A model generated the notes under the pieces. That model ran no database searches. It was not told where the DNA came from and worked only from the letters and a program-made list of their open reading frames with translations. A program made the translations under genes and the position numbers. From Martelella mediterranea (GTDB taxonomy: Bacteria; Pseudomonadota; Alphaproteobacteria; Rhizobiales; Rhizobiaceae), in the NCBI RefSeq assembly GCF_021021415.1, contig NZ_JAINWJ010000007.1:62001-126000 (forward strand): DNA of 64,000 bases, read 5' to 3'. Shown piece by piece: positions 1-64,000 of this stretch; position 1 is the first letter of the stretch; each line of letters opens with the position of its first letter.

Positions 1-546
1 CGACTGGAACTCCGAATAGAACAGCGTGCAGACGTCAAACTCGCCGGCTCCGAACATCTCGATGATGCGGTTGCCGATATCCTCGGCATTTTCGAAACCG
101 ATCTTGCGAACGTCACGCAGGTCCTTGCGCTCGACAACGAGGTCGGCGAATTCGCGGCGCAGCGCGTCATAGCCCTTGCGGCCGACGCTGAAGATCTTGA
201 CCGTCTTGCCCTCGGCAATCAGCTTGCGGGCATGCAGGCGGGCATGACGAGCGATCTGCGCGTTGAAACCGCCGCAAAGGCCGCGCTCGGCCGTGCAGAC
301 CACCAGTAGATGGACGTTGTCCTTGCCGGTGCCCTTCATCAGCGCGGGCACTTCCTCGCCCTCGCCGACAGCCGCCGTCAGGTCAGCCATCACGGTTGCC
401 ATACGCTCGGTGTAAGGCCGCGCGTTCTCCGCGGCCTCCTGGGCGCGCCGCAGCTTCGCCGCGGCGACCATCTGCATCGCCTTGGTGATCTTCTGCGTCG
501 CCTTCACCGAGGCAATGCGAAGCTTCAGATCCTTCAATGAAGCCAT
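1..546 (-). CDS. atpG: ATP synthase gamma subunit, partial (C-terminus off the left edge)
   Basis: This is the central rotor shaft of the F1 sector of F-type ATP synthase, at the cytoplasmic face of the inner membrane. The 182 visible codons start [20 protein letters not shown], the conserved N-terminal helix of gamma, and contain the [11 protein letters not shown] motif. The family is usually about 290 residues, so roughly the last third is missing at the window edge. It starts 23 bases after the atpA stop on the same strand, as the third visible gene of atpH-atpA-atpG. Transcription is presumably with the atp operon. Confidence 0.96.
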
Positions 547-569
547 GGGTGTTCAGTCCCCGTCTGGTG

Positions 570-2671
<2,102 letters not shown>

Positions 2672-2691
2672 AGATTCCCTTTTTTAAAACC

Positions 2692-2725
2692 GGCAGCAAC
2701 GGCGGTTGTGGCCGTCGTTGCTGCC
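2692..2725 (-). promoter_or_regulatory. stem-loop in the atpH 5' leader
   Basis: Read on the minus strand, two perfectly complementary 10-base arms (2716-2725 and 2692-2701) enclose a short GC-rich loop that can pair further. A T4-A6 stretch follows, then the GGGA element and GTG start of atpH about 20 bases away. The structure resembles an intrinsic terminator or attenuator placed inside the leader of the atp operon. Its role is inference; the arms are seen directly. Confidence 0.6.
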
Positions 2726-3002
2726 CCTTAGAACTTTACAATATCCCCAGGAGAACTGCGGTGATCAAACCCGCCTTTCCCGATAGTCGGGGTCCGTCTA
2801 GCACAGGTAATAGCGACTCGCAACACGATCAAAGCCCCTTTGAGGCATTGGCGCGCGTTTCTTGTCACAAACTCCGAAAAGCCCTGTAAAAACGAGATTT
2901 TACAGCAACCACAGAAGCACATTTATTCCCCGAAACGGAAACCGTGCCGCAGCGACACATGCAGGAGGCAAATGCGCCGCGCCTGCCGCTTACCCGGTCA
3001 CG
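2726..3002. other. intergenic region upstream of the atp operon
   Basis: About 280 bases between the atp leader hairpin and the stop of the next upstream gene, with no convincing coding potential. It must contain the atp promoter, but I could not pick a clear -35/-10 pair. It includes a perfect inverted repeat, CTGTAAAA at 2884-2891 and TTTTACAG at 2898-2905 (6-base spacer), which could be a protein-binding site or a weak hairpin. Confidence 0.5.
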
Positions 3003-3389
3003 CTATGCCCAGCCAAGACCGTAGAGCAGCATGAAGACCCCGGCCACGGCCTGGCAGGCCAGGAATATACCGCCCTTGATGGACCGGCTCTTGAGCGTCG
3101 CCATCCACAAAAGCCTTGTGAGAAACCCGAATATCAGGGCGAGACCGAAGGTGCGGTAGATCATCGGCTGATCGAACAGCAGCGCCATCAGCGACATGGC
3201 CGCATAGGTGCCGCCGATCAGCGAGCGGACATGGATCGTTTCGCCATCTTCGACCTTGTGGCCCGAGAACCCGGTCAACGCCATCAGGCGCAGCGGCGCC
3301 AGCGCCACGATCAGCCCCCAGATCAGGATCACCACCGCCATGAACAGGGCGACCTGACCCACGAAGCTCTCCGGCCAATAGAAACTCAT
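3003..3389 (-). CDS. small integral membrane protein of unknown function
   Basis: A 128-residue protein with four likely transmembrane helices (about residues 10-32, 55-72, 76-95 and 104-127). It resembles small DUF4345-type membrane proteins, but I assign this only loosely. The start ATG at 3389 has a good GGAGGG ribosome site six bases upstream. It lies between priA and the atp operon on the same strand. No catalytic residues are evident, and its function is not predictable from sequence alone. Confidence 0.75.
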   Translation of the reverse strand: MSFYWPESFVGQVALFMAVVILIWGLIVALAPLRLMALTGFSGHKVEDGETIHVRSLIGGTYAAMSLMALLFDQPMIYRTFGLALIFGFLTRLLWMATLKSRSIKGGIFLACQAVAGVFMLLYGLGWA

Positions 3390-3444
3390 TACACACCCTC
3401 CAGTATTGCGGGACGCGCGCCCGCATCCCTTTGGGGATCATTAT

Positions 3445-5661
3445 CTAGAGAAAGCTCTGCGGGTCAATGTCGACCTGCACCTTTACCGAGCCGCGCGCCC
3501 GCGGCCCGTTTTCGAGCATCGCCGCCAGAAACGACTGCATGTCGTCGCCGCGCGCGCCATGCACCAGCAGCCGGAACCGGTAGCGGCCCCGGATCAGGGC
3601 AAGGGCCGCCTCCGCCGGCCCAAGCACCGAGATCGAGCGGCTTTGCGGGGCCGCGGCCCGGAGCGCGCGGGCATGCGTCTCGGCCTCGCCGCGCGTTTCC
3701 GCCGAAACGATCACTGAAGCAAGCCGTCCGAAAGGCGGCAGGCCGCTTTTTTCGCGCTCGCCGATCTCCCGGGCATAAAAGCCCTCCGCCTCCCCGGAGA
3801 CGATCGCGCGCATCACCGGATGGGCGGGCTGATAGGTCTGGATCAGGCCGTGGCTCGTGAGCCCCGTGCGCCCTGCCCGGCCGGTCACCTGGGCGAGCAA
3901 CTGGAAGGTCCGCTCGGCCGCGCGCGGGTCGCCGTTTGCAAGGCCGATATCGGCATCGACGACGCCGACGACCGTCATCAGCGGGAAATTATGCCCCTTC
4001 GCCACCAGTTGCGTGCCGATGACGATATCCGCCTCGCCGTTTGCCACTGCCTCCAGCTCCAGCCTGAGCCGCTTGACGCCGCCGGAGAGATCGGAGGACA
4101 GAACGATGGTGCGCTTTTCGGGAAAATGATGCTCGACCTCCTCGGCGATGCGCTCGACCCCCGGCCCGCAGGCGACCAGATGGTCGAGCGTGCCGCATTC
4201 CGGGCAGGCCTCGGGCACCGGCTCGGCATGGCCGCAATGGTGGCACATCAACTGTCCGCGAAACCGGTGCTCCACCAGCCAGCTAGAACAATTCGGGCAC
4301 TGGAACCGGTGGCCGCAGACCCGGCAGAGCGTGAGCGGCGCATAGCCCCGGCGGTTGAGGAACAGCAGCGCCTGTTCGCCGCGCCCGACCGCGCCCTCCA
4401 CCGCCTTCAGCAGCACCGGCGACAGGAAGCCGCCGCGCGCCGGCGGATCGCGCCGCATGTCGATGGTCTTCAGGTCCGGAAGCGCCGCCTCGGCGAAACG
4501 TCCCGGCAAATGCAGCCGGTCATAGCGGCCGGCAAGCGCATTGACCTGGCTTTCGATCGAGGGTGTCGCCGAGGCGAGAACCGTCGGGATATCGCCGATC
4601 CGGGCGCGCACGACGGCCATGTCGCGGGCGTTATAGAACACCCGATCTTCCTGTTTGTAGGCGGTGTCGTGCTCCTCGTCGACCACGATCAGGCCGAGAT
4701 CCTCGAACGGCAGGAACAACGCCGAACGGGCGCCGGCGACGACCCGGATGCGCCCCTCAGCCGTCTGCCGCCAGACCTTTTCGCGCATGCGCGGCGCAAG
4801 ATCGGAATGCCACTCGCCGGGTTTCGACCCGAAGCGGGCCTCGAAGCGCTCCAGAAACGCCGATGTCAGCGCGATTTCCGGCAGCAGGATCAGCACCTGC
4901 CGCCCCTGTCTCAGCGTTTCGGCGATCGCCTCGAAATAGACCTCGGTCTTGCCCGAACCGGTCACGCCGTCGATCAGGGTGACGCTGAAGCCCTGCCCGA
5001 CCGAGGATTTCAGCCTGTCGGCGGCGTCCCGCTGGTCCGCCGACAGTTCGGGTGGGGCGTAATCGGGATCAGCCGCGCCGACGGCGGGCGGCGGCGGCAG
5101 AAACACGGTCTCGAACACGCCCTGCTTCATCATGGTCTCGACCACGCTGGCGCTGACGCCGGCGGCGCGTGCGAGCCCGAGCCGCGTCCAGGAGAAGCCG
5201 TCCGAGGCCAGTTCCAGAACGCGTTGCCGCGCCGGCGTCATCCGCTCGGGCGTGGTGCCGGTCAGCCTGAGCCCCTCGACCATCGGCTCGGGTTCGAGCG
5301 CGGTCGGCGCGCGCACGGCCATGCGCGCGACAAGGCCCGGCGGCGTCAGCGTATAGCCAGCCACCCAGTTAATGAATTTCCGCATCGCCGGGCTGATCGG
5401 CGGGCAGTCGAAGACGTGCTCGATGGGTCTGAGCTTCTTCGAGTCCACGGCGCCGGTCTCATCGCCCTCATCCCAGACGATGCCGATCACCTTGCGCGGA
5501 CCGACCGGCACCTGCACGACGGAGCCGGGTATTACCGCCATGCCATCGGGCACGGCATAGGAATACGGCCCCGCCACCGGCAGCGGCACCATCACCGGCA
5601 CGCTGCGTGAAGTGGCAGGCGTTACAGGTTTTCCGAAAAGATCAAGCGAATCTGAAGTCAT
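3445..5661 (-). CDS. priA: primosomal replication protein N' (replication restart helicase)
   Basis: Superfamily 2 3'-to-5' DNA helicase that reloads the replisome at stalled forks. The N-terminal 3'-end-binding domain is followed by Walker A GVTGSGKT at about residue 232, the DEEHD Walker B near 328, and a zinc-binding region with eight cysteines between about 446 and 489, then the C-terminal helicase lobe. Its 738 residues match the family. The frame stays open nine bases upstream to a TTG at 5670. I prefer the ATG at 5661, although neither has a strong ribosome site. Confidence 0.96.
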   Translation of the reverse strand: MTSDSLDLFGKPVTPATSRSVPVMVPLPVAGPYSYAVPDGMAVIPGSVVQVPVGPRKVIGIVWDEGDETGAVDSKKLRPIEHVFDCPPISPAMRKFINWVAGYTLTPPGLVARMAVRAPTALEPEPMVEGLRLTGTTPERMTPARQRVLELASDGFSWTRLGLARAAGVSASVVETMMKQGVFETVFLPPPPAVGAADPDYAPPELSADQRDAADRLKSSVGQGFSVTLIDGVTGSGKTEVYFEAIAETLRQGRQVLILLPEIALTSAFLERFEARFGSKPGEWHSDLAPRMREKVWRQTAEGRIRVVAGARSALFLPFEDLGLIVVDEEHDTAYKQEDRVFYNARDMAVVRARIGDIPTVLASATPSIESQVNALAGRYDRLHLPGRFAEAALPDLKTIDMRRDPPARGGFLSPVLLKAVEGAVGRGEQALLFLNRRGYAPLTLCRVCGHRFQCPNCSSWLVEHRFRGQLMCHHCGHAEPVPEACPECGTLDHLVACGPGVERIAEEVEHHFPEKRTIVLSSDLSGGVKRLRLELEAVANGEADIVIGTQLVAKGHNFPLMTVVGVVDADIGLANGDPRAAERTFQLLAQVTGRAGRTGLTSHGLIQTYQPAHPVMRAIVSGEAEGFYAREIGEREKSGLPPFGRLASVIVSAETRGEAETHARALRAAAPQSRSISVLGPAEAALALIRGRYRFRLLVHGARGDDMQSFLAAMLENGPRARGSVKVQVDIDPQSFL

Positions 5662-5718
5662 GACTGGCAAGCTTGCCTGCCGACGCCTGGAAAGTGAAGC
5701 GGCAAAGCAGATCGCGGC

Positions 5719-6660
5719 TCAGGCCGCCCCTTCCTCTGCCTCAGCCTTGGGTTCGGCCGGCGGCAGCGCGAAGTCCGCATCCGGATCCTTCGCCAGCGCA
5801 TGCACCGTATGGTTTTCGAGCGCGGTCGTCACGTCGGCGGCGTCGCCGTGGAGTTCCTCAGGCATGATCATCTTGCCGATGGTGAAATCGAATCGGTCGC
5901 CCTTCTTGTTCAGAAGCTCGTGGAAGACCGTCATGTCGCGCAGTTCGGTCGACCATTTGGCGAACCAGTAGAACAGGCCGGAATTGCGCGCCTTCAGATG
6001 CACCGGCAGAATCGGCAGGTTGTATTTGCGGGCAAAGCCGATCGCCGAATTTTTCCACGGCCGCTCGTTGAGCTTGCCCTCGGCCCAATAGGCAATGCGG
6101 CCGGAGGGAAACAGCACCATCGCCTTTTCCTGCCTGATCGCGTCATTGGTGACCTGCAGGGTCTCGCGCGCCTTGAGTTTGCTCTTGAACTCCTCGCGCC
6201 ACTCGACCGGGACGATCATCTCGACCAGGCGCGGATTGACGCGCACCGCATCGCGGTTGGCGAAGAACATCATGTCCGGGCGGCGTTCCTTCAGCAGGTC
6301 GAACACCGCCACGCCATCGGCAATGCCGGTCGGATGGTTGGACACCATGATGAAGCCGCCGGCCTCCGGAATCCGCTCGCGGCGCTGGCAATGGATGTCC
6401 AGCGTCAGCTTTTCGGAGAGATAATTGAAGACCCCGTAGCCGTCCATGGACTGGGTTTCGGTGGCGAACTCGATCGCCTTGCCATAACCGAGCAGGGAAT
6501 AAAGGAAGGGCCGCATCACCGGCCAGAACGGGCTGTGGACGATTTTCTCGCCGCGCTCGGCGATCAGCGTATCGACGATATGGCCCGGCCGTCCCTGCGA
6601 GACAAGCGCCAGCGTCTCGGCAAAATGCGTCAAGGCAGATGAGGAATCACGGCGCGCCAT
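5719..6660 (-). CDS. PlsC-like / hemolysin-type acyltransferase
   Basis: A 313-residue protein of the glycerolipid acyltransferase superfamily, expected to transfer an acyl chain to a lipid at the inner membrane. Visible motifs are SNHPTGIADG (about residues 120-130, the acyltransferase His-Asp box in its HPxGxxDG form) and VLFPSGRIAYW (the phosphate-binding FPSG/EG block). The start at 6660 (MARRDSS) has a GGGAC ribosome site; the frame is open further upstream but without a ribosome site. Its acyl donor and acceptor cannot be told from sequence. It is divergent from xerC. Confidence 0.82.
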   Translation of the reverse strand: MARRDSSSALTHFAETLALVSQGRPGHIVDTLIAERGEKIVHSPFWPVMRPFLYSLLGYGKAIEFATETQSMDGYGVFNYLSEKLTLDIHCQRRERIPEAGGFIMVSNHPTGIADGVAVFDLLKERRPDMMFFANRDAVRVNPRLVEMIVPVEWREEFKSKLKARETLQVTNDAIRQEKAMVLFPSGRIAYWAEGKLNERPWKNSAIGFARKYNLPILPVHLKARNSGLFYWFAKWSTELRDMTVFHELLNKKGDRFDFTIGKMIMPEELHGDAADVTTALENHTVHALAKDPDADFALPPAEPKAEAEEGAA

Positions 6661-6856
6661 AGAAAGTCCCGTCAATGGTGGAAGGTCTATATCCCAACTC
6701 GATATGATAAGACAATGACACCCCCCGCGAAGCATTAGCTTTTTTCTAACGCAATCTAGTGCAGGATTGTCCCCGAACAAGATTTCGTCAAGCGCCGAGG
6801 TCATGGCCCGGGCCGGCCGGCGTGGATAAACACCTGTGGATGACGGCAAGCGATCG

Positions 6857-7792
6857 ATGGAAAATGTGCTCATCCCGGCAGACGACGCCCTGATGGCGCT
6901 TCGGCGCGACTGGCTCGAAACGCTGGACAGCGAACGGCGGCTCGCCGACCATACGATCAACGCCTATGAGCGCGACACGCGCCAGTTTTTACAGTTCCTG
7001 TGCCGCCATGTGGCGCGGCCCGTGCGCCTTTCCGATATCGATGCGCTCCGGCCTGCCGATATTCGCGCCTATCTGGCGTTTCGCCGCAAGGGCGGCGCGG
7101 AGGCGCGCACGCTCGGGCGCGATCTCGCCGGCATACGTTCATTCCTGCGCTGGCTGGAAAAGCGCGGGCTTGCCAATGCCGCCGGCGTGCGGGCCATGCG
7201 GGCGCCGAAACAGCCGAAATCGCTGCCGAAACCCTTGAACGCCGAAGATGCCCTGGCGCTGTCACGCGCCGACAGCCAGCTTGCGGAGGAGCCGTGGATC
7301 GCGGCGCGCAATGCCGCCGTGTTCTGCCTGCTCTATGGCTGCGGCCTGCGCATTTCCGAAGCGCTGGGACTGACGCCCGCCGATTTTGCCGGCGCGCCGG
7401 AAAGCCTTCGGATCACCGGCAAGGGCAGCAAGACGCGAATCGTGCCGCTGCTGCCGGCAGCGCTTGCTGCGGTGGACGACTATATCCGCCTCGCGCCCTA
7501 TCATCTTGCCCCGGACGGCCCGCTGTTTCTCGGCGCGCGCGGCAAGAAGCTGCAAAGCGCGATCATACAGCGCGAAATGCAGGCCATGCGCGGCGCGCTC
7601 GGCCTCTCCGACAAGGCGACGCCGCATGCGCTGCGCCACTCCTTCGCCACCCATCTTCTGGCCGCCGGCGGCGACCTGCGCACCATCCAGGAACTGCTCG
7701 GCCATGCCAGCCTGTCGACCACCCAGGTCTATACCGGCGTCGACACCGGCCGGCTCTTGGAGATCTACGACCGGGCCCATCCGCGCAAATGA
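6857..7792 (+). CDS. xerC: tyrosine recombinase XerC
   Basis: Site-specific recombinase that with XerD resolves chromosome dimers at dif. An N-terminal SAM-like core-binding domain (about 1-110) is followed by the catalytic domain with Arg in LRISEAL (about 164), Lys in GKGSKTR (about 191), HALRHSF (about 257-263), LGHAS (about 283) and the nucleophile Tyr in VYTGVD (about 292). All five catalytic positions are present. The 311-residue length counts from ATG 6857; a GTG at 6836 would add seven residues. The priA-xerC neighbourhood supports a housekeeping Xer rather than a phage or island integrase. Confidence 0.94.
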   Translation: MENVLIPADDALMALRRDWLETLDSERRLADHTINAYERDTRQFLQFLCRHVARPVRLSDIDALRPADIRAYLAFRRKGGAEARTLGRDLAGIRSFLRWLEKRGLANAAGVRAMRAPKQPKSLPKPLNAEDALALSRADSQLAEEPWIAARNAAVFCLLYGCGLRISEALGLTPADFAGAPESLRITGKGSKTRIVPLLPAALAAVDDYIRLAPYHLAPDGPLFLGARGKKLQSAIIQREMQAMRGALGLSDKATPHALRHSFATHLLAAGGDLRTIQELLGHASLSTTQVYTGVDTGRLLEIYDRAHPRK

Positions 7793-7823
7793 AAGGCCCC
7801 GCGGCAGTCAGCCGCAGGGCCTT
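7793..7823. terminator. bidirectional stem-loop after xerC
   Basis: Starting right after the xerC stop, arms at 7793-7805 and 7811-7823 pair over 12 of 13 positions with a 5-base loop. It lies between the convergent ends of xerC and the small gene at 7847-8107. There is no long T-run, so termination efficiency is uncertain. Confidence 0.7.
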
Positions 7824-7846
7824 GAGCTGATCAACAGGCTTTCGGA

Positions 7847-8107
7847 TCAGTTGTTGTTGATATAGCCGAGATCGATCAGCTTCGCCGTCCCGTCCGGCTG
7901 CACCTTGTAGGTCTTGGAGGCCGTCCAGCCGGAGCCACCGTTGACCTCGGTGGTGAATATCGTGCCGGGTGCGGAGATGCGGGCGAATTCCTGATCGGCG
8001 GTGGTTTGCTTCGCGCCGTACATCGTCGGGTTGAAGGGCTGGGCGGCCAGCGCCGCGCCGGAACCGATCATCAAGGTTGCGAGCGAAAGGGCTATGATCT
8101 TCTTCAT
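7847..8107 (-). CDS. small secreted protein of unknown function
   Basis: An 86-residue protein with a clear Sec signal peptide (MKK then a hydrophobic core, cleavage predicted at ALA-AQ near residue 22). The mature part of about 64 residues has no cysteine. It is rich in Gly, Thr and Asn, ends DLGYINNN, and looks periplasmic or extracellular. The start at 8107 is preceded by GAGGAA. I do not recognise a domain. It stands alone between xerC and an EamA exporter. Confidence 0.72.
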   Translation of the reverse strand: MKKIIALSLATLMIGSGAALAAQPFNPTMYGAKQTTADQEFARISAPGTIFTTEVNGGSGWTASKTYKVQPDGTAKLIDLGYINNN

Positions 8108-8279
8108 GACAGTATTCCTCGGTTGTTGAGGCAGGCGGAGACAAACGTCCCGCCGCAGACCGACTGACTACGCCCGATTGCAGCTTTCGGATAATGAATA
8201 TTTTGTTATTTTAGCATAATTTTCAATATGTTACGATAATTTAACCCGCGCAAAAACCGGCCATCAACACCGGCGGACG

Positions 8280-9227
8280 TTACTTCGCCGCAATCCGGGT
8301 GGGCGACGGTCTGCCGGCCCGGACCCGTGGCGCGCGCGCCGCCGTGACTGCGGCCGCCAGGATGAGCGCCATTCCGGCCATTTCGACCGGCGACGGAATC
8401 TGCCCGAAAAACGCGACGCCCCAGACCGCGGCGAAAACCAGATAGGCATTGTCGAACAGGCCGATCACCGGCGCGGGCGCCATGCGATAGGCCCCGGCCA
8501 CCGAAACCGTGATGATCATCAAAAATGCCGCCAGCAGGCCGAGAACCGCCCAGTCGACAGCGCCGAGCGCGGGCCAGACGCCGAAAATGAAACTGCCCTC
8601 GATGCCCGCCCCCGTCATAGAAAGCGCGGCAACAAGCCCGCCGCCGGCGACGACCAGGGCGACGTTCAGGTTAAACGCCATCGCCACCGGCTGCTCCGCC
8701 CGGCATCGGCTCCAGGTGATGATGGCGCTCATTGCGTAGCACAGCGCCGCGAGCAGCGGCAGGATGACATAGGGTGATGGCGGCGCAGCCGTCGGGTTGA
8801 CGGCCAGAAACACGCCCACAGCGCCGACAACCACCGCCGCCGCCCTTCGCAATCCAAGCGGTTCGCCAAGCACGACGCGCGAGAGCAGCGCCATCCAGAG
8901 CGGCGCGGTGTAATAGCAGGCCGCAGCCAGCGCCAGCGGTATTTCCGGCAGCGCCGCATAGTAGAAGAACCACATCGCCACAAGGCACAGGCTTCTGAGC
9001 GTTACCCAGAGCGGACGCGCCGCACCAAGCCGCCTGTCCCGCGCCCATGCCCACAGGCACAGCAGAAGACCGGCCCCCAGCGAGCGCATGAGGATCAGCT
9101 GTCCAAGGCTGTAATGCGCGCCAGTGAGCTTCACCAAAGCGTCGGACAGCGACAGCAGCAGCACCGCAAAGGTGATCAGGGCAATACCGGTGAGCTGGCC
9201 GGTTGCGTTCGTTTGTTCGGAAGACAT
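8280..9227 (-). CDS. EamA/DMT-family transporter
   Basis: A 315-residue inner-membrane protein of the drug/metabolite transporter superfamily with about ten hydrophobic helices in two EamA repeats (approximately residues 12-145 and 155-300). Typical features are the first-helix segment LLSLSDALVKL, the MRSLGAG motif, and helix 10 rich in Ala before a basic tail. Members export amino acids, nucleotides or other small metabolites; the substrate cannot be predicted here. It is monocistronic by position. Confidence 0.88.
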   Translation of the reverse strand: MSSEQTNATGQLTGIALITFAVLLLSLSDALVKLTGAHYSLGQLILMRSLGAGLLLCLWAWARDRRLGAARPLWVTLRSLCLVAMWFFYYAALPEIPLALAAACYYTAPLWMALLSRVVLGEPLGLRRAAAVVVGAVGVFLAVNPTAAPPSPYVILPLLAALCYAMSAIITWSRCRAEQPVAMAFNLNVALVVAGGGLVAALSMTGAGIEGSFIFGVWPALGAVDWAVLGLLAAFLMIITVSVAGAYRMAPAPVIGLFDNAYLVFAAVWGVAFFGQIPSPVEMAGMALILAAAVTAARAPRVRAGRPSPTRIAAK

Positions 9228-9358
9228 CGCGGCACCAAAGCAGTTTTCACTTGTGGGCGGAAGTGAATTCCGGTGATGTATGCTTCAATGCGACTGATGG
9301 AACCGCAAATGCCGCCGAGCCGGCACAAGCGGAATGCCAATTGGAGAGGGGAAACGCC

Positions 9359-9502
9359 ATGACCAGGTTCTGCCTCGCGGCCTTACTGGTGCTTTCAACC
9401 ACGGCGGCCGCCTTCGCCCATGGCGGCGGCTGCCGCAAGAGCTCGCCGCCCGGCCAGTGCTGCCATATGGAAAAGAAAGTCGGGAAGGTGCACTGCCACT
9501 GA
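9359..9502 (+). CDS. small Cys/His-rich exported protein (YHYH-like)
   Basis: A 47-residue product with a signal peptide ending near AFAHG and a mature peptide of about 27 residues containing three cysteines and four histidines. It includes CCHMEKK and ends VHCH, resembling short YHYH-type exported proteins and suggesting metal binding (inference). The ATG at 9359 has a strong GGAGAGGGG ribosome site seven bases upstream, which supports a real gene despite its size. Confidence 0.7.
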   Translation: MTRFCLAALLVLSTTAAAFAHGGGCRKSSPPGQCCHMEKKVGKVHCH

Positions 9503-9533
9503 GCCAGCACATTATCCGGCGCACTGACAAAAA

Positions 9534-9558
9534 ACCTCCGCCGGTGGCCGGCGGAGGT
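9534..9558 (-). terminator. rho-independent terminator of the large autotransporter gene
   Basis: A perfect 9-base stem (9534-9542 with 9550-9558) and a 7-base loop, followed on the minus strand by six T residues. It lies 25 bases beyond the stop of the gene ending at 9583, so it fits as that gene's terminator. It may also serve the small plus-strand gene ending at 9502. Confidence 0.85.
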
Positions 9559-9582
9559 CTTGTGTTCGGGGCTTTCAGCCGG

Positions 9583-12500
9583 TCAGAAGGAAATCGCGAA
9601 GTTCAGCCTCGCGGTGTGCGACTGGGCCTCGCTGCCAATCTGTCCTTCGTAGGAGATGCCAAGGGTCGACATCGGCGACAGCGCGAAATCAAGTCCGGCT
9701 TCCAGCACCGCGGCGTCCTCGTCGAGCGGCAGGCCGGAGATCCCGAAAGCCCCGCCACCCGTAAACGCCACGCTCGCCAACGGGGTCGTGTCGCCATAGG
9801 CATGACGCCAGCCGAGACCAACGCGGGCGGTCGCGCTGGTCGCGCCGAGCGCGAAGTCGGTCGCGGCGCGTACGCCAATCGTTGAGAACCAGACATCGCT
9901 GTCGGATGCCGCGACAGACAGCGCCGCGGCGCCGCCCGTCTCGGTGTAGCCATCCGTATGCATGTTGACATAGGCAAGGTTCGCATAAGGCTCGAACGCG
10001 CTCTCGCCGGCATCGATGCGATATCCCGCTTCGGCAAAGGCCTGGAAGGCATTTGCGTCATAGGATGCCGAAAGCTGATCGGAGAACGCGCCGAAGGCAA
10101 CCGAGCGATCGCTGTCGACCTCGTACCAGGTGTAGGCCGCGCCCATCCGGATGCCGATAGCGCCGACTTCACCGCCGCCATAGACGCCGAAATGATAGTC
10201 GTTGGTACTGCCGCTCGCGCCATCATCGCCGCTGAAGCTGGTGCTGGAATAACCGCCCATCGCGCCGATGCGCCAGTCATTGCCGATCGCGCCATCGATA
10301 CCGGCAACCAGACCGCCCAGAGAATTGTCGAAGCCGGCGGCATTGCCGTTACCGTCCATCGAGGTCCAGTTGCCGAGCACTTCGCCCCAGGCGGCAATAC
10401 CGCTGCCGTGGGTCTCGACACCGGTCATCGTCTGATCCTCGCCATAGGCCATGACCGGAACCGGCTTTGCCGCAACACTGTCGAATGCGGCGCGCACGCG
10501 GTTGGTCGCCGCATCGCGGATCAGGTTGGTATTCGCCAGGATCGCTGTCCGCATCGTCGCATTGGACGCACCCGACAACTGATCGAAGGCGTCGCGCGCG
10601 GCTTCCGCGTTCAGCGAGACGACATTGCGGTAAAGCGTATTCGTCGGGCCGAGCGCTTCAACCGCCCCGCCGGTCGCCTGCTGGTTCGGCGTATCCCCGA
10701 TCGCCGCGAAATCGACGTCGTTGCGGATGATCGTGAGATCAACCCGGTCGCCGTAATATTCCAGCGTCGGATACAGGAAGGCGAAGTCCGAGACGACATT
10801 GTCGAACGTGCCGTTGACGCTGCTGGCGGTGAGGATCGTGTAGGTGGCCGCCGGATCGTAGCCCGAGCCCGGCTCCAGGCCGATATGGGCCGCCGTGCCC
10901 CCATTCAGCGTTGCCGTGTCACGCACCGCGATCTGGTCGTGCGCGCCGGTCAGCGGGTCGATCTCGATTTCATAGATCGAGTTCGGCTCGAAGGTGATGT
11001 CGCCGGCAACCGTCAGCGTTCCAGGCGAATTGCCCGGCGATACCGTGCCGCCGGTGCCGACCGTCAGGGTGCCCACGGTTCCCGAGCCGCCGATGAACGC
11101 GCCGTTCTCGATCGTCAGCGGACCACCGAAGGCGCCGTTGACGATGAGCTTGCCGTCATCAATGCGGGTCGCCCCGGTAAATCCGCTATTGTCACCGGTC
11201 AGCGTCAGCGTGGAATTCTCCGACTTGACGATCAGGCCGCTGCCCGAGACCACGCCACCGAATGTCGCATCCTCGGCCACGGCGAAATTCAGGGTGGCGG
11301 ATGCGCCGACATCGAGATTGCCACCCGGCAGGGTTGCAAGCGTCAGGGCGCCTTCGGAGACGGACGTCATGCCGGCAAAGCCGCTGATATCGCCGGCAAG
11401 CGTCAGCGCCGACGCGCCGGATTTCACCAGCATGCCGCTTCCTGTGATCTGGTTCGAAACCACCGTGCCGTCCGCCAATGCGAGTTGCGCCGTGCCGGAA
11501 GAACCGACCGCGATCGCGCCGCCCGGCAGGGACTGCAGGCTCAGCGTTCCTTCCGAAACGGAAGTGGTGCCGGTGAAGTCGCTGATATCGCCGGCAAGCG
11601 TCAGCGTGGTCGCGCCGGATTTCACCAGCGTGCCATTGCCGTTGATCAGGTTGGAGACGGTCGTATCATCCGCCAGAGCGAATTCGACCGTGCCCGCGTC
11701 AACAGCGGTGATCGTGCCGCCCGGCAGCGATTCCAGCCGCAGAGTCCCGTCGGTAACGCCTGTGATGCCGGTGAAACCGCCGATCTTGCCGCTCAAGGTA
11801 AGCGTCGAGGATTCCGTCTTCACGATCGTGCCGCCGCCGATCATCGGCCCGGCATAGTTTGCATCACCCGGCAGGGCGAAAATCAGCCCCGTACCGGATT
11901 TGACGTCGATACCGTTCTTGCCGGGCAGCGTCTCGTAACGCAGCGCACCGGCATAAATCCGGGTCACGCCGATGAAGCCGCTGTGGTCACCCGTAATCGT
12001 CAGGGTGGATTTGCCCTCCTTGCCGAAGGTGCCGTAACCGGTCAGCGCGCCGCCAAAGGTTGCGTCTGCGGCCAGGTTCAGAAGCCCGGTGCCCATGACC
12101 CTCATGTCGCCGCCCGGAACTGTGGCGAGACGCAACGTGCCCGAGGACACATCGGTCAGGCCCGTGAATCCGCTGATATCACCGGTCATGTTGAGCGTCG
12201 ACCCGCCGGATTTCGCAAAGGTTCCGCTGCCGGTGACGGCGCCGCCATAGCTGACATCGCCGCCGTTGAGCTTGAATTCGCCTGTCGCGCCAGCGTCCAC
12301 AGCAAGGTTGCCGCCGATGACGGACTCCATGCGAAGGGTTCCGGCGGAGACCGTCGCCAGACCGGTAAAGCCGGAAAGGTTGCCGCTCAGCGTCGTGGTG
12401 CCCGTGCCGATCTGACGAAGGCTGCCGCCACCGGAAATCGCGCCGGAGAAGGAGGAATCATTGCTGCGGTTGAAGGCCAGCGTGCTTTCGCCGACAAGCA

Positions 12501-14136
12501 ATACGTTGCCGTAACCGATACGGCCCGAGGTGCTGCCATTGCCGACCTGAAGTGTCGAATCCTGAATGACCGTCCCGCCGTTGAAGCTGCTATCGCCGGT
12601 GACCACCAGCGTGCCGCCGCCCATGACGCCGAGCGTGCCGGGCCCGGTGATGACGCCGCCATAGGTCAGAGAATTGGAGCGGTTGAAAACGACGGAGCCG
12701 TAGTTGCCGATATTGCCTATGATCGAGCCGGTCGTCCCGCCATCGCCGATCCGAAGCTGGGAATTGGCGCCTACGCTGGTCGCGCCGAGGAAAGTGTTTT
12801 CGCCAGTGAATGTCTGTGTGCCCCCCATGATGGAGAGGCCGCCATTGCCCGAAATGACACCCGAGAACACGTTGGTGCCGCCATCGATACGCAGGCCGGC
12901 ATTGCCGAGAATGATCTTGCCGCTGCCCGTAAGCGCCTTGAGGGCCGCACCGCTGGCGGCGGAAATATCCAGCGTTCCGTTGACCGTGACAAGGCTGGAA
13001 CTCTGAAGCCGGCCCTGGTTCTCCAGCGCCAGCGTTCCCTGCGAAATAATGGTTTCGCCGGTAAAGTTGTTCATGCCCGAAAGGGTGAGCGTTCCTTCGC
13101 CGGTCTTGGTGAAGCTGCCCGTGCCGGAGATTGTACGGACAATCTTGACGTCGTTGCCGTTGGTGTCGATCGTGCCGCCGCCCGCCTGGAGCGTGATTGC
13201 ACGCATCGAATTCGGATCGAACGCCGCGCCGAACTGAAGCGTGCCGCCATTGAAGGTCAGGGCGCCGGCCGGGTTGCCGAGATTGCTGTCCTGGGAGACC
13301 GAGACGATGCCGTCATTGAAGAATGTGCCGCCGCTATAGGTGTTGGCGCCCGTAAGCGTCAGCGTGCCGCTTCCATCTTTCGTGACGCTGCCCGAGCCGG
13401 AAATGACCGTATCGAATGTCACGTTATCCGTGTGATCGAAGACGACGGTGGAATCGCTCGATGCCAGATAGACCCCCGACGCATTCAGTGTGCCGCTCAA
13501 GCCGCCCTTGCCAATCTTCAGAACGCCGCCTTCGCCGGCGAGCCCGGTTCCGACCTGAACCTGACGGTCTCCCGCGGCCCCCGCATTGACAACGCCGCCG
13601 CCACTGATTTCCATTATGGCCGCGTTGCCGCCGCCAATGGTGAACTGATAGTTGTTGGCGCCCGAAACAGTGAGTGCCGATCCAGTACCGGCGACGATTG
13701 CAGTGCTCTCGCCTGCGGCAGCGTTGGTGGAACCGACAAACAGCCCGTCGACCGTCGCCGTGCCGCCCGAATGGACATGGAACGTTCCGCCGAGGCTGTC
13801 CGCCGTCGCGTTGGAACCGACAGTAACCGCGCCGGTGGCGTCCAAGGTTCCATCGACGGCGACGGTCAGGAGGCCATTGCTTTCGATCAGGATATCGCCC
13901 GCCTCGCCGCCTGGGGTCTGGATGGCGGCCTGCCAAACGCTTGGGCCGCCCCCAATAATGACCGTTTCGCCGGTCACCGGGATTCCGTCGGTCCAGTTTC
14001 CTCCGTCGAACCAGTTGCCGGAGCCTCCCTGCCATGTGTTCGCCGAGGCTGCCTCGGCATCACTGTTGCCCATAACCGCCGCGAAGGCGAGCAAGCTGGC
14101 GCCCAAAAGCAGTGTCGACTTGCGTGTGAACCCCAT
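9583..14136 (-). CDS. large autotransporter with beta-helix passenger and C-terminal barrel
   Basis: A 1517-residue type Va secretion protein. The signal peptide is MGFTRKSTLLLGASLLAF and onward to about residue 30. A long passenger made of autotransporter-associated beta-strand repeats (motifs such as GTLTLTGANTYSGGT) follows, then about seven tandem repeats of roughly 66-70 residues. A linker and a C-terminal beta-barrel of about 280 residues end in ...LNFAISF, the usual terminal Phe recognised by the BAM complex. The start at 14136 is set by GGAGGG five bases upstream. The passenger lacks an obvious protease or lipase motif and is probably an adhesin-type surface protein. Confidence 0.92.
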   Translation of the reverse strand: MGFTRKSTLLLGASLLAFAAVMGNSDAEAASANTWQGGSGNWFDGGNWTDGIPVTGETVIIGGGPSVWQAAIQTPGGEAGDILIESNGLLTVAVDGTLDATGAVTVGSNATADSLGGTFHVHSGGTATVDGLFVGSTNAAAGESTAIVAGTGSALTVSGANNYQFTIGGGNAAIMEISGGGVVNAGAAGDRQVQVGTGLAGEGGVLKIGKGGLSGTLNASGVYLASSDSTVVFDHTDNVTFDTVISGSGSVTKDGSGTLTLTGANTYSGGTFFNDGIVSVSQDSNLGNPAGALTFNGGTLQFGAAFDPNSMRAITLQAGGGTIDTNGNDVKIVRTISGTGSFTKTGEGTLTLSGMNNFTGETIISQGTLALENQGRLQSSSLVTVNGTLDISAASGAALKALTGSGKIILGNAGLRIDGGTNVFSGVISGNGGLSIMGGTQTFTGENTFLGATSVGANSQLRIGDGGTTGSIIGNIGNYGSVVFNRSNSLTYGGVITGPGTLGVMGGGTLVVTGDSSFNGGTVIQDSTLQVGNGSTSGRIGYGNVLLVGESTLAFNRSNDSSFSGAISGGGSLRQIGTGTTTLSGNLSGFTGLATVSAGTLRMESVIGGNLAVDAGATGEFKLNGGDVSYGGAVTGSGTFAKSGGSTLNMTGDISGFTGLTDVSSGTLRLATVPGGDMRVMGTGLLNLAADATFGGALTGYGTFGKEGKSTLTITGDHSGFIGVTRIYAGALRYETLPGKNGIDVKSGTGLIFALPGDANYAGPMIGGGTIVKTESSTLTLSGKIGGFTGITGVTDGTLRLESLPGGTITAVDAGTVEFALADDTTVSNLINGNGTLVKSGATTLTLAGDISDFTGTTSVSEGTLSLQSLPGGAIAVGSSGTAQLALADGTVVSNQITGSGMLVKSGASALTLAGDISGFAGMTSVSEGALTLATLPGGNLDVGASATLNFAVAEDATFGGVVSGSGLIVKSENSTLTLTGDNSGFTGATRIDDGKLIVNGAFGGPLTIENGAFIGGSGTVGTLTVGTGGTVSPGNSPGTLTVAGDITFEPNSIYEIEIDPLTGAHDQIAVRDTATLNGGTAAHIGLEPGSGYDPAATYTILTASSVNGTFDNVVSDFAFLYPTLEYYGDRVDLTIIRNDVDFAAIGDTPNQQATGGAVEALGPTNTLYRNVVSLNAEAARDAFDQLSGASNATMRTAILANTNLIRDAATNRVRAAFDSVAAKPVPVMAYGEDQTMTGVETHGSGIAAWGEVLGNWTSMDGNGNAAGFDNSLGGLVAGIDGAIGNDWRIGAMGGYSSTSFSGDDGASGSTNDYHFGVYGGGEVGAIGIRMGAAYTWYEVDSDRSVAFGAFSDQLSASYDANAFQAFAEAGYRIDAGESAFEPYANLAYVNMHTDGYTETGGAAALSVAASDSDVWFSTIGVRAATDFALGATSATARVGLGWRHAYGDTTPLASVAFTGGGAFGISGLPLDEDAAVLEAGLDFALSPMSTLGISYEGQIGSEAQSHTARLNFAISF
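11150..12400 (-). repeat. tandem repeats coding passenger units of about 66-70 residues
   Basis: The protein motif GDISGFTG...SVSEGTL...LPGG recurs about seven times. At DNA level one pair is nearly identical: the 26 bases at 11383-11408 recur exactly at 11581-11606, a period of 198 bases (66 codons). Such repeats can expand or contract by recombination, changing passenger length. Confidence 0.8.
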
Positions 14137-14353
14137 TTCACCCTCCAAGAAAAAGATCGTTAATTTCGGCTTACGGGCTAATAAAATGTTTGCAAGACTT
14201 CACGCACCTTTGGGCGCGAAATTATGTTAATGTTACCTAATTGACACATTTTTTACTAAGTATGGCGCGACTAAAAGTGAACGCACCCATACCTGCCGCT
14301 GCCGCTGAGAGCCCACAGCGCATCAGGCGATGACGCCGGTGGGTGGTTTGGCG

Positions 14354-15139
14354 TCAGCGCGCCAGCCAGCCGCCGTCGACCGCCAGGATATGGCCGTTGA
14401 CATAGGCGGCGGCGGGGGAGGCGAGGAACAGGGCCGCGCCGGCGATATCCTCCGGCTTTCCCCAGCGCCCGGCGGGAATGCGCTCGAGGATTTGCCGCGA
14501 ACGGTCTTGGTCTTCGCGCAACGCCTTGGTGTTGGCCGTGGCGATATAGCCGGGCGCGATCGCGTTGACCGTGACCCCGTGGGGCGCGAGTTCGTTGGCA
14601 AGCGCCTTTGTCAGGCCGGCGACGGCGTGCTTCGAAGCCGTGTAGCCCGGCACGCGGATGCCGCCCTGAAACGACAGCAGCGACGCGGTCATGATAATAC
14701 GCCCGGAGCCCGCCGCCTGCATCCGCCTTGCCGCGGCCTGAGACAGGAACCAGACGGCGTCGAGATTGGCCGAAAGCACCGCCCGCCAGTCGCTTTCGGG
14801 ATGCTCGACTGCATCGCCGCGCCGGATCGTGCCGGCATTGTTGACCAGGATCGAGATATCGCCGCCAAGGCCATCCGAAGCGGCCGCGAGCAGCTTTTCC
14901 GCGCCGGCGGCGTCAACCGCGCCGAGATCGGCGGACACGCGCGCGAAGGCGCGGCCGGTCTCGCCCACAAGCCGGGCGGTCTCATCGCCCGGGTTGGAGT
15001 GCACGGTGATCGCCACATCCGCCCCGGCCTCGGCCAACGCGAGGGCAATCGCCTGACCGATGCCGCTCGCCCCGCCGGTGACCAGCGCGCGCTGGCCTTC
15101 AAGGCTGAACTGGTGTTTAAGATAGGCTTCGATGCTCAT
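14354..15139 (-). CDS. kduD: 2-dehydro-3-deoxy-D-gluconate 5-dehydrogenase (KduD-type SDR)
   Basis: Cytoplasmic short-chain dehydrogenase that reduces 2,5-diketo-3-deoxygluconate to 2-keto-3-deoxygluconate. It has 261 residues: cofactor motif TGGASGIG at 21-28, NNAG at 100-103, catalytic Ser153, Tyr166 and Lys170. KduD-specific blocks are SFQGGIRVPGYTASK, IPAGRWGKPEDIAGAA and the C-terminal YVNGHILAVDGGWLAR, nearly as in the E. coli enzyme. The ribosome site GGAGAG precedes ATG 15139. kduI lies about 8 kb away in the same locus, supporting uronate catabolism. Confidence 0.93.
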   Translation of the reverse strand: MSIEAYLKHQFSLEGQRALVTGGASGIGQAIALALAEAGADVAITVHSNPGDETARLVGETGRAFARVSADLGAVDAAGAEKLLAAASDGLGGDISILVNNAGTIRRGDAVEHPESDWRAVLSANLDAVWFLSQAAARRMQAAGSGRIIMTASLLSFQGGIRVPGYTASKHAVAGLTKALANELAPHGVTVNAIAPGYIATANTKALREDQDRSRQILERIPAGRWGKPEDIAGAALFLASPAAAYVNGHILAVDGGWLAR

Positions 15140-15160
15140 GGTCGGCTCTCCGGGTGATTG

Positions 15161-16054
15161 ATGACATTACGACAGGATTTGTGTGAAAAGTTCGAGATCG
15201 GCGCGCATCCGCTGACGCTCAACGAATGCATCGGCATCCAGCATGAGGGGTTGGTGCTGGAACGGCTGACCTTCGCCACCAGGGACGGCGAAAGCGTGCG
15301 CGGCTTTCTTCTGCGCCCGCCGGGCGAGACGCCGGTTCCCGCCATTCTCTACATCCACGCCCATGGCAATGCCTATGATATCGGCGCGGACGAACTGCTG
15401 TCCGGCCGCAGGGCGCTGCTCTCGCCGCTCGGCCCGGAATTCGCGCGCCGGGGTTATGCGGTGCTGATGGTCGAGCTGCCGGCCTTCGGCGCGCGCTCCA
15501 GCCCCGGCGAAAGCGCCCGCGCCAAGGCGGCGCTGTGGAACGGCAAAAGCCTTGCCGGGCAGATGCTCGGCGAGCAGGCCGCAGCCTTCGACTGGCTGGC
15601 ATCCCGCCCCGATATCATCGCCGACCGGATCGCCGTTTTCGGCATCTCCATGGGCGCGACCTTCAGCTACTGGCTGGCGGCCGCCGAGCCGCGCATCGCG
15701 GCCAGCGCGCATCTGTGCGCCTACGCCGATTACGCCGGCCTGATCGACGCCGGTAATATCGACCTCCACGGCATTTATCTCACCGTGCCCGGCCTTCTCG
15801 GCCTCGCCGGCAATGGCGAGATCGCCGGGCTGATCGCGCCCCGAGCGCAGCTCATCGGCGTGGGCGATCTCGATCCGCTGACACCACCCCCAGCCTTCGA
15901 GACTGCCTTCGCCCAGACGCGCCGCGCCTATGAAGAGGCGGGGGCCGCGAACCGTCTTGTTCTCGTGCACGAGCCGGAGGCCGGCCATGTGGAAACGCCG
16001 GCCATGCGCGCGGCGGTGTTTGCCTTTCTCGACCGTCATATCGGCCTCGCCTGA
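15161..16054 (+). CDS. alpha/beta hydrolase, probable carbohydrate or lactone esterase
   Basis: A 297-residue cytoplasmic hydrolase of the dienelactone-hydrolase / acetyl-xylan-esterase-like group. The nucleophile elbow is GISMGA (Ser near residue 165), and the oxyanion block is YIHAHGNAYD. An Asp in GVGDLDPLTPP and a His in EAGHVETP complete a plausible Ser-Asp-His triad. It is divergent from kduD with only 21 bases between start codons. It probably removes an ester (acetyl or methyl) from an imported sugar; that role is inferred from context only. Confidence 0.75.
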   Translation: MTLRQDLCEKFEIGAHPLTLNECIGIQHEGLVLERLTFATRDGESVRGFLLRPPGETPVPAILYIHAHGNAYDIGADELLSGRRALLSPLGPEFARRGYAVLMVELPAFGARSSPGESARAKAALWNGKSLAGQMLGEQAAAFDWLASRPDIIADRIAVFGISMGATFSYWLAAAEPRIAASAHLCAYADYAGLIDAGNIDLHGIYLTVPGLLGLAGNGEIAGLIAPRAQLIGVGDLDPLTPPPAFETAFAQTRRAYEEAGAANRLVLVHEPEAGHVETPAMRAAVFAFLDRHIGLA

Positions 16055-16058
16055 CTGC

Positions 16059-16133
16059 GAAATGCTCTATCTGTTTGTTTTTGCGCGCGTCCGAACGGAA
16101 AACCGATATCCACTTTTCCTGAACACGCTCTAG
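16059..16133. repeat. rhizobial-type palindromic intergenic repeat
   Basis: Between two convergent genes, this stretch begins with the GCTCTATCTGTTTGTTTTTGCG pattern region and ends ACACGCTCTAG. Inside it GGAAAA (16096-16101) and TTTTCC (16114-16119) form an inverted repeat, flanked by GCGT (16087-16090) and ACGC (16125-16128). The layout matches a repeated palindromic element that I recall as common in Rhizobiaceae intergenic regions; the family name is not verified here. Confidence 0.6.
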
Positions 16134-17206
16134 TTCACCCGCTGCTCGTCGCTGTTGAACAGATGCACCCGCTCGGGATCGAAGCGCAGCGAAACATGGG
16201 TCGCCTCGGGATCGACCGCGCCGCCGCCGAAAACGGCCACCAGCTTCTGCCCGCCATCGGTGTTCGCATGCACGACGGTTTCCGGGCCAAGCGCCTCGAT
16301 CAGCGTAACCTCCGCCTCGATCGCATCCTCGCCGCCCTCCGAGAAATCATGCGGGCGGACCCCAAGCGTCGCGCTTTCGCCGGGCTTCAGCCCGCTATCT
16401 TCGCAGGCAATCCGGGCGACGAGCCCGCCCGGTCCCTCGACATGAACGGCATCGGCTTCGACCGACGTGACGGTGACCGGGACGAGGTTCATGCGCGGCG
16501 CGCCGATGAAGCCGGCAACGAACAGGTTCGCCGGTCTGTGGAACAGGTCCAGCGGCTTGCCGATCTGTTCGATCCTGCCGGCGCGCATCACCACGATCCG
16601 GTCGGCCAGCGTCATCGCCTCGACCTGATCATGGGTGACGTAGACCATGGTGGTCGTCAGCCGCTCGTGCAGGCCCGAAAGCTCGGCGCGCATGGTGATG
16701 CGCAGTTCGGCGTCGAGATTGGAGAGCGGTTCGTCGAGCAGGAAGGCCGTCGGATTACGCACCACCGCCCGGCCGATCGCCACGCGCTGCTTCTGCCCGC
16801 CCGAAAGCTGACCCGGACGGCGGTCGAGATAGGGCCCGATTTCCAGCATGCGCGCCGCTTCCTGGATGCGGCTCTCGATTTCCGGCTTCGGCATATGGAT
16901 GTTTTCCAGTCCGAAGGCGAGGTTCTGGCGCACCGTCATATGCGGATAGAGCGCGTAGGACTGGAACACCATGGCAAGCCCGCGATCGGCGGCCGATGCC
17001 TTTGTAACGTCCTTGCCGTCGATGATGATCTCGCCGGAGGTGGGCTTGTCGAGGCCGGCGATCAGCCTGAGCAGCGTCGACTTGCCGCAGCCCGACGGGC
17101 CCACCAGAACCGTGAACTCGCCATCCGGAATATCGAGACTGATATCGTGCAGGACCTTGAGTTTGCCATAAGCCCGATCAACCTTGTTCAGCGTTATCTG
17201 TCCCAT
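16130..17206 (-). CDS. ABC transporter ATP-binding protein (UgpC/MsmK type, CUT1)
   Basis: A 358-residue ATPase that energises the adjacent sugar importer. Walker A GPSGCGKST is near residue 36, the ABC signature LSGGQKQR near 134, Walker B AFLLDEPLSNLD near 152, and the switch His in VTHD near 190. A C-terminal MOP/TOBE-like regulatory domain (about 240-358) is typical of CUT1 ATPases. It is the last gene of the operon that starts with the GH105 gene at 25108, nine bases after the permease stop. Confidence 0.93.
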   Translation of the reverse strand: MGQITLNKVDRAYGKLKVLHDISLDIPDGEFTVLVGPSGCGKSTLLRLIAGLDKPTSGEIIIDGKDVTKASAADRGLAMVFQSYALYPHMTVRQNLAFGLENIHMPKPEIESRIQEAARMLEIGPYLDRRPGQLSGGQKQRVAIGRAVVRNPTAFLLDEPLSNLDAELRITMRAELSGLHERLTTTMVYVTHDQVEAMTLADRIVVMRAGRIEQIGKPLDLFHRPANLFVAGFIGAPRMNLVPVTVTSVEADAVHVEGPGGLVARIACEDSGLKPGESATLGVRPHDFSEGGEDAIEAEVTLIEALGPETVVHANTDGGQKLVAVFGGGAVDPEATHVSLRFDPERVHLFNSDEQRVN

Positions 17207-17215
17207 GATGGCACC

Positions 17216-18268
17216 CTATTTCAGTCCGGAACCGGCAATGCCGGAAGTGATGAAGCGTTGCAGGAAGACGAAGACCAGCACGACCGGGATCATGGTCACC
17301 ACCGTCATCGCCAGGATGTAATGCCACTGGACATTCAGCTCGCCGGCATAGGTGTTGAGCCCGACCTGCAGCGTGTAGACCTCCTTCGAGGACAGCACGA
17401 CCAGCGGCCAGAGGAAGTCGTTCCAGCGCCAGACCACCGAGAAGATCGCAAGCACCGCCAGCGCGGGCGCGGCCAGCGGCAGCACGATGCGCCAGTAGAT
17501 CTGCCATTCCGACGCATTGTCCATGCGCGCGGCATCCAGCAGCTCGTCGGGGATGGTCAGCATATACTGGCGCAGCAGGAACACGCCCGTGGGCGTCGCT
17601 ACCGTCGGCAGGATAACGCCCCAGAGCGAGTTGTAGAGGCCGACGGCGCTGACCACCGAGTAGAGCGGCACCAGCAGCACCGACAGCGGCACCATCAGCG
17701 TGCCGACAATCAGCATTAGCACCGCATCACGCCCCCGGAACTTGTATTTCGAAAGCGCAAAGGCCGCCATCGAGTTGGTGATCAGGGTGATCAGCGTGGC
17801 CATCAGCGTCACGAACACGGAATTGCGCAGATAGAGCAGGAAGTCATTGCTCTCCAGCGGCGTGACGTAATTCTCCGTGGCAAAGCCGATCTCGCGCACC
17901 GGCGTGCGGTCGGCGATATTGACCTTGACGATCTCGCCGGGATTGGCGGGATCGACCATTTGCGCGACGATGCCGATGCGGCGCACTTCCGCCATCACCG
18001 GCGTCGAGCCGTCCTCCAGCGTCACGTGGTAGAGGTTAAGCGGCTTGTCGTAGCCTTCGACCTCCACCTGCTGGCTGACATAGGGCAGGATGGTGGGCGG
18101 GAACTCGGCAAGCTGCGCCGGCGACTTGAAGGATGAAAACACCAGCCACAGCGCCGGGCCGAACATGATGATCAGTCCGCCGATGAGCCAGACCCAGGTA
18201 ACGATATCGGTCCAGTGCCAGCCATCGCCGCCGCGCCGGCGGAACAGGAACTTCGAAACGGCACTCAT
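17216..18268 (-). CDS. CUT1 sugar ABC permease, MalG-like
   Basis: A 350-residue inner-membrane permease with about six helices and the EAA loop near DAARMDNASEWQIYWRIVLP. Compared with usual 270-300 residue MalG-type subunits it has an enlarged periplasmic loop of about 90 residues between helices 1 and 2 (roughly residues 50-140). Its start overlaps the stop of the MalF-type permease by four bases (ATGA). It pairs with the genes at 18265 and 16130 and the binding protein at 19302. Confidence 0.92.
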   Translation of the reverse strand: MSAVSKFLFRRRGGDGWHWTDIVTWVWLIGGLIIMFGPALWLVFSSFKSPAQLAEFPPTILPYVSQQVEVEGYDKPLNLYHVTLEDGSTPVMAEVRRIGIVAQMVDPANPGEIVKVNIADRTPVREIGFATENYVTPLESNDFLLYLRNSVFVTLMATLITLITNSMAAFALSKYKFRGRDAVLMLIVGTLMVPLSVLLVPLYSVVSAVGLYNSLWGVILPTVATPTGVFLLRQYMLTIPDELLDAARMDNASEWQIYWRIVLPLAAPALAVLAIFSVVWRWNDFLWPLVVLSSKEVYTLQVGLNTYAGELNVQWHYILAMTVVTMIPVVLVFVFLQRFITSGIAGSGLK

Positions 18269-19287
18269 TCGCGTGCTCCCTTCTGTTCGTTGCGCCGCCC
18301 AAGGCCGAGCTGCACCAGCGTGAGCACCACCAGCACCAGCCCCATCATGATCGATGCGGCGGCCGCAAGGCCCGGATTGCGCAGCAGCGAGGCGAAACCG
18401 ACCTCGTAGATATACTGGGTCAGATACATGGTGGAGGTGCCCGGTCCGCCGCCAGTCAGCACATAGACCTCGTCGAAGATCTGCACGGCGCGGATCAGCG
18501 ACAGCACGATCACCACCAGAAGGTTGGGCATCAAGAGCGGCAGCGTGATGCGCCAGAACACCCGCGCCGGCTTGGTGCCGTCCATCTCGGCGGCCTCGTA
18601 GAGATCGCGCGGGATCGCCTGAAGTCCCGCAAGCAGGATCAGCGTGAAGAAGCCCATATGCGCCCAGACCGACACGGAGACCGCAGCCGTGAAGGCCGGC
18701 AGGCGCTCGGTCAGCCAGTCATGGGTATCGGCGCCGAATGTGTAGAGAACATAGTTGAGCAGGCCCTGACGCTGCAGGATCCAGCGCCAGATCAGGCCGA
18801 CGACAACGGGCGACAGCAGCACGGGGAAAAAGAACACCGCCCGCCAGAAGCCCCTGCCCGCGATCTTGCGGTTGAGGATCAGCGCGGTGATCATCGCCGT
18901 CAACGTCATCAGCGAGACCTGGAAGAACACGAAGATCGCGGTGTTCTGCGCCGCCTTCCAGAACAGGTCCTCGCGGCAGGTGCCCGGGTCGAGGTAGTTT
19001 CCGCAATCGAGAAGCCGGCCATATTGTTCAAGGCCGACAAAGGTCCGGTCGGCCAGGAAATAGGCCGAGCCGGAGGTCATCGAATAGAAGAAGTTCATGA
19101 CCAGCGGGATCAGCACGAACACGCCGAAGATCGCCATGTTCGGCGCCAGGAAAAACGCCGCCATGCCGCCGGTGCCCGTGGCCCGTTGCCAGACCTTGAG
19201 CGGCGGGTTCAAAAGCGCGGCCAGCCACATGACCGGCGCCGTGATAACGGAGCCGGTCATGCGCTTTATGTCGGACAGGTTCGCCAC
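18265..19287 (-). CDS. CUT1 sugar ABC permease, MalF-like
   Basis: A 340-residue permease with six to seven predicted helices and the EAA motif region YEAAEMDGTKPARVFWRITLP. A periplasmic loop contains two cysteines (LLDCGNYLDPGTCRED) that may form a disulfide. It starts 14 bases after the binding-protein stop and overlaps the next permease. The substrate is inferred from the locus to be an unsaturated uronate oligosaccharide. Confidence 0.92.
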   Translation of the reverse strand: MANLSDIKRMTGSVITAPVMWLAALLNPPLKVWQRATGTGGMAAFFLAPNMAIFGVFVLIPLVMNFFYSMTSGSAYFLADRTFVGLEQYGRLLDCGNYLDPGTCREDLFWKAAQNTAIFVFFQVSLMTLTAMITALILNRKIAGRGFWRAVFFFPVLLSPVVVGLIWRWILQRQGLLNYVLYTFGADTHDWLTERLPAFTAAVSVSVWAHMGFFTLILLAGLQAIPRDLYEAAEMDGTKPARVFWRITLPLLMPNLLVVIVLSLIRAVQIFDEVYVLTGGGPGTSTMYLTQYIYEVGFASLLRNPGLAAAASIMMGLVLVVLTLVQLGLGRRNEQKGARE

Positions 19288-19301
19288 TTTTCCGCGCTTG
19301 C

Positions 19302-20564
19302 CTACTGCTGAACCTTGTCGGCGATATCCTGGTCGATGCGCGTCCAGGCTTCGTCGAGGGTCAGTTCACCGGCCATGACCTGGCTGATGCGGGTGACGAG
19401 CGCGCCGTAATAGGCCGATGCCCACTTCCATGCCGGCAGCGCATCGGCGGCGGGCAGCGTTTCCGCCGAGGACTTGACGAAGGCATCGAGCGCCGGGCCG
19501 ACATTCTTGTCGTCGGTATCCCAGTTCAGGCCGCCTTCGGCAACCACGCCCTTGTGCGCCGGCAGGAACAGGGTGCGCTCGGAGAACTCCTTCACGATCT
19601 CGGGGCTCGCCAGATATTCCATGACCTTGGCGACGTCTTCCGGGTTCTGGGTGTATTTGATGCCGACGAGTGCCGCGCCGCCCTTGAGGCCCGAGCAACC
19701 GACCGTGCCGCAGGGCGAACCGATCGCCACCCAGTCGAAGCCGTCGCCGATCTTGGTCGAGAGGTTCGCGACCTGCCAGCTTCCCGAATAATAGAACGGG
19801 ATCTGGGCGTTGATGAAATCATCGGCGGCCGCACGATAGGTGGAGCCGGCGGCCGATACCCAGGTATCCTTCAGCATCAGACCGTCATTGGTCCAGTCGA
19901 CGAGCTTGGTCGCAAAGGTCTTGGTGCCGTCATCGACCGGCGCCGGCATGCCATCGGGGCCGATATAATTTGCGCCATAGGAAACGTTCGGACCGGAAAT
20001 GCGGTGGCCGGAACGGTCGATGGCGAAGGCCGCCGCCGTCTGCTGGCTCTTGGCGACTTCGGCCGAAGCATTGACCCAGTCATCCCAGGTGGCCTTGTCG
20101 CCCGGCAGATCGACGCCCGCCTGCTCGAACAGCGTCTTGTTGGCGAAGCCGCCGGTGAGCGTGAGCTGGGTCATGAAGCCGGTAATGGCATCGGAGCCGT
20201 CGGGACGCATCCAGTCGGCCTGGGCGCCGAAATTTTCCTCCCAGTAACCGGGATCGGAAAGATAGGGGCGAAGGTCAAGCCAGTGATTGGCCAAAGCTTT
20301 GAGGTCGGTGACGCGAGCGATATCGGGGCCCTGGCCGGCTTCGAGCTGGATCGGAAGCTGTTCCTGGATCACCTTGTAGGCGACGTTGTCGAGCGTGACG
20401 TTGATATCCGGATTGTCCTTCTGAAAGCGGTCGATAAGGTCCTGCATGACCTCGCCCTCGACGCCGTCCGAATACCACATGATGCGCACATCGCCCGCAA
20501 ACGCCGATGTCGAGGCCATGAACCCCGCCGCGACGATGGACAGAATGCTGACAGCATTTTTCAT
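19302..20564 (-). CDS. CUT1 extracellular sugar-binding protein
   Basis: A 420-residue periplasmic binding protein (SBP family 1). The signal peptide is cleaved near SAFA-GD (residue 23-24). The mature protein opens VRIMWYSDGVEGEVMQDLI and has the family's aromatic and acidic patches and a Cys pair in GSPCGTVGCSG. It captures the substrate for the permeases at 18265 and 17216. The gene follows the 834-residue protein by 109 bases, a gap that may hold an extra ribosome site or RNA-processing signal boosting its expression. Confidence 0.94.
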   Translation of the reverse strand: MKNAVSILSIVAAGFMASTSAFAGDVRIMWYSDGVEGEVMQDLIDRFQKDNPDINVTLDNVAYKVIQEQLPIQLEAGQGPDIARVTDLKALANHWLDLRPYLSDPGYWEENFGAQADWMRPDGSDAITGFMTQLTLTGGFANKTLFEQAGVDLPGDKATWDDWVNASAEVAKSQQTAAAFAIDRSGHRISGPNVSYGANYIGPDGMPAPVDDGTKTFATKLVDWTNDGLMLKDTWVSAAGSTYRAAADDFINAQIPFYYSGSWQVANLSTKIGDGFDWVAIGSPCGTVGCSGLKGGAALVGIKYTQNPEDVAKVMEYLASPEIVKEFSERTLFLPAHKGVVAEGGLNWDTDDKNVGPALDAFVKSSAETLPAADALPAWKWASAYYGALVTRISQVMAGELTLDEAWTRIDQDIADKVQQ

Positions 20565-20673
20565 ATCATTTTCCTCCTCTTAACCGGGCCTTCGCCCTTG
20601 CCGATCATCGGCATTTGTTACCCACCCCACGGCAGGCGTCTCCAGAGGGCTCTCCCTGCCCTCCGGCAAAACC

Positions 20674-23178
20674 TTAATCCCGGAACGTCCGCGCCGCGCC
20701 CGCGATCGTCCATTCCGACGGGTCGAGCCTGCGGCCCTCCGCCTCGACAGAGCCATCGGCCCCGAAGCGGACCCTGCCATATTCAGGATCGTCGACCAGA
20801 ATATCGCCATTGGCCTCGTCCACAAGACTGAGGGTTGCAAAATCCTTCTCGATCTCGTTTGCCTTGTCGCACTCGGCCATGCGCACGATCCATGTCGCCT
20901 TGCGGCCCGGCGCGCGCAATTCATTGCCCGCCGTCGGTCCGGTCGCGACAAGCGCCAGCCCGGCATCGACCTTCAGCAACACGCAGCCGCCACCGCTCAC
21001 CGCCAGCGCCGTATCGCGGCCGATGCGGGTCTCGTCGAAGACGGATTGCGGGAACCAGCAATGAGTGAAGTCCGGCTGTTCCTCGGCACATTCGAAACGC
21101 GCAATCGCCAGGCCACGATACTGGTGAACGCGCGGCAGCGTGCCCGAGCCGCCCCAATAGGATGGCCGCCCATAGCCCGAATGCAGCACCTCGCCCGGGT
21201 GGTTGATCCAGATGGTCGCATCCGGATTGTCGCCAAGGCGCAGATGCAGCACCGTTTCCTGATAGCCCCACTGGTTCCAGCGATAGGCCGCGGCGGTACC
21301 AAGCGCGTACGACGCCGTCTTGTAGTGATAAAGCCGCGCGAACCTGTCCTGTCCCTGGGCGAAGGTCCATTCATGCCCTTCGCTGCCGGAAACCGAGGCG
21401 ATGACCGCAAGCTCTTCCGGTATCCGCAAACCGTGATCGCGCAGGCAAAGCGCCAGTTGCGGCAGGGCGTGGAAGCGCATGCCGTAATTGCCGCGCCCCC
21501 AGATCATCCGCGCAATGCCGGAAAGCTCAAGCGTCCGTGAGGCCCGGAGCGTATGTTCATAGGAACGGCCCTGCGCGCCCGTCATGACGCCATGGTGGGC
21601 CGAGCGGGCGAGGATCTCGACAAGCCGGATGATGGCCTTGCCCGCGCGCTCCGCTATGTCACGGTCCGGCGCCAGCGCATAGAGCGCGCACAGCCCCTTC
21701 AGGTCGATCGGGAAATAGGGCGCGGAATTGAACTCCGCCATCTCCCATTTTTCGAAGTGATCGAGCCAGGCCCGCACCCGTGCGGCGCCGATGACGGATT
21801 GCTCATTGCCCGTTCGCTGCGAGCGCGCGAAACGCGCCCCGGGCAACATATCGCCGGCGAGATAGGCGGCCGTATGAAACAAGAGCGCGTGGTTTTCCGA
21901 GAAATACCACTGCACGTCATTGCCGGGCTCATCCATCCAGTAGCGATAGTTGAGGATGGCCGCATCGACGCGGTCGCGGACCTTGGCCCCGATATCATCG
22001 CCATAGGCGGCGCGGCACCAGAGCAGCGGAACCAGAATGAAATCGGCGCAGTCGTGGCAATCCTCGATCGCCGGCAGCGCGCTTTCGATCATGGCGTCGG
22101 TCTCATCGCCGCTCATGCCGGTGGCTAGGCGGGCCAGCGCGCGCACCGTATCGGCCTCGGCGTGGTTCGCGACTTCGCCGAGCGCTTCGGTGATGCGCTC
22201 GGGGAGGTTTTCCGGAGCCTTGCCCTGACGCGCCACATGGCAGAGTTCGACACCGAAGACGCGCGAGACAGCGTAATCGCCGCGCGCCAGCGTCACCTTG
22301 AAATGGCGGAAATCGGCGGGCAGGTCCGCAGTATCGGCGACCGCGAGCCGGACCGATCCGGCATCAAGCGTCCGCTCGAAGCTCAACGGCTTCTCGATCG
22401 ACATGAAGTCGCCCTCGATTACCACCTTCGCCGCCACATCGACCGGCAGGCCGGTATCGGCGACGAGCGCCACCTCGCCCGCGCCATAGGCCGGCTTTTC
22501 GAAATGCATGGAGGCGAGCATGGCTTCCATCGCATCGGCGACGGGAGCCTCGACCGGGATCGGCAGGGCGTGTTCGACCGCCGGACCGGACAGATAATCG
22601 AGCTGGAAATAGTAACGCGCATCGCGCTCGGCCAGATCGTCAAAGACGATGCCGATAACATTGTCGCCCGCTTCAAGCGTGACGGCGAACTCTTCGATGG
22701 TCTCGAGATTGCGGCCGTAGGGCGCCATGAAGCCGACCTCGCGGCCATTGACGAACAGCACCGCGCCGCCGCAGGTGCGCAGCGCCAGCCGGGCCTCGCC
22801 GGCAGATGCGGCGCGGATTGTCGTTTCCGCGAAGGTTTTAAGCTCGGTGGCGCGGAACCAGAAGCCCGACAGGTCGACGCGCGGCGAGCCGAAGGGCAGC
22901 CAGGTGCGCGTAAGGTCCGGCCTTGTCTCGCCGATCACGGGCCGCTTGCCGCGCCGCTCTGCGGCAAACTGCGTCCGGCACGGATATTCGTGCGGGATGA
23001 AATTCTTGTGCTTGGTCAGGAAAAAGAAGGGATCCATTTCCCCCTTCATCGGCTGATCGGGCACGTCGTAGCGCGCCTCTTCCGTCGCCGAAAGCCGCCA
23101 GTAAACGATCGGCGCGCCCGCTGCAAGCGGACGCCGGAGCGCCCTGTCCGTCTCCATCTGGTTCAACGCCGAATTCAT
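20674..23178 (-). CDS. 834-residue protein of unknown function in the kdu operon; possible glycosidase or lyase
   Basis: I do not recognise this family. There is no signal peptide, so it is cytoplasmic. Residues about 60-230 look like a beta-sandwich (lectin- or rhamnosidase-like: ALRTCGGAVLFVNGREVG, then ...GDNVIGIVFDD). About 250-350 is a second beta-rich region. About 360-610 is helical with aromatic/acidic motifs (WYFSENHALLFHTAAYLAG, FNSAPYFPIDLKGL), as in (alpha/alpha) toroid glycosidases and polysaccharide lyases. The C-terminus is beta-rich. The start at 23178 overlaps the kduI stop by four bases (ATGA), so the two are translationally coupled. A role in cleaving an imported unsaturated oligosaccharide is inference. 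Confidence 0.8.
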   Translation of the reverse strand: MNSALNQMETDRALRRPLAAGAPIVYWRLSATEEARYDVPDQPMKGEMDPFFFLTKHKNFIPHEYPCRTQFAAERRGKRPVIGETRPDLTRTWLPFGSPRVDLSGFWFRATELKTFAETTIRAASAGEARLALRTCGGAVLFVNGREVGFMAPYGRNLETIEEFAVTLEAGDNVIGIVFDDLAERDARYYFQLDYLSGPAVEHALPIPVEAPVADAMEAMLASMHFEKPAYGAGEVALVADTGLPVDVAAKVVIEGDFMSIEKPLSFERTLDAGSVRLAVADTADLPADFRHFKVTLARGDYAVSRVFGVELCHVARQGKAPENLPERITEALGEVANHAEADTVRALARLATGMSGDETDAMIESALPAIEDCHDCADFILVPLLWCRAAYGDDIGAKVRDRVDAAILNYRYWMDEPGNDVQWYFSENHALLFHTAAYLAGDMLPGARFARSQRTGNEQSVIGAARVRAWLDHFEKWEMAEFNSAPYFPIDLKGLCALYALAPDRDIAERAGKAIIRLVEILARSAHHGVMTGAQGRSYEHTLRASRTLELSGIARMIWGRGNYGMRFHALPQLALCLRDHGLRIPEELAVIASVSGSEGHEWTFAQGQDRFARLYHYKTASYALGTAAAYRWNQWGYQETVLHLRLGDNPDATIWINHPGEVLHSGYGRPSYWGGSGTLPRVHQYRGLAIARFECAEEQPDFTHCWFPQSVFDETRIGRDTALAVSGGGCVLLKVDAGLALVATGPTAGNELRAPGRKATWIVRMAECDKANEIEKDFATLSLVDEANGDILVDDPEYGRVRFGADGSVEAEGRRLDPSEWTIAGAARTFRD

Positions 23179-24011
23179 CTGATCTCCCTGATCGCAACCG
23201 GATCGACATCGGTATAGGCCTGATTTTCGCCGGTCATGCCCCAGACGAAGGCATAGGGCCCGGTGCCCGCGCCCATATGGATCGACCATGCCGGCGAGAT
23301 CACGATATCGCCATTGGCGACGACCAGATGGCGGGTATTGTCGGGACGGCCCATAAAATGGAAGACGCGGTCTTCGTCACCGAGATCGAAGTAGCAATAG
23401 GCCTCCATGCGCCGCTCGTGGAGATGGGGCGGCATGGTGTTCCAGATACTGCCCGGCGCGGGATCGGTGATCCCCATCAAAAGCAGGCAGGAGGGCGCGA
23501 CCTCGGGGTGGATATACATGCGCAGCTCGCGCTTGTTGGATTTCGCCTCGTCACCCATTACCAACGGCTTGGACTCGGCCCGCTTGATCAGGCGATGCGG
23601 AACATCCGCGCCGGCGGGCACCGAATTCATGTAGAACCGCGCCGGCGGCTTGCCGGCATCGGCGCTTTCTAGCGTTACGGTTTTGGCGCCCCGGCCGACA
23701 TACAAGATGTCGCGATTGTCGAGTTCATGGCGTTCGCCATCAACTGTGATCGTGCCCGGGCCGCCGAGATTGGCGATCCCCATCTCGCGGGCGTCGAAAA
23801 ACGCCTCGGTGCCAACCTCGGCCCCATCGCCGAAGGAGAGCGCGGAGGAAGTCGGCACCGCGCCGCCGACGATCATGCGGTCGACATGGGTATAGGCAAA
23901 CCGGATTTCGCCGGGCGTGAACAGGCCTTCCACCATGAATTCGTCGCGCAGCCGCGCCGTGTCCATGTTGTCGATATCGGCAGGCGAAGCGCCATAAAGC
24001 GTTTTCAGCAT
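23175..24011 (-). CDS. kduI: 5-keto-4-deoxyuronate isomerase
   Basis: Cupin-fold zinc enzyme that converts 4-deoxy-L-threo-5-hexosulose uronate to 2,5-diketo-3-deoxygluconate, the step before KduD. Its 278 residues equal the E. coli length. Metal-ligand motifs are visible: HLHERRMEAYCYF (two His and a Glu) and a later His in PAWSIHMGAGT. It starts seven bases inside the end of the GH105 gene. Cytoplasmic. Confidence 0.96.
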   Translation of the reverse strand: MLKTLYGASPADIDNMDTARLRDEFMVEGLFTPGEIRFAYTHVDRMIVGGAVPTSSALSFGDGAEVGTEAFFDAREMGIANLGGPGTITVDGERHELDNRDILYVGRGAKTVTLESADAGKPPARFYMNSVPAGADVPHRLIKRAESKPLVMGDEAKSNKRELRMYIHPEVAPSCLLLMGITDPAPGSIWNTMPPHLHERRMEAYCYFDLGDEDRVFHFMGRPDNTRHLVVANGDIVISPAWSIHMGAGTGPYAFVWGMTGENQAYTDVDPVAIREIR

Positions 24012-25108
24012 GCTTTGCTCATCCTTTCATTGCTGTGATGCAGGCCTTCGGCAAGACACAGGATCGCAAGCGCCTGGCCATAGCCTGTCGGCTGCACCGG
24101 AATATCGCGATAGAACTGCAGATCGTGACCCATGCGGGTGCCATAGGAGACGTTGGAGACCACGCCGTCATCGCTGATATTTTTCATGACAGCATTGAGC
24201 GCCCGCAACCCCGCCGCCTCGCAGCCTTTCGGCCCGAGGCCCATGCGCGCGGCCTTCATCAGCCCGAAGCCGAAGCCGGCCGTCGCCGAGATTTCCTCAT
24301 AGGAAGACGGGTCGTCGACCAGCGTGGTCCATGCGCCCGACGCCGTCTGGAACTTCAGCAGCGCCTCGATCTGGGTCTGAAGCACGCCGAGAAGATAGGC
24401 CTCCACCGACGGCGACAGATCGCAAAGTTCGATCAGTTCGAGAATACCGACCGTGATCCAGGCATTGCCCCGGCCCCAGAGCGCACCGGCGAAATTGTGC
24501 CGGCCGGCAAAGGTCCAGCCGTGATACCAGAGCCCGGTTTTCGGATCGGCGAGATAGCGGGCATGAACCAGAAACTGGCGCTCCGCCTCATCGACAAAGC
24601 GCCGCTCGCCCGATGCCTGACCGTAGGAAGCCAGGAATAGCGCGACCATGAACAGCGTGTCGTCCCACAATTCATTATCGTTGATCTTGTCGGAAACATC
24701 GTGCTGGAAGCCGCCTTCCGGCGTTCGCGGCATGTCGGAAACCACCCGCTCGGCCCAGTCGCGAAGAACCGCCTCGTAGCGCGGCTGGCGCTTGTGACGC
24801 CAGATTTCGCTGAGCGCCAGCATCGGCGCGGTGGTGTTGACGTTCATCTTCGGCAGACCCGCCTCGATCCGGCGGTCGTACCAGTCTTCGAGGATTTTCA
24901 GATGCGCGTCGTCGCCGGTGTGCCGCCACAGGCGCGCGATCCCGTAGAGTCCGACGCCCTGCGGCCATTCCCAACTGTCGAAGCTGACATAATCGCCGGG
25001 CGTACCGTCGAGATTGGGCTCGTTGAAGCGCCCGTCGTGACGCAGTCCCGTCATCCCGCGCACCAGCGCCGACAAGCTGTCGGAAATCTGATCGGCCGTT
25101 ATCGGCAT
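24005..25108 (-). CDS. GH105 unsaturated glucuronyl/rhamnogalacturonyl hydrolase
   Basis: A 367-residue (alpha/alpha)6-barrel enzyme that hydrates the 4,5-double bond and releases the terminal unsaturated uronic acid from di- or oligosaccharides. The catalytic Asp is in ELWDDTLFM (residue 149-150). Other family blocks are WEWPQGVGLYG and WGRGNAW. It has no signal peptide and acts on imported sugar. It is the first gene of the operon, facing a divergent LacI regulator. Pectin rhamnogalacturonan, ulvan and glucuronan fragments all fit, so the natural polymer is undecided. Confidence 0.92.
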   Translation of the reverse strand: MPITADQISDSLSALVRGMTGLRHDGRFNEPNLDGTPGDYVSFDSWEWPQGVGLYGIARLWRHTGDDAHLKILEDWYDRRIEAGLPKMNVNTTAPMLALSEIWRHKRQPRYEAVLRDWAERVVSDMPRTPEGGFQHDVSDKINDNELWDDTLFMVALFLASYGQASGERRFVDEAERQFLVHARYLADPKTGLWYHGWTFAGRHNFAGALWGRGNAWITVGILELIELCDLSPSVEAYLLGVLQTQIEALLKFQTASGAWTTLVDDPSSYEEISATAGFGFGLMKAARMGLGPKGCEAAGLRALNAVMKNISDDGVVSNVSYGTRMGHDLQFYRDIPVQPTGYGQALAILCLAEGLHHSNERMSKAC

Positions 25109-25157
25109 GTTTCCTCCCGTTCATTCCTCAAGGCGAACTGTTCCACACAAAAAGCTG

Positions 25158-25182
25158 TTGCGCAATTTGCAAATTTTTTGCA
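25158..25182. promoter_or_regulatory. putative LacI-family operator between kdu operon and its regulator
   Basis: The 96-base divergent gap contains two palindromes: TTGCGCAA at 25158-25165, and TGCAAA (25168-25173) with TTTGCA (25177-25182) around a TTT centre. Their position between the GH105 start and the LacI gene makes them the best operator candidates for both transcripts. Confidence 0.5.
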
Positions 25183-25204
25183 GTTTTGGCGCAAACAGGA
25201 GGCA

Positions 25205-26251
25205 TTGACGATTCACGGCAAGCGCGGCAAGCCAAACCGACGGGTCCGGCTGGAGGAAATCGCCCGCAATTGCGGGGTGTCGGTATCGACCGCATCGCGG
25301 GCGCTTGCGGGCACCGGCGGGGTGAAGGACGAGTTGCGGGCAAAGATCGTCGAGACCGCGCTGGCGCTTGGCTATGTCAACCCGACATCGGCCGCCGGCC
25401 GCCGTATTATCCTGGCGACCTCCAGCGTCGCGATGATCGACCACCAGCGCAACCAGTTCACCTACCACGTTCTCGACGGCCTCAACGAACGGGCCGAGGC
25501 GCTCGGCATCGAACTGGTCACCCGCGCGGTCGCCACCCCCGAGGATGAGGCGCAGCTTCTGGCCGAGGGCGAGGCGGACGCCTCCGTTGCCGGCTGCCTG
25601 TTTCTGACGCTGGACGATGCGCAGGTGCTGACCCGTTCGGGCGGATTTTCCAAGCCGATCGTGCTGATCAATGGCGACGATCCGGCGATGCGCCACTCCA
25701 GCGTGACGCCCTGCAACCGCTCCGCAGCGCGGCTCGCCGCCGACCACCTTCTCAATCTCGGCCACCGCCGTATCCTGTTCCTGATGCATCCCGGCCGGCG
25801 GACGATCGAGCGCCGCTTCGAAGGCTGGCGCGATGCGCTGCGCGCTCGCGGCATCGAGGATATCGACGATCTCGTGGTGACGGTCGATGACTGGCTGCCG
25901 GAACTTGCAAGCCGCGCGATCGCCGACCGGCTGGAAAAGCGCGGCGCCGATTTCACGGCCGTGCTGACCGCCGGCGACAGCCTGGCCTATGGCGCGATGC
26001 TCGCCATCCAGCAGGCGGGCTATCGCGTGCCGGAGGATTTTTCCGTAGTTGGCATGGACGATCTACCACTGTCTGGCTTTTCCGATCCGCCGCTGACGAC
26101 AATGCATATCCCGATGCGCCACATCGGCTCCGCTGCCCTCAGCCTCCTGCTCGATGATCTCGGCGTCACCCGCCTGCCCGCGCGACGCGTGGAGCTCGCC
26201 TGCTGGCTGGTGGAACGCGCTTCAACCGGGCCCGCGCGACCTGGCCGGTAA
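25205..26251 (+). CDS. LacI-family transcriptional regulator
   Basis: A DNA-binding repressor of about 348 residues. The N-terminal helix-turn-helix is VRLEEIARNCGVSVSTASRAL, followed by a periplasmic-binding-protein-like ligand domain (AADHLLNLGHRRILFL, FSVVGMDDLPLSGF). No ATG or GTG fits near the N-terminus. The in-frame TTG at 25205 is only two bases beyond AGGAGG (25197-25202), so the true start is uncertain. Divergence from the GH105-kduI operon suggests it controls that operon. Confidence 0.85.
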   Translation: MTIHGKRGKPNRRVRLEEIARNCGVSVSTASRALAGTGGVKDELRAKIVETALALGYVNPTSAAGRRIILATSSVAMIDHQRNQFTYHVLDGLNERAEALGIELVTRAVATPEDEAQLLAEGEADASVAGCLFLTLDDAQVLTRSGGFSKPIVLINGDDPAMRHSSVTPCNRSAARLAADHLLNLGHRRILFLMHPGRRTIERRFEGWRDALRARGIEDIDDLVVTVDDWLPELASRAIADRLEKRGADFTAVLTAGDSLAYGAMLAIQQAGYRVPEDFSVVGMDDLPLSGFSDPPLTTMHIPMRHIGSAALSLLLDDLGVTRLPARRVELACWLVERASTGPARPGR

Positions 26252-26443
26252 TGCGGGATGGGCTGCCGTGACCTCAATTGATACGTCGAGCAAACGACCC
26301 TGATACTTTTTTCACCGCACAGAAAATTGTCAGCGCAGAAACGCGTTTTTTTGTTTACGCAGCCGTTTCGAAAAGACTAGCCAAAGAGCAATCACGGGCC
26401 AAAACGGCCGCGATCCTATCAAATTTCTCACGGGAGGCATGAC

Positions 26444-27481
26444 ATGCAGGCACTGGTTCTGGAGAAGAAGGGCAAACTCTCGCTGCGCGACTTCGAGGTC
26501 GCCACCGCGCTGGGCCCGCAGGATGTACGGATCAAGACCCACACGGTCGGCATTTGCGGCTCCGATGTCCACTATTACACCCATGGCAAGATCGGCCATT
26601 TCGTGGTGCATGAACCGATGATCCTCGGTCATGAGGCCTCCGGCACCGTGATCGAGACCGGGTCCGAGGTCACGCATCTGAAGGCCGGCGACCGGGTCTG
26701 CATGGAACCGGGCATTCCCGATTTCACCTCGCGCGCGTCCAAGCTCGGCATCTACAATGTCGATCCCGCCGTCAGGTTCTGGGCAACGCCGCCGATCCAT
26801 GGCTGCCTGACGCCGGAGGTGATCCACCCCGCCGCCTTCACCTACAAACTGCCGGATACGGTGAGCTTCGCCGAGGGCGCGATGGTCGAGCCGTTCGCGA
26901 TCGGCATGCAGGCCGCACTGCGCGCCCGCATCCAGCCCGGCGATATCGCCGTGGTCACCGGCGCCGGCCCGATCGGCATGATGGTGGCGCTGGCGGCGCT
27001 GGCTGGCGGCTGCGCCAAGGTGATTGTCGCCGATCTGGCCCAGCCGAAGCTGGATATCATCGGCGCCTACGATGGCATCGAGACGGTCAATATCAGAAAT
27101 CGCCCCGCCGCCGAGGCGGTTGCCGAGGCCACCCATGGCTGGGGCGCGGATGTCGTCTTCGAGTGCTCGGGCGCTGCCCCCGCGATCCTCGGCGTCGACA
27201 AGCTCGCCCGCCCCGGCGGCGCCGTCGTGCTGGTCGGCATGCCGGTCGAGCCCGTTCCGGTCGATATCGTCGGCCTTCAGGCGAAAGAACTCCGCGTCGA
27301 GACCGTGTTCCGCTATGCCAATGTCTATGACCGCGCGATCGCCCTGATCGCCTCGGGCAAGGTCGACCTGAAGCCTCTGATCTCCGATACCCTGCCCTTT
27401 GCCGACAGCATCGCCGCCTTCGACCGCGCCGTCGAAGCGCGTGAAACCGATGTCAAACTCCAGATCGTGATGCCGGATTGA
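26444..27481 (+). CDS. zinc-type polyol dehydrogenase, xylitol dehydrogenase-like
   Basis: A 345-residue medium-chain dehydrogenase, predicted to oxidise xylitol (or a similar polyol) to D-xylulose with NAD. Catalytic zinc ligands are Cys in [11 protein letters not shown] (about 38) and His-Glu in GHEASG (about 63); the Rossmann motif is GAGPIGMM near 170. The four-cysteine structural zinc loop of classical members is replaced by [11 protein letters not shown]. As I recall, this is usual for the rhizobial xylitol dehydrogenase group. It opens the pentitol locus. Confidence 0.86.
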
Positions 27482-27491
27482 TCCGCCACCT

Positions 27492-27519
27492 GCCGGTCCC
27501 GCGTCTTGGCGGGACCGGC
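27492..27519 (+). terminator. stem-loop after the polyol dehydrogenase gene
   Basis: A perfect 11-base stem (27492-27502 with 27509-27519) and a 6-base loop, starting 11 bases after the stop codon. There is no T-run. It probably acts as a terminator or 3' stabiliser. Confidence 0.7.
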
Positions 27520-27914
27520 TTGGGGGCCAAGCGGCCCCTGTTCTGATGAAAAACCTGTTTGCCCCTTCAAAACTGCAAGAAAAGTATAAGCGCCAAATGG
27601 TGCTTATCGACCACGCGCCTTCCTGATTGACAATTGGCAGTCAGACGTATTTCGCAGCATTTTCCTCAATTTAGGCCGAAAGTCCGACCGTTTTACGCTG
27701 CGTTGCGATATGAGGCTTCTGCATTGCGGCAGCCTCAGGCGTGCTTACAAACGCCACCCTTTCAATTTCGACGAATTCCCGGTCAAAAAAGTATCAGTAA
27801 ATTTTCCGTGGTGATGTTGAGGCAAACGGTGGCCGCAGCGTAGTGTTTTACCAACGTTGATGCCGTGGAGGGAGCCACGGCAAACGCCGCCAGTCGGCGA
27901 GGGAGGATCAGAGG
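27520..27914. other. long upstream region of the AraC regulator with palindromes
   Basis: About 395 bases without a convincing gene, lower in GC than its surroundings. It contains ATAAGC (27586-27591) and GCTTAT (27602-27607), whose inner CC...GG also pair. A second inverted repeat is TGAGGCT (27711-27717) with AGCCTCA (27731-27737). These are candidate regulatory sites. The AraC ribosome site GGGAGGATCAGAGG lies just before 27915. Confidence 0.45.
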
Positions 27915-28799
27915 ATGCAACCGGATCTGGAGCTTGTTCACATTCGCAAGGGTGAGTCCTTCGCGGCATGGAAGCATGGCTACCCGTTCCGCACCGTCCG
28001 CTGGCACTATCACCCAGAATACGAAATCCATCTTGTCGTGGACACCTCGGGCAAGTTCTACATCGGCGACTTCATCGGCGATTTCGGTCCCGGCCAGTTG
28101 ATCATGACCGGCCCCAACCTGCCGCAGAACTGGATCAGCGATATCGAGCACGACGAAACCGTCCCGTTACGCTCGCTGATCATCCAGTTTCCCGAAAAAT
28201 TCATCGAGGACGCCTGCGCGGCGATGCCGGAGATGCAGGCGATCCGCCCGCTTTTGGAGCGCAGCCATCGCGGCCTGCTCTTCGACGACGCGACGAGCCG
28301 GGCCGTGCGGCCGCTGCTTGAACGGCTGATCGAGGCGCGCGGCATGCAGCGCCTGTCGCTGTTCTGGCAAATCCTCGACATTCTGGCCGAGTCCGAGGAT
28401 CCGGAAGTGCTCGCAAGCCTCAGCTACGAGCTCGACCTTTCCGATATCGATTCCCGCGGGGTCAATCGCGCCATCGCCTATTTGCGCGAACACCTGACGG
28501 AACCGGTGGACGAGAGCGAACTTGCCGATCTCGTGGGACAGAGCCCGAGCGCCTTTTCGCGCGCCTTCAAGCGGCATACGGGCACGACGCTGGTGCGTTA
28601 TAAGAACCAGTTGCGGATCGATCTCGCCTGCCGGCTTCTTCTCGATTCCGAGGAGATCAAGGTCGCCGAGATCTGCTACGAGGTCGGGTTTTCGAACCTG
28701 TCCAACTTCAATCGCCACTTCCTGAAGTTCAAGGGCATGTCGCCCTCGCAATTCAGGACGACGTTTGCGGCCAACGGGGCCCTGGCCATGGCCGACTAA
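27915..28799 (+). CDS. AraC-family transcriptional regulator
   Basis: A 294-residue regulator with an N-terminal cupin-like sensor (WHYHPEYEIHLVVDTSGKFY, about residues 29-50) and a C-terminal double helix-turn-helix (about 185-290: ELADLVGQSPSAFSRAFKRHTG and VAEICYEVGFSNLSNFNRHF). It lies directly upstream of, and on the same strand as, the Rbs-type ABC operon and probably activates it in response to a pentitol or pentose. Confidence 0.9.
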   Translation: MQPDLELVHIRKGESFAAWKHGYPFRTVRWHYHPEYEIHLVVDTSGKFYIGDFIGDFGPGQLIMTGPNLPQNWISDIEHDETVPLRSLIIQFPEKFIEDACAAMPEMQAIRPLLERSHRGLLFDDATSRAVRPLLERLIEARGMQRLSLFWQILDILAESEDPEVLASLSYELDLSDIDSRGVNRAIAYLREHLTEPVDESELADLVGQSPSAFSRAFKRHTGTTLVRYKNQLRIDLACRLLLDSEEIKVAEICYEVGFSNLSNFNRHFLKFKGMSPSQFRTTFAANGALAMAD

Positions 28800-28895
28800 C
28801 CGCAGAGCAAAAATCGAAATTCAGCAATTCGGGCGACATGGTGTTGTCCGGAAACGGGCGGCTTTTGCCTGCCCTCACCAACGGGAGGACCTGAT

Positions 28896-29810
28896 ATGAA
28901 TATCGTGACCAAGACACTGACCGCTGCAGCGCTCGCCGCGACGACCGCGTTGCCGGCCATGGCCCAGGATGACGGCCTGAAGATCGGCATGACCTTTCAG
29001 GAGATGAACAACCCCTATTTCGTCTCGATGAAGGAAGCGCTGGACGAAGCCGCCGCCAGCCTCGGCGCCGAGGTGATCGTTACCGATGCCGGCCATGACG
29101 TCGCCAAGCAGATTTCCGATGTCGAGGACATGCTGCAGCAGAATATCGACATTCTTCTGCTGAACCCGACCGACAGCGCCGGCGTCGAATCCGCCGTCAA
29201 CATGGCCAAGCAGCAGGGCGTGATCGTGGTGGCGGTGGACGCCAATGCCGCGGGCCCCGTCGACACCTTCGTCGGCTCCAAGAACCGCGATGCCGGCTAC
29301 CAGTCGTGCAAATATCTCGGCGAGGCGCTCGGCGGCTCGGGCGAAGTTGCGATCCTCGACGGCATTCCGGTGATCCCGATCCTTCAGCGTGTCGAAGGCT
29401 GCAAGGCCGCGCTTGATGAGTTCGACGGCATTGAGCTGGTCGACGTCCAGAACGGCCGCCAGGACCGTTCGGTGGCGCTGGGCGTGGTCGAGAACATGAT
29501 CCAGTCGCACCCGAACCTCGCCGGCATCTTCTCCGTCAATGACGGCGGCGCGATGGGCGCTCTGGCGGCCATCCAGGGCTCCGGCAAGGACATCAAGCTG
29601 ACTTCGGTCGATGGCGCGCCTGAAGCCGTCAAGGCGATCAGCGACGGCACGCCGTTCATCGAAACCACCGCGCAGTTCCCGCGCGACCAGGTGCGCGTCG
29701 GCCTTGCCATGGCGCTTGCCCAGAAATGGGGCGCCCGTGTTGTGCCGGCCGAGGTTCCGATCGACGTTCGTGTGGTCGACAGCGACAACGCAGCCGACTT
29801 CAGCTGGTAA
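28896..29810 (+). CDS. periplasmic sugar-binding protein, RbsB-like (CUT2)
   Basis: A 304-residue protein with a signal peptide cleaved near AMA-QD (about residue 23). The mature protein has the type I binding fold of the ribose/pentose group ([47 protein letters not shown]). It delivers substrate to the transporter encoded at 29885-32363. Enzymes downstream suggest a pentitol such as ribitol, xylitol or arabitol; this is inference. Confidence 0.92.
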
Positions 29811-29884
29811 CGTCTCCTCCGGGCCGCCCCCGCGTTCTTCTGGAACCGGGGGCGGGCTTCCTCTTCCATGCTCGGGAAAAGATC

Positions 29885-31387
29885 ATGCTGGAATTGAACG
29901 GGATCAAGAAAAGCTTCGGAAAGATCGAGGTCCTGCACGGCGTGGACCTTCATGTCGAGGCGGGTGAAATCCATGCGCTTCTGGGCGAAAACGGCGCCGG
30001 CAAGTCGACTCTCATGAAGATCGTCTCCGGCATTTTCCGGCCGAGCGAGGGCGTAATTCGCGTTGACGGAAAAGAGCGCCATTTCGCCGATTATGACGAG
30101 GCGATCGACGCCGGCATCGGCATCGTGTTCCAGGAATTCAGCCTTATCCCCTATCTCACCGCCGTCGAGAACATGTTTCTCGCGCGCGAGATCAGCAACC
30201 GCTTCGGCCTGCTCGACCGCAAGGCGATGCATAAGCGCGCCCGCGCGATCCTGCGCCAGCTCGATGTCGACCTTCCGCTCGATGTTCCGGTCGGCCGGCT
30301 TTCGGTTGCCGAACAGCAATTCGTCGAAATCGCCAAGGCGCTGTCGCTCAATGCGCGGATCCTGGTGCTGGACGAGCCGACGGCAACGCTGACGCCATCG
30401 GAGGTCGAGCATCTGTTCAAGGTGATGCGCGAATTGCGCGGCCGGGGCGTCGCTGTCGTCTTCATCTCGCATCATCTCGAGGAGATTTTCGAGATCTGCG
30501 ACCGCATCACCGTGCTGCGCGACGGCGAGTTCGTCGCCACCTGTCGCGTCGCCGATGTCGATCACGACCGGCTTGTCGAAATGATGGTCGGACGGCGCAT
30601 CGAAAACAGCTTTCCGGAGAAGCCCGCGCCGAAACCGGATGCCGCCATGCGGCTGGAGGTCAAGGAGCTTCAGTTGCGCATGGGCGGGCCGGTGTCGCAG
30701 TTCGAGCTTCGCGAGGGCGAGATCCTGGGTTTTGCCGGGCTCGTCGGCTCCGGCCGCACGGAAACGGCGCTGGCCATGCTCGGCGCGCACCCGGCAAGCC
30801 GCTGCAAGATGCTGATCGACGGCGTGGAAACGCGCCTCTCCTCACCGGCAGACGGTCTGGCGCGCGGCATCGGGCTGCTGCCGGAAAGCCGCAAGACCGA
30901 AGGGCTGATCACCAGCTTTTCGATCGTCCAGAACATCTCGCTCAACAACTACCGCAAATACCGGGCGGCCCGCTTCTTCATCGACATGAAGAAGGAGATG
31001 CTGTCGACGCAAACCGCAATGGACCAGGTCCGCGTCAAGGCACAGGGTCCCCGCGCCCGGGTCGACACGCTGTCGGGCGGCAACCAGCAGAAGGTTGTGA
31101 TCGCCCGCTGGCTGAACCACGACATGAAGGTCCTGATCTTCGATGAGCCGACGCGCGGCATCGATGTCGGCGCAAAGGCCGAGATCTACCAGCTGATGCG
31201 GGAATTCTCGGCCAAGGGTTACTCGATCATCATGATCTCGTCTGAGCTTCCGGAAATCGTCGGCATGTCGGACCGGGTCTGCGTCTTCCGCCAGGGCGGC
31301 ATCGTCGCGACCGTCGCGGGCGAGAACATCAATTCGGAAGAAATAATGAAGCATGCAACCACCGGGAGGGTTCAACATGTCGCATGA
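29885..31387 (+). CDS. sugar ABC ATP-binding protein, RbsA-like
   Basis: A 500-residue protein with two fused nucleotide-binding domains, as in CUT2 importers. The first has Walker [10 protein letters not shown] (about 38), the LSVAEQQ signature and [12 protein letters not shown]. The second has a degenerate P-loop (GLVGSGRTE), a good signature LSGGNQQK and [14 protein letters not shown] chose ATG 29885 because it begins the conserved [12 protein letters not shown]. The end overlaps the permease start by 11 bases. Confidence 0.93.
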
Positions 31388-32363
31388 TGCAAATGCCAAT
31401 GCGGCCGACGCAGATGACAAGGCAACCGAAAGAAACTGGAGCGCGCTGCTTCATTCGCCGTTGCTTCTGCCTCTCGCCGGGCTCATTGTCGTCTCGATCC
31501 TGATGGGGATCGCCAGCGACAACTTCTTCAGCGTCTCCAATATCTTCAACGTGCTGAGGCAGGTTTCGATCGTCGGCATCCTCGCGGTGGGCATGACCTT
31601 CGTCATCCTCACCGGCGGCATCGATCTGTCCGTCGGCGCAGTGATGGCGTTTGCCGGAACGATCGCGGCGGGCCTGATGGTCAATATGGGCATGCCCGGA
31701 TGGGTGGGCCTTCTGGCCGGCATCGGCGTCGGCATCGGCCTCGGGATCTTCAACGGCGTGCTGGTGGCCTGGGGACGCATGCCGGCGATCATCGTCACCC
31801 TTGCCACGATGGGGATCGCCCGCGGCCTGGGTCTGATCTATTCCGGCGGCTATCCGATCAGCGGCCTGCCCTCCTGGATTGCCTGGTTCGGCATCGGGCG
31901 GATCGGCAACGTGCCGGTTCCCGTTATCCTGATGTTCATTATCTACGCGCTCGCCTGGGTGCTGCTGCAGCGCACGCCCTTCGGCCGTCATGTCTATGCC
32001 ATCGGCGGCAATGAGACGGCGGCGAGGCTCTCCGGCGTGAAGACCCAGTATGTGAAATTCGCCGTCTACGCGATCTCGGGTCTGACGGCGGCGCTTGCGG
32101 CGGTGGTGCTGACGGGACGGCTGATGTCCGGCCAGCCCAATGCCGGCGTCGGCTTCGAACTCGACGCGATCGCCGCGGTGGTCCTCGGCGGAACTGCGAT
32201 TGCCGGCGGACGCGGCCTGGTGCTCGGCACGCTGATCGGCGCGGTGCTTCTCGGCATCCTCAACAACGGCCTGAACCTGATGGGAATCAACCCCTACCTT
32301 CAGGACGTGATCAAGGGCTTCATCATCCTGCTCGCCATCTATATCGGCCGCGAGTGGCGCTGA
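31377..32363 (+). CDS. sugar ABC permease, RbsC-like
   Basis: A 328-residue inner-membrane permease with 8-10 predicted helices. Family hallmarks are [18 protein letters not shown] near residue 75 and the C-terminal [26 protein letters not shown]. The start ATG 31377 is preceded by GGGAGGG. A soluble polar N-terminus of about 20 residues precedes helix 1. It works with the ATPase at 29885 and the binding protein at 28896. Confidence 0.93.
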
Positions 32364-32409
32364 GACGGTTTCAAAAACAACAACAAAACGCAGATTCTAG
32401 GAGAAAAGA

Positions 32410-33141
32410 ATGTCTGTTTCGCTGGATGGCAAGATCGCCGTCATTACCGGTGCGGCCTCGGGAATCGGGCTTGCCACAACCGAAAAGCTTCTGGCCGCAG
32501 GCGCGACCGTGGTCATGGTCGACCGCAACGGGAAGGCGCTTGATGAACTCGTGGCGCGCCTTGGCCCCAAGGCGATCGCCCAGGTCACCGACCTCCTGGA
32601 TTTCGACAGCTGCAATGCGATGGTGCCGGAAATCCTGGAGAAGGTCGATCACATCGATATTCTCTACTGCAATGCCGGCACCTATATCGGCGGAGATCTG
32701 GTCGATACCGATCCGGCCACGATCGACCGCATGTTGAACCTCAACGTCAATGCCGTCATGAAGAATGTCCATGCCGTCGTACCGCATATGAGCGAACGCA
32801 AGACCGGCGACATCATCGTCACCTGCTCGATCGCCGGGCATTTTCCCGCCTATTGGGAACCGGTCTATACATCCTCGAAATGGGCCATCACCTGCTTCGT
32901 GCAGACCATGCGCCGCCAGATGATCCCGCATGGCGTGCGCGTGGCGCAGGTTTCGCCCGGCCCCGTGGTGTCCGCGCTTCTGGCCGACTGGCCCGAGGAA
33001 AACCTGCGCAAGGCCAAGGAAGCGGGCGCGCTGATCGACCCGGAAGAAGTCGCCGACGCGGTCGAATACATGCTGACCCGCAAGCGCACGGTCACGATCC
33101 GTGACATGATCGTGCTGCCGACGGCGTTCGACAGGGTTTGA
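32410..33141 (+). CDS. ribitol 2-dehydrogenase-like SDR
   Basis: A 243-residue short-chain dehydrogenase with TGAASGIG at 13-20, the unusual CNAG instead of NNAG (87-90), and catalytic Ser140, Tyr153 and Lys157. The whole pattern (MLNLNVNA, HMSERKTGDIIVT, C-terminal VTIRDMIVLP) matches rhizobial ribitol 2-dehydrogenases, which oxidise ribitol to D-ribulose with NAD. It lies immediately downstream of the ABC permease and upstream of a kinase for the expected product. Confidence 0.82.
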   Translation: MSVSLDGKIAVITGAASGIGLATTEKLLAAGATVVMVDRNGKALDELVARLGPKAIAQVTDLLDFDSCNAMVPEILEKVDHIDILYCNAGTYIGGDLVDTDPATIDRMLNLNVNAVMKNVHAVVPHMSERKTGDIIVTCSIAGHFPAYWEPVYTSSKWAITCFVQTMRRQMIPHGVRVAQVSPGPVVSALLADWPEENLRKAKEAGALIDPEEVADAVEYMLTRKRTVTIRDMIVLPTAFDRV

Positions 33142-33159
33142 TCGGACAGGGTGAGACGC

Positions 33160-34782
33160 GTGACCAGCTATTTCGTGGGCATTGATGTCGGAACGGGCTC
33201 GGCGAGAGCCGGCGTGTTCGACGCTGCGGGCAATCTGCTGGCCACGGCCAAGCGCCCCATCGACATCCACCGCGCGGATGGCGGCATCGTCGAGCAATCC
33301 AGCGAACAGATCTGGCAGGCCGTCTGCCAGTCGGTCGCCGAAGCGGTCGGCACCTCGGGCGTCGATGCCGGCCAGATCAAGGGCGTCGGCTTCGACGCCA
33401 CCTGTTCGCTGGTGGTGCGCGGACCGGACGGTCCGCTGCCGGTCGGCGATCATCCCGACCGGGACATCATCGTCTGGATGGACCATCGCGCGCTTGAACA
33501 GGCCGGGCGGATCAATCGCGGACAACACGATGTCCTGCGCTACGTCGGCGGCCGGATATCTCCGGAAATGGAAACTCCGAAGCTTCTCTGGCTGAAGGAA
33601 AACCGCCCGGAGACTTTTGGTGCGGCGGAGCATTTCTTCGACCTGACCGATTTCCTGACATGGAAGGCGAGCGGGACAACGGAACGCTCCGCCTGCACCG
33701 TCACTTGCAAATGGACCTATCTTGCCAACGAGGGCCGGTGGGATGCGGGTTATTTCCGAGCGATCGGCCTTGAAGAACTCGCGGACGAAGGCTTTACCCG
33801 TATCGGCCGGACGGTTGTCGATCCCGGTACGGCCCTTGGCCACGGCCTGACGGCGGAAGCCGCCGAGGCCATGGGCCTTCGCGCCGGCACGGCCGTCGCC
33901 GCGGGTCTGATCGATGCCCATGCCGGCGGCATTGGCACGGTGGGCGCCAGCGGCGGGGCCGGCGATCCGACGCGCGCCATGGCCTATGTCTTCGGCACCT
34001 CCTCCTGCACCATGACGACGACGCGCGATCCGGCTTTCGTTCCCGGCGTCTGGGGACCGTATTATTCCGCCATGGTGCCCGGCATGTGGCTGAACGAGGG
34101 CGGGCAATCTGCCGCGGGTGCTGCGATCGATCAGCTCGTTCGCCTCCATCCCCATTTCGCAGAGGCCGAAACGAAAGCGAAACAGGACGGCAAAAGCCTG
34201 CCCGCCTGGCTGGCCGACCGGGCGCTGGCCATTGTCGCCGCGCCGAGCGATGCCGTTCGCCTTGCCGACGACCTGCATGTGGTGCCGGAATTTCTCGGCA
34301 ACCGCGCGCCCTTCGCCGATCCACATGCGCGCGCGGTTATCATGGGGCAAGGCATGGAGAGCGGTGCGGACAATCTGGTGGCGCTTTATGTCGCCGGCAT
34401 TTGCGGCCTTGGCTACGGTCTGAGGCAGATCATTGAAACGCAGGCGGAGAATGGCGCGACGATCGACGCGATTTCCGTCAGCGGCGGCGGCGGGGCGCAC
34501 GCTTTGAGCCGGCAGATGCTGGCCGATGCCACCGGCTATCCGGTCGAGATCACCGCCTGCCCCGAGCCGGTTCTGCTCGGATCGGCCATGCTGGGGGCGG
34601 TCGCGGCCGGCAGCTATCCGGACCTGCAAGCAGCGATGCCGGCCATGTCCCGGGTCGCGACGCGATGCCATCCCGCGGACGAACTCTATCGCCGCCTGCA
34701 TGACAATCGCTATCAGGCGTTTCTGGCCCTGCAGCGCACCGCGCGCGAGATTCGCCAGTCGACAATGGCGCTTCTCGAATAG
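33160..34782 (+). CDS. FGGY-family pentulose kinase, probably D-ribulokinase
   Basis: A 540-residue FGGY sugar kinase. The N-terminal phosphate motif is GIDVGTGSARAGVFD (about 7-21), the sugar-binding loop is in VWMDHRALEQA, and the C-terminal ATP region is SVSGGGGAHALSRQMLADAT. The GTG at 33160 has a spaced AGG upstream; a GTG at 33151 is too close to it. Coupling to a ribitol-type dehydrogenase predicts D-ribulose as substrate and D-ribulose-5-phosphate as product, entering the pentose phosphate pathway. Confidence 0.85.
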   Translation: MTSYFVGIDVGTGSARAGVFDAAGNLLATAKRPIDIHRADGGIVEQSSEQIWQAVCQSVAEAVGTSGVDAGQIKGVGFDATCSLVVRGPDGPLPVGDHPDRDIIVWMDHRALEQAGRINRGQHDVLRYVGGRISPEMETPKLLWLKENRPETFGAAEHFFDLTDFLTWKASGTTERSACTVTCKWTYLANEGRWDAGYFRAIGLEELADEGFTRIGRTVVDPGTALGHGLTAEAAEAMGLRAGTAVAAGLIDAHAGGIGTVGASGGAGDPTRAMAYVFGTSSCTMTTTRDPAFVPGVWGPYYSAMVPGMWLNEGGQSAAGAAIDQLVRLHPHFAEAETKAKQDGKSLPAWLADRALAIVAAPSDAVRLADDLHVVPEFLGNRAPFADPHARAVIMGQGMESGADNLVALYVAGICGLGYGLRQIIETQAENGATIDAISVSGGGGAHALSRQMLADATGYPVEITACPEPVLLGSAMLGAVAAGSYPDLQAAMPAMSRVATRCHPADELYRRLHDNRYQAFLALQRTAREIRQSTMALLE

Positions 34783-34795
34783 GCGCAATCACACC

Positions 34796-34812
34796 GGAGC
34801 GGGTCCCGCTCC
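34796..34812 (+). terminator. short palindromic stem after the kinase gene
   Basis: GGAGCGGG (34796-34803) and CCCGCTCC (34805-34812) are perfect arms around one T, followed by ATATTTTGG. In practice a five-pair stem with a larger loop would form. It is a possible weak terminator between the kinase and the next SDR. Confidence 0.5.
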
Positions 34813-34873
34813 ATATTTTGGTTTAGGAACGCATTTTCGCCACTGGCCGCGAAATGCGGCAATGGAGGCCATC

Positions 34874-35599
34874 ATGCAATTTTCCGGAAAAACCGTCATC
34901 ATCACCGGCGCGGGCAAGGGGATCGGGCGCGCCTGCGCCGAGCTCATGGCCGCGCGCGGCGCCGAGGTGGTCGCGCTCAGCCGCACCATGAGCGATCTCG
35001 AAAGCCTGAAGGCGGAGATCGGCTGCCGCATCGTTCAGGTCGACCTTCAGGACCCGAAGGCCGCCCGCGCCGCCATGGCCGAAGCCGGCACGGCGGATTA
35101 TCTGATCAACAGCGCCGGCATCAACGTGCTGGAGAGCACGTTCGACATGAGCGACGACGGCTACGAGGCCGTGATGGGCATCAATCTGCGCTCCGCCCTG
35201 ATCACCTGCCAGGAATTCGCGCGGGCCCGGAGGGCTGCCGGCGGCGGCGGCGCGATCGTCAACATTACCTCGATCGCCGGCCATCGCGGCTTTACCGAAC
35301 ATCTCTGCTACGCCGCCTCCAAGGCCGGCCTCGAAGGGGCGACGCGGGTGATGGCCAAGGAACTCGGCCCCCACAATATCCGCGTCAACGCCGTCGCCCC
35401 GACTATCACGCTCACCGAGCTCGCAGTCGAGGCCTGGAGCGATCCGGCGAAGAGCGAACCGATGATGGTGCGCCACCCGCTCGGCCGGTTTGCCGAGGCC
35501 GACCATGTCGCCGCCAGCATCGCGATGCTGCTTTCGGATGACTGCGCGATGGTCACCGGCGCGGTGCTGCCGATCGACGGCGGCTTCCTGGCGGTGTGA
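34874..35599 (+). CDS. L-xylulose reductase-like SDR
   Basis: A 241-residue short-chain dehydrogenase closely patterned on dicarbonyl/L-xylulose reductase (DCXR). It has TGAGKGIG at 11-18, SRTMSDLESL (NADPH-type Arg after strand 2), NSAG, Ser133, Tyr146, Lys150, and NAVAPTITLTEL then LPIDGGFLAV. It would interconvert L-xylulose and xylitol, linking to the xylitol dehydrogenase at 26444. The GGAGG ribosome site five bases upstream of 34874 fixes the start. Confidence 0.82.
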   Translation: MQFSGKTVIITGAGKGIGRACAELMAARGAEVVALSRTMSDLESLKAEIGCRIVQVDLQDPKAARAAMAEAGTADYLINSAGINVLESTFDMSDDGYEAVMGINLRSALITCQEFARARRAAGGGGAIVNITSIAGHRGFTEHLCYAASKAGLEGATRVMAKELGPHNIRVNAVAPTITLTELAVEAWSDPAKSEPMMVRHPLGRFAEADHVAASIAMLLSDDCAMVTGAVLPIDGGFLAV

Positions 35600-35677
35600 A
35601 CTCTGGCCGTTGCTTGCTTCAAACGACCGAAATGCGGTTCCGGATAGGCCGCAAAAGGCGGTTTCCCTTACCGGTTC

Positions 35678-36883
35678 TCAGAACTTGACACTTAGCAACG
35701 CCGTCAGGTTCTGGCTCCGGGCGCTGTCGCCAAACTCGCCAGTATAGGTGATGCCAACGCTGACCCTATCCTGCAACGCGGTTTGCCAGCCGACCGAGAA
35801 CACCGCATGGTCAACCGCGTGCGGCGTGCCGGTCACGCCGAAGGGATCGCCTCCCGAAAACGCCACCATCGTATCCGAATCGAGATCGCCATAACCATGG
35901 CGCCATCCGACCGACGACGTGATCTGGCTCTCATAGCTGCCGAGCGCGAATTCGTGAGCCCCGCTGAGGCCTATCGTGGTGAACCCGGCATCCATCGTCT
36001 GCCTCAAAGAGGAGAGCACCGCAAACCGGCCCGTTTCCGTGAACGCATCCGCTTTCTGATGGACATAGACAACATCCAGGAATGGCCCGAACTGGAAAGT
36101 GTCGGTGATCTCGAACGCATAGCTGATGCCGCCGAAAAGCTGGAAGGTCCCACCATCAAAGCGGCCCCTGATCCGCTCGGACAGTTGCAGGAATTCGATG
36201 TCGCGCCGGCTTACGGCGTCGCGCCAGGTATAGGCCGCGCCGAAATCAACCTCGAAGCCGCTGAAAACGCCGCCGCCATAGACGCCGACCGTAAAGTCGT
36301 CGGATATTCCCCTGGCATTTCCCTCGTCGACCCGGTAGCTCGAATGACCGTAGCCGGCAAGCGCGCCAAAGCGCATGTCAGAAAACGCCGCGAAATCGCC
36401 GCCGACGAAGACGCTGTTCGATTTCCAGTCATAGGTGCGCGTGCTCTTTTCGTTGGTCCAGCTCGCCCGGCTGCTGATCACTTTCCCTAACCCGGCTCCC
36501 CTGTAGATCGGGTCATTTTTGGGTGCGCCTTGGCCGGACGCGACTGTATAGACACTGCCGCTGGTGGTCTCAACCGACGCGCGGGCATCCGTGATCACTG
36601 GAGAATTATCATTCTGTGAAAGGGGCTCCGAAGCGGAAGCGACCTCGCATTGCTGCCGATTGTGCCCGGCTGGGATGATGGCGCTGCCGTCGTTGGACAC
36701 GGTGTTCAACTCACAGCTCTGCGCATGAGCCACGCCTGACTTTACGGGAAACGCGCCGCTTTGGAAAAAAAGGCAGCCCGTTACCGCTGCACCGACGACC
36801 ATGCGGAAGGGTCGTCGGTGCAGCGTTTGAGGCTGTTGTCTCAATGCGAGAACGGAACCTTCCCTGTGCTGCGCTATGGCCAT
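35678..36883 (-). CDS. autotransporter beta-barrel protein with very short passenger
   Basis: A 401-residue outer-membrane protein. A signal sequence (hydrophobic at about 28-50, cleavage near AHA-QS) is followed by about 80 residues with one Cys pair (SCELN...QQCEV). The rest is a C-terminal autotransporter barrel with repeated aromatic beta strands ending LLSVKF. The barrel resembles that of the 1517-residue protein (GWRHAYGD/GWRHGYGD, FGISG/FGVTG), so the two are paralogues. Start 36883 has GGAGG upstream. It may be a degraded autotransporter or a barrel with another role. Confidence 0.83.
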   Translation of the reverse strand: MAIAQHREGSVLALRQQPQTLHRRPFRMVVGAAVTGCLFFQSGAFPVKSGVAHAQSCELNTVSNDGSAIIPAGHNRQQCEVASASEPLSQNDNSPVITDARASVETTSGSVYTVASGQGAPKNDPIYRGAGLGKVISSRASWTNEKSTRTYDWKSNSVFVGGDFAAFSDMRFGALAGYGHSSYRVDEGNARGISDDFTVGVYGGGVFSGFEVDFGAAYTWRDAVSRRDIEFLQLSERIRGRFDGGTFQLFGGISYAFEITDTFQFGPFLDVVYVHQKADAFTETGRFAVLSSLRQTMDAGFTTIGLSGAHEFALGSYESQITSSVGWRHGYGDLDSDTMVAFSGGDPFGVTGTPHAVDHAVFSVGWQTALQDRVSVGITYTGEFGDSARSQNLTALLSVKF

Positions 36884-37331
36884 CAAAATACCTCCGGCAA
36901 CATGCCGACAACGGCAGCCGCAATCCGCATAGCCTAAATTTTCGTTATACTACTTGTATCTTCGATATGATCTATTTTATATTTATATTTATTCGATTTC
37001 AACAATATTAATTATTTATTTACTTTTATATTATAAGTAATTAAATGTAATTTAAACATGTATACAGTTTCTGTTATTACTCGCTCTATGCCCACGAAAA
37101 TACTAGCGCATACCGGACCGGCGCCATGAAGGCGCGTACGAGACCTACGGCCTATTGAAGAACTTACGGACCGAAAGCAGTTTCCGTTTTTCCTGGAAGC
37201 GCTTGGGAAAAGCAGATTGGGAGATGAGAGACTCAGTCGCAGGGGGCCAGCATCAGACGATTGGCGAGCTCGGCACCAAGACTTCGGTGATCGGCACGGT
37301 TATCGCCAGCAAGATGACAAACACGAGCGCG
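36884..37331. other. intergenic region with an extremely AT-rich core
   Basis: No gene is seen. The 120 bases from 36961 to 37080 contain only 18 G or C, about 15%, against roughly 60% or more in neighbouring genes. It lies upstream of the short-passenger autotransporter gene and downstream of the TetR gene. It is a plausible binding region for a silencing protein and/or a mark of transferred DNA. Confidence 0.75.
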
Positions 37332-37964
37332 TTATCGGCGTCGGCAATCATGACGGGCGCGGAAGCGGGCGAGTTCGCGCTCGCTCGGCGTCTGGCCGGT
37401 ATAGATCCTGACATATTCCGAAGCGCGGCTAACGCGTGTCGCGGTATCCTCCGCGACCTGCAGCGAGATATAGCCGATCTGCACCAGATAGACCGCGTGC
37501 GCCCGCACATCGGCCTCCTCCGGCGTGAAGCCGAAGCGGACGAACAGCGCCTTGATGGCCGCGATCCGCCTCTCATCCGCGCTGGCGACGCGGGCCATGA
37601 CATCATTGGATTGCGCCGCCCAGCCGCGGACCGAAAAATCGAGACGCGGATCGAAATCCGTTTCCGCGATGAACACGCTGATCAGGTTAAGGATGGCCTC
37701 GCTCAGGGTTTCGGCATAGGCATCGCAGGCGTCGATCAGCGCGCCGGTATTGGTCTCCTCCCAATGTTCCAGAATCGCGTCCAGCAGCGCCGCACGATCC
37801 TTGAAGAACCAGTAGAAGCTGGTGCGTGAAAGCGCGAGTCGTTCGGCCAGCGGCTGGATCTTGACCGCATCGACCCCTGTTTCGACAAAGACCTGCCGGG
37901 CCGCATCGAGCCACAATGCGCGCGAGCCGCGCCAGCCTGCAGTGTTTTCCGTTTCAGCATCCAT
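37332..37964 (-). CDS. TetR-family transcriptional regulator
   Basis: A 210-residue repressor-type protein. The N-terminal helix-turn-helix spans about residues 12-58 (AARQVFVETGVDAVKIQPLAERLALSRTSFYWFF, read in parts). The C-terminal ligand domain is helical and divergent. I chose ATG 37964; the frame continues upstream to 38081 but would run across the divergent promoter. It faces the flavoenzyme gene at 38080, with two strong palindromes in between, so it probably controls that gene. Confidence 0.88.
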   Translation of the reverse strand: MDAETENTAGWRGSRALWLDAARQVFVETGVDAVKIQPLAERLALSRTSFYWFFKDRAALLDAILEHWEETNTGALIDACDAYAETLSEAILNLISVFIAETDFDPRLDFSVRGWAAQSNDVMARVASADERRIAAIKALFVRFGFTPEEADVRAHAVYLVQIGYISLQVAEDTATRVSRASEYVRIYTGQTPSERELARFRARHDCRRR

Positions 37965-38008
37965 GCGCCGCAGACTAGCCGCAAGACGCCGCCGGAACAA
38001 GAAGAATA

Positions 38009-38038
38009 GACGTATACGTCGAATAACTTGACAGTTAT
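38009..38038. promoter_or_regulatory. two palindromes in the TetR/flavoenzyme divergent promoter
   Basis: GACGTATACGTC at 38009-38020 is a perfect 12-base palindrome. ATAACT (38023-38028) and AGTTAT (38033-38038) form a second palindrome whose centre contains TTGACA (38028-38033), a good -35 element toward the flavoenzyme. Binding here would block that promoter. Confidence 0.6.
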
Positions 38039-38079
38039 GTACATTTATGGCGAACTTCCTCCAACCAGAGGAGACCGTC

Positions 38080-40116
38080 ATGCATAATGATCCGCTGCTG
38101 CAGCCCTACCAGCTCAAGCACCTCACCCTGAAAAACCGCATCATGATCTCCTCGCACGAGCCGGCCTATCCGGAAGACGGCATGCCGAAGGGGCGGTATC
38201 GCGCCTATCACGTCGAGCGCGCCCGCGCCGGCGTGGCGCTGACCATGACCGCCGGTTCGGCATCGGTGGCGCGCGACAGCCCGCCGGTGTTCAACAATAT
38301 CCTCGCCTGGAAGGATGAGGTGGTCGGCTGGATGCGGCAGCTTGCCGACGAGTGTCACTTGCACGGCTGCGCGGTGATGATCCAGCTCACCCATCTCGGC
38401 CGCCGCACCCGCTGGGACAAGGCCGACTGGCTGCCGGTGGTCTCCGCCGGCCACGAACGCGAGGCCGCCCACCGCGCCTTTCCGAAAAAGGCCGAGGACT
38501 GGGATATCGCCCGCCTGATCAAAGACTATGCCGATGCCGCCGAGCGCATGCAGGCCGCCGGTCTCGACGGCATCGAAATCCAGGCCTATGGCCACCTGAT
38601 GGACCAGTTCTGGTCGCCGCTGACCAACGAGCTGGATGCGCCCTATGGCGGCTCGCTCGACAACCGGCTGCGGTTCACCTTCGAGGTGCTGAACGAAATC
38701 CGCAGGCGCGTCGGCCCGGATTTCATCGTTGGCGTGCGTTATACCGGCGATGAACGGCTGGAGGGCGGGTTCGACCGCACGGAAGGCCTCGAAATCTCGC
38801 GCCGTCTGAAGGACAGCGGGCTTGTCGATTTCCTGAATGTCGTGCGCGGCCATATCGATACCGATGCCGGGCTGACCGACGTTATCCCCGTGCAGGGCAT
38901 GGCCAGCGCCCCGCATCTCGATTTCGCCGGCGAAATCCGCGCGGCGACCGATTTCCCGACCTTCCATGCCGCCAAGATCCAGGATGTCGCGACTGCCCGC
39001 CACGCCATTGCCAGCGGCAAGCTCGACATGGTCGGCATGACCCGCGCCCATATGACCGACCCTCACATCGTCGCCAAAATCATCGCCGGTGAAGAAGAGC
39101 GCATCCGCCCCTGCGTCGGCGCGAACTACTGTCTCGACAGGATCTATCAGGGCGGGCTCGCCTTTTGCGTTCACAACGCGGCGACGGGCCGCGAGGAAAC
39201 CATGCCGCACGCCATTCCGCCGGCTGACAAGAAACGCCGCATCGTGATTGTCGGGGCGGGGCCGGCGGGCATGGAGGCCGCGCGCGTTGCCGCGGAACGC
39301 GGGCACGACGTGATCGTGCACGAGGCGGCGAACGATCCCGGCGGCCAGGTTCGCCTTGCCGCCCAGAGCGAGCGCCGCCGCGAGATGATCTCGATCATCG
39401 ACTGGCGGCTTGCCGAATGTCGCCGGCTTGGCGTCACCTTTCATTTCAACAGTTTCGTCGTTGGCGAAGCGGTGCTTGCGGAAAAACCCGATATCGTCAT
39501 CATCGCCACCGGCGGCCTGCCGCATACCGATGTGACGGGCGCGGGCGACGACCTCGTCGTCTCCGCCTGGGACATCCTGACCGGCGACGTCAAACCCGGC
39601 CAGAACGTGCTGATCTATGACGATGCCGGCGACTATCCGGGGCTTCAGGCGGCCGAGAAGATCGCCGAAACCGGCGCGAAGGTGGAAATCATGACCCGCG
39701 ACCGGTCCTTTGCACCGGAGGTGATGGCGATGTCGCTCACGCCCTTCATGCGCGCCCTGCAAAAGCGCGACGTCACCTTCACCGTGACATGGAAATTGCA
39801 GCGCGTGGAACGCGACGGCAACCGGCTTCTGGCGACGATCGACAGCGATTACGGCGGCGTGACCCGCACCCGTTCGGTCGATCAGGTGATCGTCAACCAC
39901 GGCACCCGACCGCTCGATGATATCTATTTCGAACTGAAGCCCGGATCATCCAATCTCGGCGCGGTGGATTACGAGGCGCTGGTGGCCGGCAATCCGCAGT
40001 CCGTAAAAGGCAACCCGGACGGCGCCTACCAGATCTTCCGGATCGGCGACGCGGTGTCAGCCCGTAACATCCACGCCGCGATCTACGACGCCCTCAGGCT
40101 GGTGAAAGACCTATAG
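38080..40116 (+). CDS. FMN/FAD oxidoreductase, N-methylproline demethylase-like
   Basis: A 678-residue enzyme of the trimethylamine dehydrogenase / 2,4-dienoyl-CoA reductase group. An old-yellow-enzyme TIM barrel with FMN covers about 1-340, then an Fe-S segment, then a NAD(P)/FAD domain starting VIVGAGPAGMEAARVA near 390. It most resembles what I recall of rhizobial N-methylproline demethylase (stachydrine/hygric acid catabolism). In the cluster segment the cysteines are at 345, 351 and 363, but residue 348 is Ala where trimethylamine dehydrogenase has a ligand Cys. AGAGGAG upstream fixes ATG 38080 over 38047. Confidence 0.82.
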   Translation: MHNDPLLQPYQLKHLTLKNRIMISSHEPAYPEDGMPKGRYRAYHVERARAGVALTMTAGSASVARDSPPVFNNILAWKDEVVGWMRQLADECHLHGCAVMIQLTHLGRRTRWDKADWLPVVSAGHEREAAHRAFPKKAEDWDIARLIKDYADAAERMQAAGLDGIEIQAYGHLMDQFWSPLTNELDAPYGGSLDNRLRFTFEVLNEIRRRVGPDFIVGVRYTGDERLEGGFDRTEGLEISRRLKDSGLVDFLNVVRGHIDTDAGLTDVIPVQGMASAPHLDFAGEIRAATDFPTFHAAKIQDVATARHAIASGKLDMVGMTRAHMTDPHIVAKIIAGEEERIRPCVGANYCLDRIYQGGLAFCVHNAATGREETMPHAIPPADKKRRIVIVGAGPAGMEAARVAAERGHDVIVHEAANDPGGQVRLAAQSERRREMISIIDWRLAECRRLGVTFHFNSFVVGEAVLAEKPDIVIIATGGLPHTDVTGAGDDLVVSAWDILTGDVKPGQNVLIYDDAGDYPGLQAAEKIAETGAKVEIMTRDRSFAPEVMAMSLTPFMRALQKRDVTFTVTWKLQRVERDGNRLLATIDSDYGGVTRTRSVDQVIVNHGTRPLDDIYFELKPGSSNLGAVDYEALVAGNPQSVKGNPDGAYQIFRIGDAVSARNIHAAIYDALRLVKDL

Positions 40117-40144
40117 AGCAAACGCCGCGATCAAGCGGATTTTT

Positions 40145-41143
40145 TCAGGTACTCCTCATCCGTTGAGGGGAATCCATCGGCGTTGAGGCCGGGATCGGAT
40201 AGTCGCTCGGCGAGGGTTCGCGCGGCACGAGGCTTGGCACTATGCCCTCCGCGCTCAGCCGTTCGAGCTGCTGCCACAGCAGCGTGCGCACGGCGCGCAC
40301 CGCGGCGGAGTTGGGACGGTCCTTGCTGGTGATGACGAACATCTGCCGGGTGAGCGGGAGGTCGGGGATCTGCCGTATGAAGAGCTTGCCCTCGCGCACG
40401 CCCTCCAGCATGCCCGCCCGCGGCATGATCGTGTAGGCGTAGCCGCAGGCGAGCAGCTTGCGCAGCAGCGAGGAGCTGTCCTGCCGGGTGCGCAGGTTCA
40501 GGTGCAGGCCGCGATCGAAGGCGACCTGATCGATGGTCCTGTGGGTGAGATGCCCCTGTGACGGCAGCACCAGAGGCGCGCGGCAGGCCTCGGCAAACGA
40601 GATCGGCCCCGGCTGGTCGAGCGGCGTGCCGATGCCGCCGGCAAAGATCATCTCGTCAATATAGGCGAGTTCGGCCTTGACGTTCGGCATGGATTTCGCC
40701 CCCGGCACGATGCCGACATCGACCTGCCCTTCCCGGATCAGTTGGGCGGCCGGATAGCTCATCGCGCGGCGCACCGTGATCTTCACATCGGGAAACAGCG
40801 CCTCCGCGCGCATCATCAGTTCCGGCGCCAGAAGGTTGGCGATGGCAGCCGCGATCACCACCGATACCTCGCCTGCCGGCACCTGGCTGGCATGCTTGAC
40901 GTCCAGCCTGGCCTGCTCGAAATCGGCGGAGATTTTCTTGGCGTAGTTCAGGAACATCTCGCCCGCCGGCGTGAGCTCCATCCCGGTCGTGCGGCGGTGA
41001 AACAGCGTCGCCCCCATCGCATGTTCGAGATTGGCGACAAGCTGGCTGAGCGCCGGCTGCGCAACGCCGAGACTGCCCGCCGCTTTCGACAGCGATCCCG
41101 CCTGGGCGATCTCGATAAAGGTGTTCAGATTTCTGAGCTTCAT
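40145..41143 (-). CDS. LysR-family transcriptional regulator
   Basis: A 332-residue regulator with the standard N-terminal winged helix (LNTFIEIAQAGSLSKAAGSLGVAQPALSQLVANLE, in parts residues 5-40) and a two-lobed co-inducer domain (about 90-300). It is divergent from the tripartite transporter genes starting at 41262 and probably activates them with a carboxylic acid as inducer. A palindrome lies six bases before its start codon, suggesting autoregulation. Confidence 0.92.
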   Translation of the reverse strand: MKLRNLNTFIEIAQAGSLSKAAGSLGVAQPALSQLVANLEHAMGATLFHRRTTGMELTPAGEMFLNYAKKISADFEQARLDVKHASQVPAGEVSVVIAAAIANLLAPELMMRAEALFPDVKITVRRAMSYPAAQLIREGQVDVGIVPGAKSMPNVKAELAYIDEMIFAGGIGTPLDQPGPISFAEACRAPLVLPSQGHLTHRTIDQVAFDRGLHLNLRTRQDSSSLLRKLLACGYAYTIMPRAGMLEGVREGKLFIRQIPDLPLTRQMFVITSKDRPNSAAVRAVRTLLWQQLERLSAEGIVPSLVPREPSPSDYPIPASTPMDSPQRMRST

Positions 41144-41148
41144 GCGCC

Positions 41149-41170
41149 GGTATAATAAAAGTCTTATACC
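41149..41170. promoter_or_regulatory. putative LysR operator
   Basis: GGTATAA (41149-41155) and TTATACC (41164-41170) are perfect inverted arms with an 8-base spacer. The ATAA...TTAT core fits the T-N11-A type LysR site. It is between the LysR start and tctB. Confidence 0.55.
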
Positions 41171-41261
41171 CGGTGGTCAATCTTTGAGTTATTCAAACCT
41201 CCCGAACTCCCGTAAAGGTAGCGGCAAAATAACGCCGGAATAACCGGTTGGGAGGGAAAAC

Positions 41262-41711
41262 ATGAAAAAGGCAGAGCTGGTTTCCGGCTTCGTGCTGATG
41301 GCATTCGGTATTCTATTATGGCTTGTGCTGATACCCTGGCAGATCGCCGAGGCGCCGACGGCGATCATATCGCCGCGCATGATGCCGCGTCTGTGTGCGG
41401 CCATTCTTGTCGTGCTGAGCCTGGTGCTGATCGTACAGTCGCTTCTGTCGCTGCGGCTGGAACGCGCTGACAGCGGACCGGTCTTCAGCCGGAACGAGAT
41501 CGTCGCCACGCTCGGCGTCGTCGCTCTCTTCTCCGTCGCCACGCTGCTGTTCATCTACACCGGGCCGCTGCTGCCGGGGCTGATGATCATCATCCTGCCG
41601 ATGCTGGCACTGGGCGAGCGGCGGATCGCCATGCTCACCCTGCTGCCGGCCGGCCTCATGGGCGGGGCCTGGCTGCTTTTTTACATCGTGCTGGGGACGA
41701 GCTTCCAATGA
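41262..41711 (+). CDS. tctB: tripartite tricarboxylate transporter small membrane subunit, TctB-like
   Basis: A 149-residue protein with four predicted helices (about 7-25, 37-58, 78-105 and 110-145), the size and pattern of TctB. It forms the small membrane part of a secondary, binding-protein-dependent carboxylate importer. It has a GGGAGGG ribosome site. Its stop overlaps the tctA start by four bases. Confidence 0.85.
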   Translation: MKKAELVSGFVLMAFGILLWLVLIPWQIAEAPTAIISPRMMPRLCAAILVVLSLVLIVQSLLSLRLERADSGPVFSRNEIVATLGVVALFSVATLLFIYTGPLLPGLMIIILPMLALGERRIAMLTLLPAGLMGGAWLLFYIVLGTSFQ

Positions 41712-43273
41712 TCGATACATTCTTCGCTCCGCTTGCGGCCGGTTTCGCGTCGATCGCCAATTTCTGGACGCTGCTTTATGTCTGCTTCGGCGTGGCTGTG
41801 GGGTACGCGGTCGGCGCCATCCCCGGGCTCGGCAAGGGCACAGCCACGGCTATCCTGATCCCGGTGACCTTCTATCTCGAACCCGTTTCCGCCATCGGCC
41901 TTCTGATCGGTATCGCCAAGGGCTCGACCGCCGGCAGCGCGATTTCGGCCATTCTCATGAACACGCCCGGCGAGCCGTCCTCGGCCGCCACGGCCTTCGA
42001 CGGTTATCCGCTGGCCCAGCAGGGCAAGGCTGGCAAGGCGCTGAAGATGGGGCTTTACGCCTCGGTGATCGGCGACCTGATCTCGACCCTTTGCCTGATC
42101 GCTCTGGCCGCGCCGCTGGCCCAGTTCGCGCTGGAGATCGGGCCGGTCGAACAGTTTGCCATCCTGCTGTTCTCGCTGACCTTCATCGGCGCGCTGGCGG
42201 GCAATTCGCTGGTCAAGGGCCTGATTTCGGGCACGCTCGGCCTGCTGGTGGCAACCGTTGGCATGGAGATCGAAACCGCCGTGCCCCGTTTCACCTTCGG
42301 CCGATTGGAACTGTTCGACGGACTGTCGCTCATCCCCGTCGCCATCGGCATGATGGCGGTCTCGGAAATGGTCCTGCAAATGGCCAACCACCGGGAGCTC
42401 GATCGCCAGGTCGCCGAAATCCGCGTCTCGAGCGATCCGGACGATAGCCGGGTGACCGGTCGGGAATGGCGTCGCTGCCTGCCCGTGATCCTGCGCGGCA
42501 CCGGGATCGGTGTTTTCGTCGGCATCCTGCCCGGCCTTGGCGCAAGCGTCGCCTCGTTCATGTCCTACGGCGCGACCGCGCGCATGTCGAAGACCCCGGA
42601 ACGCTTCGGCAAGGGTGCGATCGAAGGCGTCGCCGCTTCCGAAAGCGCGGACAATGCGGTGGTGCCTTCCAGCTTCGTGCCGCTTTTCGCGCTCGGCATC
42701 CCCGGCTCGGTGATCGCTGCGATCCTGATATCCGCCTTTGTCATTCACGGCATTACGCCCGGACCGCTGATGTTCGTCGAGGACGCGGAAATCGTCCAGA
42801 GCCTTTACGCGGCGATGATCGTGGCAAGCTTCGCGCTCCTGGCGATCGGCCTGATCGGTCAGACGTTTTTCGCCTGGGTGATCCGCTCACCGATGCGGGT
42901 AATTGCGCCCGCCGTCCTGTTCTTCTGCATGATCGGCTCGTTCATGCAGGGCGGCGGTCTGTTTGGCATCGGGGTGATGGTGATCTTCGCGGTGTTCGGC
43001 GTTCTTGCGAAGAAACTCGACTTTTCCTTCGTCACCTTCCTGATCGGCTTCGTCATCGGGCCGTCGCTGGAACTGACTTTGCGCCAGACGATCCCGCTGC
43101 TCGACCGGGACGTGACCAACCTTGCGCAGCATCCGATTGCGGCCGTGTTCATCGGCCTGACCATCGCGCTTATCGCGATCCTGGCGCTGGCCGAAATCCG
43201 GCGCCGCACCCGCGCGGTTCTCGCCCTATCCGAAGGGTCCGTCGCATTCAATGAAACTGGGAGGAACTCATGA
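41708..43273 (+). CDS. tctA: tripartite tricarboxylate transporter large membrane subunit, TctA-like
   Basis: A 521-residue membrane protein with 10-12 predicted helices and the TctA signatures GAIPGLGKGTATAILIPVTF near residue 37 and GILPGLGASVASFMSYG near 275. It is the ion-coupled translocation subunit. It starts at the ATGA overlap with tctB and ends four bases into tctC. Confidence 0.94.
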   Translation: MIDTFFAPLAAGFASIANFWTLLYVCFGVAVGYAVGAIPGLGKGTATAILIPVTFYLEPVSAIGLLIGIAKGSTAGSAISAILMNTPGEPSSAATAFDGYPLAQQGKAGKALKMGLYASVIGDLISTLCLIALAAPLAQFALEIGPVEQFAILLFSLTFIGALAGNSLVKGLISGTLGLLVATVGMEIETAVPRFTFGRLELFDGLSLIPVAIGMMAVSEMVLQMANHRELDRQVAEIRVSSDPDDSRVTGREWRRCLPVILRGTGIGVFVGILPGLGASVASFMSYGATARMSKTPERFGKGAIEGVAASESADNAVVPSSFVPLFALGIPGSVIAAILISAFVIHGITPGPLMFVEDAEIVQSLYAAMIVASFALLAIGLIGQTFFAWVIRSPMRVIAPAVLFFCMIGSFMQGGGLFGIGVMVIFAVFGVLAKKLDFSFVTFLIGFVIGPSLELTLRQTIPLLDRDVTNLAQHPIAAVFIGLTIALIAILALAEIRRRTRAVLALSEGSVAFNETGRNS

Positions 43274-44220
43274 CCATACTGAAGAAACTCGCCGCCGCCG
43301 CGGCCTTCGCCACGGCGAGCCTCGCCGCAGGGGCAGCGCTTGCGGCAGACTATCCGACGAAAGCGATCACCGCGCTGATCGGCTACGGGGCCGGCGGCGG
43401 CACCGACACGATCGGCCGGGTCCTGTTCGAGGAGATGAAGGAGACCCTCGGCCAGCAGATCATCGTGGTCAATCTGCCTGGCGCTGCCAGCAGCGTCGCA
43501 GCGCTCAAACTGAAAATGGCGAAGCCGGACGGCTACACCCTGATGCTGGCGCCATCGACCGCCGTTGCCACCAACCAGATCTGGAACCCGGCCGCCGACT
43601 ACGAAGTCGACGACTTCACCATGATCGGCTCGATCGCGGCCTACCAGCCGGCCTTCGCCGCGCCCATGGATCGTCCCTACGACACGTTCGACGAATTCGT
43701 CGCCTTCGCCAAGGAAAACCCCGGCGCCAAGGTCGCGACGATCACGCCGGCCTCGAAGGTGCAGCTTGAGCTGGTTGCCAGGCAGGAAGGGCTGGAGCTG
43801 AATTTCGTCCCGGTCAAGGGCGGCGCCGGCATGATCAGCGGTCTGCTCGGCGGCGATTTCGATATCGCCTATAGCGGCGGCGCGCATCAGAAATACCCCG
43901 ACAAGATCAAGACGATCGCCTCGACCGGTGAAGAACGCCTGGTGGCGAGCCCCGACATCAAGACGATGAACGAATATGGCTACATGTCGAGCTACGGCTC
44001 GAAACTGGTTCTCGTCGGCCCGGCCGGCATGCCTGAAGATGTCGTCGCAACCCTTGAGAACGCCCTGCTGGAGGCCGGCCGCACCGAAAGCGTCCGCCAG
44101 GTCATGGCCAATCTCGACTTCCCGCCCGTCGAGAAGGGGTCGGCCGAGCTTATGGAAGAGGTCAAAGCGGCCCACACGGCCGAGCTCAAGCTCAAGGAGG
44201 CCGTTTCGGCGCCCAACTGA
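43270..44220 (+). CDS. tctC: tripartite tricarboxylate transporter substrate-binding protein, TctC-like
   Basis: A 316-residue periplasmic protein. The signal peptide ends near ALA-AD (residue 26), then comes YPTKAITALIGYGAGGGTD, the canonical start of TctC/Bug proteins. The substrate family is di- and tricarboxylates or aromatic acids. The CoA-transferase that follows suggests a carboxylate that is activated to a CoA thioester. Confidence 0.93.
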   Translation: MTILKKLAAAAAFATASLAAGAALAADYPTKAITALIGYGAGGGTDTIGRVLFEEMKETLGQQIIVVNLPGAASSVAALKLKMAKPDGYTLMLAPSTAVATNQIWNPAADYEVDDFTMIGSIAAYQPAFAAPMDRPYDTFDEFVAFAKENPGAKVATITPASKVQLELVARQEGLELNFVPVKGGAGMISGLLGGDFDIAYSGGAHQKYPDKIKTIASTGEERLVASPDIKTMNEYGYMSSYGSKLVLVGPAGMPEDVVATLENALLEAGRTESVRQVMANLDFPPVEKGSAELMEEVKAAHTAELKLKEAVSAPN

Positions 44221-44274
44221 CCATCATGCCCGGGGCGCGATGGTCGCGTCCCGGAATTTTCGGGAGTATTATCC

Positions 44275-45519
44275 GTGTTCGAGCCCCTCAAAGGCCTCCG
44301 CGTCATCGACACCAGCCACGTTCTTGCCGGTCCCTATGCCGGCTATCAATTGGCCTTGCTGGGGGCCGACGTCATCAAGATCGAAGTGCCGGGCATCGGC
44401 GACTGGACCCGCAAGGGCGGCCAGCTGCCCGAACTGAACGAAGCCGGCATGGGCCTGTCCTACATGTCCCAGAATGCCGCCAAGCGCTCGCTGGCGCTCG
44501 ATATCAAGACGCCGGAGGGGCGCGACATTCTCAAGCGCCTGACCGCAAACGCCGATGTGTTCATCGAGAACATGCGGCCGGGCACAATGGCGCGCAACGG
44601 GCTCGGCTATGAAGATATGAAGGCAGTCAAGCCCGACCTGATCTATTGCTCGATCTCGGCCTTCGGCCAGGACGGCCCCTACAGCCGGCGGGGCGCCTAT
44701 GACCATGTGATCCAGGGCATGTGCGGCATCATGGGCACCACCGGAACCCGGGAAAGCGGCCCGACAAAGGTGGGCGCGCCCTATGTCGACTTCGCCACCG
44801 GGCTCAACGCGGCCTATGCCATCTCGGCCGCGCTCCATCAAAGGCGGGCGACCGGCGAAGGCGTACATCTCGACGTCGCCATGCTCGACACCTCGATGAT
44901 GCTGATGGCCTCGCTGCTCACCAGTCATCTCAGCTCCGGCTGGAAACCCGAGCCGGCGGGCAATGAAGCCTGGAGCCGAAGCCCGACATCGGGCTGCTTC
45001 CAGACCGCCGACGGCTTGCTGATGGTGGCGGCAAACAATATCCGCCAGATCGTGCCGCTGCTCGAAACGCTGGGCCTTGCCGAGCTTGCCGAGAAGACGC
45101 GACGCGACCCGACGGCTGCCAGGGACGAACTGAACGGGCTGCGACTGACCCTTGAAGTCGCCCTCAAGACCCGCTCGGCCAGCGAATGGGAGGAAGACCT
45201 CAACGCCGTCGGCGTCCCCGCCGGCAGGGTGCGCAATCTCTCCGAAATGCTGGCCGAGGAACACGCCGCCGCCCGCCAGCTCACCACGCCGATAGAGGCA
45301 GTGCCCGGCACCACCGTCCATGTCCCGACGGCGGGCTTCAAGGCCAACGGCGCCGCGATCGCCCCGACCACGCCGGCCCCGCGCCTCGGCGAGCATTCGC
45401 GCGAAGTGCTGGGCGAGCTTGGTCTGACGGATGAGGAGATCGACGCTCTGGAAGAAGCCTCGGTCATCGGCACGAGCGCGACGTCCGGGGGCCGGTCGGG
45501 TGAGCCTAACTGGCGCTGA
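44275..45519 (+). CDS. family III (CaiB/BaiF) CoA-transferase
   Basis: A 414-residue CoA-transferase. The N-terminal signature is GLRVIDTSHVLAGPYAGYQLALLGADVIKIE, in which the VxxxxGP...LADxGADVxKxE pattern is clear. FIENMRPGTMARNGLGYED is near residue 97. The Asp in VAMLD at about 205 aligns with the family's catalytic Asp (inference). Start GTG 44275. Following TctBAC on the same strand, it probably activates the imported acid; glutarate or a longer dicarboxylate is suggested by the downstream glutaryl-CoA dehydrogenase. Confidence 0.88.
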   Translation: MFEPLKGLRVIDTSHVLAGPYAGYQLALLGADVIKIEVPGIGDWTRKGGQLPELNEAGMGLSYMSQNAAKRSLALDIKTPEGRDILKRLTANADVFIENMRPGTMARNGLGYEDMKAVKPDLIYCSISAFGQDGPYSRRGAYDHVIQGMCGIMGTTGTRESGPTKVGAPYVDFATGLNAAYAISAALHQRRATGEGVHLDVAMLDTSMMLMASLLTSHLSSGWKPEPAGNEAWSRSPTSGCFQTADGLLMVAANNIRQIVPLLETLGLAELAEKTRRDPTAARDELNGLRLTLEVALKTRSASEWEEDLNAVGVPAGRVRNLSEMLAEEHAAARQLTTPIEAVPGTTVHVPTAGFKANGAAIAPTTPAPRLGEHSREVLGELGLTDEEIDALEEASVIGTSATSGGRSGEPNWR

Positions 45520-45649
45520 GGCCGGAGAGGTTCTTCGCCGGGCGTCGGCACCGCTTTCGTGTGCGCGGCGGCAGATCTGGGCGCGGGAAAAGCCTTCCAC
45601 GGCCCAAGGGCCAGCTTGTGCGAACAGGCCGGAGTGGCTACCGTTGGGC

Positions 45650-46270
45650 ATGAAGAACAAAAAGCCAAGGCCCGGGCCGGGCCGCCCTTCCAGCATGGAA
45701 GACCCCTATCGCGTGATTTGCGACGCCGCGGCGGCGCTGTTTGCCGAAAAGGGCTTCGACAACACATCGCTTCAGGATGTAGCAACCGCGGTGGGCGTCA
45801 CCAAGGCCGGTCTTTATCACTATTTTCCGACTAAGCAGGCGCTTTTCGAGGCAATCGTGCTGGACACGCTTCGGGACCTGCATGCGGGCGCGGTTGCCGC
45901 CATCGCCGCCCATGATGGCTACCCCGACAAGCTGACCGCCTTCATGACCGCGCATGCGCGGTATTTCTCCGAGCATGGCGAACGGTATCGGGCGAGTTTC
46001 TTCGGTCGCGGCGGCGGCGGTGAGCGCGCCAACCTGACCCCGGACGAGCGCGCCATGCGCAAGGCCTATGCCCGGCTACTGGAGGACGTGGTGAAGGCCG
46101 GCGTGGACGCGGGCGCGATCACGGTTTCCGATGTGCCGACCTTCGCCAGAGGCGTGCTCGGCATGCTGAACTGGATGGCACGGTGGTATCGCCCCGACGG
46201 GCGGCTCACCGCCGCTGAAATCGCCGAATCCTACGCCCAGATATTGCTGGCCGGCGCCCTGCCCCGATAG
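45650..46270 (+). CDS. TetR-family transcriptional regulator
   Basis: A 206-residue regulator with helix-turn-helix AAAALFAEKGFDNTSLQDVA...VGVTKAGLYHYFPTKQALFEA at about residues 20-62. This YHYF/FPTK pattern is shared with regulators of fatty-acid and acyl-CoA degradation genes. ATG 45650 begins the protein before the basic segment KKPRPGPGRPS. It precedes the acyl-CoA dehydrogenase cluster and probably acts at the palindrome at 46318-46333. Confidence 0.88.
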   Translation: MKNKKPRPGPGRPSSMEDPYRVICDAAAALFAEKGFDNTSLQDVATAVGVTKAGLYHYFPTKQALFEAIVLDTLRDLHAGAVAAIAAHDGYPDKLTAFMTAHARYFSEHGERYRASFFGRGGGGERANLTPDERAMRKAYARLLEDVVKAGVDAGAITVSDVPTFARGVLGMLNWMARWYRPDGRLTAAEIAESYAQILLAGALPR

Positions 46271-46291
46271 GCCCATGCCCATCCCAACGGA

Positions 46292-46333
46292 TTGACATGT
46301 TGCTCGGCATAATTTATTACCGGCCAGACGGTA
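46292..46333 (+). promoter_or_regulatory. promoter and TetR-type operator of the acyl-CoA dehydrogenase operon
   Basis: TTGACA at 46292-46297 and TATTAC at 46315-46320 are 17 bases apart, a good sigma-70 layout. TACCG (46318-46322) and CGGTA (46329-46333) form a palindrome with a 6-base spacer overlapping the -10, with further imperfect pairing of the A/T flanks. Repression by the upstream TetR protein is the simplest reading. Confidence 0.6.
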
Positions 46334-46370
46334 GTTAAATATGTCATGGCTTTACAGGGATGGGCGCGAC

Positions 46371-47567
46371 ATGGGAAAGACCGAACCCTCGGGCGGTTAT
46401 CTTTCGAAGGAAGATCAGCAATTTCGCGAGGAAATGCGCACCTTCTTTCAGGAGAATATCCCCGCTGAAATCCGCGCCAAGGTCAGCGCGGGTCAGCCGC
46501 TGGCCAAGCAGAATTTCGTGACCTCGCAGCGCATCCTGAACGCTCACGGCCTGGCGGTGCCGAACTGGCCGCTGGAATGGGGCGGCAGGGACTGGACGCC
46601 GGTCCAGCGCTATCTCTACATCGAGGAACTGCAGTTCAACGCCGTGCCGCTGCCCCTGCAGTTCAACTGTTTCATGGTCGGGCCGGTGATCGCCGCCTTC
46701 GGCAATCAGGCGCAGAAGGAGAAATTCCTGCCGCGCGCCGCCAATCTCGATGACTGGTGGTGCCAGGGCTTTTCGGAACCCAACGCCGGCTCGGACCTTG
46801 CCTCGCTGACGACAAGGGCGGTGCGCGATGGAGACGACTATATCGTCAACGGCCAGAAGGCCTGGACGAGCTACGGCCAGTACGCCAACTGGATCTTCTG
46901 CCTTGTCAGGACGGATTTCGAGGCCAAGAAGCAGCGGGGCATCTCGTTCCTGCTCATCGAACTCGATACGCCCGGCGTGGAAATGCGGCCGATCATCACC
47001 ATGGACGGCCGACACGAGGTCAACGAGGTGTTCTTTACCGACGCGCGGGTGCCGGCCGAAAACCTGGTCGGCGAGGAAAACCGCGGCTGGGACTATGCCA
47101 AATTCCTGCTGGCCAATGAACGCTCCGGCATCGCCCGGATTGGCCTTTCCAAGGAACGCGTGGCGCGTATTCGTCGCCGGGCGCAAGACAACGGCGTCTG
47201 GGACGATCCTCTGTTCCGCTCGGAGGTCATCAAGCTTGAAATCGAACTGAAGGCGCTGGAAGTTGCCCAGATGCAGATATTGGCGCGCGCCGGAGAGAGC
47301 CAGGGCCGGCCGGACCCGGCATCATCCATCCTCAAACTGCGCGGTTCACAGCTTCAGCAGCGCGCCTCCGAACTTCTGATGGAACTCGAGGGCGTGGCGG
47401 CGTTGCGCGCGCCGGGTGATGTGGCCGATCCGTATCTTTCGGCGGAGGAGGACCTGGCGGCCGCTGCCGCACTCAACAATTATCTGAATTTCCGGAAGGT
47501 TTCGATCTATGGCGGGTCGAACGAGATTCAGAAGAACATCATCGCCAAGACAATTCTGAATCTGTGA
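46371..47567 (+). CDS. acyl-CoA dehydrogenase, PimC-like large subunit
   Basis: A 398-residue FAD enzyme of the acyl-CoA dehydrogenase fold, with the substrate/FAD loop WCQGFSEPNAGSDLASL and a C-terminal FAD block. At the usual catalytic-Glu position the sequence is IYGGSNEIQ (Gly), while NERSG places a Glu where isovaleryl-CoA-type and heteromeric enzymes carry it. The pair with the next gene, seven bases away, resembles pimeloyl-CoA dehydrogenase PimC/PimD. An earlier ATG at 46341 lies too near the predicted transcription start and lacks a ribosome site. Confidence 0.83.
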   Translation: MGKTEPSGGYLSKEDQQFREEMRTFFQENIPAEIRAKVSAGQPLAKQNFVTSQRILNAHGLAVPNWPLEWGGRDWTPVQRYLYIEELQFNAVPLPLQFNCFMVGPVIAAFGNQAQKEKFLPRAANLDDWWCQGFSEPNAGSDLASLTTRAVRDGDDYIVNGQKAWTSYGQYANWIFCLVRTDFEAKKQRGISFLLIELDTPGVEMRPIITMDGRHEVNEVFFTDARVPAENLVGEENRGWDYAKFLLANERSGIARIGLSKERVARIRRRAQDNGVWDDPLFRSEVIKLEIELKALEVAQMQILARAGESQGRPDPASSILKLRGSQLQQRASELLMELEGVAALRAPGDVADPYLSAEEDLAAAAALNNYLNFRKVSIYGGSNEIQKNIIAKTILNL

Positions 47568-47574
47568 GGCGCAC

Positions 47575-48636
47575 ATGGAAGCTTTGACCGACGAAGAACG
47601 GATGCTGTGGGACAGCGTGGCCGGCATCCTCTCGGAAATCGCCGATCCGGCAGACCTGTGGCCGCAACTGGCCGAACTCGGCATGCTCGGCCTCACGCTC
47701 CCGGAAAGCGCCGGCGGGGCGGAGCTGGGTCCGCAGGCACTGATGGTGTTTGCCCGCGCCTTCGGGCAGGCCGGTCTCGCCACGCCATTCTTTGCGTCGG
47801 AAGCCCTTGCCATGCCGCTGCTTGCGCAATGGACGGATCGTCCGGAGGTCTTGGCATTGCTGGGCGATCTTGTCAGCGGCGCGCGCATCGCCACCCTGGC
47901 GCTCCACGACCTGAAGCCGGTTGTTGCGCGGCGCGTATCCGACGCATTTGCCCTCAGCGGCGTCAAGATGGTCGTGCCGGCAGGGGCGAACGCCGACATC
48001 GTGATCGTGAGCGCGATGCTTGACGACCGCCCAGCGCTGTTCCTGCTCGATCTCCCGGCCACGCCGTTGACAAGCACCCCTTATATGCCCGCCGGCCCGG
48101 CGGCCGATGCCGACATTGCGCTGGATGGCGTGACCGTGGCGAAAACGGCGCTTATGGCCGAGGGCGAAGAGGCCGTGCGATTGATTGCCGAGGCGGAAGC
48201 GCGCAGCCAGTTGATCACCTGCGCGGAAATGCTGGGCGGCATGGAAAAGCTGCTGGAGCTGACGGTGGACTATCTGCGCGACCGGCGACAGTTCGGCCAG
48301 TCGCTATCCGGCTTTCAGGCGCTGCAGCATGCCGCGGTCGACATGTATGTCGAGCTGGAAACCGCGCGCGCCATGCTGGATTTCGGCGGTCGGATGTTTG
48401 GCGCATCTGACGGTGAGCGGGCGGCGGCGCTGGATGCCGTGAAGCTGAAAATGAACGCGGCGGCAAAGCTGATCGGTGAGAGCGCCGTTCAGCTTCATGG
48501 CGGCATCGGCATGACCGAGGAGAGCCTGACCGGCCGCATCTTCGGGCGTCTGACCACCCTGCGGATCAGCGCCGGCGACAGCCGAAGCTGCATGAACCGG
48601 CTGCTCGCTGGTGATCGCAGCGTCGCGCTGGCCTGA
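47575..48636 (+). CDS. acyl-CoA dehydrogenase, PimD-like small subunit
   Basis: A 353-residue partner subunit of the same fold. It starts directly at [19 protein letters not shown] and ends with HGGIGMTEESLTGRIFGRL. The canonical catalytic Glu motif is absent, as is common in the second subunit of heteromeric acyl-CoA dehydrogenases. The tight spacing to the preceding gene suggests an obligate complex. The substrate is probably a dicarboxyl-CoA, judged from neighbours. Confidence 0.8.
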   Translation: MEALTDEERMLWDSVAGILSEIADPADLWPQLAELGMLGLTLPESAGGAELGPQALMVFARAFGQAGLATPFFASEALAMPLLAQWTDRPEVLALLGDLVSGARIATLALHDLKPVVARRVSDAFALSGVKMVVPAGANADIVIVSAMLDDRPALFLLDLPATPLTSTPYMPAGPAADADIALDGVTVAKTALMAEGEEAVRLIAEAEARSQLITCAEMLGGMEKLLELTVDYLRDRRQFGQSLSGFQALQHAAVDMYVELETARAMLDFGGRMFGASDGERAAALDAVKLKMNAAAKLIGESAVQLHGGIGMTEESLTGRIFGRLTTLRISAGDSRSCMNRLLAGDRSVALA

Positions 48637-48681
48637 CGGCATCATTGAACACAATTGAACTTGCAGGGGAGGCTGCGTGAG

Positions 48682-50649
48682 ATGAAGGTGGATATCGAGA
48701 AATTCGGCAGGATCGCGGTCATCACCATTGACCGCCCGCCGGTGAACGCGTTGTCGCAGGCGCTGCGGAAGCTGATAGAGGCGCGGCTGGACGAGGCGGC
48801 GGGCGATGAGGCGGTCAAGGGCGTGGTGCTGGCCTGCGCCGGGCGCACCTTCGTTGCCGGGGCCGATATCGAGGAACTGGGCGAGGTCCGGCCGCCGACG
48901 CTGCACACGGTGATCGACAAGCTCGAAGCGCTTGGCAAGCCGAGCGTTGCCGCGCTGCACGGCACCGCGCTTGGCGGCGGGCTGGAACTGGCGCTCGGCT
49001 GCACCTTCCGCGTGGCTAACCGCGATGCGCGTCTCGGCTTGCCGGAGGTAAAGCTCGGCCTGTTGCCGGGCGCAGGCGGCACGGTGCGCACAACCTATCT
49101 GATCGGCGCGGAGGCGACGCTGAAACTCGCCGGTAGCGGCAATATGATGGGCGCGGAAGCGGCACAGGGCATCGGTCTTGTGGATGCTGTCTTCGACAAC
49201 GATCTGGTCGCCAATGCGATCCGGTTCCTCTCCGACAGGATTGATGCCGACGATATTCCGCCACCTGTGAGCCGCCGCCGCGAGGCGATGCCGGCATGCG
49301 ACTCGCAGGCGCTGGACAAGCTGACGGCCGAGCTCTGCCGCAAGGCGCGTTCATCCGCGCCCGAGTTGGCGGCGCAATCGGTGCGCAATGCGCTGACGCT
49401 CTCCTTCGAGGATGCGATGGCCGAGGAACGGCGTCTGTTCGAAACCGCGACCCAAAGCGACCGGTTCGGCGCGCTGCGCCACCTGTTTTTCGCCGAGCGG
49501 GCGGCGGCGAAACCTTCCGGCGATGTCGCCGAAGCTGAGCCCCGCGCGGTGCAGTCCGTCGCCGTGATCGGCGCGGGCACGATGGGCAGCGGTATTGCCA
49601 TGGTGTTCGCCAATAGCGGTTTCGACGTAATCGTGCGCGAGACCGATGAAGCGGCGCTCGCGCGCGGCATGGAACGTATCGCGGACACGTATGAGCGCTC
49701 CGTCAAGCGCGGGTCGCTGAGCGCGGAGGAGGCTGGCAGGCGCAAGGCGCGGATTGCAGGCACGGTCGCGATCGCCGATCTGGCATCCGCCGATCTGATC
49801 ATCGAAGCGGCGTTCGAGGATATGGCGGTCAAGAAGACCATTTTTGCCGAGCTTGATGCCGTGGCGCGGCAGGGCGCGATCCTTGCGACCAATACATCCT
49901 ATCTGGACGTGAACGAGATCGCGCGCGCGACCACGCGCCCCGCCGATGTGCTTGGTCTACATTTCTTCTCGCCGGCCAATGTGATGACATTGCTGGAAAT
50001 CGTGCGCGGCGCCGAGACAGCGCCCGAGGTTGTGGTGACGGCGCTCAAGGTTGCCAGGCGGCTCGGCAAGCAGCCAGTGGTGGTCGGCGTCTGCCACGGC
50101 TTTGTCGGCAACCGCATGCTGCAGGCCCGCAATGCCGCGCTATCGCTACTGCTGCTAGAGGGCGCGTCGCCTGAACAGATCGATGCCGCCTTCCGGGCCT
50201 TCGGCTGGCCGATGGGCCCCTGCCAGATGCAGGACCTCGCCGGGCTCGATATCGGCTGGCGAAACCGCAAGGCGCTGGGCAAGGCCGACGCGCTGCCCGA
50301 CCGGCTCTGTGAATTGGGCCGCTTTGGCCAGAAGACGGGCAAGGGCTGGTATCTTTACGACGACAGCCGCAAGCCCCTGCCCGATCCAGAGGTGGATGCC
50401 ATTATCGCCGGGATTGCAGAAAAGAGCGGCATCGCGCGGCGGACGATCACCGATGCCGAGATCATAGACCGCACGCATGGTCCGATGATCGCGGAGGGGC
50501 GACGCATCCTCGATGAGGGCATTGCGGCGCGCAGTTCCGATATCGACGTGGTGTGGACGCACGGCTACGGTTTCCCCCGCGATCTTGGCGGGCCGATGTA
50601 CTGGGACGATCATTTGCGCGAGAGCGCGCAGGAAAAAAAGAAGGTGTAA
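48682..50649 (+). CDS. fused enoyl-CoA hydratase / 3-hydroxyacyl-CoA dehydrogenase
   Basis: A 655-residue bifunctional beta-oxidation enzyme. The N-terminal crotonase domain (about 1-190) has Glu102 in LELALGC and Glu122 in [14 protein letters not shown], the two catalytic acids. The C-terminal domain has the NAD motif [16 protein letters not shown] near 292 and the catalytic His in [12 protein letters not shown] near 426. It resembles PimF/FadJ-type fusions. ATG 48682 follows GGGGAGG; the frame is open to 48655. It would act on both the dicarboxyl-CoA and crotonyl-CoA steps (inference). Confidence 0.9.
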
Positions 50650-50650
50650 C

Positions 50651-51853
50651 ATGGGTGATGCGCACGGGCCGGAACTCGGCCGATTTGTCTGGGACGATCC
50701 GTTTCTGCTGGAAAACCAGTTGACGGATGAGGAGCGCATGCTGCGCGACGGGGCCAATGCCTTCGCACAGGACAGGCTTCAGAGCCGGGTGATCTCGGCT
50801 TACGCGAATGAAACGGTCGACCCGTCGATTTTTGCCGAAATGGGGGAAATGGGCCTGCTCGGCGTGACCCTGCCGGAGCAATATGGCGGCGCGGGTGCCG
50901 GTTACGTGGCCTATGGCCTGATCGCCCGTGAAATCGAGCGGGTCGACTCCGGCTATCGCTCGATGATGAGCGTTCAATCCTCGCTGGTCATGTATCCGAT
51001 CCACGCTTACGGCTCGGAGGAGCAGCGCAACAGATATCTGCCCAAACTTGCCTCCGGCGAATGGATCGGCTGTTTCGGGCTGACCGAGCCCGATGCCGGG
51101 TCGGATCCGGGCGGCATGAAGACCACGGCGCGCAAGACCGATGGCGGCTATGTGCTGAACGGCGCGAAGATGTGGATCTCCAACGCCCCGATCGCCGATG
51201 TCTTCGTCGTCTGGGCGAAGTCTGAGGCCCATGGCGGCAAGATCCGCGGCTTCGTGCTGGAAAAGGGCATGAAGGGCCTCAGCGCGCCCAAGATCGGCGG
51301 CAAGCTCAGCCTGCGCGCCTCCGTCACCGGCGAAATCGTCATGGATGGCGTCGAGGTCGGCGAGGATGCGCTGCTGCCCAATGTCGAGGGCCTCAAGGGT
51401 CCCTTCGGCTGCCTCAATCGCGCCCGCTATGGCATTGCGTGGGGCGCGATGGGGGCGGCCGAGTTCTGCTGGCACGCCGCGCGGCGATATGGGCTTGACC
51501 GCAAGCAGTTCGGCCGGCCGCTCGCCCAGACCCAGCTCTTCCAGAAGAAGCTGGCGGACATGCAGACCGAGATCACGCTCGGCCTTCAGGCGGCGCTCAG
51601 GGTCGGGCGGATGCTGGAGGAGGGCGATGCCGCGCCGGAGATGATCTCGCTGATCAAGCGCAACAATTGCGGCAAGGCGCTGGAGATCGCCCGCAACGCC
51701 CGCGACATGCATGGCGGCAACGGCATTTCCGAGGAATTCCAGGTCTTCCGCCACATGGTCAACCTCGAAACCGTCAATACCTATGAAGGCACGCATGATG
51801 TGCATGCCCTGATCCTGGGCCGCGCCCAGACAGGCCTGCAGGCGTTTTTCTAG
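50651..51853 (+). CDS. gcdH: glutaryl-CoA dehydrogenase
   Basis: A 400-residue flavoenzyme that oxidises and decarboxylates glutaryl-CoA to crotonyl-CoA. Family-specific features are [17 protein letters not shown] with the carboxylate-binding Arg, [37 protein letters not shown], and the C-terminal [20 protein letters not shown] with the catalytic Glu at about 378. It starts one base after the stop of the fused enzyme, so it is in the same operon. It is the most specific pathway marker in this region. Confidence 0.93.
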
Positions 51854-51884
51854 CGCACATGCCAATAACGGCGGCAGAACCACG

Positions 51885-51958
51885 GCCCGGATAGCTCAAT
51901 TGGCAGAGCCTCGGCTTGAAAATCCGGTCGTCCGTGGTTCGAAATCCGAATTTGGACA
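51885..51958 (+). pseudogene. degenerate tRNA-Phe-like sequence (anticodon GAA)
   Basis: GCCCGGA, then TA, a perfect D-stem GCTC/GAGC, an anticodon loop TTGAAAA with GAA at 51918-51920, and a TTCGA T-loop core are in order. The 3' acceptor strand (51951-51957) pairs at six of seven positions counting wobbles. The T-stem does not pair properly, the anticodon stem has one mismatch, and the end is ACGA rather than ACCA. It looks like a decayed or truncated-copy tRNA rather than a working gene. Confidence 0.55.
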
Positions 51959-52103
51959 CGAGTTTTCGTCTTGAGTAGAAGCAATTGGCAACAGTCGAAA
52001 GGATTGCTTCGCGAATTTGGGAACGTCCTCGACCCTGCAGCGTTTTGTGATCAGAAGGCGGCCTGCGAAAGGCCCTGCCACAACGACAAATCAGGAGGAC
52101 ACC

Positions 52104-52664
52104 ATGCCTGGTATCACCCAATCCAAGATTCTTATTCTGGCCACCAATGGCTATGAGCGCTCTGAGCTGCGCGTGCCGCTCGATAGTCTGAAGCAGAAGG
52201 GCGCGGCCGTGACCATCGCGTCCCTCGAAAAGGGCCCGATCAAGAGCTGGGACGAGAAGGACTGGGGCGACAGCGTCGATGCCGATCTGACGGTCGATGA
52301 CGTCAAAGTCGAAGACTATGATGCCATCGTGCTGCCCGGCGGGCAGATCAACCCAGATGTGCTGCGCACCAATGACAAGGCCGTCGCCATCGTCAAGGAA
52401 TTCGTCAGCTCCGGCCGGATCGTCGCGGCGATCTGCCACGGACCTTGGATGCTGGTCGAAGCCGATGTGCTGAAGGGCCGTGAGGCGACTTCCTACCCGT
52501 CGATCCGCACCGACATGAAGAATGCCGGCGCCAATTGGGTCGACCGCGAAGTTGTGACCGATAACGGCATCATCACCTCCCGCAACCCCAAGGACCTGCC
52601 GGCCTTCGTCGACAAGATCGTCGAGGAAGTCGAAGAAGGTCGCCATCCGCGCAAGGCGGCCTGA
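52104..52664 (+). CDS. DJ-1/PfpI family protein (YhbO/PfpI-like)
   Basis: A 186-residue flavodoxin-like protein of the type 1 glutamine-amidotransferase-like superfamily. The nucleophile Cys is in VAAICHGPWML (near residue 114), with the Glu of the SxxY/E region in TNGYERSELRVPL. Related proteins act as stress-induced chaperones, glyoxalases or deglycases; the exact activity is debated. AGGAGG sits before ATG 52104. It is monocistronic with its own terminator. Confidence 0.9.
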   Translation: MPGITQSKILILATNGYERSELRVPLDSLKQKGAAVTIASLEKGPIKSWDEKDWGDSVDADLTVDDVKVEDYDAIVLPGGQINPDVLRTNDKAVAIVKEFVSSGRIVAAICHGPWMLVEADVLKGREATSYPSIRTDMKNAGANWVDREVVTDNGIITSRNPKDLPAFVDKIVEEVEEGRHPRKAA

Positions 52665-52706
52665 GGAAGGCTCCTTCTATCACGGCCATTGCCGATAACG
52701 TCAGTG

Positions 52707-52734
52707 ACCCGGGCCCAGGCCCGGGTTCTTTTTT
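52707..52734 (+). terminator. rho-independent terminator after the DJ-1/PfpI gene
   Basis: A perfect 8-base GC-rich stem (52707-52714 with 52719-52726) and a 4-base loop are followed by TC and six T residues (52729-52734). Confidence 0.92.
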
Positions 52735-52753
52735 CGCTCGATATGAGCGCGGA

Positions 52754-53644
52754 TCAGCCGAGCTGATGCTCCGCTCTCAGCAACTCGAACAGATATTTCC
52801 CATAATCGGTCTTGCGGAAGGTCTCGGCGTGCTGGCGCAGCATTTCCGCATCGATCCAGCCATTGCGGTACGCGATCTCTTCGGGACATCCGGATTGCAT
52901 GCCCTGACGCACCGACAGCGTACGCACGAAATTGCCGGCATCGAGCAGGCTTGAATGCGTGCCGGTGTCAAGCCAGGCATAGCCGCGCCCCATCCGCTCC
53001 ACCGCGAGCTTGCCTTCGTGAAGATAGCTTTCCAGCAGCGTGACGATTTCCAGTTCGCCGCGGGGTGAGGGCTTGACGGCCCGGGCGCGCTCCGGGGCCT
53101 CGCCATCAAGGAAGTAAAGCCCCGTCACGGCATAATGCGATGGCGGCACCTCCGGTTTTTCGATGATCTGGCTCGCCTTGCCTTCCCTGTCAAACGCGAC
53201 CACGCCGTAGCGCTCGGGATCGGCCACGTGATAGCCGAACACCGTACCGCCGGATGTCTTGGCATCGGCGGCGGCCAGCAGTTCTGGCAGTCCATGACCG
53301 AAGAAGATGTTGTCGCCGAGCGTCATCGCCGATGGCGCGCCATCCAGAAAATCTTCCGCCAGGATATAGGCCTGAGCCAGCCCGTCCGGGGAGGGCTGGG
53401 TGATGAAGGTGAGGCTCAGGCCCCACTGGCTGCCATCGCCCAGAAGCCGTTTGAATTGATCCTGATCGTCCGGCGTGGTGATGATCGCGATCTCGCGGAT
53501 ACCCGTCAGCATCAGCACCGACAGCGGATAATAGATCATCGGCTTGTCGTAGATCGGCATCAGTTGCTTCGAAATCGCCATCGTCAGCGGATAAAGCCTG
53601 GTACCCGACCCGCCGGCCAGAATAATGCCCTTGCGTGGCTTCAT
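52754..53644 (-). CDS. rfbA: glucose-1-phosphate thymidylyltransferase
   Basis: First enzyme of dTDP-L-rhamnose synthesis, joining dTTP and glucose-1-phosphate. It has 296 residues with the nucleotidyltransferase motif GIILAGGSGTRLYPLT at 6-21, DKPMIYYPLS, EKPEVPPS and the C-terminal YGKYLFEL. It starts with a four-base overlap of the rfbD stop. It is last in the rfbC-B-D-A operon and cytoplasmic. Confidence 0.97.
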   Translation of the reverse strand: MKPRKGIILAGGSGTRLYPLTMAISKQLMPIYDKPMIYYPLSVLMLTGIREIAIITTPDDQDQFKRLLGDGSQWGLSLTFITQPSPDGLAQAYILAEDFLDGAPSAMTLGDNIFFGHGLPELLAAADAKTSGGTVFGYHVADPERYGVVAFDREGKASQIIEKPEVPPSHYAVTGLYFLDGEAPERARAVKPSPRGELEIVTLLESYLHEGKLAVERMGRGYAWLDTGTHSSLLDAGNFVRTLSVRQGMQSGCPEEIAYRNGWIDAEMLRQHAETFRKTDYGKYLFELLRAEHQLG

Positions 53645-54489
53645 GATATTGCCCCCAGTTCAGTCAAGACGTGCGCCAGATCCGTCCGCCAGTCCGGCCG
53701 CGCAAGCCCAAAGGCGGACAGCGTCGAACAATCGAGTCGCGAATTCAGCGGCCGCGCGGCAGGCGTCGGATAATCCGATGTCGCAATATCCGTAACCGTG
53801 ACCGCCCTGCCCGCCATTTCGAAGATAGCGCGGGCGAAATCGGCCCAGCTCGTATCCGGCGCACCGGAGAAATGATAGATGCCGGACTTGGCCGGGTCCT
53901 TGATCAACTGCTCGGCCATCACCTTGCAGGCAAGCGCGATCGCGCGCGCCGAGGTCGGCCCGCCGATCTGATCGGCAACGATGGTCAGGCTGTCGCGGCT
54001 TTCGGCAAGCCGCAGCATGGTCTTGACGAAATTGCCGCCATGGGCGGAAAACACCCAGCTTGTGCGCAGGATTGCGAACGGGCCGCCGGTCCGCGCCACA
54101 AGCTGTTCACCGGCAAGCTTGGTGCGGCCATAGGCGCCGAGCGGCGCCGTCGGATCGTCCGGCGAAAACGGCTTCTCGCCCGTGCCGGCGAAAACGTAAT
54201 CGGTCGAGATATGGACGAAGGGGATGCCAAGTTCGGCTGCCGCGCGCGCCATGGCGCCGGGCGCCGTGGCGTTGACGTTCAGCGCGGTCTCCTCATCGCT
54301 TTCGGCCTTGTCGACGGCGGTATAGGCGGCGGCGTTGATGACGGCGGCGGGCCTGTGCTCCGCGATCGCCGCCGCGCAGGCTGCAGGATTGGTCAGATCG
54401 GCCTCATGCCGCGACAGGAACAGCGCGTCCGGCAGGATTCGCTTCAGCTCGGTCGCAACCTGGCCGGATTGTCCGAAAACCAGGATCAT
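53641..54489 (-). CDS. rfbD: dTDP-4-dehydrorhamnose reductase
   Basis: Final enzyme of the pathway, reducing dTDP-4-keto-L-rhamnose. It has 282 residues with the Rossmann motif [27 protein letters not shown], and STDYVFAGT with the Tyr-Lys pair following (YGRTKLAGE). ATG 54489 overlaps the rfbB stop by four bases, making the operon translationally coupled. Confidence 0.96.
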
Positions 54490-55529
54490 GCCTTCACCCC
54501 GAGCCGCTGGCCGACGCCCTTGCGGCTTTGCAGCGCCTGCCACCATGCCTCATTGTCGAGATACCACTGGACCGTCTTCGCAAGCCCCTCCTCGACGCTG
54601 ACGGAGGGACGCCAGCCGAGTTCCGCGCCGATGCGCGCCGGATCGATCGCATAGCGTAAATCATGGCCCGGCCGGTCTGTGACGAAGGTGATGAGATCGG
54701 CATAGCTGCCGTTTTCCCGCGGCCGCTTCTCGTCCAAAATGGCGCAGATGGTGCGTACCAGTTCCAGATTGGTGCGCTCGTTCTCACCGCCGACATTGTA
54801 GCTGCGGCCAACCTTGCCTTTGGTGATGACGGTCAAAAGCGCGTCGGCATGGTCTTCGACATAGAGCCAGTCGCGAATGTTCTCGCCCTTACCATAGACC
54901 GGGATCGCCTTGCCGGCGAGCGCATTGAGGATCACCACCGGGATCAGCTTTTCGGGGAAGTGATAGGGACCGTAATTGTTGGAGCAATTGGTGACCAGCA
55001 CCGGCAGGCCATAAGTCTCGTGCCAGGCGCGCACCAGATGATCCGACGCCGCCTTGGAAGAGGAATAGGGCGAACGCGGATCATAGGGTGTTTCTTCGGT
55101 AAACATACCCTCCGGCCCGAGCGATCCGAACACCTCATCGGTCGAGATGTGGTGGAAACGGAAGCTTTCGGGCCGACCGCGGGCGACCCAGTAGGCGCGC
55201 GCCGCCTCCAGCATGTTGTAGGTGCCATTGATATTGGTCTCGATGAAATCGCCCGGCCCGTCGATCGAGCGGTCGACATGGCTTTCGGCCGCCAGATGCA
55301 TGACCGCGTCGGGCTGATGTTCAGCGAACACGCGGTCGAGTGCCGCGCGATCGCGGATATCGGCCTGCTCGAAGGCATAAAGCGGGCTGTCGGCCACGCT
55401 TGAGACATTGTCGAGACAGGCGGCATAGGTCAGCGCATCAAGATTGACGACGTGAAAGCCGCGCGCGACCGCAAGCCGCACCACGGCCGAACCGATAAAG
55501 CCTGCCCCGCCGGTGACCAGGAGTTTCAT
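54486..55529 (-). CDS. rfbB: dTDP-glucose 4,6-dehydratase
   Basis: Second enzyme of dTDP-L-rhamnose synthesis. It has 347 residues with [12 protein letters not shown] at 7-18, [15 protein letters not shown], the STDEVFG active-site block (Asp-Glu), and the [14 protein letters not shown] Tyr-Lys catalytic pair. A GAGG ribosome site precedes 55529, nine bases after the rfbC stop. Confidence 0.97.
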
Positions 55530-55538
55530 GAGCGGACC

Positions 55539-56096
55539 TCAAAATGTGAAGGGATTGTCGAAATCCGCAAAAGACGGCGCATCGCGATCCTTTGCGGAAA
55601 CGGTGAAGTCGATATCCTTGAGCGGCCAGTCAATGCCGATATCGGGGTCGTCGAAGCGTACGCTGCCGTCGCATTCCGGCGCATAGTAATCCGAGCACTT
55701 GTAGATGATCTCGGTATCGGGCTCCAGCGTCATGAAGCCATGCAGAAAGCCTTCGGGGATCAGCAACTGCTTGCCATTGTCAAAGGAAAGCTCCGCCCCG
55801 AACCACTGGCCGAAGGTCGGCGAGCCCTTGCGCGCATCCACCGCCACATCAAAGAGCCGGCCCCGTCCGCACCGCACCAGCTTCGCCTGCGCATGCGGCG
55901 GCGCCTGGAAATGCAGCCCCCGCACCGTGCCGACCGTCTTGGACAGCGAGTGATTGTCCTGAACGAAATCGATATCGACGCCGTGGCCAGCCAGCGCCTT
56001 GCGGTTCCAGCTTTCGGAGAAGAACCCACGCTCATCGCCGAACCGGCGGGGCGTGATGAGCAGCAGCCCTGGAATGTCGAGTTTCTGAATGTCCAT
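55539..56096 (-). CDS. rfbC: dTDP-4-dehydrorhamnose 3,5-epimerase
   Basis: Third enzyme, a cupin epimerase of 185 residues. Motifs are RFGDERGFFSESWN, the catalytic His in VRGLHFQAPPHAQAKLVRC, and IPEGFLHGFMTL. It is first in the rhamnose operon and is divergent from the glycosyltransferase at 56334. The product probably feeds O-antigen or another surface polysaccharide. Confidence 0.97.
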   Translation of the reverse strand: MDIQKLDIPGLLLITPRRFGDERGFFSESWNRKALAGHGVDIDFVQDNHSLSKTVGTVRGLHFQAPPHAQAKLVRCGRGRLFDVAVDARKGSPTFGQWFGAELSFDNGKQLLIPEGFLHGFMTLEPDTEIIYKCSDYYAPECDGSVRFDDPDIGIDWPLKDIDFTVSAKDRDAPSFADFDNPFTF

Positions 56097-56333
56097 GGCT
56101 GGCCCCGGTCTCGCATAAAATTCCCATGCTTCCGATTACACGAGGTGGCGAGGTGGAACAAGTTGCCTTCGCAAATTGCTATATGATGTTTCAATGTCAG
56201 ACTCGCGGCGTGGATTATATGTGGACTTACGCGGTCCGCCCCGCTGAGCCGTCACCTTTGCGCTCCCTGGCCATAGGCAGACGCATGTGAAATCCTGTAA
56301 GGGAATATCGGTGAACATCAGGAATGCGTTGCC

Positions 56334-58106
56334 TTGAAAAACATCTTCATCTCCGTCGTCTATTTCAAAGCGGCGCCGCTGATCAAAACCGGCTATCTCA
56401 ACCCGATCCAGGCCGGCCGGGCGCTGGGGCGACATGCGTTTCCCGACGCGATTGGGGATGATACCGGGGTCAATATCTCGGAAAAGAATATAAGCTGGAA
56501 TGAGCTGACGGCGCTTTACTGGATGCGGCACAATGTCGATGCCGAGGTCTACGGCCTGATGCACTACCGCCGCCTGCTGGTATTTGCCGAAAAGCCGCCA
56601 AAGCGGCTTGCTTTTTCTGAGGTCACCGAGCGCGAGATCGAGCGTTACGGCTGGAAGGACGAACTCATCGAAAAGGCCTGCGAGGCCGCCGATATCCTGA
56701 CGCCGCAAACGCGCGACATCTATCTGCCGGGCCTGCCCGAGGTGCTGATGTCGGCCGGCGAATTCTATGTCCACCAGCATCACGCCAGGGACATGGAGAT
56801 CGTCGAGGAGATCGTGATGGCCCGTTTCCCGGCGATCTACCCGTTCCTGGTGCAGGTGCTGGCCGGCCGCAAGGTGTTCTTCAACAGCATCACCGTGATG
56901 CGCAAACCGCTGTTCCAGGAGTATTGCGATTTCCTGTTCGAGACGCTGGAAACGGCGGAACAGCGGATCGATACCAGCGGCTATGACCCCTACCAGAAAA
57001 GGATATGGGGATTTCTGTCGGAATATCTGACGAACGCTTATGTGCATTACGCCAAGGCCGTTCACGATGCCAGGGTGCGGGAACTGCCGCTCACCTGGGG
57101 CATGCGGCCCCGCCCGCAGGTCGCCCCCGAAGAGGTGCTGGAAACGGCGCGGCGCAAGCGCGATGCCATCGTGGCCCGCGCGGCGGACGACGAAGGCGAC
57201 ATCAATGTGGTGCTCTCCGTCGATGACCGCTACGCCCCCCATGCCGCGGTAACGATGCTCTCCGCCCTAAAGACGACCGAAACGCCCGGTCGGCTGCGTT
57301 TTTTTATCCTGAATGGCGGCAATATTTCCGAGGCGAACCGGAGCAAGCTCACCGAAACAGTCACAGCGGCCAGCGGCCGGCTCGAATTCGTCGATATCGA
57401 CGACCGCGACCTGCGCTTCCTGCCGCTCAACCGCGACTATGTCTCGATCGCCACCTATTACCGGCTGGTGATGCACCGCTACCTGCCGGAGGACGTGGAC
57501 AAGGCCATCTATATCGACGCCGACACGATTGTCGTCGACCCGATCGAGCGTCTATGGGATATCCATCTCGAAGGCCATCCCGTCGCCGGCGCGCCGGATG
57601 ATGCCGGCTTCCATCAGGCGCGGCGGCTGCAGCTTTCGGCCGATCACCGCTATTTCAATGCCGGCGTGATGGTGTTCGACATCGCCCGGTTCCGGGAGAT
57701 GGATATCGCGACCGACGTGCTTTCGGCCTTTCGCAGAAAGGGCCCCTATATCGTCTCGCAGGACCAGGACCTGCTCAACATCCTGTTCGAGAACAACACG
57801 AAAATCCTGCCGCTGTCGTGGAACGCCGGCACACGCATCTATCGCGCCAATCCGCTGGAGCCCTCCTACAGCGAGGAGGAGGCCTATGAGGCGGCGCGTT
57901 CGCCCTCGATCGTGCATTTCACCGACGTGAAAAAGCCGTGGCATACCAAATGCACTCACCCCTTCACCGAACTTTACTGGGACTATCGCAACCTGACACC
58001 CTGGGCGGAGACTTCGCGCGAGACCCGCAAGCGGCGGCTGATCCAGAAAGCCCGCCGGCTGCTCAGGGCGCGCGACCGGCGGTTTGAACGCAACGTGACG
58101 TCATAG
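56334..58106 (+). CDS. two-domain glycosyltransferase (DUF4422 + GT8)
   Basis: A 590-residue cytoplasmic protein. Residues about 1-250 match the DUF4422 type, common in capsule and LPS loci (NISWNELTALYWM, YGLMHYRRLL). Residues about 285-560 are a GT8 retaining glycosyltransferase with SVDDRYAPHAAVTMLSAL, the metal-binding DAD in YIDADTIV at 395-397, HRYFNAGVMVFD and the HFTDVKKPWH C-terminal motif. The start is TTG 56334 with AGGA about ten bases upstream. Beside rfbCBDA, it probably builds the same rhamnose-containing surface glycan; donor and acceptor are unknown. Confidence 0.85.
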   Translation: MKNIFISVVYFKAAPLIKTGYLNPIQAGRALGRHAFPDAIGDDTGVNISEKNISWNELTALYWMRHNVDAEVYGLMHYRRLLVFAEKPPKRLAFSEVTEREIERYGWKDELIEKACEAADILTPQTRDIYLPGLPEVLMSAGEFYVHQHHARDMEIVEEIVMARFPAIYPFLVQVLAGRKVFFNSITVMRKPLFQEYCDFLFETLETAEQRIDTSGYDPYQKRIWGFLSEYLTNAYVHYAKAVHDARVRELPLTWGMRPRPQVAPEEVLETARRKRDAIVARAADDEGDINVVLSVDDRYAPHAAVTMLSALKTTETPGRLRFFILNGGNISEANRSKLTETVTAASGRLEFVDIDDRDLRFLPLNRDYVSIATYYRLVMHRYLPEDVDKAIYIDADTIVVDPIERLWDIHLEGHPVAGAPDDAGFHQARRLQLSADHRYFNAGVMVFDIARFREMDIATDVLSAFRRKGPYIVSQDQDLLNILFENNTKILPLSWNAGTRIYRANPLEPSYSEEEAYEAARSPSIVHFTDVKKPWHTKCTHPFTELYWDYRNLTPWAETSRETRKRRLIQKARRLLRARDRRFERNVTS

Positions 58107-58167
58107 CGCGCCATCCGCCAGGCCCACCGCAAGGCTGAGGCGGTCATCGAAAAAGGGCGGCGCGCGC

Positions 58168-60273
58168 TCAGCCGCCGCCGAGAATATCCATCAGCGTGCG
58201 GCGCTTGCGTTGCGGCTCTGCGCTTCCGCTTCCCACATCGGCCGGCGGGGTTGCCGACGCGCCGCCATCATTGAGGCTGCCGAGAAGCTCGACCAGCGTC
58301 TTCGGGTCATTGTCATTTGCCGGCGGCGCAGCCCTCGGCTCGATAATCCTGCCGCCGCCATAAAGCGGCTGCGGTTGCAGGCCGCGATGCGCGGTCGCCA
58401 TATAGTCCTGCCATATCCGGGCCGGAAGCTTGCCGCCGGTAACATGGCGCATCGGCGAATTGTCGTCATTGCCGACCCAGACGCCGGTTGTCAGATTGGC
58501 GGTGAAGCCTACGAACAGCGCATCGCGGGAGGATTGCGTCGTGCCGGTCTTGCCCGCCACCTGCCAGCCGGGGATCTGCGCGGCCCTGCCGGTGCCCTCG
58601 GTCACCACCCGCATCAGCATGGCGTTCATGTTCGCCGCGGTCTGGGGTGAGAGCACCCGCTGCGGCACCGGGGGCACGGCCTGGTAGAGCGACTGGCCGT
58701 CCGTGGTCTTCACGCTTTCGATCAGATAGGGGGTGGCCTTGAAACCGCCATTCATGAAGGCGGTATAGGCCCCGGTCAACTCAAGCAGCGACACTTCGGA
58801 GGTGCCGAGTGCCAGCGAGGCATTGGCGGTGATATCCGAAGTGATGCCGAGCCTGTGGGCAACGTCGACCACATAGCCGGGGCTTGCCTCCATCACCAGT
58901 TGCGCGGCGATGGTGTTGACGGAGTGCGCCAGTGCATTCGTCAGCGTCATCGGCCCGGAATAGGTCTTTTCGTAGTTTTCCGGCGTCCAGTCATCGATGG
59001 TGATCGGCGCATCGTTTCTGACCGAGCCCGGCCGGTCGCCGATTTCCAGTGCGGCGGCATAAACGAATGGCTTGAAGGCCGAGCCCGGCTGGCGCTTGGC
59101 TGTGACGGCACGATTGAACTGGCTCTTGGAATAATCGCGCCCGCCGACCAGCGCCCGGATCGCGCCGGTGGCATCGACGGAAACCAGCGCCCCCTGCTCC
59201 ACCCGGTCCTTCTCGCCGTTCGCGTCAAGCGCGCTCTTCAGGCTTTCGCCGGCGGCGCGCTCGAGGCCGGGATCGATGGTGGTGGTGACCACGATATCGG
59301 TCTTTACGTCGCCGATCATCGGCTCGAGGCGCTGCATCACCATATCGGCGACGTAGTTTTCCGGCCCGGTCCAGTAGCTTGGCGCGCGCGTCGGCTCACG
59401 GGCCATGGCGGTCGTCATGTCGCTGTCGTCAATCATGTTCTGGTCATGCATGGCGGCCAGAACCACCTGGGCGCGCTCTTCCGCCGCCTCCGGATCGCGG
59501 GCGGGCGAAAGCCGCGACGGCGCCTTCAGGAGGCCTGCCAGCAGCGCCGCCTCGCCAAGCGTCACATCGCGGGCGGACTTATCGAAATAGCGCTGCGAGG
59601 CCGCCTCCACGCCATAGGCGCCCGAACCGAAATAGACCCGGTTCAGATACATCGCCAGGATCTGCTCCTTGGTGTATTCATGCTCCAGCCACAGCGCCAT
59701 CAGCGCTTCCTGTACCTTGCGCTCCAGCGTTTGGGCGTGGGAGAGCAGCACGTTTTTGGCCAATTGCTGGGTCAGCGTCGAGCCGCCTTGAACGAGACCG
59801 CGATGCTGGAGATTGGTGATCATAGCGCGGGCGATGCCGACCGGATCGACGCCGAAATGGGAATAAAAACGCCGGTCCTCGATCGCGACGACGGCCATCG
59901 GGATAAAGGGCGACATCTCGTCAAGCGACAGCGCCTCCCCTCCGGTCGCGCCGCGATTGGCGATCAGCGAGCCGTCGGTGGCGACGATCTTGACGTTGGG
60001 CGCGCGGTCCGGCACCGCCCATTCATCGACGGGCGGCAGTTTTGAGCCGTAATAGATGACGATGCCGACAACCGCGATCGCGCCCCAGACGGCAACGACC
60101 ATGCCCCAGTAGAACACGAAGCGGAGTGCGCGCATCAGCCCGCTGCCGGATGCGGCGCGCGATCTCTTCTTCGACTTCTTCCGTTTCTTCTTGGCAGGCT
60201 TCGCCGGCGCTCCGCCGCCAAGGCCGAAAAGCGAGGGTTCGGTTCTTTCGCGCTTGTTCTTCTTGCTTGCCAT
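58168..60273 (-). CDS. class A penicillin-binding protein (PBP1A type)
   Basis: A 701-residue bifunctional peptidoglycan synthase. It has a basic cytoplasmic tail (1-46), one transmembrane helix (about 47-76), and a GT51 transglycosylase with catalytic Glu132 in EDRRFYSHFGVD and GGSTLTQQLAKN near 163. The transpeptidase has SAFK at 398-401, SVN at 451-453 and KTGTT at 575-579. The tail is low-complexity and ends RTLMDILGGG. The protein acts in the periplasm during wall growth. All catalytic motifs are intact. Confidence 0.95.
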   Translation of the reverse strand: MASKKNKRERTEPSLFGLGGGAPAKPAKKKRKKSKKRSRAASGSGLMRALRFVFYWGMVVAVWGAIAVVGIVIYYGSKLPPVDEWAVPDRAPNVKIVATDGSLIANRGATGGEALSLDEMSPFIPMAVVAIEDRRFYSHFGVDPVGIARAMITNLQHRGLVQGGSTLTQQLAKNVLLSHAQTLERKVQEALMALWLEHEYTKEQILAMYLNRVYFGSGAYGVEAASQRYFDKSARDVTLGEAALLAGLLKAPSRLSPARDPEAAEERAQVVLAAMHDQNMIDDSDMTTAMAREPTRAPSYWTGPENYVADMVMQRLEPMIGDVKTDIVVTTTIDPGLERAAGESLKSALDANGEKDRVEQGALVSVDATGAIRALVGGRDYSKSQFNRAVTAKRQPGSAFKPFVYAAALEIGDRPGSVRNDAPITIDDWTPENYEKTYSGPMTLTNALAHSVNTIAAQLVMEASPGYVVDVAHRLGITSDITANASLALGTSEVSLLELTGAYTAFMNGGFKATPYLIESVKTTDGQSLYQAVPPVPQRVLSPQTAANMNAMLMRVVTEGTGRAAQIPGWQVAGKTGTTQSSRDALFVGFTANLTTGVWVGNDDNSPMRHVTGGKLPARIWQDYMATAHRGLQPQPLYGGGRIIEPRAAPPANDNDPKTLVELLGSLNDGGASATPPADVGSGSAEPQRKRRTLMDILGGG

Positions 60274-60583
60274 GACGGGCCGCAGGCACCTTTCGTTTCC
60301 GTCTCCGGTCTATCCCGGTCACTTTAAGGTGGTATTAAGGCGCGGGTGGTTCCGCAGACGCATTACGGCAAAAGATATCAACGAGGGTTAACGCAGGCTG
60401 AACGGAGCTAGCGGCCATCGCTCAGCGGGTGATCAACCCCGCAACTCATCCGGTGTCATCCTCGGGCTTGACCCGAGGATCCAGGCAGCGTTCTCCGTGT
60501 GGCCTGGACCCTCGGGTCAAGCCCGAGGGTGACGCCGGTGGAGCGAGAGGAGCGACAATCCAGCAACAGAGCCAACAGCCCCC
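60274..60583. other. intergenic region carrying a long inverted repeat
   Basis: 310 bases between the divergent-in-origin, same-strand PBP and peptidase genes. The only structure found is the 89-base inverted repeat at 60450-60538; the rest should contain the promoter of the PBP gene. No gene is seen. Confidence 0.6.
60450..60538. repeat. 89-base inverted repeat of rhizobial intergenic type
   Basis: Two 37-base arms (60450-60486 and 60502-60538) are complementary at all but three positions, and those three keep G-T pairing potential. Each arm is itself palindromic around CTTGA (CCTCGGG...CCCGAGG). The 15-base centre is unpaired. The arm sequence matches my memory of an abundant alphaproteobacterial repeat that begins GTCATCCTCGGGCTTGACCC. 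Confidence 0.8.
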
Positions 60584-61972
60584 TCAGCGCGAAAGCGCGT
60601 CGAGGATCCGGATCCAGGAGCGGATGCCCTTGTGGAACGAGGTCAGTTCGTATTTCTCGTTGGGCGAATGGATGCGGTCGTCGTTGAGGCCGAAGCCGAC
60701 CAGCAGCGAATCCATGCCGAGCTTGCGCTGGAAATCGCCGACGATCGGGATCGAGCCGCCCATGCCGATCACCACGGCCGGTTTCGGCCATTCCTGCGAA
60801 AGCGCCGCCTGCGCCTTCTTCAGGAACGGCGCGTTGTAATCGAGCTGGATCGCGGGCGAACCGCCATGGGGATGGAATTCCGCGCTGCAATCTGCCGGCA
60901 GTTTTGCGCGCACATAGGCGCGGAAGCTCTCGCGGATCTTCACGGGGTCCTGTGTGCCGACAAGTCGGAACGAGACCTTGGCGGAGGCCTCAGCCGCGAT
61001 CACGGTCTTGAAGCCCTCGCCGGTATAGCCGCCGGTAATGCCGTTGACCTCGGCCGTCGGGCGGGTCCAGGTCAATTCCAGCACCGAGCGGCCCTTTTCG
61101 CCGGCCGGCACCGAAAGCCCGATCTCGCCGAGGAAACGGCTATCGGTCTCGCCAAGCTGTTCCCAGCCCTTCTTTACCTCTTCGGGCGTTTCCTCGACGC
61201 CGTCGTAAAAGCCCGGCAGCGTCACCCGGCCGTCCTTGTCGTGAAGGCCGGCGAGGATGTCGGCGAGGATGTGGATCGGGTTGGCCGCTGCGCCGCCGAA
61301 GAAGCCGGAATGCAGATCGCGGTCGGCGGCCTTGATCACCACCTCGTCGCCCACCAGACCGCGCAGCGTGGCGGCGATCGCCGGCGTCTCGCGGTCCCAC
61401 ATGCCGGTATCGCAGACCAGCGCGAAATCCGCCTTGATCAGGTCGCCATGCTCCTCGATGAAGGCCGGCAGTGACGGCGAACCGGATTCCTCCTCGCCTT
61501 CGAACATGATCGTGATCTTCACCGGCAGTTCGGCATTTTCCTCGCGATAGGCCCGGCAGGCCTGGAGGAAGGTCATCAACTGGCCCTTGTCGTCGCTGGT
61601 GCCGCGCCCGGTGATCACCTTCGTGCCGGCGGCGCTGTCCTTGATCTTCGGGTCGAAGGGGTCATCTTCCCACAGCGACAGCGGATCGACGGGCTGAACG
61701 TCGTAATGGCCGTAAAACAGCACATGCGGCGCGCCTTCCGGCGCGTTCTCGCTGGTCGCCACCACCATCGGATGGCCCTTGGTCTTGTGGGCCTCGGCGA
61801 GAAAACCGAGCGTCTTCAATTCCGCCACCAGCCAGTCGGCGGCCTCGGCGCATTTTTCCTTATAGGCCGGATCGGTGGAGATCGACGGAATTCGCAGAAG
61901 GGCGAACAGCTTGTCGAGGCTTGAGGGCAGGTTGTCGTCGGCGCGCTTCAAAATCGCGTCTAGCTGGGCCAT
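60584..61972 (-). CDS. M20-family dipeptidase / metallopeptidase
   Basis: A 462-residue zinc exopeptidase of the M20 family. The first metal-binding block is LFYGHYDVQPVDP, followed by GRGTSDDKGQLM with the bridging Asp, and MFEGEEESGSPS with the general-base Glu pair. A dimerisation lid domain (about 200-330) separates the two halves of the catalytic domain. It probably cleaves di- or small peptides in the cytoplasm. ATG 61972 has GGAGG six bases upstream; the frame is open beyond it but without a site. Confidence 0.93.
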   Translation of the reverse strand: MAQLDAILKRADDNLPSSLDKLFALLRIPSISTDPAYKEKCAEAADWLVAELKTLGFLAEAHKTKGHPMVVATSENAPEGAPHVLFYGHYDVQPVDPLSLWEDDPFDPKIKDSAAGTKVITGRGTSDDKGQLMTFLQACRAYREENAELPVKITIMFEGEEESGSPSLPAFIEEHGDLIKADFALVCDTGMWDRETPAIAATLRGLVGDEVVIKAADRDLHSGFFGGAAANPIHILADILAGLHDKDGRVTLPGFYDGVEETPEEVKKGWEQLGETDSRFLGEIGLSVPAGEKGRSVLELTWTRPTAEVNGITGGYTGEGFKTVIAAEASAKVSFRLVGTQDPVKIRESFRAYVRAKLPADCSAEFHPHGGSPAIQLDYNAPFLKKAQAALSQEWPKPAVVIGMGGSIPIVGDFQRKLGMDSLLVGFGLNDDRIHSPNEKYELTSFHKGIRSWIRILDALSR

Positions 61973-62059
61973 GGGGAACCTCCGATAGGCGGGCAAATCA
62001 TGGTCGGACCATAGGCCAGTGGGAAGCGAATGAAAACCTCGATCAGGGCGGGAAGCGGG

Positions 62060-62205
62060 CAAAGAAAAAGCCGCCATGGCCTGGAGGGGGGGACTGACCA
62101 TGGCGGCTGCTTTTTTGGACAAAGGCCGGAGAGGGGGATGGAGCCTTTGTCCTTTTGTCCGAAGAGGCGGGGGACGGGCCTTCTTCGAACAGCGGCGTGA
62201 TCAAG
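62060..62205 (-). ncRNA. small RNA candidate with three C-rich stem-loops and a terminator
   Basis: Read on the minus strand there are three stem-loops in series: 62187-62160 (8 pairs with one bulge), 62152-62117 (9 pairs) and 62108-62069 (11 pairs, then TTTTTCTTT). The loops are CCCGTCCCCCG, CTCCATCCCCCTCTCCGG and TCAGTCCCCCCCTCCAGG, all able to pair with Shine-Dalgarno sequences. A further 5-base stem (62210-62193) may form the 5' end. The end points are approximate. No open frame explains this conserved-looking design. Confidence 0.55.
62069..62116. terminator. bidirectional terminator hairpin between SMR and M20 genes
   Basis: AGCCGCCATGG (62069-62079) and CCATGGCGGCT (62098-62108) form an 11-base stem. 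On the minus strand it is followed immediately by TTTTTCTTT; on the plus strand, by GC and six T. It would end the polA-SMR transcript and/or the small RNA candidate. Confidence 0.8.
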
Positions 62206-62313
62206 CGCCGTTGGTTATTAGATGTACTTCGAAATGTGTCGATTCAAGGGAAGCAACGGCCCCGTTTTGTTACAAATCAGTAATCTGAGCCGATTTTTTC
62301 GCGGATTGCCCGG
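62206..62313. other. intergenic stretch upstream of the small RNA candidate
   Basis: No gene is seen. It should contain the promoter of the minus-strand RNA candidate if that is independently transcribed. A TTGAAT-like -35 and an A/T-rich -10-like region exist on the minus strand around 62215-62250, but the spacing is not convincing. Confidence 0.35.
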
Positions 62314-62658
62314 TCAATGCCCGGCGGCGTTGGAGAAAAGGTTCATCACCAGCACGCCGCCGACGATCATGGCGATGCCGACCCAGGCGGCAAGATCGAG
62401 GTTCTGGCGCAGGACGATAACGCTGACAGCCGCCGTCAGCACGATGCCGAGCCCGGCCCAGATCGCATAGGCAACGCCGAGCGGTATCGTCTTCAGCGCC
62501 TGCGACAGGCAGAAGAAGGCGATGATGTAGAACACCGCGACGCCGATTGTCGGCAACAGCCGGGTGAAGCCATAGGATTTCTGCAGAAGGGTCGAACCGA
62601 TCACCTCGCAGACGATCGCGATACCGAGGGCGCCATAGGCCGCGAGCGCAGGGTTCAT
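62314..62658 (-). CDS. small multidrug resistance (SMR) family transporter
   Basis: A 114-residue four-helix membrane protein of the EmrE/QacE group. The essential Glu is in AIVCEVIGSTLLQKSYGFTR (helix 1), and the YAIWAGLGIVLTAAVSV block in helix 3 is diagnostic. It exports quaternary ammonium compounds or polyamines by proton antiport as a dimer; only one subunit is encoded here, so it is likely a homodimer. It starts 22 bases after polA on the same strand. Confidence 0.92.
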   Translation of the reverse strand: MNPALAAYGALGIAIVCEVIGSTLLQKSYGFTRLLPTIGVAVFYIIAFFCLSQALKTIPLGVAYAIWAGLGIVLTAAVSVIVLRQNLDLAAWVGIAMIVGGVLVMNLFSNAAGH

Positions 62659-62680
62659 TTCCGTTCCTTCTCCAAAAAAC

Positions 62681-64000
62681 TCAGTGCGCCTCGTCCCAGT
62701 TGTGGGCGGCGCGGGCATCGACCTTGAGCGGAACCGCCATCGAAACAGCGGGCATGGCGGCGTTTTCCATGATGTCGACGATCACGGCGCGGGTCTTGTC
62801 GACGGCGTCGTCCTCGACCTCGAAAATCAGTTCGTCATGGACCTGAAGCAGCATCTTCGCCCGCTCGGCAAGCCTTGCTTCGCCGAGCGCCGGCTCGATC
62901 CGGGTCATGGCGCGGCGGATGATATCGGCGGCCGAGCCCTGGATCGGCGCGTTGATGGCGGCGCGCTCGTTGAAGCTTCTGACCTGATGGTTGGAGGATT
63001 TGATTTCCGGATAATGGATCTTGCGGCCGAAAATCGTCTCCACATAGCCGACATCCCGCGCCCGTTCCTTGGTGGCGTCCATATAGTCGCGGATGCCGGG
63101 GAAGCGTTCGAAATAGCGTTTGATGTAGTCGCTCGCCTCGGAGCGCTCGATGCCGAGCTGGTTGGAGAGCCCGAAGGCGGAGATGCCGTAGATGATGCCG
63201 AAATTGATCGCCTTGGCACGCCGGCGCACATCGCCCGGCATGCCTTCCACCGGCACGCCGAACATTTCCGAGGCCGTCATCGCGTGAATGTCGATGCCAT
63301 CGGCAAAGGCTTGGCGGAGCTGCGGAATATCGGCGACATGGGCGAGCACGCGAAGCTCGATCTGGCTGTAGTCGGCCGACAGCAGCTTGTGGCCCGGATT
63401 GGCGATGAAGGCGGTGCGGATCTTGCGGCCTTCCGCGGTGCGCACCGGAATGTTCTGCAGGTTCGGTTCCGACGAGGAAAGCCGCCCCGTCGTGGTCGAG
63501 GCCAGCGAATAGGAGGTGTGGACGCGCTTGGTCTGGGGATGGATATAGCCCGGCAGCGCATCGGTATAGGTCGATTTCAGCTTGGTCATCTGCCGCCAGT
63601 CGACGATCCGGCTTGGCAGCGGAAGCCCCTCTGCGGCGAGGTCATCCAGCACCTGCACGGCGGTGGACCACTGCCCGCTCTTGGTCTTCTTGCCGCCGGG
63701 CAGCCCCATCCTGCCGAACAGAATATCGCCAAGCTGCTTGGGCGAGCCGATGTTGAATTTCTCGCCCGCCAATTCGTAGATTTCGTCTTCGAGTGCCGCC
63801 GCCTTCTGCGCCAGTTCGCCGGAAAGCCGCGACAGGATCTGTCGGTCGACGGAAATGCCACGCTCCTCCATGCGGGCGAGAACCGGCAGCAGCGGCCGTT
63901 CGAGCCGCTCGTAGACGGTCATCACCCGCTCGGCGGCAAGCCGGGGCTTCAGCACCAGCCAGAGCCTGAGCGTCACATCGGCGTCTTCCGCCGCGTAAGC
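62681..64000 (-). CDS. polA: DNA polymerase I, partial (N-terminus off the right edge)
   Basis: 440 codons of the C-terminal part are visible. The edge begins AYAAEDADVTLRLW, the end of the 3'-5' exonuclease region. The polymerase domain follows with SSEPNLQNIPVRT, motif A LLSADYSQIELRVLAHV, the O-helix motif RRRAKAINFGIIYGISAFGL, and motif C LLQVHDELIFEVEDD. The full protein is usually 900-1000 residues, so the 5' nuclease domain lies outside. It fills gaps in repair and Okazaki processing. Confidence 0.97.
   Translation of the reverse strand, partial: AYAAEDADVTLRLWLVLKPRLAAERVMTVYERLERPLLPVLARMEERGISVDRQILSRLSGELAQKAAALEDEIYELAGEKFNIGSPKQLGDILFGRMGLPGGKKTKSGQWSTAVQVLDDLAAEGLPLPSRIVDWRQMTKLKSTYTDALPGYIHPQTKRVHTSYSLASTTTGRLSSSEPNLQNIPVRTAEGRKIRTAFIANPGHKLLSADYSQIELRVLAHVADIPQLRQAFADGIDIHAMTASEMFGVPVEGMPGDVRRRAKAINFGIIYGISAFGLSNQLGIERSEASDYIKRYFERFPGIRDYMDATKERARDVGYVETIFGRKIHYPEIKSSNHQVRSFNERAAINAPIQGSAADIIRRAMTRIEPALGEARLAERAKMLLQVHDELIFEVEDDAVDKTRAVIVDIMENAAMPAVSMAVPLKVDARAAHNWDEAH

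Follow-up and report, generated by a model that had tools for sequence, protein, structure and literature searches.

The window analysed here, a stretch of 64,000 nucleotides from Martelella mediterranea, raises the question of what an 834-residue protein might do in the middle of an operon for uronate breakdown. The initial annotation had described its gene (ORF834, protein P0001) as overlapping kduI by four bases and lying between a GH105 gene and ABC transporter genes, and both statements agree with the gene order found in our analysis:

25187..26251, plus strand: LacI-type regulator, divergent from the GH105 gene (start codon provisional)
24005..25108, minus strand: GH105/GH88 hydrolase, upstream and the constant partner of ORF834 (NCBIfam NF051900, 'BglB')
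23175..24011, minus strand: kduI, 5-dehydro-4-deoxy-D-glucuronate isomerase (NCBIfam, 375.3 bits, cut-off 250)
20674..23178, minus strand: ORF834 (P0001), stop codon included, predicted cytoplasmic oligo-uronide lyase
19302..20564, minus strand: ABC solute-binding protein with signal peptide (Pfam SBP_bac_1), downstream of ORF834
18265..19287, minus strand: ABC permease 1
17216..18268, minus strand: ABC permease 2
16130..17206, minus strand: ABC ATPase, UgpC type
14354..15139, minus strand: KduD-like dehydrogenase (337.1 bits against TIGR01832, just under the cut-off of 338.85)

The genes from GH105 to the ATPase follow one another on one shared strand and are presumably co-transcribed, while the KduD-like gene lies further down. 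Between it and the ABC ATPase gene sits an esterase-like plus-strand gene (15158-16054, Pfam hits to Peptidase_S15 and DLH) that faces the operon and stays near it in some relatives. The TTGCGC/GCGCAA and AATTTGCAAATT palindromes at 25158-25194, where the GH105 and LacI genes diverge, are a possible LacI operator, and the interval between the stop of ORF834 and the start of the solute-binding protein gene contains a hairpin (20642-20666, 9-nt arms, 89% paired) that possibly sets transcript levels. Elsewhere in the window, a minus-strand frame of 1521 amino acids (9583-14148) revealed repetitive beta-type sequence and appeared autotransporter-like by eye. The upstream hydrolase matched PF07470 with 293.5 bits and NF051900 ('beta-galactosidase BglB') with 560.8 bits (cut-off 420), but the latter label may mislead, since the operon and the nearest solved structures (3qwt, 3pmm, 4xuv) indicate GH105. 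None of the operon genes scanned with Pfam and NCBIfam was labelled as a lyase. On other contigs the genome carries one Hepar_II_III_C gene and one Alginate_lyase gene, which could be other sources of unsaturated uronate, and revealed no match to Pectate_lyase_4.

In regard to the gene itself, the frame of 834 codons runs on the minus strand from an ATG at 23178 to a stop at 20674, so that it shares bases 23175-23178 with the end of kduI. A mechanical list of open reading frames takes it out to 23289, which would mean a kduI overlap of 115 bases. Three relatives have annotated starts that correspond roughly to residues 7, 16 and 17 in the numbering of the 834-residue protein, and on both counts the start more likely lies at 23178. 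The first 45 residues showed no hydrophobic stretch or signal peptide by the Kyte-Doolittle scale, in line with the initial annotation: the best 12-residue mean was 1.08 for ORF834 compared to 2.29 for the neighbouring solute-binding protein, and over the 59 rows of alignment A2, whose relatives start at the first aligned residue so that true N-termini lie partly outside the comparison, it averaged 0.47 with a maximum of 1.77. A secreted lyase was set aside because a signal peptide is absent.

Searches by sequence did not place the protein, as had been the case without databases. Pfam gave nothing over cut-off for P0001, the sole match reaching 12.5 bits, NCBIfam gave no match, and phmmer and profile searches of the PDB with the ORF834 family ended at a best E of 0.16, with no lyase chain among the sequence matches even at E values up to 10; neither Pfam and NCBIfam nor the PDB sequences tied it clearly to a single characterised family. 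Hepar_II_III_C and DUF4962 (PL12, PL15, PL17 and PL21 type) as well as Lyase_8 (PL8) were absent from P0001 and 20 members of alignment A1 at E up to 1. A separate Lyase_8 search of 61 genomes gave zero matches even for the controls and is uninformative. Weak Pfam hits among the 20 A1 members, namely PA14 (three members, best E 0.017), BetaGal_gal-bd (three, best E 0.052) and MalQ_N (two, best E 0.00035), point to putative beta-sandwich domains. By hhalign, the ORF834 family stayed below 1% probability against three heparinase-type groups, a PL15-like, a PL17-like and another Alginate_lyase group, and equally against GH105 and five unrelated neighbour alignments. Among the lyase groups themselves, the heparinase-type ones found each other at 99.8% and the PL15-like group found one of them at 91%, but heparinase-type against PL17-like reached only 1.8%; since the method misses some lyase kin, its blank result has little bearing on remote kinship. 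Among the titles and abstract openings listed from the open PMC literature, none mentioned the ORF834 protein. The family is without a name in Pfam or NCBIfam, though a listed CAZy PL family (PL33, PL35, PL39 or a newer one included) may already hold it.

The AlphaFold2 model of ORF834 (pLDDT 86.5, pTM 0.87) revealed four parts in the order proposed before, i.e., beta-sandwich, second beta region, toroid and beta C-terminus:

22561..23124, minus strand: residues 19-206, N-terminal beta-sandwich, a jelly roll as in the GH2 sugar-binding domain
22243..22476, minus strand: residues 235-312, second beta domain (secondary structure of the model)
21397..22236, minus strand: residues 315-594, alpha toroid (AlphaFold2 and core-alone model)
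20677..21381, minus strand: residues 600-834, C-terminal antiparallel beta domain (AlphaFold2 and core-alone model)

An earlier Chou-Fasman averaging over the alignment conflicts with this model and was dropped. With the whole protein, Foldseek ranked GH2 chains first (TM 0.10-0.16), but VIA re-alignment limited this likeness to the N-terminal domain, and in the model the jelly roll is followed by no TIM barrel, residues 315-594 forming a helical toroid. On these grounds, ORF834 as a GH2 hydrolase was set aside, and with GH2 beta-glucuronidases it shares the N-terminal jelly roll alone. When the core (toroid and C-terminal beta domain) was folded alone, uronate lyases took 49 of the 50 best structural rows listed and human dermatan sulfate epimerase the remaining one; families outside this listing may resemble the core as well. 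A toroid followed by an antiparallel beta-sheet domain, as in the uronate lyase fold group, was present in the AlphaFold2 models and in the VIA re-alignment, so that the predicted fold is that of enzymes cutting acidic sugar chains by elimination. Of the glycoside hydrolase or lyase proposed earlier, the predicted fold favours the lyase. A hydrolase trimming saturated sugars from an already unsaturated oligosaccharide, before or after GH105, would still suit the GH2-like jelly roll and the invariant acidic residues of the family (D376, D379, D416, E428, E482, D492 and E753), and KduI/GH105 operons often process the products of outside lyases; against the missing barrel and the composition of the 50 rows, we regard it as rather unlikely.

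Compared to PL35 GAGases, PL12 heparinase III, PL17 Alg17c, PL15 Atu3025 and PL21 heparinase II, the predicted core fold was alike over about 380-430 residues, at 6-11% identity in structural alignments and with Hepar_II_III_C and DUF4962 unmatched. Unlike these lyases, ORF834 has an extra GH2-like jelly roll, no signal peptide and a fixed gene order with GH105 and KduI; the fold group is already known, but ORF834 departs from it in its sequence family, its location in the cell and its N-terminal domain. GH105/GH88 unsaturated uronyl hydrolases act in the same pathway and likewise have a helical toroid, but ORF834 has no PF07470 match and GH105 is a separate neighbouring gene. Human dermatan sulfate epimerase 1 shares the modelled fold at 9% identity, and ORF834 might by analogy be a DSE1-type uronate C5-epimerase that makes the imported oligosaccharide acceptable to another enzyme. 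The human enzyme, however, acts at the polymer level and ORF834 belongs to a bacterial catabolic operon; an epimerase would also leave the source of unsaturated uronate for GH105 and KduI unexplained in an operon whose scanned genes bear no lyase label, and the tight pairing with GH105 suits a lyase better, which makes an epimerase very improbable.

To return to the lyase reading, conservation within the family was compared with the active sites of known lyases. Among 93 rows (82 distinct sequences), 48 positions were invariant, 41 of them inside the core, including those of a candidate catalytic site:

21889..21894, minus strand: codons of Asn429-His430, predicted carboxylate neutraliser and possible base, invariant in the 93 rows
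21715..21717, minus strand: codon of Tyr488, predicted acid/base, invariant, first residue of helix 488-502
21199..21201, minus strand: codon of His660 in an NHP motif of the beta domain, predicted base or Tyr activator, invariant

In the model, N429-H430 open helix 428-444 and H660 stands just after strand 655-659. Among the sites tabulated in Table 4 of PMC12088678, which includes PL23 and PL8 2Q1F, and that given for PL33 in PMC11848413, Tyr follows the first catalytic Asn, His or Asp after 53-63 residues and the beta-domain His follows Tyr after 130-166. In ORF834 the distance from N429 to Y488 is +59, within the first range, and that from Y488 to H660 is +172, outside the second. As read from sequence and secondary structure, the candidate site of ORF834 thus follows the order Asn(-His), Tyr, His of the PL35, PL12, PL17, PL15 and PL21 lyases, with an agreeing distance from N to Y and a similar but longer one from Y to H. 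N429-Y488-H660 was the only Asn-Tyr-His set among the invariant positions whose spacing resembled that of the lyases. Random reassignment of residues among these positions produced a comparable set in 2.4% of 20000 runs, the windows (53-60 and 130-175) having been chosen with the data already known. Six neighbour families, searched at positions conserved in 93% of rows, had none, and neither had the heparinase-type family intended as positive control. PL8 xanthan, hyaluronate and chondroitin AC lyases differ from ORF834, in which Lyase_8 is unmatched: their His nine residues before Tyr corresponds to Glu479, which is not conserved, the beta-domain His being invariant instead. The missing catalytic domain model over cut-off in Pfam and NCBIfam might also mean that ORF834 has the lyase fold but is not catalytic or serves as an accessory protein, yet polar residues of the active-cleft type are invariant from rhizobia to an archaeon, as is typical of an enzyme, and we consider this the least probable of the alternatives.

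In order to follow the family beyond the window, relatives were searched by tblastn, which detected 143 related stretches among genome contigs, far more than chance would give. Of these, the top 80, with an identity of 60-72%, were kept as loci and are, as we take it from the names in the record titles, all Alphaproteobacteria. At least 200 plasmid records matched as well, including Catenovulum (Gammaproteobacteria) and Haladaptatus (Archaea), the product being a 'hypothetical protein' wherever given among the matches listed. Roughly 300 N-terminal residues are missing from the archaeal relative, so that toroid and C-terminal domain form the common core. Samples across phyla matched in 6 of 299 genomes with a single-sequence query and in 10 of 397 with a profile, while viral contigs gave 35 pattern matches and no relative, and paralogue L100 had no DNA match in E. 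coli genomes.

Around the 80 kept loci, part of which stop at contig ends, genes within 6.5 kb comprised GH105 in 79, KduI in 77, a solute-binding protein in 80, the two permeases in 78 and 77, the ATPase in 77, a LacI-type regulator in 80 and KduD in 11; one locus lacked both GH105 and KduI (L080) and two lacked KduI (L029, L078). Membership in a uronate operon, another claim of the initial annotation, is therefore a conserved feature, as is the neighbourhood with kduI and GH105. Further loci (L104-L120) carried GH105/GH88 in 14 of 17 cases, none being seen in L105, L112 and L114. The importer varies: almost every one of the 80 loci has an ABC type, TRAP occurs in Pseudosulfitobacter and in a same-genus relative (L118), and Catenovulum has MFS; in Gemmobacter, the gene run continues with kduD and a sugar kinase.

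Among 61 genomes, 14 matched the ORF834 family with 24 copies at two levels of identity, 12 at 56-100% and 12 paralogues at 31-35%. ORF834-family and NF051900-type GH105 genes occurred together in 13 genomes, ORF834 alone in one, GH105 alone in none and neither in 47 (Fisher p 2e-12, a value that ignores kinship, 12 of the 14 genomes belonging to one genus); a genome of the same genus lacked both (G003), and one of another genus had both (G026). Twenty of the 24 copies were located 253-1180 bases from a GH105 gene over cut-off, two lay beside a partial GH105 match and two had none; conversely, 20 of 28 NF051900-type genes adjoined an ORF834-family copy. The partial matches beside paralogues (G002:C44 and G008:C28; model positions 1-94, open frame 160 aa) are perhaps decaying copies. 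In G012 (L157, 3456-5870), a PL15-like gene with DUF4962 and Hepar_II_III_C was found alongside genes of an ABC transporter, some 10 kb away from ORF834.

With respect to the substrate, a short simple oligosaccharide fits, since the main-operon genes scanned encode no glycosidase besides GH105. Paralogue loci add a GH28 gene (L109 by Pfam, L115 by likeness to the L109 gene), a GH38 alpha-mannosidase (L114, L158) or GH3 (L111). L110, L111, L114 and L158 look like a further pathway, with more components, around this lyase-like protein; PHP-domain-like proteins occurred there over (L110) or just under (L114, L158) the Pfam cut-off, and L114 has a family 5 solute-binding protein. One candidate substrate is the Rha-GlcA-Gal cap found on plant gums. 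For the paralogues, xanthan-like side chains are another, since the intracellular enzymes described for xanthan oligosaccharides in PMC10881899 include GH38, GH3 and GH88.

Altogether, we consider it likely, on the strength of the predicted fold and the operon, that ORF834 is a cytoplasmic uronate-oligosaccharide lyase making the unsaturated end that GH105 removes, with KduI and KduD finishing the route. A short acidic oligosaccharide with a 4-O-linked hexuronate (GlcA, GalA or an epimer) would be imported and occupy the cleft between toroid and beta domain, where Asn429, with His430, would neutralise the carboxylate, and Tyr488 with His660 would remove the C5 proton and protonate the leaving 4-O sugar. 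Elimination would leave a 4,5-unsaturated uronate at the new non-reducing end, to be taken off by the neighbouring GH105 and passed by KduI and then KduD to 2-keto-3-deoxygluconate; of these steps, import and those of GH105, KduI and KduD rest on known families, and the elimination by ORF834 is what we infer. The GH2-like jelly roll, absent in the distant archaeal relative, probably shapes the substrate site or an oligomer. The initial annotation had ORF834 act on an imported unsaturated oligosaccharide, but an unsaturated end is the expected substrate of GH105, and the fold and the conserved Asn-His, Tyr and His suggest ORF834 as maker rather than consumer of the unsaturated sugar.

Going further, the chances appear about even that ORF834 founds a new PL family whose members would be exo-acting lyases of oligo-uronides in the cytoplasm, a toroid lyase core being fused to a jelly roll of GH2 type. 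Together with a dedicated GH105, such enzymes would form a portable two-enzyme module that has been combined with importers of the ABC, TRAP or MFS type and with genes for GH28, GH38 or GH3. Acidic side chains, e.g., Rha-GlcA-Gal in plant gums or Man-GlcA-Man in polymers resembling xanthan, would then be opened within the cell instead of outside it. The family itself is real, well conserved and unannotated, with a predicted lyase fold, and at least 143 genome stretches and at least 200 plasmid records carry such a gene amid an otherwise readable uronate operon. If ORF834 is a lyase, this would name the missing step of these operons, explain a cytoplasmic source of unsaturated uronate and add an architecture of GH2 domain and lyase core to the toroid lyase group.
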